A stretch of 52,022 bases of DNA from Bdellovibrio sp. ZAP7. Its GTDB lineage: Bacteria > Bdellovibrionota > UBA1018 > CAIMNF01. Positions 1 through 52,022 of the stretch are shown one piece after another. The notes below the pieces were generated by a model. That model was not told the DNA's origin. It made no database searches and saw nothing but the letters and a program-made list of their open reading frames with translations. The stretch spans positions 1 to 52,022 of the forward strand of contig CAMCGZ010000016.1 in NCBI GenBank assembly GCA_945874535.1, read 5' to 3'. The first letter of the stretch is position 1, and each line of letters opens with the position of its first letter. Made by a program: the position numbers and the translations under genes.

Positions 1-141
1 AGTGCACTGTTCTCCTTTTCCCTCTGCGCAGGCTTTTTGGCACTGCTCATCGCAGGCGCAGTCTCCGGCAAAAGTGGCCACCGGGGCAAAGGCCAAGAGA
101 TTCGAGAGGAAGATCGCATTCAAGAGGTTTCGTTTTTTCAT
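1..141 (-). CDS. Small Cys-rich secreted protein (partial, C-terminus outside window)
   Basis: An open frame runs from an ATG at 141 to the window edge, giving 47 codons without a stop. It starts MKKRNLL, has a hydrophobic core and a likely signal-peptidase site after VATFA near residue 25. The mature part opens with GDCACDEQC and has five cysteines in 19 residues. It follows the permease stop by 18 bp on the same strand, so it is probably the last gene seen of that operon. Cysteine spacing suggests disulfides or metal binding after export; no family is recognised. Seen: signal peptide and Cys pattern. Inferred: exported small protein. Confidence 0.6.
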   Translation of the reverse strand, partial: MKKRNLLNAIFLSNLLAFAPVATFAGDCACDEQCQKACAEGKGEQCT

Positions 142-159
142 GGTTCGGGGCGGCGGTGC

Positions 160-1428
160 TCAGTGCTTATGCCGGATTCTGTACAAAACCGAAGACAGCA
201 GGAGCAAACCACCCACCGAAATCCATTCGGTGAGGGTTACGCTGGTCAACAGGAATCCCATCATTGCCATGGCCAAAACCGGAATCAAGATCGCACTTTT
301 CTTTCCGCTCTTCCGGAGGAGGATTACAGCCGCGATCGAACAGAGCGTGTACATCAGAATCGCCGAGAGATTGGCGAGCACGGCGAGCTTTTCGAATTGG
401 CTCGATACCGCCAAAAGGTAAACGATTCCGACCTGGGTCCAAATCGCCGTGACCGGTGCCTGGGTGCGTGAAGAAAGCGAGGCGAGGGTTTTTGGCAAAA
501 ATCCGTCTTCTGCGAAGGCGAGGAGACTCCGGGGTAAGCTCAAGGTCATCGCGCTCAAGTAACCCAGTGTCGACAAAACGGCTCCAAGAGCGAGGATTTT
601 ACCCCCGATCGGACCCAGCAATCGCCCCGCACTCTCAGCAAGTGGCGCGATTCCCGGACGACCGAGCTCTTCTCCGAGCACGCTCTGGCTCACCGAATGG
701 ACCCCGAGATACAAAATCAGCACCAGCACCGAAGAGGCGATCAAAGCACGCGGAAGATTCTTCTCAGGGTTTTCGATTTCGCCGCTTGGAATGAGCGCAC
801 TCTCGACTCCGGTGAAAGCGAAGATGAGGACCATGGCCGCCCGGGCGATCGAATCGACGGGTAGGGATTCTGGCAGGGCCAGCGCTTCGGTGCTGAGACT
901 TCCGAGACCCGAAAAAAACAGCAACAACAGGGGCATGATTTTCACCACGGCGATGAGCGTACTCACGCCCCCGCCGGACTTGGCACCCCGGACATTGAAG
1001 AGCGCGAGTGCGGTGAGGCTCAAGGCCAGAATGATCGCTTCACCGAGGAATCCGGTTTCTCCGGGCAGGAGCAACCCTGCAAAATGCGCGTATGCGTTTG
1101 AAACCGAAGCGAAGGCGAAGGTGGCGAGGAACCAGAGCAGGACGCCCGAGAGGTACCCGGTGAATTCGCCCAAGACCGGTTTCACATAGGCATAAGGTCC
1201 GCCGCTGGTCCGGACCGTCCGACCCACGATGATGAAGACTCCGGCCACACAGAGCATGACGGCAAAGCAGAGCACGTACACCAAAAGTGAGGCTCGACCG
1301 GCCAGAGCGTACACACTTTGGGGAAGGCGGAAGATTCCTCCGCCGACGGTGCAATTGAAGCAAGAGGCCACAAGGGCGAGCAGGCCCAAGGATGGAAGCA
1401 GTTTTTGAGAGCCGGAGGCGGTATTCAT
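160..1428 (-). CDS. APC-superfamily amino acid permease
   Basis: This 422-residue protein is almost entirely hydrophobic with about 12 membrane segments. Its first segment carries the helix-1 glycine motif of amino acid/polyamine/organocation permeases (NCTVGGGIFRLPQ), followed by SGGPYAYV. It should sit in the inner membrane and import or exchange an amino acid; the substrate cannot be read from sequence. It lies 32 bp downstream of the VTT protein gene and 18 bp upstream of the small Cys-rich gene, so the three are probably cotranscribed. A GGAG-like site precedes the ATG at 1428. Family assignment is firm; substrate unknown. Confidence 0.9.
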   Translation of the reverse strand: MNTASGSQKLLPSLGLLALVASCFNCTVGGGIFRLPQSVYALAGRASLLVYVLCFAVMLCVAGVFIIVGRTVRTSGGPYAYVKPVLGEFTGYLSGVLLWFLATFAFASVSNAYAHFAGLLLPGETGFLGEAIILALSLTALALFNVRGAKSGGGVSTLIAVVKIMPLLLLFFSGLGSLSTEALALPESLPVDSIARAAMVLIFAFTGVESALIPSGEIENPEKNLPRALIASSVLVLILYLGVHSVSQSVLGEELGRPGIAPLAESAGRLLGPIGGKILALGAVLSTLGYLSAMTLSLPRSLLAFAEDGFLPKTLASLSSRTQAPVTAIWTQVGIVYLLAVSSQFEKLAVLANLSAILMYTLCSIAAVILLRKSGKKSAILIPVLAMAMMGFLLTSVTLTEWISVGGLLLLSSVLYRIRHKH

Positions 1429-1460
1429 GCTCCGAGCCTACACTCGGATGCGGGTTCCGT

Positions 1461-1988
1461 CTATTCCCGGAACCAGCGTTCCATTCCGCCCCGGGCATGT
1501 TGAGTCAGGAGGGCATAGGCGCTGAACTTGATGGCCCGCCCGAGCAGCATTCCCCAGAAGATCCAGATCATGGGAAGCGGAGACAGGGCAGCCAAAGCCA
1601 CTGCCGGGTGCTGGTAGATCGGGACTGCGGCAGTTCCTGCCAGGGCCCAGAAACCGTAGTCCTGAATCCAGTGCCCGAGAGTCCGGGCCCAATCGTTTTC
1701 GAGGATTCCCGGCGCAAACGCGTTCAAAAAATCCATTCCTTGGTGGCGGATCAGAAGAGCAAAACCAACCGCTCCGAGTGTCGATCCGAGGGCGGCCATC
1801 CAAGCCACGCGGAAACGCCTCTTCGGCGCCGCCAGAAAAGCACCCACCACGATCGGATCGAGGGGCACGATAAAAATGAAAAAGTCCAAGAAGGCCAGAA
1901 GCGCCACCAGGGGCGCAAACCACACCTTCTCCGTATAGGAGGGAAGTCGTTTACAGGCGTGGAGGAAGCGTTCCCAAATTCGGGTCAT
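1461..1988 (-). CDS. VTT/DedA-like (YqaA-type) membrane protein
   Basis: The 175-residue protein has several hydrophobic segments and the layout of the SNARE-associated/VTT family, closest in size to YqaA-type members: an early PLDPIVVGAFLAAPKRR stretch, a glycine-rich helix (ALGSTLGAVGFALL) and a C-terminal GRAIKFSAY helix. DedA/VTT proteins act in the inner membrane and have been linked to lipid-carrier or phospholipid flipping; the role of this branch is unclear. The ATG has no Shine-Dalgarno sequence and lies 7 nt after a -10-like hexamer, so the message is probably leaderless. It is the first gene of the VTT-permease-small protein unit. Confidence 0.75.
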   Translation of the reverse strand: MTRIWERFLHACKRLPSYTEKVWFAPLVALLAFLDFFIFIVPLDPIVVGAFLAAPKRRFRVAWMAALGSTLGAVGFALLIRHQGMDFLNAFAPGILENDWARTLGHWIQDYGFWALAGTAAVPIYQHPAVALAALSPLPMIWIFWGMLLGRAIKFSAYALLTQHARGGMERWFRE

Positions 1989-1995
1989 GTTCGAG

Positions 1996-2023
1996 ATCTT
2001 ACCACGGACCGGGTTAATGCGAA
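1996..2023 (-). promoter_or_regulatory. Sigma-70-like promoter for the VTT-permease unit
   Basis: TTCGCA (2018-2023), a 16 bp spacer and TAAGAT (1996-2001), read on the minus strand. The ATG at 1988 follows after 7 nt, which places the expected transcription start at or next to the start codon. Confidence 0.4.
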
Positions 2024-2044
2024 GCGTCTTGAGCGGTTCGAGTC

Positions 2045-2074
2045 TTGCCGGGACGCCCCCTGAGCGGTTATGGT
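2045..2074 (+). promoter_or_regulatory. Sigma-70-like promoter giving a leaderless S1-domain mRNA
   Basis: TTGCCG (2045-2050), an 18 bp spacer and TATGGT (2069-2074). Six bases (GACGGG) separate the -10 box from ATG 2081, so the expected start of transcription is the A of the start codon. Confidence 0.42.
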
Positions 2075-2080
2075 GACGGG

Positions 2081-3343
2081 ATGAGCAAAAACAAGGGATC
2101 CAAGGCCAACACCGATTACATGAATGAATTCAATTCCGGGACTGACGAAGAATTCGAGCAGAGTCTCGATCAGCCGGAAGAGGACTTCGGATCTTTGCTC
2201 TCGGAGTCATTCAAGAATCAAAGCAAGCACCTGAAGGTCGGAGACAAGATCCGCGGGAAAATCCTGAATCTCGGGTCTGAAGAGGTGTTTGTCACCACCG
2301 GAACACGCCACGAGGGGATTGTTCAACGTAAGGAGTTTTTTGACGAAGAGGGCAAAGCCCTGTTCCAGGTCGGGGATACCGTCGATCTGTTTGTGACCCT
2401 CGTGAAGGGGAGCGAGATCCGCTTGTCCCGCAACCCGACCGATCGCAATCTCGCAGAGGATCTGAAGCAAGCGTTCGATCAGGACCGCCCCATTCAGGGA
2501 CGCGTGGTTGAAGTTTGCAAGGGCGGCGTCCGGGTGAACATCAAAGGCAAGCTGGCGTTCTGTCCGATCAGTCAGCTCGATTCGGCACGGGTTGAGAGTG
2601 GCGAAGAGTTCATCGGCCGAAGCTTGGAGTTCAAGATCACCGAATTCAGCGAGGGTGGACGCAACATCGTGGTGTCCCGCCGCAAGCTCCTCGATGTGGA
2701 GCGCGAAACCGGCATGACTTCCTTCCTCGCCGATACTCAGGATGGCACAGTCGTTACCGGCAAGGTGACCCGCCTCGAGACCTTCGGGGCTTTTGTGGAG
2801 CTCGCTCCCGGAGTGGAAGGTCTGGTTCACATTTCTGAGATTGCGTGGAGTCGGATCGGCGCACCTTCGGAGGTGTTGGCCCCCGGACAAACGGTTCAGG
2901 TCAAGTTGCTCAAGCGTGAGGTTCTGAATGGCCGGGCCAAGATCTCGCTTTCGATCAAGCAGGTCACTCCGCGCGAGATGCCCGCAAAAGAAGAGAAATC
3001 CGAATCGCTTGCACCCAAAGTGACCCTCGGTCAGCTCTTCGACGGAAAAATCACCCGGAAAGAGCCTTACGGAGTTTTTGTCCAACTCGAGCCGGGAATG
3101 AACGGACTCCTGCACAAATCCCGGATCGGCGACTCCAAGGAGATCCAGTTCGAAAAACTCCGTGTGAATGACACGATCCGTGTGCAGGTGGTGGAAGTGA
3201 AGGGGGCTGAGCGCCAGATCAGTCTCGGAATTCCGGGCGTCGAGGGTGAAGAGGACTGGAGACTGGATTACAAATCCGATTCTTCGGCTTCATTGGGGAC
3301 CTTGGGTTCGAAGTTCGCCTCTGCATTGCAGAAAAAGAAATAA
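2081..3343 (+). CDS. Four-S1-domain RNA-binding protein (ribosomal protein S1-like)
   Basis: The protein has 420 residues from ATG 2081. I preferred this start to an upstream ATG at 2045, because the upstream extension overlaps the promoter. After an acidic N-terminal tail of about 50 residues come four S1/OB-fold repeats near residues 52-117, 134-200, 215-290 and 312-380. The third and fourth carry the best S1 signatures (GAFVELAPGVEGLVHISE and GVFVQLEPGMNGLLHKS). It is shorter than a six-repeat ribosomal S1 and may be a paralogue that binds mRNA or modulates translation, transcription or RNA decay. It is transcribed alone and meets the convergent peptidase gene after 5 bp. Confidence 0.88.
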   Translation: MSKNKGSKANTDYMNEFNSGTDEEFEQSLDQPEEDFGSLLSESFKNQSKHLKVGDKIRGKILNLGSEEVFVTTGTRHEGIVQRKEFFDEEGKALFQVGDTVDLFVTLVKGSEIRLSRNPTDRNLAEDLKQAFDQDRPIQGRVVEVCKGGVRVNIKGKLAFCPISQLDSARVESGEEFIGRSLEFKITEFSEGGRNIVVSRRKLLDVERETGMTSFLADTQDGTVVTGKVTRLETFGAFVELAPGVEGLVHISEIAWSRIGAPSEVLAPGQTVQVKLLKREVLNGRAKISLSIKQVTPREMPAKEEKSESLAPKVTLGQLFDGKITRKEPYGVFVQLEPGMNGLLHKSRIGDSKEIQFEKLRVNDTIRVQVVEVKGAERQISLGIPGVEGEEDWRLDYKSDSSASLGTLGSKFASALQKKK

Positions 3344-3348
3344 TCGGC

Positions 3349-4599
3349 TCAAAATCCTCTCGATTCGAACAGATTCCGGAGTCGCATCCGGTCCCGGGCA
3401 GGTTGGTCGCACGCTGTTTTACAGGCTTCGAGGATGGCCCGGATCAGTCCGTCGCGGATGCCGCTTTCGCGCGTGTCGAGGTATCGGGTGGACTCAAGAA
3501 GAATCCGGTTCGTCTGTGGCCCGAAGGTTTCGCGGATTTGCCAGAGCACCGATAGCACAAAGTCAGAGTTCGCATAAAGCATTCGTTCGAGGGACGGGTC
3601 GTAACGCCTCCGGTTTTTTCCGTTTTTGGGTAGGGATTTTGAGTAGCGCTTGATCCGGTCAGCGAGTTTCGGGTGATCCCCCTGATCGGCCGCGAAGTAG
3701 TCGGCGAAGCCCTCCACCACCGGTGTGGATTGGAGCAAGGCCAGTCTCGGGCTCAGGGCGATGTGGGCGAACTCGTGGCGGATCACCTCCGGGATCATGG
3801 CAGTGTCGAGGTAGAAGGTCTTCTCCAGAAAGAATCGATCGCTTCGCCTCGAAATCTCGAGCAGGAGGCTCATCATGGCGAGAGTCCCGGCCTGTCGGAA
3901 CAGGGTTTGTTGGAATGTCTGATTCTGGAGTTCCGGATAAAAGATCCTCGAGAGCCCGCTCTGAATGAGTCTCTGAAGGGTGGCGTTCCGGATCGGGGCT
4001 GTCAGCCGCTCGAGTGCCTGCGTGATCGGATTCTCGCCCGGAGCCAGACCGCTCTCGGGGAGTTCTCGGGTGTCGATGACTTTCAGAGGACGAAACCAGA
4101 TTTCGGCTCCCCAAGGGTTGACTCCGATTCCAGGCCTGGGTCTTCCTGACGGGATCGAGAGTGCATTATTGTACTCCTGGCGATACCGGTCGTGCTCGAA
4201 ATGAGCAAGATCGCTGAAGCCGTTGGTCATTTCGAGCCGGATGGTGATCTGTTCTTCGGGAGGGTTCCATCCGGTGCTTCCCGGCAGGGAGTTCCAGTAG
4301 TGATGAGCCTCCGTCAAATGGTGGTAGACCGTGGCGGCACGAAGACGCAATTCGGGATCCTCTGAGTCGATCCTGATCGCTGTCTCGGATTTTCCGAGTA
4401 CCAGCTTGAAGTTCCGCCCCTGGAAGCCGCCTGATTCGTCGAGATGCAAAAGCTCCTTCTCCTCGATTCGCGGGCGCCAGTGTTCGTCCCGTACCACTAC
4501 AGGCAGGCGGATAGGGGCAGAATCGATCATCGCTCGGGCAGAATCCGATGCGGTGATCAGACAGAGCATGACGGTGAGAAGGAATCTAAAATGGATCAT
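3349..4599 (-). CDS. Secreted gluzincin-type zinc metallopeptidase
   Basis: From ATG 4599, which has a good AAGGAG site, the product is 416 residues with a signal peptide (about residues 1-23). The sequence HEFAH at 275-279 followed by a glutamate at 296 (VVEGFADYFA) is the HExxH...E pattern of gluzincins, with the histidines and the downstream glutamate expected to bind zinc. It therefore probably works as a peptidase in the periplasm or outside the cell; substrates are unknown. Its start overlaps the end of the preceding secreted-protein gene by 14 bp, so it is the last gene of the operon beginning at 7560 or 8430. A longer start at 4650 would destroy the signal peptide. Confidence 0.78.
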   Translation of the reverse strand: MIHFRFLLTVMLCLITASDSARAMIDSAPIRLPVVVRDEHWRPRIEEKELLHLDESGGFQGRNFKLVLGKSETAIRIDSEDPELRLRAATVYHHLTEAHHYWNSLPGSTGWNPPEEQITIRLEMTNGFSDLAHFEHDRYRQEYNNALSIPSGRPRPGIGVNPWGAEIWFRPLKVIDTRELPESGLAPGENPITQALERLTAPIRNATLQRLIQSGLSRIFYPELQNQTFQQTLFRQAGTLAMMSLLLEISRRSDRFFLEKTFYLDTAMIPEVIRHEFAHIALSPRLALLQSTPVVEGFADYFAADQGDHPKLADRIKRYSKSLPKNGKNRRRYDPSLERMLYANSDFVLSVLWQIRETFGPQTNRILLESTRYLDTRESGIRDGLIRAILEACKTACDQPARDRMRLRNLFESRGF

Positions 4600-5902
4600 A
4601 TCCGGGGTCTCCTTGAGAGGGTGTGCGAGTTTTCCGGTCGATGATTCCATTGATCAGAACCAGGACGACTGAAGTGAGGGTGTTGTAGGGGGGAGGAAGG
4701 AACAGGGATGCCGATCCGGTGATCCGGAACGCCAGATCGGATGCCCGTTTCCATTGGGGCACTTTCGGATTCCAGAGGTCATCCACTTCCAATAGCGGAT
4801 CGAGCTCCGAGGGGGCGACCATTCCCGTTTCGAGCGCGGCCGAGAGCAGGTCTTCAAAACCGGGCGACAGCCCCTGGAAGAAGTAAGAGCGGGATAGCTC
4901 TTCGAGGTCGCGTTTCAGGAGCTTCCTCGCAAAGTAGTATTGCCCCATCGGACTGAGGGGGATGCTTTCTGTGGTTCCGTCAGGTCGGGTGAAGACGAGT
5001 TCGGTGCGAGTCGAATCCATCCGAGTGAAGAGTCTCTTCATCACTGTGGTCAACATCCGGATCTGGGTCGGATCGAATCGGAGGTATAGGAGTTCGCGCC
5101 GGGTGAGTCCCCCGGAACCTTTGGGTTTCTCTGACAGGAATCGACTGGCTCCGGACGAGGGTTTTTCACGGTTTTTCACCCGCTTCAGTGAGCCGAGGTA
5201 CTGTTCCAGGATCAGTCCGCCCGTTTCCAACCCCCAGCGGTCATAGTTCAGTAAAAGGCGGGACATTCCCTCATCGAGAGTCCGATAGACTCTGCCTGCG
5301 GTCACGAGGGATGGAATATCCGGATGCGTGGTGGTCAGTCTGCGGTAATCCTGGAGGGTACAGCCTGGGGACTCCGGACTCCTTCCACGGAAGGGAGCGA
5401 AGACCGCAGCGAGGTCTTCGGGCTTCAGGTTCTTCTTCTTCATGTATTCGGCCACTCTCCGCAGATCCCGATTCTGAATCCGCGGGAGTCGCGCTGAATC
5501 GGGTTCCTGGGTACCGAACCATGCGAGATCCTCCTCTACGATCTTGAAGAAGAGGTCGTCGATCCGGTTTTCACTTCGCCACAGAATCAAGTAGTCGATC
5601 AGGGCAGCGGAGTCGGATGCGACCGCAGAGAGTTTGATTCGATTGCCCCATTCTTGAAGGAATGTTGCCCCACAGAGGTTGCCCCCGACCTGGAGGGATT
5701 CGAGGGCACCGATCAGGGCAGAGTAGGCCGTTTCGCTCGAATTCCCGACTCTCCGGCTGGCCCCCCGCAACTCTCCTCTGGTGTAGAGGTGGCTGACCGA
5801 CTCCTTGTCGTTCTTGAGGAGCGAGGACCAACCTTCTTCGGCCCTGAGTTCGGCCGGTTTCAATAGCCAGAGGATGAGAATCAGTATGAGAATCCGGATC
5901 AT
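4586..5902 (-). CDS. Secreted protein of unknown function
   Basis: I do not recognise this 438-residue protein. It begins with a short signal peptide rich in Ile and Leu, with a likely cleavage after LRA near residue 21, followed by a mostly helical, charged body. A hydrophobic stretch near the C-terminus (ASLFLPPPYNTLTSVVLVLINGII) could anchor it in a membrane. The start overlaps the glycosyltransferase stop by 4 bp (ATGA), and the end overlaps the gluzincin start by 14 bp. This implies translational coupling of all three. No catalytic motif was found. Its position suggests work with the glycosyltransferase or peptidase at the envelope. Confidence 0.72.
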   Translation of the reverse strand: MIRILILILILWLLKPAELRAEEGWSSLLKNDKESVSHLYTRGELRGASRRVGNSSETAYSALIGALESLQVGGNLCGATFLQEWGNRIKLSAVASDSAALIDYLILWRSENRIDDLFFKIVEEDLAWFGTQEPDSARLPRIQNRDLRRVAEYMKKKNLKPEDLAAVFAPFRGRSPESPGCTLQDYRRLTTTHPDIPSLVTAGRVYRTLDEGMSRLLLNYDRWGLETGGLILEQYLGSLKRVKNREKPSSGASRFLSEKPKGSGGLTRRELLYLRFDPTQIRMLTTVMKRLFTRMDSTRTELVFTRPDGTTESIPLSPMGQYYFARKLLKRDLEELSRSYFFQGLSPGFEDLLSAALETGMVAPSELDPLLEVDDLWNPKVPQWKRASDLAFRITGSASLFLPPPYNTLTSVVLVLINGIIDRKTRTPSQGDPGYDPF

Positions 5903-7560
5903 GGTGTGACCTCCCTGAATAGATCGATTTTCGAAATCCTGATGAATTCTTCCGGAGTGATCATGAAATCCTCGACAGCCCGGAGTGAGAATGCCGGATC
6001 CAGTTCCTCACCCGAGATCGGTTTACCGGTCGCATAAGAGTGCTTTTGGAATACCCAGATATTCGAGAGAAATCCGCGTTTCAACTCGCCGATCAGAGAG
6101 TGCTTCTTCTGGTTGGCGGTACGGAAGCCGAAGGCACCGATCCCGGAAACAGTGTACTGACCCGGGTGCGAGGTGATCACCATGGATCGGGGATCGGCAT
6201 GAGTGTCTAGAAATCGGTAGCCCTCACGGGTTTCGCGAATGCTGGTGAGAGAACGTGTGAATCGAGCTTCGCTCGCCACAGGAAGGTAAAGGATCCACGA
6301 TCCGATTGCGAGGCCCAGGAGAGCGTGTCGTGAGAGGAGCTCAGGTTTTTTAATATGGATCCATACTGGGATGAGGACCAAGGAAACGAGAAAGGGCAAA
6401 AAGAGCCGGGCCTGCGTCGGATGGGTGAACCTTCCGAAATGATGACTCAGGACCACTCCGAGGTTGAGCATCGGGATGAGTAGGAGCGCCCACGGCAGGA
6501 GAGAAACAGCGCTCTTTTTGGAGAAGGGCCGTGTCAGGACGACGAGAACGGTGCCGAGGACGACTGATACCAGATTGAGGAGCGAGGGGTAGGGGTACTC
6601 CGGTTTCGGGAAGATCATGCCGCTCAGGAGCATCCGCGTATGGCGAAAGAGGTGATCGAATGAGAAGGGCGGGACGCCGACCGGGTTTTCGTAACCATCG
6701 GGAGTGAGGAGCCTCTGGAGGACCATCGGCAGGAAAAACCAGGGAATGGATGCGAGGAGTGTCCGGGAAGAGTGCTCGAAAATCGCCCTGTTCCGTTGGA
6801 GAAACCAGGCAAGACCGAGCAGGATGAGGGCGTAGGTCCCCGATTCGTACCGTACCTGGGAGAGCAGGATCAATGAGGGTAAGAAAGCCCGGCAGGTTTC
6901 GGGAGAGGGTTTGTGATGGAGTCGGTCGAGTAGGACCACTCCCAGGATGACAAAAAGCAGTGCACAGACATCGAATCCGGCTGATGTACCCGAAAGAGTG
7001 AGCGTCGGAATCGAGAGCAGGAGCAATCCGGATGAAAAGGCGACCATTCTCCCCCGGCGTTCCTCGATAGGAATCCAAGTCAGGATGAGGATTCCCCAAA
7101 GGATCAAAAAATTGAGGAAAAAGACATTCTGGTAACGGTATCCCGTAGCGGTGTGGATCAGACTCGTAAGAAAAGGAAATAACAAAGGCCGGGTTGGAAT
7201 TCCCCCGTTCAGTGCTTGTAGACTGCCGTGAACACTTTTTGCCTCGGTCACATTCAGGATACTTCGGTCACGATGCATGGACTGCGAGACAGAAAGGAGG
7301 TTCGTCTCGTCACTCAGGACCCGGTATCCGGGAGGAACCGCAACGAACACTGCCAGAGTCAGGAGTAGGCAAAGAATCACCGATGTTCGCTTCCCTTTTA
7401 GAAAACGACGCGCCCAGGGAGCCAGGGCCGAGAAACAAAGGATGACCATCAAGAGTGTCAGTGGATAGGCGAAGTTCAACAAGGCACCCCGGGCGAATGC
7501 GGGATCCCGATAGGATTGGAACGCGATAAGAATGAACAGAAGCCAGGAGAGTAGAATCAT
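5899..7560 (-). CDS. GT-C-fold membrane glycosyltransferase (PMT/ArnT-like)
   Basis: The 553-residue protein has about ten or more predicted membrane helices. A soluble loop after the second or third helix contains SDETNLLSVSQSMHRD, where an acidic pair in the first large loop is typical of GT-C enzymes that use lipid-linked sugars (PMT, ArnT, GT83/GT39 types). Such enzymes transfer a sugar from a polyprenyl carrier to protein or lipid at the outer face of the inner membrane. A soluble C-terminal part follows the last helix. The next gene starts inside its stop (ATGA). The gene upstream encodes a Thr-rich membrane protein that could be an acceptor. Fold assignment is fairly safe; substrate is inference. 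Confidence 0.72.
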   Translation of the reverse strand: MILLSWLLFILIAFQSYRDPAFARGALLNFAYPLTLLMVILCFSALAPWARRFLKGKRTSVILCLLLTLAVFVAVPPGYRVLSDETNLLSVSQSMHRDRSILNVTEAKSVHGSLQALNGGIPTRPLLFPFLTSLIHTATGYRYQNVFFLNFLILWGILILTWIPIEERRGRMVAFSSGLLLLSIPTLTLSGTSAGFDVCALLFVILGVVLLDRLHHKPSPETCRAFLPSLILLSQVRYESGTYALILLGLAWFLQRNRAIFEHSSRTLLASIPWFFLPMVLQRLLTPDGYENPVGVPPFSFDHLFRHTRMLLSGMIFPKPEYPYPSLLNLVSVVLGTVLVVLTRPFSKKSAVSLLPWALLLIPMLNLGVVLSHHFGRFTHPTQARLFLPFLVSLVLIPVWIHIKKPELLSRHALLGLAIGSWILYLPVASEARFTRSLTSIRETREGYRFLDTHADPRSMVITSHPGQYTVSGIGAFGFRTANQKKHSLIGELKRGFLSNIWVFQKHSYATGKPISGEELDPAFSLRAVEDFMITPEEFIRISKIDLFREVTP

Positions 7561-7597
7561 GGTGCGGTGGTTTCCAGGGATGTGGGGTGGAGGAGAG

Positions 7598-7626
7598 ACC
7601 CCGGCAACGGAGACCGGTGCCGGGGT
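7598..7626 (-). terminator. Hairpin after the Thr-rich protein gene
   Basis: A perfect 9 bp stem (7598-7606 with 7618-7626) around an 11 nt loop lies between the Thr-rich gene and the glycosyltransferase gene. There is no T-run on the minus strand, so it may only attenuate read-through or protect an mRNA 3' end. Confidence 0.3.
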
Positions 7627-7650
7627 TCACTCCGTTTCACTACTGTCAGA

Positions 7651-8430
7651 TCAGTCGTCGATCTCGACGCACAGTTCAGGGCTCGGGACCCAATACAGTG
7701 CCTGCCCGTTAGCGCAACCGGTGGGGCTTGCAGAAACCGTGTTACCGGTATTTTTATTACAGCAGTAACCGAAATCGGTTTGCGTGACCGTTTCAGTCTC
7801 AGTCAAGGTTTGAGTGAGGGTCTGGGTTGAGGTGAGGGTCTGGGTTGAGGTGAGGGTACTGGTTTCGGTGCTCGTCTGTGTGCTCGTCTGGGTTTCGGTT
7901 CGGGTGAGCGTGATTGTCCGGTCATCTCCGGCCCGGCAATGACGAATCCAGAGCCAGGTCACGACTCCGGCTGCGAGAATTCCCGCCACGATCCAGATCA
8001 AGCGCTGATTGGGTTTACCACCACCTGCGAATTGGGCCCCTTCCGGATGGCGCTTTTCCATGAATCGAGAAGCCATATCGGCTGCCTGTTCGGGTGTGAT
8101 CGAATCCGGATCGATCGAGCCAAGCCAGAAACCGAAGTCTTCGCGTGTTTCACGATCCAGCATTTGCTGCTTCAGATGTTCCAGAATCGTCCAGGCAGGG
8201 ATCCCTTCGGTCGTCAGACGTTCGAGGTCTTGCTTGAATGCTTCTGCCGCTTGTGCGCGGTCAGCTGAGGTGAAGGATGGCATCACGCTCAGTCGGTATC
8301 GGAAATTCTCGAATGCCTCCGAGATTTTTGTGGCATGGCTTTCGTCACCGGCACGGGCTAGCCCGGAATTCAAAGTGCTTCCGCCTAGAATCAACATCAG
8401 TATCAGAATCGGACTCAGTAGTTTCTGCAT
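7651..8430 (-). CDS. Membrane protein with a 48-residue alternating Thr-X tract
   Basis: The protein has 259 residues: a signal peptide (1-27), a helical domain (about 28-130), one membrane helix (144-162), a tract at 172-219 in which every second residue is Thr for 24 consecutive dipeptides, and a short Cys-containing tail (C223, C224, C239, C254). No family is recognised. The tract would make an extended strand with one all-Thr face and could be a stalk or an O-glycosylation substrate. With a cleaved signal peptide and Arg residues just after the helix, however, the tract would be predicted cytoplasmic. A purine-rich site precedes the ATG at 8430. The GT-C gene lies 90 bp downstream. Confidence 0.75.
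   Translation of the reverse strand: MQKLLSPILILMLILGGSTLNSGLARAGDESHATKISEAFENFRYRLSVMPSFTSADRAQAAEAFKQDLERLTTEGIPAWTILEHLKQQMLDRETREDFGFWLGSIDPDSITPEQAADMASRFMEKRHPEGAQFAGGGKPNQRLIWIVAGILAAGVVTWLWIRHCRAGDDRTITLTRTETQTSTQTSTETSTLTSTQTLTSTQTLTQTLTETETVTQTDFGYCCNKNTGNTVSASPTGCANGQALYWVPSPELCVEIDD
7774..7917 (-). repeat. Low-complexity Thr-X coding tract
   Basis: These 48 codons alternate Thr (ACN) with Gln, Ser, Leu, Glu, Val, Ile, Arg or Asp. The Thr codons are varied, so selection at protein level is more likely than recent slippage, except in the embedded 18 bp tandem. Confidence 0.85.
7816..7869. repeat. 18 bp tandem repeat inside the Thr-X tract
   Basis: Two identical 18 bp units (7816-7833 and 7834-7851) are followed by a diverged third (7852-7869). 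Each unit encodes six residues in frame, so copy-number changes would lengthen or shorten the tract without a frameshift. Confidence 0.85.
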
Positions 8431-8473
8431 AGGTCTTACTCCCCCCTTTGTTGGAGTGGTTATCGGAGGGCGA

Positions 8474-8503
8474 GGTCTAGCCCGTATCAGGGAGAAGAGT
8501 CAA
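8474..8503 (-). promoter_or_regulatory. Possible promoter for the Thr-rich protein gene
   Basis: TTGACT (8498-8503), 18 bp, then TAGACC (8474-8479) on the minus strand. This would leave a leader of about 35-40 nt that contains the GGGGGGAG ribosome-binding site of the gene starting at 8430. Confidence 0.3.
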
Positions 8504-8577
8504 GTTTTTGAACGTGAAAATCCGATGTGACTGCGCGTTGGGACATTTATTACAATGCCCGGGGGACAGACTGTCAC

Positions 8578-8606
8578 TTGGCTGGGACACTCATTCACGA
8601 TAGAGT
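8578..8606 (+). promoter_or_regulatory. Sigma-70-like promoter giving a leaderless GAF-kinase mRNA
   Basis: TTGGCT (8578-8583), exactly 17 bp, TAGAGT (8601-8606), then six bases to ATG 8613. A 5-1-5 palindrome (8565-8575) sits just upstream and could be an operator. Confidence 0.45.
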
Positions 8607-8612
8607 AGGGGC

Positions 8613-9869
8613 ATGATCAAACCGAGAATTCCAGAAAGTGAAGCCGATCGGATCCGCACTCTCGAGGAATACGGAATTCTCGATACTCCACCCGAGCCGG
8701 AGTTCGATGCTCTCACTGAGCTCGCATCCAGCATTCTCGGAGTGCCGATCGCACTGGTGAGCCTGGTGGATCGCGACCGTCAGTGGTTCAAATCGAAAGT
8801 GGGCCTGCCGATTTCGCAAACCGCTCGTGAAGTTTCATTTTGCGGTCATGCCATCTTGGAAGACGATGTGTTTGTCGTGGAGGACGCAGGAACCGACGAA
8901 CGCTTTCATGACAATCCGCTCGTCCTGAGTGACCCGCAGATCCGGTTCTATGCGGGAGCTCCTCTTCGTGCCTGGAATGGTGAAGCCATCGGGACTCTGT
9001 GTGTGATCGACCGGAAGCCGCAAAAGATTGACGAGGACAAAAGGCGCGCACTTCGCACTCTTGCAAACATGGTGGTGACCCAGCTCGAGTTAAAACGGAA
9101 AAACCGCGAGCTGACGGTGGCACTCGAAACCATCGAACAACAGAAATCGGGATTGATCCACAACTCGAAGATGTCCGCTCTCGGTGAGATGGCGGGTGGA
9201 ATGGCCCATGAGATCAACAATCCGCTCACCATCATTTCGGGACATGCATCCCGCATTGCGATGTTGCTGAAGACCCCCGAGAATGCAGATCGCAATGGCC
9301 GCCTGGAGTCCGCTGTGGCCGGGATCGGTAAAGGAGTGGAACGGATTTCTACCATCATCCGCGGATTGCAGTTGTTTTCGCGGGATGGAGCCGGCGATTC
9401 GCACGAAAACTGCGATCTCCGGCAAGTGGTGCGCGATTCGCTGGGGCTTTGTCAGGAGAATTTGTACAATCTCGGAATCCAGCTCCGTTATGAAATGCCC
9501 GAAGTTCCGATGATGGTGCGTTGCCGGCCCACCCAGATCTCCCAGATCCTGGTGAACCTCCTGAATAACGCAAAAGATGCCATCAAAACCCAGGAAACTG
9601 AGCGTTGGATCAGAATCGATCTTTTCATGCACGGGTCGGATATCCTGCTCCGGGTGAGGGATTCCGGAACCGGAATCCCGGAGGAGTTGCGATACCGGAT
9701 CTTCGAGCCGTTTTTTTCCACCAAGGCTCCCGGAAGCGGTACCGGTCTCGGACTCAGTGTCTCGAGATCCCTGGCGATCGCCAATCAGGCGGAACTCGAT
9801 CTTTGTTACAAGACTGGACCCACCTGTTTCCAGGTCCGCTTCACTGCCGGAACAGCTGAAACACCCTGA
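8613..9869 (+). CDS. Cytoplasmic GAF-domain sensor histidine kinase
   Basis: The protein has 418 residues and no membrane segment. A GAF domain spans about residues 25-160 (with the DTPPEPEFD and FYAGAPL features of this GAF-kinase type). A dimerisation helix follows with the phospho-acceptor H199 in [11 protein letters not shown], then an HATPase domain with an N box (NNAKDA), a DSGTGIP box and a GTGLGLS box. It should autophosphorylate in response to a cytoplasmic ligand or redox signal; no response regulator is adjacent, so the partner is unknown. It is transcribed alone, probably as a leaderless message. The last 29 bp overlap the convergent methyltransferase gene. Confidence 0.92.
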
Positions 9870-10569
9870 CTTTCCGTTTGCGCTCGAGACGGTGCTCGGG
9901 AATCGCCGAGCTCTCCTCGACGTCGTACTCGAACTCCACGCGGTGGAACCCCTGGTTTTCGAACTCACTGAGCGCTTGGTTCAGATAGCTTCTGCCCGGA
10001 TCCGCCAAGATGATGAATCCTTTTTCAGGAATGAGTCGGATCAAGGCCCGGACAAGGTCGGCCGGGTGACGGCTCTCGTAGAGGACATCGCTCGCCAGGA
10101 CAAAGTCGAAGGGACCCTTCGATAACAAAGTCCCGGGAACAGGGGTGGTCCAGTCCCAGGTCAGGTAATCGACTTTCACCTGATTCAGTTCGGTGTTTTT
10201 ATCGAGCCAGTGTCCGGCATCGGGATGAAAGTCCGCTGCCGTCATGGCGGCCCCGAGTTTCGCTCCGATTATCGAGTTCAGACCCAGTCCACAACCGATT
10301 TCAATGCCTCTTTTCTTTGAAAATAGCGATTTTTGCTCACTCATGAAGAGTCCGAGCGCCCGAGCGGAGGGCCAAACCGTAGCAAAATAGGGGCAGAGGT
10401 CGAGTAGACGCGTTTCCTCTTCGGGGCTGGCTGGCGGATGGGCTTTGCAGATTTCATCGAGTGCCCGGTCCATGTCCCGGATCGACCAGAGATGAATCGG
10501 AAAGGTGCCGATTTTCTCGATCGTGGTGATCATGTCATATTCGATGAGCGGTACTGGGAGGGTTCTCAC
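9841..10569 (-). CDS. SAM-dependent methyltransferase (METTL21/nicotinamide N-methyltransferase-like)
   Basis: The protein has 242 residues from a GTG at 10569. The class I Rossmann motif I is GIEIGCGLGLNS, motif II includes AADFHP, and DFVLASDVLYE resembles the post-II region of the METTL21-like protein-lysine methyltransferases, with LATVWPSA-type residues before motif I. A substrate cannot be named. The GTG start is supported by a TTGTAT-17-TACAAT promoter ending 6 nt before it; an in-frame ATG at 10533 has no ribosome site. The 3' end overlaps the histidine kinase gene by 29 bp. Confidence 0.82.
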   Translation of the reverse strand: MRTLPVPLIEYDMITTIEKIGTFPIHLWSIRDMDRALDEICKAHPPASPEEETRLLDLCPYFATVWPSARALGLFMSEQKSLFSKKRGIEIGCGLGLNSIIGAKLGAAMTAADFHPDAGHWLDKNTELNQVKVDYLTWDWTTPVPGTLLSKGPFDFVLASDVLYESRHPADLVRALIRLIPEKGFIILADPGRSYLNQALSEFENQGFHRVEFEYDVEESSAIPEHRLERKRKVRVFQLFRQ

Positions 10570-10575
10570 TCCGTC

Positions 10576-10604
10576 ATTGTAATGGAAAGAGCCTCCCGAT
10601 ACAA
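10576..10604 (-). promoter_or_regulatory. Promoter for the methyltransferase, face to face with the EamA promoter
   Basis: TTGTAT (10599-10604), 17 bp, TACAAT (10576-10581), then 6 nt to GTG 10569. Its -10 box overlaps the -35 box of the plus-strand promoter, and its -35 box overlaps that promoter's -10 box. Confidence 0.5.
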
Positions 10605-10605
10605 A
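10577..10605 (+). promoter_or_regulatory. Promoter for the EamA transporter, face to face with the methyltransferase promoter
   Basis: TTGTAA (10577-10582), 17 bp, TACAAA (10600-10605), then 6 nt to ATG 10612. RNA polymerase can occupy this site in only one direction at a time, so the two genes should be expressed in competition. Confidence 0.5.
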
Positions 10606-10611
10606 TAGAGC

Positions 10612-11493
10612 ATGGGATCTTTCCTGGTTGTTCTCTCCGCCTTCGGCTTCGCGACGCTCGGAATTTACGGCAAATTCGCCTACGATGCCGGATTCGGACG
10701 GAACGAGGCTCTCTTCTGGCGCTTCGGTCTCTCTTTGCCCTTTTTGGCGGTACTGTTGGCAGTGACCCGTTCTTTCCCGAAGCGCTCATCGCCTTTCCTG
10801 AAGGCCATCGTTTTGGGAATGGTGGGGATCGGGGTCGAATCGTCGGTTTTTTTCATCACACTTCAAAGGCTCGGAGCCGCCCTGACGGGGATCTTCCTTT
10901 ACCTTTATCCGGCGTTCGTCGCATTGATCTCTCACTTCTTCCTCGGTGAACGGCTCAGTCGGGGAAAAGGGTGGGGCGTCGTACTCGCCCTGGTCGGAAG
11001 TGTGCTCACCGCGGGGGTGGTGGGCGGGGCCGCTACGGGCATGGTTTCGCCTCTCGAGGATCCGGTCGGCCTGTTGTTCGGTGTCATCACCGGGGGGTGG
11101 TACGCTCTCTACATCCTTGCAGGAAACCGGCTGACCCGTGACGAGAATCCGCTCACCGTGAGTGCGGGTGTCACCTTGGGGAGTTTCATCACTTTTGCGA
11201 CTTTGACCGCAATCGGGGTCGGGCAAGGGGACTCCTTCAACGGTGTCACGGGCCGTGAGTCCTGGATTGCCGTCGGAGGCCTGGCCCTTTTTGCCACTGT
11301 GCTTCCCTTCACGACATTGTATGCGGGGATGAAGCGCACCGGAGCGGTCAAGGCCTCTTTGCTTTCGACTCTCGAACTGGTCTTCACGGTGATCCTCGCC
11401 GCAGTCTTCCTTGGCGAAAAATTGACACCCTGGCAGGGGGTCGGAGCAGTTTTGATCCTACTTTCTGTTTTACTCGCTTCGATCCTTCGTTGA
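10612..11493 (+). CDS. EamA/DMT-family transporter
   Basis: This 293-residue inner-membrane protein has about ten helices in two homologous EamA halves, each ending with a GE-L-x-W/G pattern (FFLGERLSRGKGWGVVLALVGSVL and FLGEKLTPWQGVGAVLILLSVLL). The family exports or exchanges small metabolites; the substrate is not predictable. The probable leaderless promoter overlaps that of the divergent methyltransferase. The acyltransferase gene begins 10 bp downstream, so this may be the first gene of a transporter-acyltransferase-gpsA-mscS operon. Confidence 0.88.
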   Translation: MGSFLVVLSAFGFATLGIYGKFAYDAGFGRNEALFWRFGLSLPFLAVLLAVTRSFPKRSSPFLKAIVLGMVGIGVESSVFFITLQRLGAALTGIFLYLYPAFVALISHFFLGERLSRGKGWGVVLALVGSVLTAGVVGGAATGMVSPLEDPVGLLFGVITGGWYALYILAGNRLTRDENPLTVSAGVTLGSFITFATLTAIGVGQGDSFNGVTGRESWIAVGGLALFATVLPFTTLYAGMKRTGAVKASLLSTLELVFTVILAAVFLGEKLTPWQGVGAVLILLSVLLASILR

Positions 11494-11503
11494 AACTGAT
11501 TCT

Positions 11504-13222
11504 ATGATCATAGATCCGCGCACAGGGTCGCATCCTGCTGTACGCTTCGAACAACACCCCGCGGTGAGGGGCGAAATCTACCGTTTGAACGAACGCGATT
11601 ATCGGAGCTCGATCATCGAGGAGACCGTTCGACGGACCATGAAGGATGTATCCGCTTCGGATCCCCGCATGCTTCTGGAAGAGACTCTTTACCTCGAACG
11701 GATGAGGGTGAAGAAATCGAGATCCTCCTGGTTGACCGCTCCTTATTTGGCCAGCCGGAACGATGGCGACCGGCAGTTTCTTTCGAGCATCCAAACGGGC
11801 ATGAGGCAATCGATCGGTTTGGAAGATCATCGCGAATTGCTCCGCTCGTTCTCGGATCACTTTGCCACCGAGATCTGCGGCAATTTCGAACCTGCCGTTT
11901 ATGACCTCGCGATTCGCATGGTTCCATGGATGTTTTCTTGGCTTCTCAATGCGGCGAGCGTGAAGCGCTTCATGCCATTCGGGATGAGCGAGAGTCTGGC
12001 AACCCGCCTCCGCGTGGTGGGAGAGGTGGATCAACTCCAGAAGCTTTCCCGAAAGGGGACCATCCTGCTCGTCCCGACCCATCTGAGCAACATCGACAGC
12101 CTGTTGGTGGGCTACGTGATCCACCTCATGTCGCTTCCGCCTTTCTGTTATGGTGCGGGCCTGAACCTGTTCAGCAATCCGGCATTGAGTTTTTCGATGT
12201 CCCGACTGGGTGCCTACACGGTAGACCGGCAGAAATCGAGTCTGCTCTACAAGACGGCTCTTAAGAACTATTCGACTTCGATTCTCAAGCGCGGAGTTCA
12301 CAGCATTTTCTTTCCAGCTGGCGGTCGGGTTCGCTCCGGTGCGATCGAAAGCCACTTGAAGCTGGGCCTTCTCGGTACAGCTTTGCAGGCCCAGCTCGAG
12401 CGTTATCAGGAAGGTCTTCCCAATCCTGAGATTTATATCGTCCCGATGGTGATGAGTTATCCTTTCGTATTCGAGGCCTCATCCCTGATCGAGGACTACC
12501 TCGAGGCTTCGGGTAAACACCGCTTCATGCCGAACGACGGGGGCGAGGATGTGCCCCTGATCAAGACCCTCCGTTTCTTCTGGAAACTGTTCTCGACACG
12601 CTCCGAGATGTGGGTGCGGATCGGTCGGCCTTTGGATGTTTTCGGTAACTTTGTCGATGAGAATGGACACTCGATCGGTCCGAACGGCACCCGGATCGAC
12701 CCGAGACGTCTGCTCATGACCGAGGGAGAAATCAAGGCCGCTCCCCAGAGAGATCGGGAATACACGAGTTTGCTCGGGCAGAAGATCTCGGATCGGTACC
12801 ACGCGGAGAATATCGTACTCAGTTCGCACTTGGTGGCTTACTCTCTTTTTTCCGCACTCCGGAAGAATTACCCTTCGCTCGATCTATTCAGGTTTTTGAG
12901 GCTTTCGCGCGCCCAGCGAGCCATCACCAAAGAACGTTTTTACGAAGAAGCCGAGGCTTGCTTCAAGATGGTGAAGCAGGCGTCCGATCAGGGCCGTTTG
13001 TTTCTATCCACTTCGCTCCAGTGCGGTGATGTCCGGATCTGGGTTGAAGACGGAATCCGTCAGCTCGGACTGTTTCATGATGCCAAGGTCGTCCGGATGG
13101 ATGAGGGTGCTGTTTCGACGGATGATATGAATTTGTTGTACTACTACCGCAATCGTTTGACCGGATACGGCTTCGGTTGTGAGTTCACGGGAGAGACGGA
13201 TGAAAAAGGCTTTTTGGTCTGA
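11504..13222 (+). CDS. PlsB-like glycerol-3-phosphate/1-acylglycerol-3-phosphate acyltransferase
   Basis: The protein has 572 residues. A PlsC/GPAT-type acyltransferase core in the middle shows the catalytic HX4D block (THLSNID) and the substrate-binding FPAGGRVRSG block, a variant of FPEGTRS. Long N- and C-terminal regions flank it, as in PlsB-type enzymes, though it is shorter than E. coli PlsB as I recall it (about 800 residues). It should esterify glycerol 3-phosphate or lysophosphatidate with a fatty acyl group at the membrane. The gpsA gene, whose product makes glycerol 3-phosphate, starts within its 3' end (23 bp overlap). This supports a glycerolipid-entry pair. Confidence 0.82.
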   Translation: MIIDPRTGSHPAVRFEQHPAVRGEIYRLNERDYRSSIIEETVRRTMKDVSASDPRMLLEETLYLERMRVKKSRSSWLTAPYLASRNDGDRQFLSSIQTGMRQSIGLEDHRELLRSFSDHFATEICGNFEPAVYDLAIRMVPWMFSWLLNAASVKRFMPFGMSESLATRLRVVGEVDQLQKLSRKGTILLVPTHLSNIDSLLVGYVIHLMSLPPFCYGAGLNLFSNPALSFSMSRLGAYTVDRQKSSLLYKTALKNYSTSILKRGVHSIFFPAGGRVRSGAIESHLKLGLLGTALQAQLERYQEGLPNPEIYIVPMVMSYPFVFEASSLIEDYLEASGKHRFMPNDGGEDVPLIKTLRFFWKLFSTRSEMWVRIGRPLDVFGNFVDENGHSIGPNGTRIDPRRLLMTEGEIKAAPQRDREYTSLLGQKISDRYHAENIVLSSHLVAYSLFSALRKNYPSLDLFRFLRLSRAQRAITKERFYEEAEACFKMVKQASDQGRLFLSTSLQCGDVRIWVEDGIRQLGLFHDAKVVRMDEGAVSTDDMNLLYYYRNRLTGYGFGCEFTGETDEKGFLV

Positions 13223-14222
13223 TTCGAAAGTCGTGATTCTCGGTGGGGGAAGTTTCGGGACGGTCTTGGCCAACCTGGCCGCAGCCAATTGCTCCCAGGT
13301 CACGGTCTATGTCCGGGCCGAAGACCAGGCCCGTGCCATGAACTCGACCCGGATGAACCCTAATTATCTGAAGGATCTCGTACTCGACCCCAAGATCCGT
13401 GCGGTGAGCTCTTTTGAGAAGGCCTTCGAGACCGAGCAGGATCTCGTCATTTTTGCGTTTCCCTCGCATGCCACTCGGGAGCAGGCGAAGGTGGTCGCCC
13501 CCTTCTTGAAGGGGAATGAGATCATTCTGCACGCCACCAAAGGAATCGAAGAACAGAGCCTGAAACGGATCTCGCAAGTTCTCGCGGAAGAGCTGCCCAT
13601 TCTGAGAATCGGTGCCATCTCCGGCCCGAATCTGGCCGGTGAAATCGCCAAAGGCGAGCCAGCGGCAACCGTGGTCGCATCCCGTTTTGATGATGTGATC
13701 CGTGCCGGTGAGGCCATCCTTGCAACCGACCTGTTCCGCGTTTACACCACCCATGACATCACAGGTGTCGAGTGGGGTGGGACGCTCAAGAATATTTTTG
13801 CGATCGCTAGCGGGATTCTCGAAAGCAAGGGGCTCGGTTGGAATATCAGGTCCTTCATGCTTTCCCGGGCTCTGGCTGAGATGGTCCGTTTCGGGGTCGC
13901 CATGGGTGCCGAGCCCGAGACATTTCTGGGCCTCGCGGGGATGGGAGATCTCATTGCCACCTGCAGCTCGAGCCAGTCGCGGAACTTCCGTGTCGGATTC
14001 CACCTGGCCAAAGGCGAGTCTCTCGATGAGGTCCTTCGGGAACTCGGTCAGGTCGCCGAAGGGGTCCGGACCACCCGGATCGTGCGGGAATTCTCAAGAA
14101 GTCGCGGTGTGGAGATGCCGATCACCGAAACGGTATACAAGATTCTCGAAGGGGAATGGACGGCCGATGAGGGGCTCCGGCACTTGATGACACGGCCTCT
14201 GGTTCAGGACGAAAGGGCATGA
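13200..14222 (+). CDS. gpsA: NAD(P)H-dependent glycerol-3-phosphate dehydrogenase
   Basis: The protein has 340 residues from ATG 13200, chosen because a strong GGGAGAGACGG site precedes it; an upstream ATG at 13179 adds seven unconserved residues. The N-terminal dinucleotide fold has VVILGGGSFGTVLA, and the family blocks ATKGIE, SGPNLAGEIAKGEPAA, EWGGTLKNIFAIASGI (catalytic Lys region) and GLAGMGDL(I)ATC are all present. It reduces dihydroxyacetone phosphate to sn-glycerol 3-phosphate for phospholipid synthesis. It is coupled to the acyltransferase by a 23 bp overlap and to the mechanosensitive channel by an ATGA overlap. Confidence 0.97.
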   Translation: MKKAFWSDSKVVILGGGSFGTVLANLAAANCSQVTVYVRAEDQARAMNSTRMNPNYLKDLVLDPKIRAVSSFEKAFETEQDLVIFAFPSHATREQAKVVAPFLKGNEIILHATKGIEEQSLKRISQVLAEELPILRIGAISGPNLAGEIAKGEPAATVVASRFDDVIRAGEAILATDLFRVYTTHDITGVEWGGTLKNIFAIASGILESKGLGWNIRSFMLSRALAEMVRFGVAMGAEPETFLGLAGMGDLIATCSSSQSRNFRVGFHLAKGESLDEVLRELGQVAEGVRTTRIVREFSRSRGVEMPITETVYKILEGEWTADEGLRHLMTRPLVQDERA

Positions 14223-15262
14223 CCATGGAAGGAACGATCCAGGAACGTTTGCAGAATCTGCTCGGATTCGAACCCCTTGCGGTTTTGTCGATTCTCGGTG
14301 TGGCAGCCTATGCCTTTTACAGGGTCTGGCTCAGCAATGTGAAGGCTTCCCGGCACGAGACCCTGGGCCGCTTGTTCCGCGAACTGCTCTCCACCTATGT
14401 GCTGTTTGTGATCTGCTGGGGCCTGCAGTATCTGGTGCTTCACGTTTGGGCCGGGTGGGAGCGTTTTTACCCCTATGTGGGGGTCGCAGCGGTTGCGTTC
14501 GGTGCTACCGTATTCGTGAGATCGGTCAAGATCATCGTTTTCGAGTATTTGTTTTTCAAGAGTATGACTGCCGGGGTTCCGGTCTTGCTCGTGAATCTGG
14601 TGACGCTCATTCTTTCCATCTTCATTGCCGCCTGGCTCTCGACCTCCGTATTCGGAGTGCGTTGGGCTCCCTTGCTTGCGACTTCGGCCATTGTCTCGGT
14701 CGTTCTCGGTCTCGCCTTGCAGGATACGCTCGGTAACCTGTTTGCCGGGGTGGCGCTCCAGTTCGACAAGCCTTACGAGATCGGCGATTGGATCGAGTTG
14801 CACGGATCCGGGGGGCAGACCTTCGTGGGTGAGGTTCATGAAATCACCTGGCGTGCGACCATTCTTTACGGAGTATTCGATGAAGTCCTGACCCTGCCGA
14901 ATCGACTGGTGGCTCAGAGCGAAGTGGCCAATTTCTCGGCACGCAAGAAGCCCATTTACCGCGGACTGAACGTGCTGCTCGACCCCGAGTCGGATGAAGA
15001 ACAGGTGAAGGGTATTCTCCGTCATGTGCTCAAGGAAACCCGGGGGGTGATCCAGGGTCTCGATCATTTGGTGATGTTGCGCGATCTGAACGAGCGCGGG
15101 GCCTTGTACCGGTTGTTTTACCCGATCACTCACTACAATTTGCAATTCATCATCGTCGACGAAATCCTGATGCGCGCGCAAGCCGAGTTCAAGAAGGCCG
15201 GGATTTCGGTTTCGAGGCTCCGGGTCGAAGTCGGTGATCAGGCCCAGTCCCGGGGCGTATAG
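14219..15262 (+). CDS. MscS-family mechanosensitive channel
   Basis: The protein has 347 residues. Several N-terminal hydrophobic helices are followed by the pore helix and beta domain of the MscS family: ATSAIVSVVLGLALQDTLGNLFAG, then the KPYEIGDWIELHG turn and the LPNRLVAQSEVANFS strand. It should open under membrane tension and release solutes. Its ATG overlaps the gpsA stop (ATGA). The end overlaps the convergent hemF gene by 25 bp, and no terminator is visible between them. Joining lipid synthesis and tension sensing in one operon is plausible but may be chance. Confidence 0.93.
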   Translation: MTMEGTIQERLQNLLGFEPLAVLSILGVAAYAFYRVWLSNVKASRHETLGRLFRELLSTYVLFVICWGLQYLVLHVWAGWERFYPYVGVAAVAFGATVFVRSVKIIVFEYLFFKSMTAGVPVLLVNLVTLILSIFIAAWLSTSVFGVRWAPLLATSAIVSVVLGLALQDTLGNLFAGVALQFDKPYEIGDWIELHGSGGQTFVGEVHEITWRATILYGVFDEVLTLPNRLVAQSEVANFSARKKPIYRGLNVLLDPESDEEQVKGILRHVLKETRGVIQGLDHLVMLRDLNERGALYRLFYPITHYNLQFIIVDEILMRAQAEFKKAGISVSRLRVEVGDQAQSRGV

Positions 15263-16128
15263 TATTCCCACATCCGCTCATGAACCGATCCCGGAGCCGG
15301 GCGGTAGCGGTAGGTGTACTTGCAGCGTGCCGGCAACGAAATCAGGATGGAATCGATGCGTCCGTTCGTTTTCAGGCCGAAGAGGGTACCCCGGTCGTGG
15401 AGCAGATTGAACTCCACATACCGGCCACGTCGGTGGAGCATGAAATCCTCGTCTTCCGGGGTGAAGGGCTCGTTCATTCGCTTCGTCGCGATGGGGAAGT
15501 AAGATTCGATGAAGTGCCCGGATAGGGCTTTGACGAATTCCAGGTCGGTTCTCGGATCCCCGCTCGAATAGTGGTCGAAGAAGATTCCACCGACTCCTCG
15601 CATTTCAATACCCCGATGCGCATTGTTGAAGTAATCGTCGCAGGTTCGCTTCATTTCTCCGTAGTGGTCTCCTGCAGCCCGCTTCCAGACACCGTGAAAA
15701 TGTCGGAAGTCCTCCTCGTAGGGATAATAAGGAGTCAGGTCTGCCCCGCCTCCGAACCAGAACCGATCTCCTTGATGGATCATTCTGAAATTCGCATGGA
15801 CCGTCGGGACCCGCGGATTTCGAGGGTGGAGGATCAAAGAAATTCCGGCCGCCCAAAGTTCGTCGCCAGTGCCTTGGAGGGCGGTGGCGAATCGTGGATC
15901 GATCTTGCCCTCCACGCAGGAAGTATTCACTCCAGCGTTCTCGAACAAATCTCCCTCGAAGGCGCGGGTCAGGCCACCACCTCCGGGATTGCCGGCATGA
16001 TCCATTCGTTCCCAGGGATCTTCGATGATCCGGATCCCCGGATCCAAGCGTTTGATTTGATCGGTGATCCGGTCTTGAAGGTCCCGGACGTGAGTATGAA
16101 AATCAGCCTTCAGTCCGTCTAGGCTCAT
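15238..16128 (-). CDS. hemF: Oxygen-dependent coproporphyrinogen III oxidase
   Basis: The protein has 296 residues, typical for HemF. The hallmark block FWFGGGADLTPYYPYEEDFRHFH is present, along with GVNTSCVEGKI, the RGVGGIFFDHY block and the C-terminal LPARCKYTYRYRP block. The enzyme decarboxylates two propionates of coproporphyrinogen III with O2 to give protoporphyrinogen IX, so the organism makes haem aerobically. A ribosome site (AAGGAG) lies in the greB 3' end and the genes overlap by 4 bp, so it is coupled to greB. No anaerobic HemN homologue is visible in this window. Confidence 0.97.
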   Translation of the reverse strand: MSLDGLKADFHTHVRDLQDRITDQIKRLDPGIRIIEDPWERMDHAGNPGGGGLTRAFEGDLFENAGVNTSCVEGKIDPRFATALQGTGDELWAAGISLILHPRNPRVPTVHANFRMIHQGDRFWFGGGADLTPYYPYEEDFRHFHGVWKRAAGDHYGEMKRTCDDYFNNAHRGIEMRGVGGIFFDHYSSGDPRTDLEFVKALSGHFIESYFPIATKRMNEPFTPEDEDFMLHRRGRYVEFNLLHDRGTLFGLKTNGRIDSILISLPARCKYTYRYRPAPGSVHERMWEYYTPRDWA

Positions 16129-16679
16129 TCGCCGATCTCCTTGAATTCGATCTTGATGATTTCCAGTTCTTCTTCACCTTTGGGGGAGCGGAACAGGACC
16201 ACCTCTCCGGACCGGTGTCCGAGCAGGGTCTTGGCGAGCGGGGAGATCCACGAAATCCTTCCACGCGCAGGATCGATCTCGTCGATCCCGACAATGGCAA
16301 CGGTCTTGCCCGTTCCCGCTTCGTTTTCGAAAGTGACAGTGGCTCCGAAAGCAACCGTTGATGATTGGACTCGGGCGGGGTCGATGACCTCGGCGATCTC
16401 GAGCCTTTTGGTGAGAAAGCGGATCCGGCGATCGATTTCCCGCAGACGCTTTTTACCGTAAATGTAATCGGCATTCTCGGAACGATCCCCGTTCGAAGCG
16501 GCCCACGCGACGACCTGGGTGAGGTCCGGCCGTGTCTTGTTGAGAAGAAGGTGAAGCTCATCCTTCAGTTTGGCGTGCCCCTTCGGGGTGATGTAGTTTT
16601 TCCGTACGGGCAGGGACTGCAATTCCGCATCCGGAGCGTCATCCGCCCCGTCGTCTTCCCGTGTGAATGCCTTACTCAT
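16125..16679 (-). CDS. greB: Transcript cleavage factor GreB
   Basis: The protein has 184 residues, with an extra acidic N-terminal tail of about 28 residues compared with the usual 158. The coiled-coil tip carries the acidic catalytic residues in NGDRSENADYIYGKKRLREIDRR, which is closer to GreB than GreA. The C-terminal FKBP-like domain follows. It enters the RNA polymerase secondary channel and stimulates cleavage of backtracked RNA. The ATG has a TTGATT-17-TAACTT promoter ending 8 nt upstream and only a weak, badly spaced AGGA. It is the first gene of a greB-hemF unit. Confidence 0.93.
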   Translation of the reverse strand: MSKAFTREDDGADDAPDAELQSLPVRKNYITPKGHAKLKDELHLLLNKTRPDLTQVVAWAASNGDRSENADYIYGKKRLREIDRRIRFLTKRLEIAEVIDPARVQSSTVAFGATVTFENEAGTGKTVAIVGIDEIDPARGRISWISPLAKTLLGHRSGEVVLFRSPKGEEELEIIKIEFKEIGE

Positions 16680-16687
16680 GGTTCCTG

Positions 16688-16716
16688 AAGTTACGGCATG
16701 AAACTCGCAGAATCAA
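16688..16716 (-). promoter_or_regulatory. Sigma-70-like promoter for greB-hemF
   Basis: TTGATT (16711-16716), 17 bp, TAACTT (16688-16693) on the minus strand, then 8 nt to ATG 16679. The -35 box lies inside the 5' end of the divergent yraN gene if that gene starts at 16698. Confidence 0.4.
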
Positions 16717-17096
16717 GGCGCATGGCGAAGCGGACTTGCACCTCCCGGGAAACAGGGGATTTACATGAGGCTCTGGCGGCCCTGCACCTGAGAAAACTCG
16801 GTTGGAGGATTCTTGGAAGTCAGGTTCGCTACCGGGTCGGTGAGATCGACTTGATCGCGGAGGAGCCCCTTCCGGACCGGGGGTGGGTATTGGTGTTCAT
16901 CGAGGTGAGGAGCCGGGGGCCCCGATCTTGGGTCACACCCGAGGAAAGTGTGAAAGGGGCCAAGCTCGGCCGGCTCAGGCGGGCCATTGCACTGTATCTG
17001 TCGGTCTACCGGGGGCGGGCCACCGAGGTCCGGATCGACCTGATCACTTTCTGTGACGGAGAGATGAGCCACCTCAAAAACATCCAAACAGGATGA
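16698..17096 (+). CDS. yraN: UPF0102/YraN-family nuclease-fold protein
   Basis: The protein has 132 residues from ATG 16698. A start at ATG 16722 (124 residues) is also possible and sits at leaderless spacing behind a weak -10 box, CAGAAT. The family signature is clear: GEIDLIAEE followed by VFIEVRSR, the E-x-D...E-x-K/R arrangement of endonuclease-like folds, although the usual Lys is replaced here by Arg-Ser-Arg. The function is unknown in general; a role in DNA or Holliday-junction processing has been suggested from fold. It is divergent from greB and faces the STAS gene terminator. Confidence 0.85.
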   Translation: MKLAESRRMAKRTCTSRETGDLHEALAALHLRKLGWRILGSQVRYRVGEIDLIAEEPLPDRGWVLVFIEVRSRGPRSWVTPEESVKGAKLGRLRRAIALYLSVYRGRATEVRIDLITFCDGEMSHLKNIQTG

Positions 17097-17098
17097 AC

Positions 17099-17130
17099 AA
17101 AAAAACCCGGCCTCGGGGGAGAGGCCGGGT
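17099..17130 (-). terminator. Rho-independent terminator of the STAS gene
   Basis: A perfect 10 bp GC-rich stem (17105-17114 with 17121-17130), a 6 nt loop and a run of seven T on the minus strand. It ends the STAS transcript and also lies just past the yraN stop. Confidence 0.9.
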
Positions 17131-17152
17131 CGGGGGAATCAACCGTGATCGC

Positions 17153-17521
17153 TCACTGGTTGATGATTGGTTTACCGTTGCGACGGGTGAGGCGTTCATC
17201 GTCGTAAAAATCAAACTGGTTTCCTTCGTCGAAAGCCTTGATGATTTTCTGGAATTCAGAGCGGACACCGCAGTACTTGGGGGTGATGTCCGTGTCGTGG
17301 TGGATGGCTTTCAAGTTCTGTACGAACTGGGTGATGCCGCTCGATCCGACAAACTCGAGGTTCTTCAAGTTCAGAACGATGTTCTTCGCGGCTTGATCCT
17401 TCTTGTTGCGTTCGATCGCGGTATTGATGATTTCGCAAACTTCGTCCTGGGTCTCGTAGTCCACTTTTCCGTCGAGTGAGATGATGATGGATTCGGCATT
17501 TGTGTTGATTCGAGCTTTCAT
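17153..17521 (-). CDS. STAS-domain anti-sigma factor antagonist
   Basis: The protein has 122 residues and is a single STAS domain. The conserved loop NLEFVGSSGITQF holds the serine that anti-anti-sigma factors of the SpoIIAA/RsbV type have phosphorylated by a partner kinase. It should bind and release an anti-sigma factor or act in another partner-switching module; no kinase or phosphatase partner is adjacent. The start has a strong AAGGAG site and the gene stands alone with its own terminator, which suits a well-expressed small regulator. Confidence 0.85.
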   Translation of the reverse strand: MKARINTNAESIIISLDGKVDYETQDEVCEIINTAIERNKKDQAAKNIVLNLKNLEFVGSSGITQFVQNLKAIHHDTDITPKYCGVRSEFQKIIKAFDEGNQFDFYDDERLTRRNGKPIINQ

Positions 17522-17553
17522 TTTTTCTCCTTAAAAAGTAACCTCCAAACAGG

Positions 17554-18504
17554 ATGCCAACGAACGGGAACGACGACAATCGGCAACATTTGCCTGAAAA
17601 ACCGCATTACTCCACCCATCCCGGGCAACGCGCCCGGATATCCATGATCGCCACGCCGATCGGAAACCTCAGCGATATCGGAGAGCGTTCCTTGCGGGCA
17701 CTCGAGGAAGTAGAAGAGCTCTGGTGCGAGGATACGCGTCATACACAGACTTTGTTGAATGCGCTCGGCATCGAGCGGAAACGCTTGAAGAGGGTGGATC
17801 AACACACCTCGGATGCCGAGCTCAAAGGGCTCTTGCGGCAGGTGGAGGAGGCCGGGGCCCGGGTCGGTGTGGTGACCGATGCCGGCACACCGGGGCTCAG
17901 TGATCCCGGAGCCCGCTTGCTCCAGCTCGGACCTGAATTCCCCGGGATCCGTTTTGAGCCCATTCCGGGACCCTCCGCACTGTCTGCATTTGTTTCGGTA
18001 GCCGGTTTGGTCGGGAACTCGTTTCTGTTTCTCGGGTTTTTTCCGAGAAACCCGACCGAAGCACTCCAATTGTTAACGGAATTGAAAGAATCTCCCGGGA
18101 GCCCGAACTGGATCTTCTTCGAGAGCCCGAATCGGATCCGGGAAACGCTGGGTGTACTCCGGTCTTTTTGTGAAGGCTTGGATATCTCACCGGAATTCGT
18201 CCTGGCCAAGGAACTGACCAAGATTCACGAGACCTTGTATCGCGGATCGGGTGCCGGATTTCTGTCGTGGATGGAGACTCAGGGATTCGATGAAAGGGGC
18301 GAGTGGGTCTTTGCCGTGATTTTACCCAAGCAGAGTGTAAAAAAAGAAAAAGACCAATCGGATTGGCGTCTTGTTCTCGAGTGTCTGATGGAGGCCGGAA
18401 TTTCGGCCAAAACCGCAAGCCAAGTGGTGGTCGGTCGGTTTTCTGTCGCAAAAAATTTGGCGTACAAGGCAGCTCTTGATTTTCAAAAATCTCAAAATGA
18501 ATAA
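17554..18504 (+). CDS. rsmI: 16S rRNA (cytidine1402-2'-O)-methyltransferase
   Basis: The protein has 316 residues. The tetrapyrrole-methylase fold begins at ATPIGNLSDIGERSLRALEE, followed by WCEDTRHTQTLL, VVTDAGTPGLSDPG and PIPGPSALSAFVSVAG, all RsmI signatures. It methylates the 2'-OH of C1402 in the decoding centre. The first 30 residues are extra and unconserved, so an internal start is possible, but ATG 17554 is the only ATG before MIATPIG. It is divergent from the STAS gene with a 32 bp gap. Confidence 0.95.
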   Translation: MPTNGNDDNRQHLPEKPHYSTHPGQRARISMIATPIGNLSDIGERSLRALEEVEELWCEDTRHTQTLLNALGIERKRLKRVDQHTSDAELKGLLRQVEEAGARVGVVTDAGTPGLSDPGARLLQLGPEFPGIRFEPIPGPSALSAFVSVAGLVGNSFLFLGFFPRNPTEALQLLTELKESPGSPNWIFFESPNRIRETLGVLRSFCEGLDISPEFVLAKELTKIHETLYRGSGAGFLSWMETQGFDERGEWVFAVILPKQSVKKEKDQSDWRLVLECLMEAGISAKTASQVVVGRFSVAKNLAYKAALDFQKSQNE

Positions 18505-18513
18505 CTAAATTGG

Positions 18514-18541
18514 TTGACCCACTTTCGAAGCATTGTATCCT
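18514..18541 (+). promoter_or_regulatory. Promoter for the candidate small RNA
   Basis: TTGACC (18514-18519), a 16 bp spacer and TATCCT (18536-18541). The expected start is near 18548. No plausible coding gene begins here; the next element downstream is a strong terminator. Confidence 0.5.
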
Positions 18542-18547
18542 GTTGAT

Positions 18548-18681
18548 GTGTGGTTGTGGTTGAGTCCAAGGATGGATTCGCAGCGGGAGAAAACAAATTC
18601 TCTATAGTCGGCTGGGTCGACTGAAAAAGCTCCACTGCCCCGGTGAGATCAGGATGATTCCTCACCGGGGCACAGTTTTTT
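18548..18681 (+). ncRNA. Candidate standalone small RNA of about 135 nt
   Basis: Between rsmI and the HD-GYP gene a good promoter is followed, with no credible reading frame, by three hairpins. The first is a 6 bp stem (18562-18567 with 18574-18579). The second is a perfect 5 bp stem (18606-18610 with 18618-18622). The third is a perfect 12 bp stem ending in six T. This is the usual build of an independently transcribed bacterial small RNA. It does not match tmRNA, RNase P RNA or SRP RNA as I know them, and 6S RNA is not obvious because the ends do not pair. It could instead be only the rsmI 3' end, but then the promoter would be unexplained. Confidence 0.5.
18636..18681 (+). terminator. Rho-independent terminator of the candidate small RNA
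   Basis: A perfect 12 bp stem (18636-18647 with 18661-18672) with a 13 nt loop, followed by a TTTTTT run at 18676-18681. It would also stop read-through from rsmI before the HD-GYP gene. Confidence 0.88.
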
Positions 18682-18799
18682 CTAGGCTGCACATTCTTTG
18701 ATTCCGCTTCATTCCACTCCATTCGCTCCTCCGTCGCGGTACGTGAGTTGTTTTTCGGGAGGGAGTGACCGTTCAGGATGAACGGGGAGAAGGATTCGC

Positions 18800-19411
18800 A
18801 TGGACGCGAGACTTTCGGATGCTGGGTTTTTCGATTTTGAGACGCCCGGACTCGAAGATCGAATGCTCGATCTTGTTGCCAAAAAAGATCTCTCAACACT
18901 GGGGCATTCCAATCGTGTGGCTGTGCTGACCCGTGAGTGGGCCGAGTTCATGGCCAGCAGGGGATTCTGGATCGGGGTGAACCCCTCCCGAATCGAGTCT
19001 GCTGCCCGGATGCATGATGTGGGCAAGGTCATGGTTCCGGATTCAGTTTTGATGAAGGCAGGCCCTCTCGATGCGGCTGAGCGCGAACTCATGAACGCGC
19101 ATGCAGAAGCGGGGTACGAAATGGTCAGGCACCACGATGCCTCGGGCTATTCTTCTATGGCAGTCCGGCACCACCATGAGCGGTGGGACGGTGAAGGGTA
19201 CCCCCTCGGACTCAAGGGTGATGAAATCCCTTTTCAGGCCCAAGTGGTGGCGATTGTCGATGCATTCGATGCCATGACCGAAGATCGGGTGTACCGGAAG
19301 GGGCGCTCACCGGTAGAGGCGATGGCCGAAATCGAGCGTTGTGCGGGAAGTCATTTCAGTCCGGACCGCGTCTCCGAATTCGTTCAATTTATCCATGCGC
19401 GGAACGGCTGA
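18800..19411 (+). CDS. HD-GYP domain phosphohydrolase
   Basis: The protein has 203 residues made up of an HD-GYP domain with no sensory partner. It has H36, the HD pair at 72-73 within HDVGK, H101 and the HHERWDGEGYP block at 125-135, which together form the metal site and the GYP signature. HD-GYP proteins usually hydrolyse cyclic di-GMP or related nucleotides, affecting motility and surface behaviour. A GAGAAGGA ribosome site precedes ATG 18800. The gene is 22 bp upstream of accD and possibly cotranscribed. Confidence 0.92.
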   Translation: MDARLSDAGFFDFETPGLEDRMLDLVAKKDLSTLGHSNRVAVLTREWAEFMASRGFWIGVNPSRIESAARMHDVGKVMVPDSVLMKAGPLDAAERELMNAHAEAGYEMVRHHDASGYSSMAVRHHHERWDGEGYPLGLKGDEIPFQAQVVAIVDAFDAMTEDRVYRKGRSPVEAMAEIERCAGSHFSPDRVSEFVQFIHARNG

Positions 19412-19433
19412 TCTGGGTTAATCTGGAGGCATC

Positions 19434-20300
19434 ATGTCCTCTTGGTTCGATGACCTCAAGACCCCGAAATTCAAAGGGGAACAGCAAACCCGTGTTGCAA
19501 AGATCCCCGAGGGGCTCTGGGGCAAGTGTCCTCAGTGTGGAGAGATCATCCAGACCCGGCAATTGCAGGAGAACCTCTCGGTCTGTTCCGAGTGCGGACA
19601 CCATCTCCGTGTCTCGGCTGCCGAACGGGTGGCCCAGCTGACTGATGCCGATTCTTTCGTACCCTACGGGGGCGACTTCAAGTCCAATGATCCGCTCGAG
19701 TTCGATGATCAGAAGCCTTACAAGGGCCGTCTCGAGCAGGCGATCCGGAATCACAAGCTGAACGATGCGTTTCTGTGCGGAAAAGCCACTCTCGAAGGGG
19801 TGCCTTTCCACATCGGGGTCTTCGAGTTCAAGTTCATGGGCGGGAGCATGGGGGTCGCCGTTGGCGAAAAGATCACACTGACCCTCGAAAAAGCGCTCGA
19901 AGAGCGGGTTCCCGCAGTGGTGATTTCCGCAAGCGGCGGAGCCAGGATGCAAGAGGGGATCTTGTCTCTCATGCAGATGGCGAAGACCTCCGCCGTCATT
20001 CAGAAAATGCGGGATGCGGGCATCCCTTACATTTCGATCCTCACTGATCCCACCACGGGCGGTGTGGCGGCCTCTTTCGCCATGCTCGGAGACGTCATCC
20101 TCGCGGAGCCGGGAGCCCTGATTGGTTTTGCCGGCCCCAGAGTGATCGAGCAGACCATCCGCCAAAAGCTGCCAGAGGGATTCCAAAGGAGCGAGTTCTT
20201 GCTCAAGCACGGATTTGTCGACCGGATCGTTCCGCGCAAGGAACTGCGTTCTGAGTTGCACCAGTTGTTCCTCCGTCTGGGAAGCCGGTGTTCTTTCTGA
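19434..20300 (+). CDS. accD: Acetyl-CoA carboxylase carboxyltransferase subunit beta
   Basis: The protein has 288 residues. The N-terminal zinc ribbon has C32, C35, C51 and C54. The carboxyltransferase domain follows with FMGGSMG, SASGGARMQEG, TDPTTGGVAASFA and LIGFAGPRVIEQT. With AccA it transfers the carboxyl group from biotin to acetyl-CoA, the first step of fatty-acid synthesis. A GGAGG site precedes the ATG. Its 3' end overlaps lptD by 13 bp, linking fatty-acid supply to LPS export in one transcript. Confidence 0.97.
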   Translation: MSSWFDDLKTPKFKGEQQTRVAKIPEGLWGKCPQCGEIIQTRQLQENLSVCSECGHHLRVSAAERVAQLTDADSFVPYGGDFKSNDPLEFDDQKPYKGRLEQAIRNHKLNDAFLCGKATLEGVPFHIGVFEFKFMGGSMGVAVGEKITLTLEKALEERVPAVVISASGGARMQEGILSLMQMAKTSAVIQKMRDAGIPYISILTDPTTGGVAASFAMLGDVILAEPGALIGFAGPRVIEQTIRQKLPEGFQRSEFLLKHGFVDRIVPRKELRSELHQLFLRLGSRCSF

Positions 20301-22585
20301 ACTGGATCCGGATGCTTTCTGGTTTGCTGATTGCGTTGATGCTCCTTTCAGGCGGGAGTTCGTCGGCCCAGTCGAATCTGATGCAGTTCGGATCGGACCA
20401 TACGCTGGTCAAGCGTAAGGAAGACCGGGTGGAGTTGCGCGGAAACGCCTACGTTTACCGTGACAACGAAGTGATCAAAGCCGACGCGATCGATCTCGAC
20501 CAGAAGAGCGATCATGTGCGTGCGAGCGGTCGTGTCCTGTACCAGTTCGGCGAATACTCTGTCCGGGCCGATGCGATCGAAATGGACCTGAAGACCCATG
20601 TGGGTCGGATTCTGAACGGGAGTCTTTCGAACGGGCAGTTTTCATTGCGGGGATCGAGTTTTTTGACCGAAGGGCTCAAGCACTTCAAGATCAGCGATTA
20701 CAATTATTCCACCTGTGTCGACTGCCCCAATTCTTGGGAATTGACGGGTAAAGAGGTGGATTTCACCATCGAGGGCTACGCCTTCATCCATGATTTCATT
20801 TTCAAGATCAAGGACGCCTCGGTCATGTGGCTGCCTTTCATGGTGATCCCCTCCAAGACCAAGCGGCAGAGCGGGCTTTTGTTTCCGCGGTTCGGGGTCA
20901 ATCAGGTCTACGGGGCCTTCGTGGTCCAGCCCTATTTCTGGGCGATCAATGATTGGTCCGACATGACCTTCGGTGCCGGGGTGTACGCCAGTCGGGGAAG
21001 CCGTTTTGAGTGGGAGGGGAGGTATGTTCTCACTCCCGAGAGTCGCGGGACGTTCAATCTGTTCTGGACGCGCGACGATGCCGTGAGCGGCCTTTACTAC
21101 CGGTACGGGATCCGGAGCGAGGTGGCGCAAGAGATGCCATTCGGTTTCGACGCCAAATTGCGACTGAACGAGGTGAGTGACTCGGGTTATCCGGTGACCT
21201 ACTCGGAAGATGTACCGGGTCGTCTAGAACCGGTTTTGGCGAGCGATCTGTTCTTTTCCAGAAACGATCCATCTGTGAGCACGGTGCTTTCATTCAGACG
21301 GATCCGGAATCTTTTGCGGTTCGACTCGAACAACCGGTTTATGGGCGGATTCGATCCCACGACTGTCCAGGATTCGCCCAGGATCGTGGTCAATTCCAAT
21401 GACCAGTTCGTCTTCGGGCAAAGATTTGCCGCGGGAATCGAGGCGAGATTCAACCGTTTTTCGCGCGAGGCGGGTCCCTTCGACCAGTTCACGGTAGGGT
21501 CGAGCCAGGTGGAGACGATCCGCGAAGCCAACCGCTTCACCCTCATCCCGAACCTGTACACCACGCTGAACCCCAAGCCCTGGCTCTCGCTGACTCCCTC
21601 TGTCCAGTACCGGTCTTTCTTTTACAACTTCAACGGGATCTATCCGAACCTCGCGCGTGGGTATTTGCTGGCCCAGGCCGATTTGAGTTTCCAGCTCGAA
21701 AGGGTCTTCCGAACCGACGATTCGGACGTGAGTTACAAACACACCATCCGTCCGACCCTCACTTACGCGAACATTCCCACGATTCAGCAGTCCAGCAGTC
21801 ACCCTTTCATCGATCAGGTCCAGAGTCAGGCCCGTCCCGGACAGTATTTCGACAACTCCGACATCGTCCCCGAGCGCACCACCCAGAACTTGAACAGTTA
21901 CTTCACCCCGCTCGGGAATTCCCTGACCTACGGACTGGTCACCCAGGTTTTCCGGAAGCAGGCGGGGAAGAACGGGGCTCCGGACCAGGTGGTGCGGAGA
22001 TTCGAAGCCGGACTCACCCAGACTCTCGACATCAAGGAGGCCAATCGTTTCCTTTCCGATCCCGGGAATGACGACCGGGTTCTCCTGTCGCCCCTGTTCA
22101 CCCACATGATGTACACGGGAGAGAAGTTCAATGCTCGTGTCGAATACACGTATTATTCCTATCTCGACCGTTACCGTGACGCCCAGTTGCTCCCTTTTGC
22201 CAATCCTCACCGGCTCAGTTCGACTTTTTCATGGGTGTTCGATCGGGCGGTGAAAGACGGCATCCTTCGATTCGAGCGGAGTCTCTCGATGAATTACACT
22301 TTCTCGAAGTTGACGGCGAGGGTGTCGTCCCTGCAGACCAGCTCCAACTTCTCGCTGAACGACTACGTCATGCCCCGGGTATCGCTGTCGTACAATCTGG
22401 TGAGCGGTAACTTCGCACTCCTCGACAGTGCCTTCGGCGTGCTGTTTCAAAGCCCGTCCCGCTGTTGGCAGCTCGATCTCGGGGTGATCAATTCGATCGA
22501 CCGGGGAACCGGTCCGGTGATCAACTTCTCGATGAACATCTCCGGGAATTCCATGGGTCCCTTGGATCAAACGTTGAAAAACTGA
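20288..22585 (+). CDS. lptD: LPS-assembly outer membrane protein LptD
   Basis: The protein has 765 residues from GTG 20288; ATG 20312 is an alternative that keeps a good signal peptide ending near SSAQS. The OstA/LptA-like jellyroll is at residues 30-150, with paired repeats such as GNAYVYRDNEVIKADAIDLDQ and GRVLYQFGEYSVRADAIEMD. A CVDC cysteine pair and a long barrel domain follow to the C-terminus. It should receive LPS from the Lpt bridge and insert it into the outer leaflet, with a lipoprotein LptE that is not visible here. This is direct evidence for an LPS outer membrane. Confidence 0.93.
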   Translation: MFFLNWIRMLSGLLIALMLLSGGSSSAQSNLMQFGSDHTLVKRKEDRVELRGNAYVYRDNEVIKADAIDLDQKSDHVRASGRVLYQFGEYSVRADAIEMDLKTHVGRILNGSLSNGQFSLRGSSFLTEGLKHFKISDYNYSTCVDCPNSWELTGKEVDFTIEGYAFIHDFIFKIKDASVMWLPFMVIPSKTKRQSGLLFPRFGVNQVYGAFVVQPYFWAINDWSDMTFGAGVYASRGSRFEWEGRYVLTPESRGTFNLFWTRDDAVSGLYYRYGIRSEVAQEMPFGFDAKLRLNEVSDSGYPVTYSEDVPGRLEPVLASDLFFSRNDPSVSTVLSFRRIRNLLRFDSNNRFMGGFDPTTVQDSPRIVVNSNDQFVFGQRFAAGIEARFNRFSREAGPFDQFTVGSSQVETIREANRFTLIPNLYTTLNPKPWLSLTPSVQYRSFFYNFNGIYPNLARGYLLAQADLSFQLERVFRTDDSDVSYKHTIRPTLTYANIPTIQQSSSHPFIDQVQSQARPGQYFDNSDIVPERTTQNLNSYFTPLGNSLTYGLVTQVFRKQAGKNGAPDQVVRRFEAGLTQTLDIKEANRFLSDPGNDDRVLLSPLFTHMMYTGEKFNARVEYTYYSYLDRYRDAQLLPFANPHRLSSTFSWVFDRAVKDGILRFERSLSMNYTFSKLTARVSSLQTSSNFSLNDYVMPRVSLSYNLVSGNFALLDSAFGVLFQSPSRCWQLDLGVINSIDRGTGPVINFSMNISGNSMGPLDQTLKN

Positions 22586-22602
22586 TCTCCCGTCGGTACA
22601 CT
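22574..22602 (+). promoter_or_regulatory. Sigma-70-like promoter giving a leaderless surE mRNA
   Basis: TTGAAA (22574-22579), exactly 17 bp, TACACT (22597-22602), then 7 nt to ATG 22610. The promoter starts inside the lptD 3' end. The start codon has no Shine-Dalgarno sequence. Confidence 0.5.
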
Positions 22603-22609
22603 TTCCTTT

Positions 22610-23371
22610 ATGAAAATCCTGCTTTCCAATGATGACGGGGTGCACGCCCCCGGCCTGCGGATCCTGTACGAAGAGCTGAAGAAACTCGGCACGGTCAAAG
22701 TGGTGGCCCCCTTGGAAGAAAAGAGCACGATGGGGCATTCACTGACCCTGCACAAGCCCTTGCGTTTGCTTCCCATGGAGAAGGATTTTTACGGAGTGAG
22801 CGGATCTCCAGCCGACTGTGTCTACATCGGGATGAGACAAGTCATGAAATCCACTCCGGATATCGTGGTTTCCGGGATCAATCGTGGCGCGAACCTCGGA
22901 CAAGATGTGTACTATTCGGGAACGGTTTCCGCAGCCCGTGAAGGCTGCATGCTTGGAATTCCATCTTATGCAGTGAGTTTGGATGTCGATTTTAAGAACC
23001 GCAAACCCGAGTCCAAGCTGCATTACGAGACCGCCGCAAAAATGGCGGTCAAGGTGATCCAGGAGTTCCAGAAGCGGACTCTTCCGAAATTCACCTTGAT
23101 GAACATCAATGTACCGGATCTTCCGCTGAAGCGGATCAAGGGAATTGTCGCCGCACGTCAAGGATTTCGCTACTATTCGAGCGCTGTATTGAAGCGTACG
23201 GACCACCGCGGCAAAGATTACTTCTGGGTGGGCGGACAGTATCATGGTTTCGAGCCGGAAGCCGATACGGATTGTGCGGTGGTGCACAAGGGATTCGTCT
23301 CCCTGACCCCGCTCAAGCTGGATGTGACCGATATGGCCTATCTGGATGAGATGAAGAGGTTGGCTGAGTAA
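22610..23371 (+). CDS. surE: 5'/3'-nucleotidase SurE
   Basis: The protein has 253 residues. The N-terminal metal-binding block LLSNDDGVHAPGL and the VSGINRGANLGQDVYYSGTVSAAREG block are diagnostic for SurE, a divalent-metal-dependent nucleoside-monophosphate phosphatase with a survival role in stationary phase. As in gammaproteobacteria, an M23 lipoprotein gene follows (3 bp gap), here without pcm between and without rpoS after it. A promoter with leaderless spacing lies just upstream. Confidence 0.96.
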   Translation: MKILLSNDDGVHAPGLRILYEELKKLGTVKVVAPLEEKSTMGHSLTLHKPLRLLPMEKDFYGVSGSPADCVYIGMRQVMKSTPDIVVSGINRGANLGQDVYYSGTVSAAREGCMLGIPSYAVSLDVDFKNRKPESKLHYETAAKMAVKVIQEFQKRTLPKFTLMNINVPDLPLKRIKGIVAARQGFRYYSSAVLKRTDHRGKDYFWVGGQYHGFEPEADTDCAVVHKGFVSLTPLKLDVTDMAYLDEMKRLAE

Positions 23372-23374
23372 ACC

Positions 23375-24034
23375 ATGATGCTGAAGAGGCTCGCACAGGG
23401 GCTGTTTTTCGTTTCGCTGATGATCGAGCTGTCCGCTTGCGCGGTCAGGCCGGTCCAGTCGTCCCGTCGCGGCCTGTTCGAACGTGAAGAACACGGGGTC
23501 GCCCGTGCGAAAACCTCCGAGAGCCGTTCCGTTTCGAGAAAAACCGCCAGTGTCGATTTCGGCAGTCGCACCATGGGAGCTGTTCCGCTTCCCGGAAGGT
23601 GGCAGTGGCCGCTCAAGGAAGTGGAGATCTCGTCATCCTATGGCGAGCGAGGCGGGAAGTTTCATCAAGGTGTGGATCTCCGGGCAAAAATCGGCACCCC
23701 CGTTCTGGCTGCGGCATCGGGTGAAGTGGTTTACGTCGGATCCAAGATCCGCGGTTACGGTCGGATGGTCGTGCTGAAGCACGAGAGCGGATTTTACAGT
23801 GTTTACGCTCACCATTCCAAAAATCTGGTCAAGATGGGCAATCGGGTCCAGCAAGGCCAGGTCATCGCCTATTCGGGTAAAACCGGACGGACTTTTGGTG
23901 CCCACTTGCACTTCGAGCTCCGTCGTGGAGCCCAGAGCATCGATCCCGAATACGCGTTCAATGGCTACTTCAAAGTTCCGGCGAACCGGAAGATCGCCAG
24001 CAAAGACAAGACCCAAGCTGAATTCGAGGATTAA
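23375..24034 (+). CDS. NlpD-like M23 peptidase lipoprotein
   Basis: The protein has 219 residues. A lipoprotein signal peptide ends in ELSAC, putting the lipidated cysteine at 22. A Ser/Arg-rich linker leads to a LytM/M23 domain at about 75-200 with HQGVD (H97, D101) and HLHFE (H177, H179), the zinc ligands of an active endopeptidase. No LysM domain is present, unlike E. coli NlpD. It probably cleaves peptidoglycan cross-links during division. It directly follows surE and overlaps the convergent metallo-beta-lactamase gene by 4 bp. Confidence 0.9.
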   Translation: MMLKRLAQGLFFVSLMIELSACAVRPVQSSRRGLFEREEHGVARAKTSESRSVSRKTASVDFGSRTMGAVPLPGRWQWPLKEVEISSSYGERGGKFHQGVDLRAKIGTPVLAAASGEVVYVGSKIRGYGRMVVLKHESGFYSVYAHHSKNLVKMGNRVQQGQVIAYSGKTGRTFGAHLHFELRRGAQSIDPEYAFNGYFKVPANRKIASKDKTQAEFED

Positions 24035-24975
24035 GCTCCGGGAGCAGGAGATTCGCCCGGGTTCGCTGCCGGCATGATCTTTTTCAGGATCTTGATCTCT
24101 TCGTTGCGCTTCGGAACAAAGAAATTCGGTGCCGGCTCATAAGCCTTCTGAAGGCGTTCGCGGATTTCTCCGATCTGGTTGCCCGGCAGGCGCATTTCTT
24201 CGAGTTGATCGTGTTGGAGCAAAAAGAAGTCGAAGTGCAGAGGGACCACCATGGGTGCTTCGATGCGCTTCATGTTCTTGTCGACCAGATCCTCGAGGCT
24301 CTTTTTGTTGGCGATTCCGACAAAGTAGGCGTCGGTTTTCTTGGCAAAATCAGCATGCGGCTCGAAGAAGTGACTCCCCTGATCGACAAGCAAGGCCCCG
24401 TCCGGATGCTCGATCCGGAATGCCCACACCTCTCCCTCTTTGAACTGGTAAAAACCGAAATGAAAGTCCTCCGGGACTTCGCCCGGAAGGAATTTGATGG
24501 CGAGCTTGTGAAGAATCGCGGCGTGTTGTCGGCGGAAGGGGATCACTTTGAACTTCCCGACCATGAACTCTTTCTTGTCTTCGATATCTTCAAACTTCGC
24601 TTTTTCCTGAGGATCCTTGAGTGCGATCCGTTTCAGAGAAGGTCCGCCACGAACCACCGCACCGGTGGTTCCCGAGACCGCACCGATGTCGGCGACGTGA
24701 TCGAAATGGCAATGGCTGGCAAATACAGCCTGTGCAGTTTTGATCCCAGCCGCTTCGAGGCCGGCTTTCACTCTCTCCGGATTCGATCGGAATTCCTCAC
24801 CCATGAACCAATGACGCCAGGTGGGTTTCGTGAAAACCGGATCAAAAAGCAGGGTCGTCTCACCATCCGAAATCGAAAGCCCGGCCACGCCGAGCCAACG
24901 CGCGGTCAGGCCCTCCGCAGAGGCGTTGAAACCAGGAAACCAGAGTGCCACGACAGCAAGGATTCGGATGATCAT
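24031..24975 (-). CDS. Exported metallo-beta-lactamase-fold hydrolase
   Basis: The protein has 314 residues with an N-terminal signal peptide ending near ASA (residue 20). The metal motif SHCHFDH (H88, H90, D92, H93) and the later LLVDQGSHFF and VPLHFDFF blocks fit the RomA/NAPE-PLD-like branch of the metallo-beta-lactamase superfamily rather than true beta-lactamases. It probably hydrolyses a phosphodiester or lactone outside the inner membrane; the substrate is unknown. The C-terminal tail is Pro/Ala/Gly-rich. The ATG lacks a ribosome site and lies 9 nt after a TAGAAT box. Confidence 0.85.
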   Translation of the reverse strand: MIIRILAVVALWFPGFNASAEGLTARWLGVAGLSISDGETTLLFDPVFTKPTWRHWFMGEEFRSNPERVKAGLEAAGIKTAQAVFASHCHFDHVADIGAVSGTTGAVVRGGPSLKRIALKDPQEKAKFEDIEDKKEFMVGKFKVIPFRRQHAAILHKLAIKFLPGEVPEDFHFGFYQFKEGEVWAFRIEHPDGALLVDQGSHFFEPHADFAKKTDAYFVGIANKKSLEDLVDKNMKRIEAPMVVPLHFDFFLLQHDQLEEMRLPGNQIGEIRERLQKAYEPAPNFFVPKRNEEIKILKKIMPAANPGESPAPGA

Positions 24976-24984
24976 GATATGTTG

Positions 24985-25012
24985 ATTCTAGCATGCAGGA
25001 TTTGGAATCCAA
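24985..25012 (-). promoter_or_regulatory. Sigma-70-like promoter for the metallo-beta-lactamase gene
   Basis: TTGGAT (25007-25012), 16 bp, TAGAAT (24985-24990) on the minus strand, then 9 nt to ATG 24975, leaving a leader of about 3 nt. Confidence 0.42.
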
Positions 25013-25041
25013 TTGCGACCGTATGTGTCTCGGGTAGACAC

Positions 25042-25072
25042 AAAAAAACCCCTCCGGTCACTCGGAGAGGTT
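25042..25072 (-). terminator. Rho-independent terminator of tRNA-Asp
   Basis: A 10 bp stem with one mismatch (25047-25056 with 25063-25072), a 6 nt loop and a seven-T run on the minus strand, starting 11 nt after the tRNA 3' end. Confidence 0.88.
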
Positions 25073-25082
25073 TTGAAAAAAA

Positions 25083-25159
25083 TGGCGGGAGTGATGGGAC
25101 TTGAACCCACGGCCTTCGCCGTGACAGGGCGACGTTGTAACCAACTCAACTACACCCCC
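25083..25159 (-). tRNA. tRNA-Asp (anticodon GTC)
   Basis: A 77 nt cloverleaf on the minus strand. The acceptor stem GGGGGTG pairs with CACTCCC (one G-U), the discriminator is G, and CCA is encoded. The anticodon loop CTGTCAC gives GTC, with a GGTTCAA T loop and a normal D arm. The identity G73 and GTC anticodon agree with Asp. It has its own promoter and terminator. Confidence 0.97.
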
Positions 25160-25176
25160 GCATTGGAATAAAAAGA

Positions 25177-25205
25177 AGGCTACCGGATGAGGCGGGCTTT
25201 GTCTA
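25177..25205 (-). promoter_or_regulatory. Promoter for tRNA-Asp
   Basis: TAGACA (25200-25205), 17 bp, TAGCCT (25177-25182) on the minus strand, which would start a short 5' leader before the tRNA at 25159. Confidence 0.45.
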
Positions 25206-25213
25206 GGAATTTG

Positions 25214-26005
25214 TCAGAGCCCGAAACCGCACTTTTTAATCAGGAATTGATCGAATTCGGGGTCGGAAGGGAATAGGAATTCGACTTCGGAACGCTCGTC
25301 CTGGTTGAATAAAAGTGAAGAGGGGATTTTGCAGGACAGTGATCCTTTGCTAATCGTGGCGGTGGTGTTCAGGCGCGGGTCACCCCCGCGTTTGTCCACT
25401 CGGAGCAATACTCCGGTTCCCTGGTAGCGGACCCGGGCGAATTTGCGTTTGAAGCGGTCAGGCTGAAGATCGATCGGGGCTGTCTCCTGAAGGACTCCGC
25501 CGACTATTTCACAAGTCTCCCCATTCACATCCATCGTTTCGCCGGTAGGAAGCGTTACCCGGATTTGCGATCCTTGGCCCGGCAGTGTGTTCCACTCGAT
25601 TGCTGGCAGCACTTTGCGGGGGAAGAGGAACAAATAGCTCTCCATGAGTTGTGACAGGTACTCATTGGGGGCGTCTGTGATGGACAAAAAGATGTTCTGT
25701 CGAGCACGGCTTTGAAAGTGGAAACCAAAAGTCCTATCCGGACCCATTCCTGGCTCCGACTTCCTTGGGACGATCCGATTCGCTCCCTCATTGAAGAAAC
25801 TGAACCCGACCACCGCTCCTGTCGATTCTTCTACGGAGATTTGGTAGGGACCCTCGGTCGAGGGTGCGATATTCAGCGTGTCGCCGGGCTTTCCGGGGAT
25901 CATCTTGTCCCGCTCCGGTGCACTCAGCACAGACTCGGGAGCGGGGTCGCCAGCGAGGGAGTAGGCAGGTACCGAGACCAGGATGAAGAGCAAGAGGGGC
26001 CGCAT
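25214..26005 (-). CDS. Secreted protein of unknown function
   Basis: I do not recognise this 263-residue protein. It has a signal peptide ending near SLA (residue 18) and then a largely beta-rich body with few cysteines (one pair of possible interest: CEIV and SLSCKIP) and a third Cys close to the C-terminus (KKCGFGL). It should be periplasmic or outer-membrane associated. Transcription is predicted from a perfect TTGACA box, and the start codon lies 9 nt past the -10 box without a ribosome site. It is divergent from the dicarboxylate symporter gene; nothing else hints at function. Confidence 0.75.
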   Translation of the reverse strand: MRPLLLFILVSVPAYSLAGDPAPESVLSAPERDKMIPGKPGDTLNIAPSTEGPYQISVEESTGAVVGFSFFNEGANRIVPRKSEPGMGPDRTFGFHFQSRARQNIFLSITDAPNEYLSQLMESYLFLFPRKVLPAIEWNTLPGQGSQIRVTLPTGETMDVNGETCEIVGGVLQETAPIDLQPDRFKRKFARVRYQGTGVLLRVDKRGGDPRLNTTATISKGSLSCKIPSSLLFNQDERSEVEFLFPSDPEFDQFLIKKCGFGL

Positions 26006-26014
26006 GATTTGCGA

Positions 26015-26043
26015 AAATTAACACATCGCGTTATATCTGTCAA
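26015..26043 (-). promoter_or_regulatory. Sigma-70 promoter giving a near-leaderless mRNA
   Basis: A perfect TTGACA (26038-26043), 17 bp, TAATTT (26015-26020) on the minus strand, then 9 nt to ATG 26005. The leader would be about 3 nt and the upstream bases contain no Shine-Dalgarno sequence. Confidence 0.5.
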
Positions 26044-26051
26044 GTTGAAGA

Positions 26052-26080
26052 TTGTATCCCATGCGCCTTTCCGCTACGCT
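26052..26080 (+). promoter_or_regulatory. Sigma-70-like promoter giving a leaderless symporter mRNA
   Basis: TTGTAT (26052-26057), exactly 17 bp, TACGCT (26075-26080), then 6 nt to ATG 26087. It lies back to back with the promoter of the divergent secreted-protein gene. Confidence 0.42.
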
Positions 26081-26086
26081 CCGCGC

Positions 26087-27307
26087 ATGCTTCGTAAAAT
26101 CAAGCTCACGACCTGGATCTTCATCGCGCTCGTTCTCGGTTTTCTGATCGGGCATTACCTCCCCGGCTGGGCACCAGCCCTGAAGCCGTTCAGGACTTTG
26201 TTTCTGAATGGAGTGAAGTGCATCATCGCCCCGCTGATTTTTGCTTCTATTGTGCTCGGGATCAGTTCTGCGGGTTCGGTCAAAGGTCTCGGAAAGACGG
26301 GCGTTCGGGCCATTGTCTACTTCGAGGTGGCCACGACCCTGGCACTTGCGGTCGGACTCTTCATGGTGAATTGGTTCCGTCCCGGAGACGGACTCAGTCT
26401 CGGAAACGGTGTTGCCGACGTGGTCAACAAAGCCCAGCAGAATCCCCTGACCTTCAGCGGGTTTTTTGAACACCTGCTTCCGACCAATTTCGCCGAAGCA
26501 ATCGTCAAGGGCGATGTGCTTCAGATTGTCCTGTTTTCGACCCTGTTTGGTGTAGCGGTTTTGCTGGCCGGAGAAAAGGCCAAGCCTGTGTTGCAGTTTT
26601 GCGAGGGGCTGAACGAGGTGATGTTCAAGTTCACGGGGCTCATCATGTCGATGGCCCCAATCGGGGTGGGAGCCGCGGCCGCAACCTCGGTAGCGGATCA
26701 CGGTATCGGGGTCATGATCCCCATGCTGAAGCTCGTGGGAACCCTCTATTTGGCCCTAGTGATCTTCGTGGTGCTCGTGCTCGTGCCGGCCATGATCTAT
26801 GCGCGGGTCAAGATGAAGCCCTTCTTGAAAGAAATCCGGCCTTCACTTCTGCTCGCCTTCGCCACCACCTCGAGCGAAAGCGCCTATCCCTCGGCTCTTG
26901 AGTCCTTGGATAAAATCGGAGTCAAGAAGCGCATCTCGAGCTTTGTCCTGCCTCTTGGGTATTCCTTCAATCTGGACGGATCGACGCTTTATCTCGCCAT
27001 TGCATCCGTATTTGTGGCTCAGGCTGCCGGGATCGAGCTCTCGCTCTGGACCCAGCTGACCATGATGCTCACGCTCATGTTGACCACCAAGGGCGTGGCG
27101 GCGGTTCCGCGCGCTTCCATCGTAGTCCTGTCGGGAACGCTCACGGCTTTCGGTCTTCCGCTCGAGGGCATCACGCTGATCCTCGGAGTCGACGAGTTCA
27201 TGGACATGGCGCGCACCACCGTGAACCTCTTCGGCAATTGTGTCGCCACGCTGGTGGTGTCACGCTGGGAAGGGGAGCGATTGAGCGAAAGTTTCGAGCA
27301 GACTTGA
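26087..27307 (+). CDS. Dicarboxylate/amino acid:cation symporter (DAACS/GltP-type)
   Basis: The protein has 406 residues from ATG 26087. A longer frame upstream is open by chance and antisense to the neighbouring gene. Membrane segments and the transport core are typical: ATTSSESAYPSALESL (serine-rich hairpin), PLGYSFNLDGSTLYLAIASVFVAQ, LMLTTKGVAAVPRAS and VDEFMDMARTTVNLFGNCVAT. The family takes up glutamate, aspartate or C4-dicarboxylates with Na+ or H+. It stands alone behind a leaderless-type promoter and converges on the zinc-ribbon gene with a 2 bp gap. Confidence 0.95.
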   Translation: MLRKIKLTTWIFIALVLGFLIGHYLPGWAPALKPFRTLFLNGVKCIIAPLIFASIVLGISSAGSVKGLGKTGVRAIVYFEVATTLALAVGLFMVNWFRPGDGLSLGNGVADVVNKAQQNPLTFSGFFEHLLPTNFAEAIVKGDVLQIVLFSTLFGVAVLLAGEKAKPVLQFCEGLNEVMFKFTGLIMSMAPIGVGAAAATSVADHGIGVMIPMLKLVGTLYLALVIFVVLVLVPAMIYARVKMKPFLKEIRPSLLLAFATTSSESAYPSALESLDKIGVKKRISSFVLPLGYSFNLDGSTLYLAIASVFVAQAAGIELSLWTQLTMMLTLMLTTKGVAAVPRASIVVLSGTLTAFGLPLEGITLILGVDEFMDMARTTVNLFGNCVATLVVSRWEGERLSESFEQT

Positions 27308-27309
27308 GC

Positions 27310-27780
27310 TCAGGCCGGCTTGCCGGCGTGGATCAGGGTCTTGATGTCCATCTTGAAGAGGACTTCGACCTTGTTCGGGAACACGAGTTTTTGAATGATG
27401 CCTTCGCCGAATACCGGGTGCTTGATGCGATCACCGGTGATAAATGCCTGATCCGCACCGTACTCCTTCATGGCCGCAGTCGAGGCGTTCATCTGGCGCA
27501 TCCATTCCAGTTCCACAGGCACGGTTTTTTCTTCTTTGGCCTCGAGGGGAGCGCGTGCAGTCCGGGTGGTGCTGCCCGGGCTTCCGCGGCTCGGTGCGAT
27601 TCCACCGGGTTCCTTGACCCCGCGCTTCGGCTTGAAATTGTGCTCGCTCTTGCAGGTCCGGCACATCACCCGGGCCGGAACCGGGCCGACCATCGACATG
27701 ATCATGTGCCCGAGATCCATTTTACAGCGGGTGCAGTAACAGACAGTATCCTTGCCAACCGAGAGTGCCGGGGTGTTCAT
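27310..27780 (-). CDS. Zinc-ribbon protein with a UvrD C-terminal (Tudor-like) domain
   Basis: The protein has 156 residues from ATG 27780. The N-terminus has two CxxC pairs (CYCTRC and CRTC) making a zinc ribbon, and a basic low-complexity linker follows. The last 40 residues (GDRIKHPVFGEGIIQKLVFPNKVEVLF) resemble the DUF3553/UvrD-PcrA C-terminal Tudor-like module, which contacts RNA polymerase in UvrD-type helicases. No helicase domain is present. The gene is divergent from uvrC with a 34 bp gap. Role is inferred: a small DNA-repair or RNA-polymerase-associated adaptor. A longer start at 27963 would cover the uvrC start and is rejected. Confidence 0.75.
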   Translation of the reverse strand: MNTPALSVGKDTVCYCTRCKMDLGHMIMSMVGPVPARVMCRTCKSEHNFKPKRGVKEPGGIAPSRGSPGSTTRTARAPLEAKEEKTVPVELEWMRQMNASTAAMKEYGADQAFITGDRIKHPVFGEGIIQKLVFPNKVEVLFKMDIKTLIHAGKPA

Positions 27781-27814
27781 AGTGTGGAATTTAGGATACC
27801 TTGAAACAGTCCGG

Positions 27815-29527
27815 ATGAGCATCGAAAAACGGCCCGAGAACAAAACGCGTCTCCTGCAAGAAGCCAAAAAACTGGCGACCTCCCCGGGTGTGTACCTGAT
27901 GAAGAACACCGTCGGGGACATCCTGTATGTCGGAAAGGCGAAGAGCCTCCGGTCGCGGGTCACCTCCTACTTCCAGCCTGTCGTTCATGAGCATCCCCGG
28001 ACCGAGCTCTTGCTGACCCATGTCGAGACCTTCGAGGTGATCCACACTGGCACCGAGAACGAGGCGCTCGTTCTCGAATGCACGCTCATCAAGCGCTACA
28101 AGCCCAAATTCAATATCCGGCTCAAGGACGACAAGCATTATCCCTACCTCCGGGTGTCCCTGATCGAGAAGTTCCCCCGCATCGAATGGACTCGCAAAGT
28201 GAACGAGAGCAAGGCTCGCTATTTCGGGCCATTTCCATCGAGCTTTGCCGCCCGAATCACACTGCGATTGCTCACAGAATCTTTCAAGCTCCGCGACTGC
28301 TCCGACAATACGTTTTCGCATCGTTCTCGCGCCTGCATCCTCCACCAAATGGGCCAGTGTTCGGCCCCTTGCGTGGGAGCGGTGAACGAGGAGGAGTATC
28401 GCAGTCAGATCGACGAGGCCTTGCAGGTGCTCGAGGGAAAGGGTGCGGACTTTCTCGATGTCCTGCGGGAGCGCATGCGAACCGCAGCAGAGGAAGAGCG
28501 CTACGAGGAAGCTGCGATCATCCGGGATCAGATTCAAGCAGTCGAAATCGTCTCGCAGACGCAGTCCGTGATCGATGCCGACACCCGTCTCGACCAAGAT
28601 GTGTTCGCATTCGAGCAAAAAGAGGGGATTGCGCACGGAGTGGTACTCCAGGTGCGGGGTGGTAAGCTGCTCAGTGTGAAGCACTACGATGTGCAGAACT
28701 TCGACGGCTCACTCGGGCCCGATTCGATCCTGTATGATTTCCTCTCACAGCACGTGATCCTCATGCAGGAGGGGAGTGATCTCACCCAAGCCAAGGAAAT
28801 CCTCGTGGCTCAACTGCCTAGCGATCACGAACTGCTCGAAAGCGCCCTCGGAGTACGGATCCGCCTACCCGAATCCGAGGTCCAAAAACAACTCGTCAAC
28901 GTGGCTCGAACCAACGCCAAGCTCGCGGTCGAAAGTGCCAAGCGCGAAGGAGCCGGACACGGCATCGGGGCACTCGAGGAGGTTCAAGAGAAGCTCGGAC
29001 TTGAAAAACTCCCGCGCAGGATCGAATGCTACGATATTTCGAACACCCAAGGCGAGGATTCGGTGGCCTCGCGGGTGGTGTTCATCGATGGAGCTCCCGA
29101 CAAGAATCTCTACCGGCGCTACAAGATCAAGACCGTGAAGGGGGCGAACGACTTCGCTTCCATGCGCGAGATCTTTGATCGGCGCTTTTCGAAAATGGAT
29201 CTCGGAGCCGGAAATGAGAAACCCGACCTGGTGATTGTCGACGGGGGCAAGGGGCAGCTCGCCCAAGCCAAGGCGATCTTCGAGGATCTCGGAATTCAAG
29301 GTGTGGATCTGGTGGGGTTGGCCAAAGCGCGAACCGAGAGGGATTTCAAATCCAAAGAAGTGGTCAGTTCACAGGAGCGGATCTTCATCCCGAATCGGGT
29401 GAATCCTGTTCCCCTGTTTCCTCATACGCGGGCCTACAAACTCCTGACCCATGTCCGGGACGAGGCACACCGCTTTGCGATCACCTTCCATCGTTCCCTT
29501 CGAGACAAGAAGAGTCTCAGGGGTTGA
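27815..29527 (+). CDS. uvrC: Excinuclease ABC subunit C (short C-terminus)
   Basis: The protein has 570 residues. A GIY-YIG nuclease is at the N-terminus (GVYLMKNTVGDILYVGKAKSLRSRV), a Cys-containing linker follows, then a UVR motif (ERYEEAAIIRDQI) and the RNase H-like 5'-incision domain (ECYDISNTQGEDSVASRVVF, LVIVDGGKGQLAQA, RDEAHRFAITFHR). The protein stops soon after RDEAHRFAITFHR, where most UvrC proteins continue for 50-60 residues with a tandem helix-hairpin-helix. No frameshifted continuation is found downstream. It should make the dual incisions in nucleotide excision repair with UvrAB. Confidence 0.95.
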   Translation: MSIEKRPENKTRLLQEAKKLATSPGVYLMKNTVGDILYVGKAKSLRSRVTSYFQPVVHEHPRTELLLTHVETFEVIHTGTENEALVLECTLIKRYKPKFNIRLKDDKHYPYLRVSLIEKFPRIEWTRKVNESKARYFGPFPSSFAARITLRLLTESFKLRDCSDNTFSHRSRACILHQMGQCSAPCVGAVNEEEYRSQIDEALQVLEGKGADFLDVLRERMRTAAEEERYEEAAIIRDQIQAVEIVSQTQSVIDADTRLDQDVFAFEQKEGIAHGVVLQVRGGKLLSVKHYDVQNFDGSLGPDSILYDFLSQHVILMQEGSDLTQAKEILVAQLPSDHELLESALGVRIRLPESEVQKQLVNVARTNAKLAVESAKREGAGHGIGALEEVQEKLGLEKLPRRIECYDISNTQGEDSVASRVVFIDGAPDKNLYRRYKIKTVKGANDFASMREIFDRRFSKMDLGAGNEKPDLVIVDGGKGQLAQAKAIFEDLGIQGVDLVGLAKARTERDFKSKEVVSSQERIFIPNRVNPVPLFPHTRAYKLLTHVRDEAHRFAITFHRSLRDKKSLRG

Positions 29528-29542
29528 GTGGGAGAGACCGGA

Positions 29543-29608
29543 TCAGGCGAGCAGGATGCGGCCGTGACCGGCCAGCAGTTGCTGGATCAATTTCTTCAAA
29601 TGACGCAT
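29543..29608 (-). CDS. Possible 21-residue peptide
   Basis: ATG 29608 to TGA 29543 encodes a basic, leucine-rich, potentially amphipathic peptide (begins MRHLKKLIQQLL). It lies in the uvrC-cystathionine enzyme gap, downstream of the latter on the same strand. The ribosome site is weak and no terminator separates it. It may be chance; no family is recognised. Confidence 0.2.
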   Translation of the reverse strand: MRHLKKLIQQLLAGHGRILLA

Positions 29609-29682
29609 GACCCAAACCTAACAGGGGGATCAGGGCCTTACAAGCGTTAACTGATGTTGACGCGGTGCATTTCAGTGCGAAC

Positions 29683-30843
29683 TTAACGTAATGCCTGCTC
29701 CAAATCGGCAATCAGGTCGTTCACGTCTTCGATGCCGACACTGATCCGGATCAGGGTATCGGCAATCCCCAGAGCTTTCCGGTTCTCAGCCGGGACGGAT
29801 GCATGGGTCATGATGGCGGGGTGTTCAATCAAGGATTCCACACCGCCGAGCGACTCAGCGAGCGTGAAGAGGCGAGTCCGCTCCATCACTCTTTTTGAGT
29901 CCTCGAGATTGCCACGGATCACAAACGAGATCATCCCGCCGAACCCGCTCATCTGGCGTTTTGCCAAATCGTGTTGCGGGTGAGAGGTGAGCCCCGGATA
30001 AATCACTTTCTCCACCTTTGGGTGTTTCTCCAGAAAACGTGCGATCGCAAATGCATTCGCCTCGTGCTCTTTCATGCGGACATGGAGGGTCTTGAGCCCT
30101 CTCATCACCAAAAAACAATCCTGGGGGCCGGGAACAGCGCCGACCGCGTTTTGGAGGTATTTGAGTTCTTTGTAGAGTGCGTCGTGACTGGTGACCAGAA
30201 CGCCGCCCACCACATCGCTGTGTCCGTTCATGTATTTCGTCACAGAATGAATGACCACATCCGCACCGAGGTCCAAAGGCCTCTGAAAATAGGGGCTCAT
30301 GAAGGTGTTATCGACCACACTGAGCAGGTTCCGCGCCCGCGCGAGCTTGGCCAATGCGGCAATGTCGAAGATCTTCAGCATCGGATTGGTGGGGCTCTCG
30401 ATCCAGAGCATCCGGGTCTCGGGACGGATGGCCGCCTCAACCTTCGAGAGATCTCCGAGATCCATGAAAGTGAATCGGATACCGAAGCGGGTGAGGACTT
30501 TGTCGAACAGGCGGAAAGTTCCGCCGTACACATCGTCCGAACAGATCACATGGTCGCCCGACTTGAGCGTGTGAAGGAACGTATCGATGGTGGCTAGCCC
30601 TGAAGAAAATGCGAGGGCGTACTTCCCGTTTTCGAGTGCGGCAACGCATTCTTGGTAAGCGGTTCGGGTGGGGTTATCGGTCCTTGCGTATTCGTACCCG
30701 GTGTGTTGGCCCGGAGAAGTCTGAGCGAAGGTGCTGGTCTGGTAGATGGGCACCATCACCGCCCCGGTGCGCGGATCGGGACTTTGCCCCGCATGAATGG
30801 CTTTTGTTCCGAAACCTGCTGCTTTTGATTCTTTAGGGTTCAT
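29683..30843 (-). CDS. Cys/Met-metabolism PLP enzyme (cystathionine gamma-synthase or gamma-lyase)
   Basis: The protein has 386 residues. Family blocks include IHAGQSPDPRTGAVMVPIYQTSTF, YEYARTDNPTR, VDNTFMSPYFQRPLDLGADVVIHSVTKYMNGHSDVVGG (PLP-binding Lys in SVTKY) and LAESLGGVESLIEHPAIMTHAS. Sequence alone does not separate gamma-synthase (MetB) from gamma-lyase. Its ATG overlaps the stop of gshA by 4 bp, so a role in supplying cysteine for glutathione (gamma-lyase direction) is attractive. It is the last gene of the TPR-gshA-PLP enzyme operon. Confidence 0.9.
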   Translation of the reverse strand: MNPKESKAAGFGTKAIHAGQSPDPRTGAVMVPIYQTSTFAQTSPGQHTGYEYARTDNPTRTAYQECVAALENGKYALAFSSGLATIDTFLHTLKSGDHVICSDDVYGGTFRLFDKVLTRFGIRFTFMDLGDLSKVEAAIRPETRMLWIESPTNPMLKIFDIAALAKLARARNLLSVVDNTFMSPYFQRPLDLGADVVIHSVTKYMNGHSDVVGGVLVTSHDALYKELKYLQNAVGAVPGPQDCFLVMRGLKTLHVRMKEHEANAFAIARFLEKHPKVEKVIYPGLTSHPQHDLAKRQMSGFGGMISFVIRGNLEDSKRVMERTRLFTLAESLGGVESLIEHPAIMTHASVPAENRKALGIADTLIRISVGIEDVNDLIADLEQALR

Positions 30844-32129
30844 TTGGCCTGAGTATCCCTGAGTTCCCGTGCCGCCGCAAGGGCCGAGAGCTTGCCGATC
30901 ACCCCGTAAACAGCCTCAAGGTGGGGGAATTCGTCAGAATTGCCGTCATTCAGGGAGTCACTCAGGTCTTTGAAACACAGTTTCTTGAAAAACATGCCCT
31001 GACTGTTCAGATTGTCCATGTCGTCCCGTTCTGAGTTGGCACGGATGAAGCCACCGATCAGCTCGCTTCCCATCATGTAGACCACGGGCTCGGAGGTGGA
31101 ACCGTCCGTGGTCAGTGTGGTCGGGATGCCTTCCTGAATGAGTACCCGGTCGATGCGGCTCTTGTTCTTCCCCATGCTCATCTTGTTCCGGGTCCGGCGA
31201 TTCATGGTTTTCAGTTCGTCGATGGAATGAATGACCATGATTCCCATGCCGTAGGTTCCCGAATCATTTTTAATGAAAAGAGCGGGTTTCCGAACCATGC
31301 CCCGTTTGGCATACTCGCTTTTCACAGACTCGAGCATCTGCTCCGATTCGGCGATGACCCGGTCGAGTCCCTCATCGGTTCCGAAGTCGACACCGTCGAT
31401 CGGGGAGCTCCCGATCTGGATTCTCCAGGGGTCGATTCCGATCAGATTTGCAAATTCTCCGGCCAGTTGATTGTAGTGCTTGAAGTGGTCGCTTTTTCTT
31501 CTCTGGAACCAACCCAGCTCGGGGGATGGCATCACAGGTTGCTGAAGCCCGAACAGACCCTCAGGACGGCCCGAAGAGAAGTCGTTATTGAGAAGGATCC
31601 AGTCGGGATTGAAGCCGTTCGGGAGCGTGGCTCTACAGTTTGTGATCAGCAGCGGATATTCATGGATGGTCTTTTCGCTTGCCGACTTGAGGGTGTATTC
31701 CTGTGGATCGGTTCCGTAACGACCCAAGGCCGTCTCGAATCCGGCTTCCTCGAGGATCCGTGCCAGGTGATGAAGATTCTCGAGATAAAAACGGTTCTCA
31801 GTGTGGTTCTCGGGGACGATTAAAATCCTCTCGGGAACCGCGCCTCCGAGTGTTGCTGCAATTGCCGTGATCTGATCCTTGAAAATGGCCGGAGCGCAGC
31901 CAAGGTCGATTTCGCAAATGTTATTGAATCCGGCTGGAAACAGATTGCAATCGACCGGAGCGATTTTGTCTCCGGAGTCCCGGAGATCGACCGAGCAATA
32001 GAATGCCGGAGGGGTCTCACGGAAACGTTCTTCGAACCAATTCGAAACCTCACGCCTTTTTTCGAATACGGCGTGAGCGATTTGATTTTTTAGGCTGGTA
32101 GGGCCGGTAGCACTTTTCGAGTTCGGCAT
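30840..32129 (-). CDS. gshA: Glutamate-cysteine ligase (proteobacterial/Acidithiobacillus-type)
   Basis: The protein has 429 residues and fits the GshA family first seen in Acidithiobacillus (TIGR02049 as I recall), not the E. coli type: CSVDLRDSGDKIAPVDCNLFPAGFNNI, FIKNDSGTYGMGIMVI and VYMMGSELIGGFIRAN. It makes gamma-glutamylcysteine from glutamate, cysteine and ATP. The ATG at 32129 lies 80 bp inside the end of the upstream gene but has an excellent AAAGGAA site, so I kept it. No glutathione synthetase gene is in view. The Cys-metabolism enzyme follows with an ATGA overlap. Confidence 0.93.
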   Translation of the reverse strand: MPNSKSATGPTSLKNQIAHAVFEKRREVSNWFEERFRETPPAFYCSVDLRDSGDKIAPVDCNLFPAGFNNICEIDLGCAPAIFKDQITAIAATLGGAVPERILIVPENHTENRFYLENLHHLARILEEAGFETALGRYGTDPQEYTLKSASEKTIHEYPLLITNCRATLPNGFNPDWILLNNDFSSGRPEGLFGLQQPVMPSPELGWFQRRKSDHFKHYNQLAGEFANLIGIDPWRIQIGSSPIDGVDFGTDEGLDRVIAESEQMLESVKSEYAKRGMVRKPALFIKNDSGTYGMGIMVIHSIDELKTMNRRTRNKMSMGKNKSRIDRVLIQEGIPTTLTTDGSTSEPVVYMMGSELIGGFIRANSERDDMDNLNSQGMFFKKLCFKDLSDSLNDGNSDEFPHLEAVYGVIGKLSALAAARELRDTQAK

Positions 32130-32991
32130 GGATTCCTTTGGAGAACTCGAAGGTGTTCTTCAAGTCCTTCCTGATCTTCTCCTTCAAGAAAGAGTCGATC
32201 CTCATTTTTTCAATTTCATGGTTCAAGCCGGAGAAAGACTCGCACCATTCTTTCAGTACGGCGGTATCGGTGACCTGTGGAGCTTCGGTTAGTGCCGACT
32301 TGAAACACAGGTTCTTCTGCCCGAAGTAGTCCAGCAGTTCGCTCTCATCGAATGCTTTATCTTTGAGGAGGTGGGTGAGGGTGCAGTGCCTGAGCGAGAA
32401 CACCATCTTGAAACCAGGCAGCTGTGACGAGATGGCGCCATCGGGCGAGTTTTTCAGGTGTTCCTCGAGCCGGTCGAGTTCCTCTTCTGCCGCCTCGAAT
32501 TGCTTGTCTTCGAGCAGGCTTTGAAAACGGATGGAACGCGCCATTCCGGTTTGCTTGGGGTCGGGCTTGGATTTGAGGAGTTCGTCAGCCAGGAGTCGGG
32601 CATGCAAATGATCTTTCAGCTTCAGTTTGGCTTCCGCTGCGAAAGACCTCATCCGGTTCAGGTCGGGGGTATCCCACGACTGGTTCAGGCAATCGCCAGC
32701 ATGGCGGGAGGCCTCGGCCAGTCGTCCCTCTGCCATGAGTGCGGTCACCAGCCCGAAGTACGCATCCTTCAAGCCGTCATGGGACGGATAGCGTTCCACA
32801 AACCGGGCGTAGGACCGGATTGCACCGGGACGATCTCGCTTTTCGAGGGCGCTTTTTCCTTCTTCGAGAAGGAATGCGGCTTCCTCTCCGTTCCTCGGAC
32901 CGGGATCGGAGTTTCCTGTCTCGCCGCATGCCGGACTCACTGGAGTCATCAGCACTAAAGCACAGAAAAGAAGTGGAATTTTGAATCCCAT
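32050..32991 (-). CDS. Exported TPR-like protein
   Basis: The protein has 313 residues with a signal peptide of about 22 residues whose end (VSPAC) is a weak lipobox. The body is helical with TPR-like repeats near residues 37-110 (AAFLLEEGKSALEKRDRPGAIRSYARFVERYP) and a charged C-terminus ending in Lys/Arg. It probably acts in the periplasm as a scaffold or envelope protein. Its 3' 80 bp overlap gshA, so the two are translated from one message. Whether it relates functionally to glutathione synthesis cannot be told. Confidence 0.75.
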   Translation of the reverse strand: MGFKIPLLFCALVLMTPVSPACGETGNSDPGPRNGEEAAFLLEEGKSALEKRDRPGAIRSYARFVERYPSHDGLKDAYFGLVTALMAEGRLAEASRHAGDCLNQSWDTPDLNRMRSFAAEAKLKLKDHLHARLLADELLKSKPDPKQTGMARSIRFQSLLEDKQFEAAEEELDRLEEHLKNSPDGAISSQLPGFKMVFSLRHCTLTHLLKDKAFDESELLDYFGQKNLCFKSALTEAPQVTDTAVLKEWCESFSGLNHEIEKMRIDSFLKEKIRKDLKNTFEFSKGIHAELEKCYRPYQPKKSNRSRRIRKKA

Positions 32992-33010
32992 AGTTTAGGT
33001 TCAGCCTAGC

Positions 33011-34267
33011 ATGAAGGCGAAAGGTCCAGCACTGATTTTCAGCACCGTTTTCCCCGAGCCATCTTCCTCGGCTGCCGGAGTGCGGCAAATGCAATGGATC
33101 CGCATATTGCTGGAATTCACCGATCGGGTGGTCCTCGCATCGCCCTCGGCGCTCAAGGGTGAACTGGATTGGGGATACCAGTCCATGCCCGAAGGCGTGG
33201 AGCTGATCTCGATCCCCCTCAACGATTGGTCCAGGGTGGAGTGGATCCGTGAACTCGATCCGGCGATTGTTCTATTCGATCGTTTCATCACCGAGGAACA
33301 ATTCGGTCCGCTCGTCCGGGATGCGGTTCCCGGAGCCTTGAGGCTGCTCGAAACCGAGGACCTTCATTTTTTACGAAAGGCGCGTGGAGAGGGGCTGAAA
33401 GGAATGACCCATTTTCAGTCCGAGACTGCCATCCGCGAGACGGCATCCATCCTCAGGTCGGATCACTCCTTTGTCGTGAGTTCCTACGAAGCCCGACTGT
33501 TGAATCGCGAGTTCGGGATCGGACCGGAGGTGGTGGACTGGATTCCCTTCGCATATCCCGATACCAGAGCTGAGGGTGCGAACGAGGATTTCGATGCCCG
33601 ATCCGGTTTTCAATTCATCGGGAACTTCCGCCACGCCCCCAATCTCGACGGAATCCGCTGGTTCAGGAGCGAAATCTGGCCGCTGGTTCGAAAACGTCTT
33701 CCCGGTGTGGAGTGGAAGATTCATGGGGCTTACCCTTCGGCCGAGGTCATGCAATGGCACCGACCCAAGGAAGACGGCATTCGCGTGCTCGGAGGGGTGA
33801 AGAATCTCTCAGATGCTTTTCGCGGAATTCGGGTGAATCTGGCGCCGCTCCGTTTCGGTGCCGGGGTCAAAGGTAAGCTGCTCGATGGATTTCATCACGG
33901 GCTTCCCGCTGTGAGCACACCCGTCGGGGCCGAAGGCTTGATGCGAACCGAAGAAACGTCGGATTTTCCGGGAGTGGTGGTGGAGTCCACCCAAGATTGG
34001 GTGGAGGCTTGTGTTCGTCTCCATGAGGATCGTGAACACTGGTTGGAGTCCCGGAGGCGCGCCCGCTCCTTGATGAGCGAGATCTATTCCTCGGAGAAAG
34101 TGAATCTGCAGTTTCAGAGGCGACTGGCAGAGATTCTTGCCCGGCATGATCGGGGCGAGACCCCACGCTGGATCTCAAGAATTCTCAGGGACGAGTTCCA
34201 AACCGGCCGCAAGTACTTCTCGAAGTGGATTGAGGCGAAAAGCTCGGGCTCAATCCAGAATCGGTAA
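33011..34267 (+). CDS. Glycosyltransferase (GT-B fold, family 4-like)
   Basis: The protein has 418 residues. The C-terminal half has the nucleotide-sugar domain pattern: FIGNFRHAPNLDGIRWF, WKIHGAYPS, a loop ending VRVLGGVKNL (here IRVLGGVKNL), then APLRFGAGVKGKLLDGFHHGLPAVSTPVGAEGL. The Glu/Gly pattern there is that of retaining GT-B enzymes. It likely adds a sugar to LPS, capsule or another surface glycan in the cytoplasm. It is a single gene, divergent from the TPR-gshA operon with a 19 bp gap, and its end overlaps a small convergent gene by 18 bp. Confidence 0.88.
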   Translation: MKAKGPALIFSTVFPEPSSSAAGVRQMQWIRILLEFTDRVVLASPSALKGELDWGYQSMPEGVELISIPLNDWSRVEWIRELDPAIVLFDRFITEEQFGPLVRDAVPGALRLLETEDLHFLRKARGEGLKGMTHFQSETAIRETASILRSDHSFVVSSYEARLLNREFGIGPEVVDWIPFAYPDTRAEGANEDFDARSGFQFIGNFRHAPNLDGIRWFRSEIWPLVRKRLPGVEWKIHGAYPSAEVMQWHRPKEDGIRVLGGVKNLSDAFRGIRVNLAPLRFGAGVKGKLLDGFHHGLPAVSTPVGAEGLMRTEETSDFPGVVVESTQDWVEACVRLHEDREHWLESRRRARSLMSEIYSSEKVNLQFQRRLAEILARHDRGETPRWISRILRDEFQTGRKYFSKWIEAKSSGSIQNR

Positions 34268-34438
34268 GGCTGCTCTGGCCTCCAGAGCAGGAGTCGGAAG
34301 CTGGGCTTTTTTCATGGAGGCTGGACTCCGGTCGGGAGCGTTCCAGTAGCCGAGAGAAATCACCAAGGCACAGATTCCGCCTAAGATGGCGAATCCGGTG
34401 TGGGTGAGGCGAGGGTGTCTCGAGCTGAAAGATCCCAT
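34250..34438 (-). CDS. Small single-pass membrane protein
   Basis: The product has 62 residues with one clear membrane helix (TGFAILGGICALVISLGYW), a short basic N-terminus and a C-terminus rich in Pro/Ala. It lies downstream of trmB on the same strand (65 bp gap). The ATG follows a perfect 9 bp inverted repeat and has no Shine-Dalgarno sequence. Function unknown. Coding is supported only by the helix and frame. Confidence 0.45.
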   Translation of the reverse strand: MGSFSSRHPRLTHTGFAILGGICALVISLGYWNAPDRSPASMKKAQLPTPALEARAALPILD

Positions 34439-34439
34439 T

Positions 34440-34460
34440 CGAATACCGCATCGGTATTCG
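34440..34460. promoter_or_regulatory. Perfect 9 bp inverted repeat in front of the small membrane protein
   Basis: The arms CGAATACCG and CGGTATTCG are separated by CAT. The repeat ends 1 nt before the start codon and is not followed by T on either strand, so it looks like an operator or mRNA hairpin over the start, not a terminator. Confidence 0.45.
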
Positions 34461-34503
34461 GCGCCAATTCTTGAGCGATCTTGTCAGTTATTTAGAGTGG
34501 GAG

Positions 34504-35253
34504 TCAGCGCCGGGGCCGGAGCCGGATGGAATGGATGGGGAGACCGTCTTTGATGAACAGGCGCTCGAACAGGGTGACTTCGGGGATGGTGAGCTTCTTT
34601 GCGTCGGGTTTTCCGGCGTGAAGGTCCCGGGTCATCTCCAGGACTTCCCAAACATCGGTCAGGCGTTCGATCTCACCGAGGATGAATTCGAAGTATTCGG
34701 CGTGATCGGTTTTCAGATGGAAGACTCCGCGGTCCGAAAGGAGGGGGGCAATGGATCGGAGCCAAGCCTCATCTGCGGTGCGGTTCTTCTTTTGCGCCTT
34801 CTTGGGCCAGGGGTCCGGGAAGAACATGTGGAGGAAGTCGATCTCGCCGGGAGCGAACATGAAGGGGAGACGCTCGGCATTGGCCCGAAAGGCGAGGAGG
34901 TTCTTCACCTGGAACTTGGCGGCCTTCTCGGCCATCCTGTAAATCTGTTTGAACTTCCAGTCGATCCCGATGTAGAGGGAGTCCGGATTCTTTTTTGCCC
35001 ACTCGAGGCTCACATGGCCGGCATTGCAACCGATTTCCACGTGCAGGGGGACAATCAGGGGGATGGTGGCGCCGGGATTTTTACCGGCACTGGCGAGAAA
35101 TTGCGCTCTCCAGTTCCCCCGATGGGTCTCAGTATCATGATCGGTCAGCGCGAGCCCCCTGAGAGTCTCAGGAAGGTTCTTCAGCTTGCCCCAGTAGATG
35201 TTCTTGGCGGGGGCATATTGGAATTCAGGGCTGGACACCGAGCGGGACGTCAT
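34504..35253 (-). CDS. trmB: tRNA (guanine-N7)-methyltransferase
   Basis: The protein has 249 residues from ATG 35253. A start at 35334 is possible but would lie within the flagellin terminator hairpin. TrmB features: VEIGCNAGHVSLEWAKKNPDSLYIGID (SAM site), FPDPWPKKAQKKNR (active-site loop) and HLKTDH. It methylates G46 in the tRNA variable loop. The N-terminal 45 residues are extra compared with typical members. A weak TTTACA-17-TATCCC sequence (35265-35293) could be its promoter. Confidence 0.92.
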   Translation of the reverse strand: MTSRSVSSPEFQYAPAKNIYWGKLKNLPETLRGLALTDHDTETHRGNWRAQFLASAGKNPGATIPLIVPLHVEIGCNAGHVSLEWAKKNPDSLYIGIDWKFKQIYRMAEKAAKFQVKNLLAFRANAERLPFMFAPGEIDFLHMFFPDPWPKKAQKKNRTADEAWLRSIAPLLSDRGVFHLKTDHAEYFEFILGEIERLTDVWEVLEMTRDLHAGKPDAKKLTIPEVTLFERLFIKDGLPIHSIRLRPRR

Positions 35254-35306
35254 GTGGACATGGGGGATAACTCGATTGCGCACGCTTGTAAAGCTTTCAC
35301 CTGACA

Positions 35307-35342
35307 AACGGGGTGGGCACTCGAGGGAGTGCACACCCCGTT
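35307..35342 (-). terminator. Hairpin terminating the flagellin transcript
   Basis: A 16 bp stem with one mismatch (35307-35322 with 35327-35342) and a 4 nt loop, 65 nt past the flagellin stop. The T-run on the minus strand is weak (GTTTGTC), but stem strength makes it a likely terminator or mRNA end stabiliser. Confidence 0.6.
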
Positions 35343-35407
35343 CATCGAGGTGTGCGTATCATGAGTCATCCGGACTCATTTCCCTATGAAGTCTTGCGCT
35401 CGGGTCC

Positions 35408-36241
35408 TTAGCCGAGAAGTTTGAGGACCTGTTGCGGATTCTGGTTCGCTTGCGAAAGAACCGAGATTCCGGCCTGAGACAGGATGTTGGACTTCGTCAG
35501 TTCCGAAGTCTCAGCAGCCATGTCCGTGTCCCGGATCCGGGAGCGGGCGGCGTCGAGGTTCTCTTTGTAGGTCGAGATATTGTTGATGGTCGACTGGAGG
35601 CGGTTCTGGAGGGCGCCCAGAGCTGAGCGGTTTTCGTTCAGCTTGGTCAGAGCATCGTCGAGTTTGGCGAGGTTGTTCTGAGCGTCCACTTTGGATCCGG
35701 TGGTGATCCCCTCGATACCGAGGGCGCCGACCGTGATATTCTGCTGGTTGGAGTCGATCACGAGGCGGTCTTCCATCGGATTGTTGTTCAATCCGACTTG
35801 GAGCTCGAGTTGTGGAGCGGAGCCGTTCAGGAGCTTGGTTCCGTTGAATTCGGTGGTGACGGCGATCCGGTCGATTTCAGACCGGAGTTGCTGCACTTCC
35901 TTATCGATGAAGCCGCGTTCTTTGTCACCGATGGTGTCAGAAGCCGCTTGGATCGACAGTTCGCGCATCCGGACGAGGATGTTGGAAACTTCGTTGGTGG
36001 CACCTTCCGCCACTTGGATCAGGGAGATCCCGTCTTGGGCGTTTCGGTTTGCCTGGCCGAGGGAGCGGGTGTTGGCGCGAATCCGTTCGGAAATCGCGAG
36101 TCCCGCCGCATCGTCACCGGCGCGATTGATTCGGGTGCCGGAAGAGAGGCGCTCGAGAGAGCTCTCTTGTGTTCGTCTGTTTTGGTCGAGGTTGCGCTGG
36201 GCAACCATGGCTTGGATATTGGTATTGATACGCAGACCCAT
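35408..36241 (-). CDS. fliC: Flagellin
   Basis: The protein has 277 residues, a short flagellin with the conserved N-terminal ([46 protein letters not shown]) and C-terminal ([34 protein letters not shown]) coiled-coil D0/D1 parts and almost no variable D2/D3 domain. It polymerises into the flagellar filament. A strong AAAGGAG site precedes the start, and a sigma-28-type promoter lies about 92 bp upstream. The closest match I can recall is the flagellin set of Bdellovibrio. Only one flagellin gene is in the window. Confidence 0.97.
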
Positions 36242-36332
36242 GGATTTTCTCCTTTATACATAGGTTATTCATCCATGAGTTTTTCGTGATCCTTCACGAT
36301 GCCGAGCAGTCCAAGAATCGCCCGACACACTC

Positions 36333-36359
36333 CTATCGTCAGTGGAGTTTTTGACTTGA
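36333..36359 (-). promoter_or_regulatory. Sigma-28 (FliA)-type flagellin promoter
   Basis: TCAA (36356-36359), N15, GACGATAG (36333-36340) on the minus strand, against the consensus TAAA-N15-GCCGATAA. It implies a FliA-type sigma factor and a 5' leader of about 80 nt. Confidence 0.65.
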
Positions 36360-36527
36360 GGAAAAAAGTGCAGGTATTTCAAGCACTTATATCCGATCAA
36401 AGCAGTCGGGAATTTTAAATGATTGAAATCATGATGTAAATTAACGCGCGGGGTGACGCTGGTGCGTTCAAAAAAAATAAGAACGGGTGAATTTTTCCGC
36501 TCAAGTCGCGCTCTTCGTGGCCGAAAG

Positions 36528-36557
36528 TTGGCCCTTTTTCTGTGGATCTGATAGAAA
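36528..36557 (+). promoter_or_regulatory. Sigma-70-like promoter giving a leaderless bolA-grxD mRNA
   Basis: TTGGCC (36528-36533), 18 bp, TAGAAA (36552-36557), then 6 nt to ATG 36564. No Shine-Dalgarno sequence is present. Confidence 0.42.
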
Positions 36558-36563
36558 ACCCGC

Positions 36564-36815
36564 ATGACTCCAGATCAATTGAAGGCTCGTATCGAGCAGT
36601 TGCACCCGGAAACCCGCGTTCAGGTCACCGATCTGACCGGCACCATGGACCATTATCAAGTCACCGTGGTGAGTCCCGCTTTTCAGGGCAAGATGATGGT
36701 GGAGCAACATCAGATGATCATGGGTCTGTTGAAGGCTGAAATCGATACCGAGGAAGTCCACGCTCTTTCGATGAAGACCTTCACACCTGAACAATTCGCC
36801 AAATTCGGAGGATAA
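36564..36815 (+). CDS. bolA: BolA-family protein
   Basis: The protein has 83 residues, the size of short BolA/IbaG proteins. The class II KH-like core has the conserved segment HYQVTVVSPAFQGKMMVEQHQMI and the C-terminal EVHALSMKTFTPEQF. BolA proteins bind monothiol glutaredoxins through a shared [2Fe-2S] cluster. Here the partner gene follows with a 1 bp overlap (TAATG), which makes the pairing very likely. The start is leaderless-type. Confidence 0.93.
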   Translation: MTPDQLKARIEQLHPETRVQVTDLTGTMDHYQVTVVSPAFQGKMMVEQHQMIMGLLKAEIDTEEVHALSMKTFTPEQFAKFGG

Positions 36816-37135
36816 TGAACATGGCACACACGCTCGTTCCTGAAGTCGACAAGCTCGTAAAGAACAATGAAGTGGTGATCTACATGAAGGGATCGCCTGA
36901 TTTCCCCATGTGTGGTTTTTCCGCACGTGCTGTTGCTGTTCTGAAGGCCGCAGGCGCCTCCAAGCTCGCATCCTTCGACGTCCTCTCTGACGATGACATG
37001 TGGACGGCCCTCGAAGAATACACCCAGTGGCCGACTGTGCCTCAGATCTTCATCAAGGGGAAATTCGTCGGGGGTTGCGACATCGTGAGCGAGATGTTCG
37101 AGCGCGGCGAACTCCAGGAAGTCCTGAAGGCCTGA
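36815..37135 (+). CDS. grxD: Monothiol glutaredoxin (Grx4 type)
   Basis: The protein has 106 residues with the CGFS active site at C33, the preceding VVIYMKGSPDFPMCGFS block and the glutathione-binding WPTVPQIFIKGKFVGGCDI region. It assembles a glutathione-ligated [2Fe-2S] cluster and delivers it with BolA, so glutathione from the gshA operon is its natural ligand. ATG 36815 overlaps the bolA stop by 1 bp; ATG 36821 is an equally possible start that removes two residues. Confidence 0.96.
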   Translation: MNMAHTLVPEVDKLVKNNEVVIYMKGSPDFPMCGFSARAVAVLKAAGASKLASFDVLSDDDMWTALEEYTQWPTVPQIFIKGKFVGGCDIVSEMFERGELQEVLKA

Positions 37136-37142
37136 TCGTCAC

Positions 37143-38129
37143 TCACCAACGACTTTTGAGCGGAATGATCTCATCGATGTGTTTGGCATCGAGGAGGAGC
37201 ATGCACAAACGGTCGACTCCCATGGCAATTCCGGAGACCGGTGGCATCTGCCCCACGGCCTCGAGGAGTTCCTCGTCCATAGGGGATTCAGGAATCGACT
37301 CTCCGTAGGTGTCTCGTCTGATCTTCTGGTCTTTCTCGAAATTGACTCTCTGCTTTTGCGGATCACGGAGTTCGTCGAACGCGTTGCCGAGTTCCATCCT
37401 GCCTGCATAGGCCTCGAAACGGTTGGCCCACATAAACCCGGTTTCGTCTGGCACAGGATTGCAAAGTGAGGACTGGCTGAGCGGATAATGAGTCACGAAA
37501 AACAGTTCGTCGTGCGGAAGACGCGGTTCGACGCAATTCAACCAGAGCTTGAAGTAAAGATCATCCCAAGATTCGTTCGGATCGGAGAGGATTCCGGATT
37601 TGCGGCAGACCTCATGGAGGGACGCCGGCGTGAGATGGGTACGAAGGTCGATTCCGGCATGTTCCAGAAACGCGTCCACCACCCGGATACGACGCCAGGG
37701 GCGGTCTGTCGAATAAACATTTCCGGCATGCGTGAATCGATCCGCTCCATGGAGCTTTTTGCAAAGGTACCGCACCAGCGCTTCGACCCTTTCCTGGAGT
37801 CCCTCGAGTGGAAGTCCCGCCTCATAAAACTCCAGCATGGTGAATTCAGGATGATGCTCGGGAGACTCGGGCTCGTCCCGAAAGGAAGAACAAATCTGGA
37901 AGATACGATTCATTCCCTTTGCCAGGAGCTTTTTCATGGCGAATTCAGGAGAGGTAGGAAGAAACACCGTTACTTTACCGGCTTCGCGTTTGATTTGAAC
38001 GGGCTTTAAGTGAGGTTCCATTCCAGGACTGATCACAAGCAGGGGAGTGCGGGTTTCGGTGTAGTCCAGGTGCCAAAAGAAATCCCGGATCGCCCGCTCC
38101 ACCTCGAACCTTTTTTTCCATAGTTCCAT
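37143..38129 (-). CDS. epmA: Elongation factor P-lysine ligase EpmA (GenX)
   Basis: The protein has 328 residues from ATG 38129, which has an AAGGAG site; the longer frame from 38210 lacks one. It is a class II lysyl-tRNA-synthetase-like catalytic core without the anticodon domain: motif 2 FQICSSFRDEPESPEHHPEFTMLEFY and motif 3 SGIAMGVDRLCMLLL. EpmA attaches (R)-beta-lysine to EF-P. The partners EpmB and EF-P are not in this window. It converges on grxD with a 7 bp gap. Confidence 0.93.
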   Translation of the reverse strand: MELWKKRFEVERAIRDFFWHLDYTETRTPLLVISPGMEPHLKPVQIKREAGKVTVFLPTSPEFAMKKLLAKGMNRIFQICSSFRDEPESPEHHPEFTMLEFYEAGLPLEGLQERVEALVRYLCKKLHGADRFTHAGNVYSTDRPWRRIRVVDAFLEHAGIDLRTHLTPASLHEVCRKSGILSDPNESWDDLYFKLWLNCVEPRLPHDELFFVTHYPLSQSSLCNPVPDETGFMWANRFEAYAGRMELGNAFDELRDPQKQRVNFEKDQKIRRDTYGESIPESPMDEELLEAVGQMPPVSGIAMGVDRLCMLLLDAKHIDEIIPLKSRW

Positions 38130-38218
38130 TGTCACTCCTTGCAACACCCTGTTGAAGCATTCTGCAACACCCGAAGGGTGTGAGGGGGGTGGTTGGGTCT
38201 TATCGGGCACCTGGTGCC

Positions 38219-38233
38219 TGGCATGCTTCCTGC
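38219..38233 (+). promoter_or_regulatory. Sigma-54-type promoter for the small cationic secreted protein
   Basis: TGGCAT, five bases, CTGC, with the GG and GC pairs spaced exactly as in the -24/-12 consensus TGGCAC-N5-TTGC. The start would be near 38245. An NtrC-type activator is encoded 1.8 kb downstream. Confidence 0.55.
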
Positions 38234-38297
38234 CTTATGTGGCCATGGGGGAATTCAAAGATTCCTTTTCAACATCAACCCCATTCAGGAGACTACC

Positions 38298-38498
38298 ATG
38301 AAACTGCTTTCTGTTATCGCTCTCGTCATGTTCACTTCAGTGTCCGCCTTCGCAGACGATGCCGCCCCGGCGGCAGCTCCTGCAGGTGAATCCGCAGCGG
38401 CTGCTCCGGCCGCCGAGGCTCCCGCTGCCCCCGCTGAAAAAGCCGGTAAAAAGGCTAAAAAAGCCAAGCGCGTGCGCAAGCACAAGAAGTCCCACTGA
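38298..38498 (+). CDS. Small secreted Ala/Pro-rich protein with a basic tail
   Basis: The product has 66 residues from ATG 38298 with a CAGGAGA site. A signal peptide (MKLLSVIALVMF... ending near AFA) is followed by an Ala/Pro-rich stretch and a Lys/Arg tail (GKKAKKAKRVRKHKKSH). It is short, flexible and strongly cationic, suited to binding DNA, LPS or teichoic-like polymers outside the inner membrane. It has its own sigma-54-like promoter and its own strong terminator, so it is a monocistronic, regulated gene. No known family. Confidence 0.75.
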   Translation: MKLLSVIALVMFTSVSAFADDAAPAAAPAGESAAAAPAAEAPAAPAEKAGKKAKKAKRVRKHKKSH

Positions 38499-38522
38499 GT
38501 TTTTTGTCAGTGACGCATAGAG

Positions 38523-38554
38523 GCGGGCTCCGGAAGCGGAGCCCGCTTTTTTTT
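38523..38554 (+). terminator. Rho-independent terminator after the small cationic protein
   Basis: A perfect 10 bp GC-rich stem (38523-38532 with 38537-38546), a 4 nt loop and eight T at 38547-38554. The T-run overlaps the first bases of the next promoter. Confidence 0.95.
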
Positions 38555-38581
38555 GGAGTGATCACGGGAGTGTGATAGCGT
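38553..38581 (+). promoter_or_regulatory. Sigma-70-like promoter for the two-component/cell-wall operon
   Basis: TTGGAG (38553-38558), 17 bp, TAGCGT (38576-38581), then 7 nt to ATG 38589. The same spacing recurs at other leaderless-type starts. Confidence 0.4.
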
Positions 38582-38588
38582 TTTGATG

Positions 38589-40007
38589 ATGGGTTGGCGG
38601 GCTATTCTGAAATATTTCAATCACTTGGAGTTGCAGGGGAAGGTCAGTCTCATTCTGATCTCTGTGATCTTCCCGGTTTCCATTCTTCTCGGGCTGGCTC
38701 AGTCGAGCGTGGTGGAACCCTTGCTCCAGGAAGAGATCCGTCAGGTCGGGATTTCCTTTGCTCAAAATCTCGCCTCCCAGATCGAGTCCCAGCGCCTGCT
38801 TTCAAAAACCAATTCAGCTCAGATCATCAGCGATAAGATCCAGAGCATGGTTTATTCGCAGCCCGGGATCATTCGAGTCGATGTGATCGGAAGGAAACCG
38901 AATAGCAGTGACTTGTATTTCATCGCTTCCAACGTCGAGGACTCAGAGAATCAGGCTCCGACCGATATTCTGATCGGGGATCAGACCAGTGCCCGATTGG
39001 AAGAAGAAGACGAACTTCCCGTCTGGAATATCCTCCATCCGGTGAAGTCAGGTAATGACCGTGCCATGATCCGCGTGCTCGTATCCCTCCGGTTTGTGAG
39101 CGGAATCCAGGTGCTGATTCACCGGATCAATCTGATCGCAGCCATTTTGAGCACAGTCCTGCTGATCCTGGTTCTTTCGTTCCTATTGAAACGGACGATC
39201 GAGAACGAGAGACAATTGAAGGTGGCCCAAGAGAGCAATGCGGCTCTCTCCGGAAGACTCCAGGAAACCCAACAAGCCTTGATTCAGACCGAAAAACTCG
39301 CTGCAATGGGGCAGCTGACTGCGAGCTTCGCGCACGAGATCGGCACTCCGCTGAATGCGATCGGGGGGCATTTGCAGCTTCTGGAGATGGGGCTCGAAAA
39401 GCAAGTGGCCGATGAGGTCAAGGGAGGCATTCGTGAGCGGATGGGGATCATCACCGGTCAGCTCCGCAAAATCGAGGACATTGTGAAAGGGTTTCTTCAG
39501 ACCACCAAGAAGCCCATTGCACGTCAATTATCGACAGTGGAGATTCGGGATCTGGTACGGAATGTCCTGGCCCTGGTGGAGCCGACCTTTTCGCGGCACG
39601 GAATTGCCTGTCAAACCGTTTTCGGAGCCAATTCAGAAAGGGTGGAGGTCGTCCCACTCGAGATCGAGCAAGTGATTTTGAATCTGATCAACAATGCGAT
39701 CGATTCCATGCGAGACCGGGATACCGGATCGGTTTTGGACCTTGGCATCCGGACTTGGAATGAGAACGATCCCGGACGCGTGGTGCTGGAGATTGCGGAT
39801 ACCGGTACAGGCATTCCAGCCGAGAATTTAAAACAGGTGTTCAAGCCTTTCTTCACAACGAAAATCGACGGTGCCGGTCATGGTCTCGGTCTGTCGATCT
39901 GCCAGCAAATCATCCGGTCTTACGGAGGAGAAGTGACGGTGGAATCCGAGTGGGGTACGGGAACCAAGGTCCGGGTATCGATCCCGGTAGCGGGGAGGAT
40001 TTCATGA
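38589..40007 (+). CDS. Membrane-bound sensor histidine kinase (NtrB-like class)
   Basis: The protein has 472 residues from ATG 38589; ATG 38586 and TTG 38583 lie in the same frame. Two membrane helices (about 20-38 and 180-200) enclose a periplasmic sensor region of 140 residues. A coiled linker and the phosphoacceptor H249 in FAHEIGTPLNAIGGH follow, then NNAIDS, ADTGTGIP and GHGLGLS ATP-binding boxes. The next gene, an NtrC-type regulator, overlaps by ATGA, so the two form a pair. The signal is periplasmic and unknown; cell-wall genes later in the operon hint at envelope sensing. Confidence 0.93.
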   Translation: MGWRAILKYFNHLELQGKVSLILISVIFPVSILLGLAQSSVVEPLLQEEIRQVGISFAQNLASQIESQRLLSKTNSAQIISDKIQSMVYSQPGIIRVDVIGRKPNSSDLYFIASNVEDSENQAPTDILIGDQTSARLEEEDELPVWNILHPVKSGNDRAMIRVLVSLRFVSGIQVLIHRINLIAAILSTVLLILVLSFLLKRTIENERQLKVAQESNAALSGRLQETQQALIQTEKLAAMGQLTASFAHEIGTPLNAIGGHLQLLEMGLEKQVADEVKGGIRERMGIITGQLRKIEDIVKGFLQTTKKPIARQLSTVEIRDLVRNVLALVEPTFSRHGIACQTVFGANSERVEVVPLEIEQVILNLINNAIDSMRDRDTGSVLDLGIRTWNENDPGRVVLEIADTGTGIPAENLKQVFKPFFTTKIDGAGHGLGLSICQQIIRSYGGEVTVESEWGTGTKVRVSIPVAGRIS

Positions 40008-41353
40008 GAATATTGGTGGTCGATGACGATCAGGTGACCTTGAACATGTTGAAAGAATTCCTCGAATCCCGTGATTTTGAGGTGACGCTGGCATCGGGCC
40101 CGGTCGAGGCGGTGGCGGCAATGATGCGTTCTCCGGTTCCGCTGGTTCTTAGCGATATCAAGATGGGCGAGTCCGATGGATTGTCACTTTTGTCCGAGCT
40201 TAAAAAATCATCGCCTGCTCTAGTCATGATTCTGATGACGGGTTTTGGAAGTATGGAGGGAGCTATCGAGGCGATTCAAAAGGGTGCCTTCGATTACATC
40301 TCAAAGCCATTCGATTTGAACCGTCTTCTGGCCCTTCTGAACAAGGCGGTCGCGCATATCCGGAATCTCGAGACCGATTCAGTCAAGGGGGTTCAACCGG
40401 AGGTCGGGCTCGAGACCCCGCGATTGTTAATCGGGAGTTCGCCCGGGATTGTCGAAGTCTACAAAACCACCGCGCGCGCCACGCTTTCTTCCAGTACGGT
40501 GCTCATTCACGGGGAGAGTGGTACGGGTAAAGAGTTGGTCTCACGCGCCATTCATCAGAACAGCGCAAGAAAAAATGGCAGATTTGTAGCGGTCAATTGC
40601 GGAGCCCTCACGGAGTCCCTGCTCGAGAGCGAGCTTTTCGGTCATGTCAAAGGATCCTTTACCGGAGCCCAAATGGACAAGATGGGGCTCTTTGAGGAGG
40701 CCGATGGCGGGACGCTCTTCTTGGATGAGGTTGGCGATGTTTCTCCGGGGCTCCAGGTGAAACTCCTGCGGGTCCTTCAGGAAGGAGAGATCAAGCCGGT
40801 CGGTTCTCAGAAGTCGGTCAAAGTGGATGTTCGAATCGTAGCGGCCACGCACCGGCACCTCGAGGACATGGTCCGTTCTGGAAAGTTCCGTGAGGATCTT
40901 TACTACCGTCTGAAGGTGATCGAGATTGAAATCCCGCCGCTCCGTGACCGCAAGGAAGATATCCCCGAGCTGGCACGTGTGTTTCTGAAAAAGTACGCCG
41001 TGAAACTTGGTAAAAATGTCCGCGATATTTCGCGAACTGCCATGGATCGGCTGATGCAGCACTCCTGGCCCGGGAATGTTCGGGAGCTTGAACACCAGAT
41101 CGAACGGGCTGTTGCGATGACGGGCTCCGGAATTCTCTCCGAGGATGACTTCGATTTTATGGAATCTCCACTGCCTGTCCAGGCTGATACCGGAGACGCG
41201 AAGTCGCTCGAGTCGATGGAACGCGAACACATCCTCCGAGTGCTGAAGGAGACGGACTACAACAAGTCAAAGGCGAGTGAGATTCTCGGGATCGACCGGG
41301 CGACTTTGTACCGTAAAGCACAGAAATACGGGATAGCATTGAAAAGTGAATGA
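40004..41353 (+). CDS. NtrC-type sigma-54-dependent response regulator
   Basis: The protein has 449 residues. A receiver domain (1-120) has phosphoacceptor D51 and K101. The AAA+ domain has Walker A GESGTGKE (170-177), GSFTGA (217-222, in place of GAFTGA, a common variant) and Walker B LFLDEVGD (238-245). A Fis-type helix-turn-helix closes the C-terminus (NKSKASEILGIDRATLYRKAQ). Phosphorylated by the upstream kinase, it should drive open-complex formation at sigma-54 promoters, the nearest candidate being 38219. Its 3' end overlaps the Nudix gene by 8 bp. Confidence 0.96.
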   Translation: MRILVVDDDQVTLNMLKEFLESRDFEVTLASGPVEAVAAMMRSPVPLVLSDIKMGESDGLSLLSELKKSSPALVMILMTGFGSMEGAIEAIQKGAFDYISKPFDLNRLLALLNKAVAHIRNLETDSVKGVQPEVGLETPRLLIGSSPGIVEVYKTTARATLSSSTVLIHGESGTGKELVSRAIHQNSARKNGRFVAVNCGALTESLLESELFGHVKGSFTGAQMDKMGLFEEADGGTLFLDEVGDVSPGLQVKLLRVLQEGEIKPVGSQKSVKVDVRIVAATHRHLEDMVRSGKFREDLYYRLKVIEIEIPPLRDRKEDIPELARVFLKKYAVKLGKNVRDISRTAMDRLMQHSWPGNVRELEHQIERAVAMTGSGILSEDDFDFMESPLPVQADTGDAKSLESMEREHILRVLKETDYNKSKASEILGIDRATLYRKAQKYGIALKSE

Positions 41354-41930
41354 TTCGAAGGACCGTCTGCATTCCGATCTCAGGCGGATCTTGCAAGGAT
41401 TCGATCCGGTACCAGGGGAGTTTCATGCGTCTGTTCTGGCGTTGTTTCAGGGGCGTGACTTCGAGTCATCCGAGATCTTGCTGACCAAGCGATCCCAGAC
41501 CGTGGTCACCCATGTGGGCCAGGTGGCCTTTCCCGGCGGAAGGGTCGAGGCTGAGGACCTTTTCGACCCGGTGAAGACGGCGATGCGCGAGGCCCGGGAG
41601 GAAACAGGAATTCCGGTCTCTTGCATTCAGCCCGCCGGATTCATGCCGCAGGTTCCCACTGTGATGAGCGGTTTTTTTGTGATTCCAGTACTCGCGGCAT
41701 TCGATCCGGGAGATCAGCCGGTTCCTCTGGTGCCGTGCCCGAAAGAGGTGGAGCGTGCGGGGTGGGTGAAAGTCAGTTCACTCCGACAGAGCCGCCGTGA
41801 GGAGCCCTATTCGATGAAAGGGAGAGAGATTCTCTTACCGGTATTCCAGTGGGAGGAAGATCGGGTCTGGGGGCTCACGGCTCTGATTTTTGATTCGATT
41901 TTGCGCCGTTATGATAGTCTTGGGGCATGA
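41346..41930 (+). CDS. Nudix hydrolase, CoA pyrophosphatase-like (NudL)
   Basis: The protein has 194 residues from GTG 41346. The Nudix block reads GGRVEAEDLFDPVKTAMREAREETGI, with the few-residue insertion seen in CoA pyrophosphatases (FPGGRV...TAMREAREETG), and LLTKRSQTVVTHVGQVAFPGG upstream is also typical of this branch. It should hydrolyse CoA or its derivatives to 3',5'-ADP and phosphopantetheine. It overlaps the preceding regulator by 8 bp and the next gene by 4 bp, so it is co-translated with both. Confidence 0.88.
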   Translation: MNDSKDRLHSDLRRILQGFDPVPGEFHASVLALFQGRDFESSEILLTKRSQTVVTHVGQVAFPGGRVEAEDLFDPVKTAMREAREETGIPVSCIQPAGFMPQVPTVMSGFFVIPVLAAFDPGDQPVPLVPCPKEVERAGWVKVSSLRQSRREEPYSMKGREILLPVFQWEEDRVWGLTALIFDSILRRYDSLGA

Positions 41931-42451
41931 TTCTCAACCGGAAATGCATCGTATGGATCGCTCTTCTTTTTGCCCATGGGGCAGTTCAAAACACTGTTCT
42001 GGCTGCCGAACCCTGGAAGGGAAACACAGTTGCCCGTCCGGTTGAAGCGGTGCTGATGTCGGGACTTTCCATTTACGGCAGCGAAGCCGCCTTCGGGGTA
42101 CTGACCGGTGGAGCGTATTTGCTGAAGGACCGTCATTTTGTCGGAGAGATCGACAATCGCGTTTGGGCCGAAGTCTTGTTGGGTCCTGCATTTTTTTCGA
42201 CTACCAATAGTACTTTGACCGGTTTTCAGTATTCGGCTCACGCCCGTTGGGATGTCAATTACAACGAAGTCTGGACGGCTTATGCGCTTGCAGGTCTTTC
42301 TGGATACCAGCTTCCCGAGCGCATGGGGGGTTCATTCACCGTTCATCCGCGCGTGGGTCTCGGGGTCAAGTACCAGACCAAATCGTCGCTCTTGTTGAGG
42401 GGCGAGATCTCTGCCGAATTTGTCGGGGCGGGTGTGGCGCTCAATTTCTGA
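41927..42451 (+). CDS. Exported, probably outer-membrane beta-barrel protein
   Basis: I do not recognise this 174-residue protein. A signal peptide of about 27 residues (ending VLAAEP) is followed by alternating hydrophobic/polar strands, aromatic residues at strand ends and a C-terminal phenylalanine (VALNF), a pattern usual in small outer-membrane barrels. ATG 41927 overlaps the Nudix stop by 4 bp. The next gene starts 3 bp downstream. Confidence 0.7.
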   Translation: MILNRKCIVWIALLFAHGAVQNTVLAAEPWKGNTVARPVEAVLMSGLSIYGSEAAFGVLTGGAYLLKDRHFVGEIDNRVWAEVLLGPAFFSTTNSTLTGFQYSAHARWDVNYNEVWTAYALAGLSGYQLPERMGGSFTVHPRVGLGVKYQTKSSLLLRGEISAEFVGAGVALNF

Positions 42452-42453
42452 TC

Positions 42454-43044
42454 ATGCAGCTGGTGAACCTCATTCCCTTTCCGGGATTGCATCAAGATCA
42501 CGCCCGCAGCTACAAAGTGATGGCGGGCGCCCAGATGCAGGCCGGGAGTCTCACACTCGGTTGGAAGATCATTTCATCGAGTGCTTCCGGAATCGATGAA
42601 ATTGTTTTGCCTGATCCCAAAGAGCGCGGCATCCGGCGTGACGAGCTTTGGAAGGAAACCTGTTTCGAGGCTTTTCTGCCACACGCTTCGTCTGATGCTT
42701 ACCTCGAGTTCAACGGGGCAGCATCAGGTGATTGGAATTGTTACTCGTTCAGGGGGTATCGCGAGGGGATGAATCCCGTGCCCGTCAATGGCGCTTCCCC
42801 TCCGAAAATCCTTTCATTGACTCGATCTGCAAAAGAGATCGAACTCCGGTATTCCTTACCCATGGCGGTCGTCAAACAGGGGTTTTTCTCTCTCGGCCTG
42901 GGATCGATCGATCTTGATCCGATCGGGCTCACGCTCGTGATGAATTGCCGGAGTGCCACCACCTATTGGGCCCTTTCGCATGACGGGGTCAAACCTGATT
43001 TCCATTTGAGGTCCAGTTACCAATATGATTCATTTCGGAATTGA
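42454..43044 (+). CDS. DOMON-like (MurB-associated type) domain protein
   Basis: The protein has 196 residues from ATG 42454. The segment DELWKETCFEAFLP, YLEFNGAASGDWNCYSFRGYREGM and the final TYWALSH block match what I recall of the DOMON-like domain sometimes found with MurB. No signal peptide is seen, so it is probably cytoplasmic. It lies in a cell-wall cluster and overlaps namZ by 20 bp. The ligand is unknown; sugar or haem binding has been suggested for DOMON domains generally. Confidence 0.65.
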   Translation: MQLVNLIPFPGLHQDHARSYKVMAGAQMQAGSLTLGWKIISSSASGIDEIVLPDPKERGIRRDELWKETCFEAFLPHASSDAYLEFNGAASGDWNCYSFRGYREGMNPVPVNGASPPKILSLTRSAKEIELRYSLPMAVVKQGFFSLGLGSIDLDPIGLTLVMNCRSATTYWALSHDGVKPDFHLRSSYQYDSFRN

Positions 43045-44233
43045 TCGTTTGCTCGAAGATTCTGCGATCCGTAAACCCTTTGCAGGGAAGCGTCTCGGTT
43101 TGCTTGCCCATCCCGCCTCAGTCACCCGTGATCTCCGTCACAGCATGGATGCGATCCGCGATTGCTCCGACTTGAATCTCACTTGCGCTTTCGGCCCTCA
43201 GCACGGGATGAGGGGCGAAAAGCAGTACAATATGGTCGAGTCGGAAGACTATCTCGATCCGGTTCATCAAATTCCCGTCTTCAGTTTGTATGGCACGACC
43301 CGCAGGCCCACACCCGAGATGCTGTCCCATTGCGATGTGGTGTTGGTCGACTTGCAAGATCTCGGATGCAGGATCTACACCTACCTGACCACTCTGGTTT
43401 ACATGATGGAAGCTTGTGCCTCACTCGGTAAGAGGGTGGTGGTTCTCGATCGTCCGAATCCCGCCGGGAGGATGATGGAGGGAAGCATTCTTAAGCCGGG
43501 TAACGAGAGTTTTGTCGGAGTCAAGCCGGTGCTGATGAGGCATGGTTTGACACTTGGTGAGTTCGCGGAGTTCGCCAAGCGGGAGTACTCGATTGACGTT
43601 GAGCTCGAAGTGGTCCGGATGACCGGTTACCGGATGGATCAGGGGCCTGGTTACGGTTGGCCTCTCGAGGAGCGTGCGTGGGTGAATCCGAGTCCCAATG
43701 CACCGACCCTTTCTATGGCCCGCAGTTATGCGGGTACCGTGATGCTGGAAGGGACCCACCTTTCTGAAGGACGCGGAACCACCCGTCCCCTCGAGGGATT
43801 CGGTGCCCCCGATCTCGATGGGCTTCAAATCTTGAAGGCCATGGAGGCTCTGGCTCCCGGGTGGCTCACCGGGTGCAGGTTGCGGCCCTTTTATTTCGAG
43901 CCCACCTTTTACAAACATCAAGGGAAGTTGTGCAGCGGAGTTCAGATCCATACCGATGTCTCGGCCTATGAACCGATGAATTTCCGCCCGTACCGGATCA
44001 TGGCTCTGGCCTTCAAGGTGATCCGGAACTTGCATCCTGAATACCCGATCTGGCGGGATTTTCCGTATGAGTATGTTTTCGACCGTCTGGCCATCGATGT
44101 GATCTCAGGCTGTGAGACACTCCGGCTCTGGGTAGATGATGCCGCCGCACGGCCGGGCGATTTGGAATCGTTTTTGTCCCGCGATGAATCGATCTGGAAA
44201 GAAAAGGTGCGCCATGCGACGTTTTATCCGTGA
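43025..44233 (+). CDS. namZ: NamZ-type exo-beta-N-acetylmuramidase (DUF1343)
   Basis: The protein has 402 residues. It shows the family's GKRLGLLAHPASVT, FGPQHGMRGEKQYNM, DLQDLGCRIYTYLTTLVYMMEA, VVLDRPNPAGR and EGTHLSEGRGTTRPLEGFGAP blocks. NamZ releases terminal N-acetylmuramic acid from peptidoglycan fragments. No signal peptide is visible, so it may work in the cytoplasm on imported fragments, or the enzyme may be exported another way. It overlaps the DOMON gene by 20 bp and dacB by 20 bp. Confidence 0.88.
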   Translation: MIHFGIDRLLEDSAIRKPFAGKRLGLLAHPASVTRDLRHSMDAIRDCSDLNLTCAFGPQHGMRGEKQYNMVESEDYLDPVHQIPVFSLYGTTRRPTPEMLSHCDVVLVDLQDLGCRIYTYLTTLVYMMEACASLGKRVVVLDRPNPAGRMMEGSILKPGNESFVGVKPVLMRHGLTLGEFAEFAKREYSIDVELEVVRMTGYRMDQGPGYGWPLEERAWVNPSPNAPTLSMARSYAGTVMLEGTHLSEGRGTTRPLEGFGAPDLDGLQILKAMEALAPGWLTGCRLRPFYFEPTFYKHQGKLCSGVQIHTDVSAYEPMNFRPYRIMALAFKVIRNLHPEYPIWRDFPYEYVFDRLAIDVISGCETLRLWVDDAAARPGDLESFLSRDESIWKEKVRHATFYP

Positions 44234-45602
44234 ATGGGCCGGGCTGATTGCTGTCTCTGTGCTGGTGTTACCGGTTCAGTCGTCTCTTGCCAAAGGTAAG
44301 GATCCGGGTCTCGAGAAGGCGCTCCGTGCCCTCGAGAAAAGGGGGGCCAGAGTTTCGGCCCAGATTGTCAATCTCACGAACACTCGCACGCTTTTATCGG
44401 TCGATGCGGATGAGCCTCTGAATCCGGCATCGAGTGTGAAGCTCTTCACGGCTTATGCGGCAATCGAACGTCTCGGAATCAATTTCAGTTTCAAGACTGC
44501 CTTTCACGTCGGTGCGGACGGAAGTTTGTGCGTGAAGGGCGGGGGAGATCCTTCTTTTGTGATGGAAGATCTGTTCCTCGTGGTTCGTGCCCTCAAACGA
44601 AAAGGACTCGATCATTATTCGGGTGCCATCCGTCTCGATGCCACCGTTTTTGATGACGAGCACTATCCTGAGGATCGCTCCGATCAGGATTCGGAGCGGG
44701 CGTACAACGCACCGATCTCGGGTTTGAATTTCAATTACAATACGATTTCGGTCTTCGTGAATCCCGGTAAGAAGGGTGGCCCGGCAGTTACGGGGCTCGA
44801 TTTCCCCTTCGATTTCGTCAAGATCGAGGGAACGGTAAAAACCGGCGGTAAGACTGACGTGACCTGGGACAAGCGCGGTAAAGGTGACCTGGAGATCGTG
44901 CACCTCGGGGGTCGCATCGCCGACGACGCCGATGAGTGGCGTAAACCTTTCAGGATCCGGAAGCCCATTCAGGCTTTTGGAGAGGCCCTGGGCACCATGC
45001 TCGAACAGGGTGGCATTCCTGCCAAAGGCAAGGTCAGGATCAGCGAGGGAGCTTGCACGGGCGAATCCTTCTACACCCATCAAAGCCGACCGCTTCCGTT
45101 CATTGTGAGTCTGATGGACAAGTACTCAAACAACTTCATTGCAGATGCCCTCGTGAAGGCGATCGATCATGAGGTTGCCAAACACCCCGGGAGCGCCGGT
45201 GGCGGACTCCGTTACATCCGAACCGAGTTGATGAAGATCGGCATTCCGGCCGAATCGAAGGGCCGGAAAGTGGTTTCGGGTTCCGGTCTGACGGACGGGA
45301 ACCGGGTTTCCGCCTCGGACTTCACCGCACTTTTGAAACACATTCACCGCGAGAAATCATTTTTGCCCGAGATCTTCGCTTCCTTGCCGATTGCAGGGGT
45401 GGACGGTACGCTCAAACGCAAGTATCAGGGTAGCGACGTCATGGAGCGTTTGAGGGGCAAGACGGGTACTTTGAGCAATGTTCAGTCCTTGGTCGGGGTC
45501 TATCCCAATCACGAGGGTGAATGGCTCTCAGTGTCCATCATCGTGAACGGTGGGCACGGCATTCCCGAGGGGGAGCTCGCCCGCTTTCTCGCCGCTCACT
45601 GA
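44214..45602 (+). CDS. dacB: D-alanyl-D-alanine carboxypeptidase/endopeptidase (PBP4 type)
   Basis: The protein has 462 residues from ATG 44214 with an AAAAGG ribosome site. A signal peptide ends near SLA (residue 26). The three penicillin-binding motifs are SSVK (S73, K76), YSNN (SxN) and GKTGTL (KTG), with the usual large insert between the first and second. It trims or cleaves peptidoglycan cross-links in the periplasm. It ends the seven-gene operon and overlaps the convergent rmuC gene by 75 bp. Confidence 0.95.
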   Translation: MRRFIREWAGLIAVSVLVLPVQSSLAKGKDPGLEKALRALEKRGARVSAQIVNLTNTRTLLSVDADEPLNPASSVKLFTAYAAIERLGINFSFKTAFHVGADGSLCVKGGGDPSFVMEDLFLVVRALKRKGLDHYSGAIRLDATVFDDEHYPEDRSDQDSERAYNAPISGLNFNYNTISVFVNPGKKGGPAVTGLDFPFDFVKIEGTVKTGGKTDVTWDKRGKGDLEIVHLGGRIADDADEWRKPFRIRKPIQAFGEALGTMLEQGGIPAKGKVRISEGACTGESFYTHQSRPLPFIVSLMDKYSNNFIADALVKAIDHEVAKHPGSAGGGLRYIRTELMKIGIPAESKGRKVVSGSGLTDGNRVSASDFTALLKHIHREKSFLPEIFASLPIAGVDGTLKRKYQGSDVMERLRGKTGTLSNVQSLVGVYPNHEGEWLSVSIIVNGGHGIPEGELARFLAAH

Positions 45603-46610
45603 GCGCACCGTTTGCTCGATGGGGGTGAGTTCCTGGCCGCGACCGAGATCGGCTCCCAGCTCACGTGCGCGATCGAGGCTCCGGACCACTCCCTGGGTGC
45701 CGTTCCACGATTTATCGACAGTCTCGTTCCAGGCCTTCACTGCCTGGTCGAGTCCTGCTTGGACCCGGTGCAGGCGCTTCATCAAGGTTTCCAGTCTGTC
45801 ACCGAGTTGACCGACCACCTTGAACAACTCTTGGGCGCTTTCGGAGACCCTTTGCTCACGCCAGGATTGCCCGATGAGCAGAATGAGCGGCAGAAGCGTT
45901 GCCGGAGAAGCGATGAAGATCTTCCGCTCCATGGCCCACGAGAACAAGGAGGGATCTGTGTCGAAGGCGGCACGGATCGCTGCCTCGGAGGGGATGAACA
46001 GAATCACATAAGGCAAAGAGTCGCTCAGGTGCTTCTGGTATTCGCGTCCCGAGAGTTCCTGAATTCTGGTTCGGAGTTTTTTCACGAACTCACCATGGAG
46101 TCGGCCCCGCGATGCCTCGTCTGTCGCGGTTTCAGATTCGATGTAGCTCTCAAAGAGGCTCGCCTTCGAATCGATCACCAAATGTTGCCCGGTTCTCGGG
46201 AGACGGATCACGAAGTCCGGACGCAGGGCTTGCCCCTCCTCACCGTTCAATTCTTTTTGTTCCTCGAAATCGATTCCATCGACGAGGTCGCCCTGACGGA
46301 GGATGTTCCGGAGCACCAATTCCCCCCAACGGCCCCGCACGCTGTGCGAAGTGGTGAGAGCCGATTTGAGACGTCCGGTTTCCTCGATGAGCTTCAATTC
46401 CTGCTCGGCGATCGATTCGATTTGCTTCTCGATCCTTCCGTACTGGTTCATTCGCTCGCGCTCGAAATCCCTGATCTGTTCACGAGTGTGGCGGAGGTCC
46501 GCCTTCAGTTCTGCCAGCTCCTCCGATTTTCGCGGGCGCCAATCACGCAGTAGTGTGCCCAGTATGGTTCCGACGATCATTCCAACCAGGAGGGCGATTG
46601 TGATTTCCAT
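45528..46610 (-). CDS. rmuC: DNA recombination protein RmuC
   Basis: The protein has 360 residues: an N-terminal membrane anchor, a coiled coil (about 28-85), then the RmuC nuclease-like domain with VRGRWGELVLRNIL, LRPDFVIRLP and LVIDSKASL. RmuC limits DNA inversion between short repeats; biochemical activity is uncertain. It has an AAAGGAT ribosome site and lies 15 bp downstream of the C45-TPR gene, so they may share a message. The last 25 codons run antisense through the end of dacB. Confidence 0.92.
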   Translation of the reverse strand: MEITIALLVGMIVGTILGTLLRDWRPRKSEELAELKADLRHTREQIRDFERERMNQYGRIEKQIESIAEQELKLIEETGRLKSALTTSHSVRGRWGELVLRNILRQGDLVDGIDFEEQKELNGEEGQALRPDFVIRLPRTGQHLVIDSKASLFESYIESETATDEASRGRLHGEFVKKLRTRIQELSGREYQKHLSDSLPYVILFIPSEAAIRAAFDTDPSLFSWAMERKIFIASPATLLPLILLIGQSWREQRVSESAQELFKVVGQLGDRLETLMKRLHRVQAGLDQAVKAWNETVDKSWNGTQGVVRSLDRARELGADLGRGQELTPIEQTVRSVSGEKAGELPLGNAVPTVHDDGH

Positions 46611-46625
46611 AGGGATCCTTTCGGT

Positions 46626-48314
46626 TCAGGGATAATTGAGGGGTTCGACAAATTGCAGATCCGGCTCGATTTGCCGGGCATGCTTCTGTAAAAAAGGACG
46701 GTTCAATCTTCTTTTGGCTTTCTTTTGCAAAGCAGGATCGGCATCCACCCGACCGGTGATGGTCTGGTAAGACCGGATTGCTTCATCCCGGTTGCCGAGG
46801 ATGTCGAAAGCCGCCCCTGTGAAGTAGTGGCAGATGTCCCGATGATGAGCACTGAGACCGAAGATCGATAATGCCCGTTTGAAGTATTGCTGAGCCCCCC
46901 GAGCCTGGCCAGCGATCAGTTCGAAATACCCGAGCTGCATCAGAATGTGGGGGTCTTTGGGCCAAACTTCAACGGCCTGAAGCAAAAGGGCGTGGGGTAC
47001 CTCCGGACGGTCCCCTCTGACTTGCCACGAGACGTAGGCTTGGTGAAAATGGTGGAGCGCTTTCATGAAATCATTCGGATGCTGTTGTCCGAGGTCCAGG
47101 CAGTGCGGTTTCTGTCCGGAACGGAGAAGATCCGGATCCCGTGGCAACACCAGGTAAGGACCGTGGGTGACCGGGGTTTCATCGCGGATGGAGAGGTAGA
47201 TCGAATCGCTTGCCGGGTCGAAACCTACGGTTTGAATAGTGGTGATCACGCTCGAGGTGTTTCCGTAGACCCTGAGTTCTCCGGAGCCGGAATCCCGGTG
47301 ATTCGAAAGTTCGAGCAGGGCCTCTTTCCAATCAAACAGCGAGGCATGTCTCTCGGCCAGTAGCTCCAGTGCCGACTTCCTTGCGGCGCAGTCGAATTGA
47401 AAATCAGCACAAAACTCGAGTTCGTCCCGCTTGAATTCGGAATTTTGAAAATGATTCGAGTGGGCGATTCCCGTGGGCCGATCGGCTTCTCGGACATGGA
47501 TCTTGCCACCCACCAACTCAACTGTGACGTGACGGTTTTCTTTGAACGAGCTCAGGTTCAACGCCCAGGATCCGATCGGTTTGAATCGTCTGCAAAGATC
47601 GATCGCTTCATCGAGTGTTCGCGCCGATTCGAGGATATCCTCGCCCAGAAAAAAGATGGGCACGCCCTTGAATGAGACTTTTTTAGAAAAGTGTGCATGA
47701 AGGGAGATTGCGATTCCTGCCTCGTTCCAACCGGTGAGCCCCGAAGAGGGGATTCCAAGGCTGGTGATGGACACGTGTTTCAGGAGTCCGGTGTCGGTTG
47801 GTTCGTGGTAGCACACGGTCGGAAAACGCTCCCAGTGTGAGGCGGCCGGGTAGTCGAGGTTCCGGATGAATTTGGCACCCTCTGGCGTGAAGACGCGGAC
47901 CGTCGAGCACCCGGGCAGTCCTTGCAGAAAGTGGTTCCGGGTTCGGGGGGAGGCGGTGGCAGCCAGTACCATCAGCATGTCGGGCTGAAAGAGTGCCAAC
48001 CACAGGCGCTTTTTAGAGATCCCCGAGTGACGGACAAAGGGTTCCAGGCGCTTTCGATAATGGGAAGGCAAGCGGAGAAATCTTTCCCAGACCAATGCTT
48101 CGTACAATCCGCGCATCAGGCGGCCGCCGCCCGGAATCCGTGAACTCGCCCGATCGATCAGGAGCTGGTTTTTTTGTGACAAGGGTGTGAGGGCCAGGTT
48201 CTCACGGTCTTTCGGATCCAGTGCGGCAACCGCTTCAGCATGTTGGCGTGCTCGCGCTTCGCGAGTGCCTTTCAGTCTCAGAATCCGAACGTTCCGTGGA
48301 ATCAATGAATCCAA
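46626..48314 (-). CDS. Peptidase C45-like Ntn hydrolase with C-terminal TPRs
   Basis: The protein has 562 residues. The first 420 match the C45/acyl-CoA:6-aminopenicillanate acyltransferase-like Ntn fold: the nucleophile would be C136 in LPGCSTVRVF, followed by a RNLDYP block and SLGIPSSGLTGWNEAGIAISLH. Classic members are cut autocatalytically before this Cys, which would free the first 135 residues. A TPR-like region occupies about residues 430-540. The activity is probably amide hydrolysis or acyl transfer; substrate unknown. The start overlaps the antiporter gene by 13 bp. Confidence 0.78.
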   Translation of the reverse strand: MDSLIPRNVRILRLKGTREARARQHAEAVAALDPKDRENLALTPLSQKNQLLIDRASSRIPGGGRLMRGLYEALVWERFLRLPSHYRKRLEPFVRHSGISKKRLWLALFQPDMLMVLAATASPRTRNHFLQGLPGCSTVRVFTPEGAKFIRNLDYPAASHWERFPTVCYHEPTDTGLLKHVSITSLGIPSSGLTGWNEAGIAISLHAHFSKKVSFKGVPIFFLGEDILESARTLDEAIDLCRRFKPIGSWALNLSSFKENRHVTVELVGGKIHVREADRPTGIAHSNHFQNSEFKRDELEFCADFQFDCAARKSALELLAERHASLFDWKEALLELSNHRDSGSGELRVYGNTSSVITTIQTVGFDPASDSIYLSIRDETPVTHGPYLVLPRDPDLLRSGQKPHCLDLGQQHPNDFMKALHHFHQAYVSWQVRGDRPEVPHALLLQAVEVWPKDPHILMQLGYFELIAGQARGAQQYFKRALSIFGLSAHHRDICHYFTGAAFDILGNRDEAIRSYQTITGRVDADPALQKKAKRRLNRPFLQKHARQIEPDLQFVEPLNYP

Positions 48315-49591
48315 AATAGTCCTCCTGCGATCAGTGTGGGAATCAATGCGTATTGAAACAGGCTCACCGCCTGAAACCCGTCTTTTTGAAAGCGATGTTT
48401 GAAGATGGCAAACCCGGCCGGATTGGGTGCATTGGCAATCAGGGTGAGACCTCCTCCGGTCACGGCACCCGCCACCACCAGGTAGCGACTTGAAACAGAA
48501 AGACCTTCAACTTGTGAGGCAAGGGAGGTCAGCGCCGCATTGTCCGTGATGGCGGTGAGGACAGTCGCACCGATGAAGAGCGCCCCCCCGCTCAAGCTCT
48601 GAATCAGGGGGCTCAACCACCAGTCCTGTTCGGCGGTGAGCACCATGAGCCCGGCCAGAAAGAATCCGACCAGAATTCCCTGGGACGGACGAAGTTCACC
48701 CTGTTCTTCCCGGGTCAACCAGAGGTGAGGAACCAGCAGGGCAATTCCCCATGCCAGTCCCATCGGGCTATGCAAGGCCATGACAAAGAAAATCAAAAAC
48801 GAGGCATTGATCAAAAACAGGATCGGATTCGTGAGATTCGTGCGCCTTTGGTCCGCGTCAAGGCCCGTCCAAGTCAGCAGCTCGTGCCGATTGATCCAGC
48901 AAGTCCAGGCAGAGTTCAGGAGGACTGCAACGGTGGCTTTCCAACCGTAATGCTGCATCATGAACGGGGTGTCCCAGTTCCAAGTGTGTGCCACCACCAA
49001 AACGGGCGGTGCGGCGAAAGCGGTCAGCACCCCGCCAATCGAAACGTTTACCAAGAGCCCGGCCAGTACCGAATACAGCAAACGTCGACTCGGGGAGTTC
49101 CCGAAGATCCGTTTGTGGATCAGCAAGGCTCCGACCGTCATGGCAGCGGGTTCGGTGATCCAGGAGCCCGACAAGGGCGCCAAAAACAGGATGCTGAACA
49201 AGAGCGGGATCCGGCTGGCTTTCAGGCTTGTGGACAGAGGAAGCTGTCTTGAAAACCCTTCAATGGCCACTCGGGCCGCCTCGAGGATCGGTCGGGTCGA
49301 GGCCAGAATCATCGCGACTGCTACAAACACCGATTCCGAAAAATGCAGTCCTCCGACCAGGGTCCGGGTCGAATCATAAGAGGTGATGGGGATGCGGAGT
49401 GCCAGAAAGGCCAGAGCCCAAAACCCGAAAATGAATTCAATCTCAGAAAGGAGGTGCAGGAGTGCCGACAGGCGGGGATGTGGATTGGCGAATCGGCGCG
49501 AAAGTTCATCGATTCGTCCCGCTGCAAAAGTATGGATCAGAGTGAGTAAAAGACAGAGTGCGGCCAGACGTTCCTGAGAGGCGGACTCCAT
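48302..49591 (-). CDS. Putative Na+/H+ antiporter (PF07399-like)
   Basis: The protein has 429 residues from ATG 49591. It is strongly hydrophobic with about 11-12 helices, including SGSWITEPAAMTVGALLI, NVSIGGVLTAFAAPPVLVVA and FIGATVLTAITDNAALTSLASQVE, which match what I recall of the putative Na+/H+ antiporter family. It probably exports Na+ at the inner membrane. It is divergent from the degenerate phosphatase gene, and its 3' end overlaps the C45 gene. A frame from 49675 would be longer but adds a polar tail. Confidence 0.85.
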   Translation of the reverse strand: MESASQERLAALCLLLTLIHTFAAGRIDELSRRFANPHPRLSALLHLLSEIEFIFGFWALAFLALRIPITSYDSTRTLVGGLHFSESVFVAVAMILASTRPILEAARVAIEGFSRQLPLSTSLKASRIPLLFSILFLAPLSGSWITEPAAMTVGALLIHKRIFGNSPSRRLLYSVLAGLLVNVSIGGVLTAFAAPPVLVVAHTWNWDTPFMMQHYGWKATVAVLLNSAWTCWINRHELLTWTGLDADQRRTNLTNPILFLINASFLIFFVMALHSPMGLAWGIALLVPHLWLTREEQGELRPSQGILVGFFLAGLMVLTAEQDWWLSPLIQSLSGGALFIGATVLTAITDNAALTSLASQVEGLSVSSRYLVVAGAVTGGGLTLIANAPNPAGFAIFKHRFQKDGFQAVSLFQYALIPTLIAGGLFWIH

Positions 49592-49616
49592 ATGGTCAAA
49601 GTATGCCAAAAATTCC

Positions 49617-49645
49617 TTGGTGGATCGAGAAGAAAGCTCTAAAAT
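49617..49645 (+). promoter_or_regulatory. Sigma-70-like promoter giving a leaderless mRNA
   Basis: TTGGTG (49617-49622), exactly 17 bp, TAAAAT (49640-49645), then 7 nt to ATG 49653. The -10 box matches five of six consensus positions. Confidence 0.5.
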
Positions 49646-49652
49646 CAAGAAG

Positions 49653-50240
49653 ATGGGTTCTCGCCTCGACCTCAAAAATCTCCGGGATCAGCACCGGCAG
49701 TTCTACCTGGTGGTGTATTCGCCTTTGGAGGCGGACTCTGCCCGGACTCATTGCGGGAGTGGGTTGCCGGATGAGGGCTTGAGTGAGCTCGGTAAAGAGG
49801 AGGCCCGGAAACTTTCGGCCCGATTGAAGAAGAACCCATTCAAGATCAAACGCTTTTATACGGGTGCCGAGCTCCGAACGGTCCAATGGGCCGATTTCAT
49901 GCATGATGTGATTAAGGTCCAGATGAAAGCCCTCCTGGTGCTCAATGACCAGAATCTGGGTGAACTGGAAGGGTGTCCGATGTCGCCCGGAGAAGACGCC
50001 TCTACTATTTTGCCTCATCCCCGCGGGGGGGAAAGCGACGAGGTGTTCTCGATCCGGGTCCGGCAGGGTCTGGAGGTACTCCTTCTCGATCCTGAACGCT
50101 CCCTTCTGATCGCCCACCCGAGAGTGGCCCTGAAGGTGCTCGAGTGGCTCGGATTGAAGGGGGAGTCGCTGCAACGGGGAGTCCTGTATTCCATCGATCT
50201 CCCGGCGGGTCAGGGCTTGCCTCATCTCCGCGAAATCTAG
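49653..50240 (+). CDS. Degenerate histidine-phosphatase (SixA/PGM superfamily) protein
   Basis: The protein has 195 residues from ATG 49653, a start supported by the promoter spacing. The fold pattern is that of the branch-1 histidine phosphatases: LVVYSPLEAD at the place of the LVRHGET motif, then GLSELGKEEARKL, GAELRTVQWADF, NLGELEG and LLIAHPRVALKVLEWL. The catalytic RHG is replaced by Y22-S23-P24, so the phospho-accepting His is missing, while the second His (H155) is kept, though its Gly is Pro. It is therefore probably a non-catalytic binding protein. Confidence 0.7.
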   Translation: MGSRLDLKNLRDQHRQFYLVVYSPLEADSARTHCGSGLPDEGLSELGKEEARKLSARLKKNPFKIKRFYTGAELRTVQWADFMHDVIKVQMKALLVLNDQNLGELEGCPMSPGEDASTILPHPRGGESDEVFSIRVRQGLEVLLLDPERSLLIAHPRVALKVLEWLGLKGESLQRGVLYSIDLPAGQGLPHLREI

Positions 50241-50255
50241 TCGGCTTTTTAGGGT

Positions 50256-50285
50256 TTGCCAGATTCAGGGTGGCCGTGTCATGCT
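50256..50285 (+). promoter_or_regulatory. Possible promoter for the secreted HExxH protein
   Basis: TTGCCA (50256-50261), 18 bp, CATGCT (50280-50285), then 7 nt to ATG 50293. The -35 box is good and the -10 box is weak. Confidence 0.3.
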
Positions 50286-50292
50286 CCGCCGG

Positions 50293-51000
50293 ATGAAGCT
50301 CCTTTCCAGTGCTCTTTTGTGGGTTTGTGTCCTTGCCACCACGGCCTCTGCGAGTCCGATTCGCAGTCAGGTCAAGTTCGATGCGGACGTCGAGCCGGCC
50401 CTTCGCCAGCAGATGCTCGGAGATCTTGGATTTATCGCAGAGGTGAAGGGCACCCGCACCACGCCCTTGCACCAGCAGGTGTTCGGAAAACTCGAGGGAG
50501 CCAACTACTCCAAGTGGTTCGATTCCAGAATTTTTTCTATCGGCAAGAACGCCTGTGGCGGCGGGAATGCGGTCGCTTGTGTGATCCCTTTCTATGACAA
50601 CAACAAGATGTGGGTCACCAAGAACTACACCCAGTTCAGTCATCCGCAGATTTCTCGCGTTTCGGTGATCTTCCACGAAGCCCGTCACTCCGAACGCCAG
50701 AACGGGAACTGGAGCCACGCTAACTGCCCGACCCCGTTCAAAGACCCGGCCGGGAATGACATTCGGAGCATCTGGACCGGAGCCCTCCTCCAAGGGCAAG
50801 CGGCTTGTGACGTGACTCCCTTCGGCTCGTACGGGAGTGCCACCATTCTTCTTAAAAATATCGCCCTCAATTGCGACAACTGCAATTCCAAGGTCCGCGC
50901 CGACGCCGACCTGTATGCCAACGATCAGCTCGGTCGCGTGATCGATCCGAAGGCCAAGGCTGCCATGAAGGCCGACTTCGGCATGTCCCGGAGGAGATAA
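50293..51000 (+). CDS. Secreted HExxH putative zinc metallopeptidase
   Basis: The protein has 235 residues from ATG 50293, preferred over ATG 50281 because it gives a classical signal peptide (MKLLSSALLW..., cut near ASA/S) and a promoter at leaderless spacing. The body has HEARH at 128-132, with H128, E129 and H132 as zinc-site candidates, six cysteines after cleavage and a KNACGGG segment. It should be an exported metallopeptidase or metal-binding protein; no third ligand was identified. The next gene starts 4 bp downstream and is co-transcribed. Confidence 0.62.
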   Translation: MKLLSSALLWVCVLATTASASPIRSQVKFDADVEPALRQQMLGDLGFIAEVKGTRTTPLHQQVFGKLEGANYSKWFDSRIFSIGKNACGGGNAVACVIPFYDNNKMWVTKNYTQFSHPQISRVSVIFHEARHSERQNGNWSHANCPTPFKDPAGNDIRSIWTGALLQGQAACDVTPFGSYGSATILLKNIALNCDNCNSKVRADADLYANDQLGRVIDPKAKAAMKADFGMSRRR

Positions 51001-51003
51001 GTC

Positions 51004-51735
51004 ATGTCCCGGGGCAGGATTGCGATTCTCCTCGCGGTATTGGTGATTTCAGGAATCGGGGTGCTCTTTTTGAGGGGAGCGCCCCGTTCTGTTTCTTTGG
51101 CTCCGGCCGTTCCGGGAATTCCTCTCGAGTCCGGAGTGAAGGGGGAGGGTCGGCCATCGGATCCGGTCCTGTTGCAGGTTCCTGCTTCGGGGTCGGTGGT
51201 TCAGGGTCCGATCCCGGGGCTCGTGCCCGAGGAACAGAAGAAGTGGCTCCTACTCGGGCAGATCCTCGAAAGCAAAAACGACAATGATCCGCGCATCGAT
51301 ACCGAGCTCAAGGGGCTGAGCCCCTTGTTCAAATCGACTCTGGCGGGCCGTTATGCCGAATTGAAGCCAGAACGGTTCAATGAGCGGGGAACTCTGGTTT
51401 TCCTGGTCGGACGGGAAATCGTGAATCCGGCGGATGTGGACTTCATGCGGACGGTCTTGACCGAAAAGCCCTGCCTGAGTGTTTCAGACTGTTCACGCAC
51501 TCCTGTGGGCCATGCCGGTGAGGACGATCACCGTGAGATGGTGAATGAAACCACCACCCGCTATCCGCAGCTGATGGCGCTCCGGGCATTGAAACAGCGT
51601 TACGGGGAACTGTTGCAAGACTCATCCGGGCAGGGCGATTTGATGCGCCAGATCCGCGAGACGCTCGAAGAAGCCACCCGTTCGCCCGATCCCAGAGTAG
51701 CGGAAGAGGCAAAAGCCATTTTGAAGCTGAAGTGA
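51004..51735 (+). CDS. Membrane-anchored protein of unknown function
   Basis: The protein has 243 residues and is not recognised. An N-terminal helix (IAILLAVLVISGIGVLFL) anchors it with most of the chain outside. A Pro/Gly-rich linker of about 45 residues leads to a helical C-terminal half with two Cys (CLSVSDC). The start has a GGAGGAG site overlapping the end of the HExxH gene, so the two are coupled. The C-terminal repeats (RALKQRYGELL, EEATRSPDPRVAEEAKAIL) resemble a HEAT-like helical pair. Confidence 0.7.
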   Translation: MSRGRIAILLAVLVISGIGVLFLRGAPRSVSLAPAVPGIPLESGVKGEGRPSDPVLLQVPASGSVVQGPIPGLVPEEQKKWLLLGQILESKNDNDPRIDTELKGLSPLFKSTLAGRYAELKPERFNERGTLVFLVGREIVNPADVDFMRTVLTEKPCLSVSDCSRTPVGHAGEDDHREMVNETTTRYPQLMALRALKQRYGELLQDSSGQGDLMRQIRETLEEATRSPDPRVAEEAKAILKLK

Positions 51736-51762
51736 TTCAGCCTTATAGGGATGAGGCTGAAT
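51735..51762. terminator. Inverted repeat between converging genes
   Basis: A 9 bp perfect stem (51735-51743 with 51754-51762) lies between two converging coding ends, starting at the stop of the membrane-anchored protein. No long T-run follows on either strand, so it may be a weak bidirectional terminator. Confidence 0.4.
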
Positions 51763-52022
51763 AGATGTTTCTGAGCGCCTGCTGGCGTGGAATCCAACAG
51801 CCCACGACTTCTTTTGCCTCGGAGTAATCCGAGCAGATTTCTTCGTACTTACCGTCTCGCCGATAGCAGGCGCAATCTTGGTTTTTAGCCCGCCAGTCGG
51901 CGCCCCAGGAATTCCGGATCAGGTAGCGGCATTCGCCTTTCAGCCGCTTAATTCCAGTGAGGACAACCGCATGATTTCCGCACTCCTTGTCATTTTGGAT
52001 GCTTCGCTCCAGTCCGGGCTTC
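51743..52022 (-). CDS. Papain-family (C1) cysteine peptidase, C-terminal part
   Basis: An open frame without its start runs from the window end to a TAA at 51743-51745, giving 92 residues. It reads GNHAVVLTGIKRLKGECRYLIRNSWGADW, which is the catalytic-His region (HAVVL) and the Asn-containing NSWG motif of papain-type peptidases. Six Cys follow from GECRY on. The catalytic Cys and the signal peptide, if any, lie outside the window. Together with the neighbouring HExxH protein this suggests a small cluster of exported peptidases. Confidence 0.8.
   Translation of the reverse strand, partial: KPGLERSIQNDKECGNHAVVLTGIKRLKGECRYLIRNSWGADWRAKNQDCACYRRDGKYEEICSDYSEAKEVVGCWIPRQQALRNIYSASSL

Follow-up and report, generated by a model that had tools for sequence, protein, structure and literature searches.

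A putative compact divergent promoter pair with shared boxes between a methyltransferase gene and an EamA-transporter gene in a Bdellovibrionota genome

Described systems and the layout of the gap

In the bidirectional promoters known from E. coli and Salmonella, the -10 element itself is shared, and transcription starts lie 7–25 bp apart, usually 18 bp (Warman, Grainger and colleagues; PMC12825309, PMC10268837). In E. coli, initiation at all five tested promoters of this kind is so infrequent that the two directions compete only once one of them is activated (PMC12825309). In M. tuberculosis, the divergent genes lysG and lysE have overlapping -10 and -35 motifs with an inverted repeat in the middle, and their gap of 108 bp lies next to the regulator gene and contains an operator of LysR type (PMC5648196). 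As for leaderless genes, Zheng et al. (2011) read a TANNNT signal about 10–12 bp upstream of the start as their mark and reported such a signal in 8 of 33 delta-Proteobacteria (PMC3160421). In its account of these signals, the survey treats the delta-Proteobacteria as a group, does not name Bdellovibrio and does not address paired promoters that share their boxes (PMC3160421).

In the window, which is the whole stretch of 52,022 nucleotides that was analysed and forms contig 16 of a 2.4-Mb Bdellovibrionota MAG, a gap of 42 nt (10570–10611) separated a methyltransferase gene on the minus strand from an EamA-transporter gene on the plus strand (Table 1). The preliminary description had placed one promoter in each direction, TTGTAT-17-TACAAT and TTGTAA-17-TACAAA, within the same 30 bp and 6 nt before the start codons, and the sequence of the joint unit (10576–10605) was exactly as claimed. 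The mutual overlap of the boxes was likewise found, with 5 bp shared between each -10 and the opposite -35 on both sides, and this overlap is conserved. The expression "face to face" used for this arrangement is a misnomer, as transcription would run outward from two promoters whose cores overlap.

Table 1. Genes and candidate promoter elements around the gap (window coordinates)
Feature	Position	Strand	Remarks
SAM-dependent methyltransferase gene, PF10294/PF13489 type	9841–10569	-	GTG start at 10569–10567
EamA-family (PF00892) transporter gene	10612–11493	+	ATG at 10612
-35 box TTGTAT, candidate methyltransferase promoter	10599–10604	-	overlaps plus-strand -10; TTGTAT in 6 genomes, TTGTAA in L004
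-10 box TACAAT, candidate methyltransferase promoter	10576–10581	-	6 nt from GTG; invariant in 7 genomes
-35 box TTGTAA, candidate EamA promoter	10577–10582	+	overlaps minus-strand -10; invariant in 7 genomes
-10 box TACAAA, candidate EamA promoter	10600–10605	+	context CG[A/T]TACAAAT; 6 nt to ATG; lacks the usual final T
TGGA adjoining the minus-strand -10	10583–10586	.	invariant in 7 genomes; outside both hexamers and not explained by the boxes

The gap belongs with overlapping divergent promoters, in which -10 and -35 elements of divergent genes overlap. It resembles lysG/lysE in its overlapping motifs and inverted repeat, but the gap measures 42 bp and has neither a regulator gene nor a regulon site (PMC5648196). 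It is not a LysR-type divergent operator, in which one of the genes encodes the regulator; here the genes encode a methyltransferase and an EamA transporter. As in the E. coli and Salmonella bidirectional promoters, one binding event is predicted to exclude the other. Unlike those promoters, each -10 here overlaps the opposite -35, the predicted starts are about 43 bp apart with the -10 boxes 18 bp apart, and both mRNAs are predicted to be leaderless. The locus would function in the manner of a bidirectional promoter, but it falls outside the E. coli sense of the term, a shared -10 with starts 7–25 bp apart. Overlapping divergent promoters are already known, and this locus is a tight, conserved variant without a regulator gene.

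From the sequence comparisons below, we consider it probable that the gap is a compact overlapping pair of divergent housekeeping-sigma promoters, each giving a leaderless mRNA. Holoenzyme bound one way would use the minus-strand boxes of Table 1 and transcribe the methyltransferase gene; bound the other way, it would use the plus-strand boxes and transcribe the EamA gene, probably together with the acyltransferase and gpsA genes. Each mRNA would begin at, or within 1–2 nt of, its own start codon. On this reading a single site, bound by polymerase in either orientation, would yield two leaderless mRNAs. EamA is probably the first gene of an operon that continues with the acyltransferase and gpsA genes, since the acyltransferase gene begins 10 nt past the end of the EamA gene. 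Because each box would serve both directions, a single polymerase would be accommodated at a time and each base would be doubly constrained. Since the footprint of RNA polymerase is much longer than 30 bp, exclusion would be inevitable if both promoters work, and exclusive binding in two orientations would also be implied by the 5-bp box overlaps. The locus may offer a clean natural system for asking whether promoters remain active when each uses the other's hexamers, and how polymerases compete without leader RNA or an obvious regulator.

In every ortholog, the ATG of EamA aligned at the first residue, and the start position of the methyltransferase was kept as GTG or ATG in orthologs L001–L008, L010 and L012. 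An in-frame ATG at codon 13 of the methyltransferase gene was ruled out as the start, as orthologs keep the GTG/ATG position and the residues upstream of codon 13 align. At its other end, the methyltransferase gene overlaps a plus-strand histidine kinase gene tail to tail by 29 bp (9841–9869). A short protein encoded at 7651–8430 has a hydrophobic segment followed by a long Thr/Gln/Glu/Ser-rich repeat tail (TSTQTSTETSTLTSTQ...).

Leaderless signals in the genome and promoter scores

Genes were called by codon score alone, with the upstream signal unused, in 1.25 Mb of the genome taken in stretches. Among 1138 genes of this genome (G000), TANNNT was found 6, 7, 8 and 9 nt before the start in 60, 36, 16 and 26 cases, respectively, against 8.4 expected per position. 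In the relative G001, the counts at the same distances were 40, 22, 20 and 23, respectively, against a background of 8.1. A Shine-Dalgarno peak coexisted 5–11 nt before starts in the 1.25 Mb. When promoters were aligned on the TANNNT hexamer, a TTG separated from it by a 17-nt spacer emerged, along with a G two positions ahead of the -10. Leaderless -10 signals (TANNNT at 6–9 nt with TTG at 17 nt) preceded roughly 7–9% of the genes in G000 and G001, and in G000 about 9% of genes look leaderless by this measure. As in the leaderless genes described by Zheng et al. (2011), the -10 box stands at a leaderless distance in many genes per genome (PMC3160421). Leaderless expression seems to be a common mode in this little-studied Bdellovibrionota genus, as far as sequence signals document it.

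When the gap was shuffled 200,000 times with its dinucleotides preserved, the strict layout on both strands never arose, and a loose one (TTG-16..18-TA, 5–9 nt from both ends) arose 21 times. Both promoters were missed by a generic sigma-70 scanner because their boxes match the E. coli consensus at just 8 of 12 positions each. Scores were obtained from a matrix trained on the leaderless promoters of this genome, with the locus itself left out. The methyltransferase promoter scored 6.5, a usual value for a leaderless promoter that 0.18% of random positions surpass. For the EamA promoter the score was 3.3; 1.7% of random positions surpass this value, and 98.5% of the training promoters lie above it. 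The low value is partly built in, since the training set was limited to TA...T promoters and the scoring is to that extent circular. Its deficit is the final A of TACAAA. Across the genome, TA...A showed almost no excess 6–7 nt before starts, and TA...[ACG] with TTG at 17 nt was found in 6 cases against about 0.8 expected. The plus-strand -10 is substandard here, lacking the final T that nearly all leaderless promoters have.

The proposal that both sides are leaderless fared differently on the two strands. On the methyltransferase side, TACAAT stands at 6 nt (8 nt in L006–L008), no Shine-Dalgarno sequence is present and the start is conserved; here the leaderless reading is well supported by the sequence. 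On the EamA side, the distance and the lack of a Shine-Dalgarno sequence fit, but the hexamer departs from TANNNT, and the leaderless reading is likely. The typical score of the minus-strand boxes and the poor score of the plus-strand -10 would also suit a one-way promoter, with the methyltransferase promoter alone being real, EamA transcribed from elsewhere or through leaky initiation, and the TTGTA symmetry mostly incidental. We regard this as unlikely in view of the orthologous gaps.

Conservation of the gap in the genus

The divergent methyltransferase/EamA pair was kept in nine other genomes of the genus. The gaps of six of these (L003–L008) carried ATTGTAATGGA and CG[A/T]TACAAAT with the distance between them unchanged. 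Across the seven genomes G000, G001, G003, G006, G008, G009 and G011, 20–21 of the 21 box positions were identical; the gaps of L006 and L007 are the same, so that six distinct sequences were compared. The fourfold-degenerate sites of EamA were just 24–49% identical among the same seven genomes. Between clades, the 10-nt spacer kept 2–5 of 10 bases and the 5 nt before the ATG kept 0–2 of 5. These comparisons indicate that the boxes are under selection, because they are near-identical while the fourfold sites, the spacer and the start-proximal bases diverge. The preliminary description had named loss of the symmetric boxes from orthologous gaps as evidence against it. All six relatives with the compact gap sequence proved to have these boxes intact, with the limit that they were rewritten in three more distant relatives, where both genes still have a -10 near the start.

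In the seven genomes, the length from box to start was kept (6 nt for EamA, 6 or 8 nt for the methyltransferase) while the bases changed, and no Shine-Dalgarno sequence was seen between boxes and starts in the orthologous gaps compared. Length kept without base identity is what would be expected if the start site were set by the -10 and not by a ribosome site. The one-way promoter is difficult to reconcile with the extent of the conserved block, which runs past the minus-strand -35 to CG (10597–10598) and AT (10605–10606), bases that only a plus-strand element would need. The CG ahead of the plus-strand -10 and the TACAAAT are invariant in the seven genomes, and the 6 nt to the EamA ATG is constant in all of them. 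Furthermore, EamA has a clear -10 at 10 nt in L009 and at 6 nt in L011.

In the three most different loci (L009–L011), the gaps were rewritten and both genes still had a -10 at 6–10 nt. L009 keeps the overlapping geometry with other boxes and an inner distance of 19, and the gaps of L010 and L011 are wider, with inner distances of 28 and 31, respectively. The promoters of L011 are nearer to consensus (11.8 and 8.8); better promoters in a wider gap fit a possible cost of box sharing. Through this long conservation, natural variants are at hand in seven genomes with shared boxes and in three whose gaps were rewritten.

Compared with G001, the locus kept 23 of 29 positions, tied fourth among the 55 leaderless promoters with G001 orthologs (median 15), and both of its hexamers were identical. 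At L012 (G007) and L013 (G012), no EamA ortholog was found and, judged by eye, the methyltransferase gene is directly divergent to the acyltransferase gene across a long ordinary gap. The EamA gene together with the compact promoter would thus have been either inserted or lost at this locus.

Other readings of the dyad and other compact gaps

The strict conservation could also reflect an operator, in which the dyad TTGTA-N18-TACAA would be bound by a dimeric regulator acting on both genes from a site that overlaps the promoters. The conservation is unusually strict and includes the TGGA of Table 1, the dyad is symmetric, and the overlapping divergent promoters of lysG/lysE lie around an inverted repeat to which LysG binds (PMC5648196). 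However, the exact dyad occurs once in the 2.4-Mb genome, and versions with a variable gap gave 11 occurrences against 9 in the control, which is no excess. Neither gene encodes a regulator, and the symmetry is confined to TTGTA. An operator is improbable on this balance, somewhat more so than the one-way promoter. A BirA/biotin operator was ruled out, as no BPL_C or BioB (BATS) domain was found in the genome and the dyad is not enriched.

Attack-phase promoters of B. bacteriovorus have the form TTAAG-N16-CCGATA (PMC3627812), and CCGATA is present at 10596–10601 and in 5 of the 6 distinct conserved gaps, in a genome that encodes a FliA, but a FliA-type sigma-28 reading EamA while the housekeeping sigma reads the methyltransferase is very improbable, as a sigma-28 -35 is missing at the required distance, the sequence in L004 is TCGTTA, L009–L011 lack CCGATA and the full motif is rare (3 sites in the genome). 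A FliA promoter for EamA was accordingly rejected, with its -35 absent and its -10 not conserved.

For the overlapping divergent pair, the other divergent genes provide a comparison. Leaderless promoters on both sides were found in 14 of 179 divergent pairs, against 0–3 at control distances, and five such pairs had inner -10 distances from -2 to 22. This gap was the only one in the sampled half of the genome whose promoters overlap in this exact reciprocal way with TTG in each -35 box, and four other divergent pairs there had two leaderless -10 boxes at an inner distance of 14–22 bp. The lineage might use a class of minimal bidirectional promoters of about 39–47 bp, with reciprocal -35/-10 overlap and leaderless mRNAs on both sides; we put this forward tentatively and hold it to be doubtful. 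If it is true, the class packs two divergent genes with each hexamer held by two functions. As a group, compact divergent promoters did not differ significantly in conservation from other leaderless promoters (17.3 and 16.0 of 29, respectively; P = 0.19).

Another compact divergent gap of 58 nt was observed at C11:19005–19064 of G000, with TTGCCT-17-TAGACT on the minus strand. It was identical at 37 of 37 nt in G006 and at 29 of 37 nt in G001, and TTCCAT stands just upstream of a -10 there too, comparable to the invariant TGGA at 10583–10586. A second divergent leaderless pair lies in the window at 26005–26086, with TTGACA-17-TAATTT and TTGTAT-17-TACGCT in an 81-nt gap where the -10 boxes are well separated.
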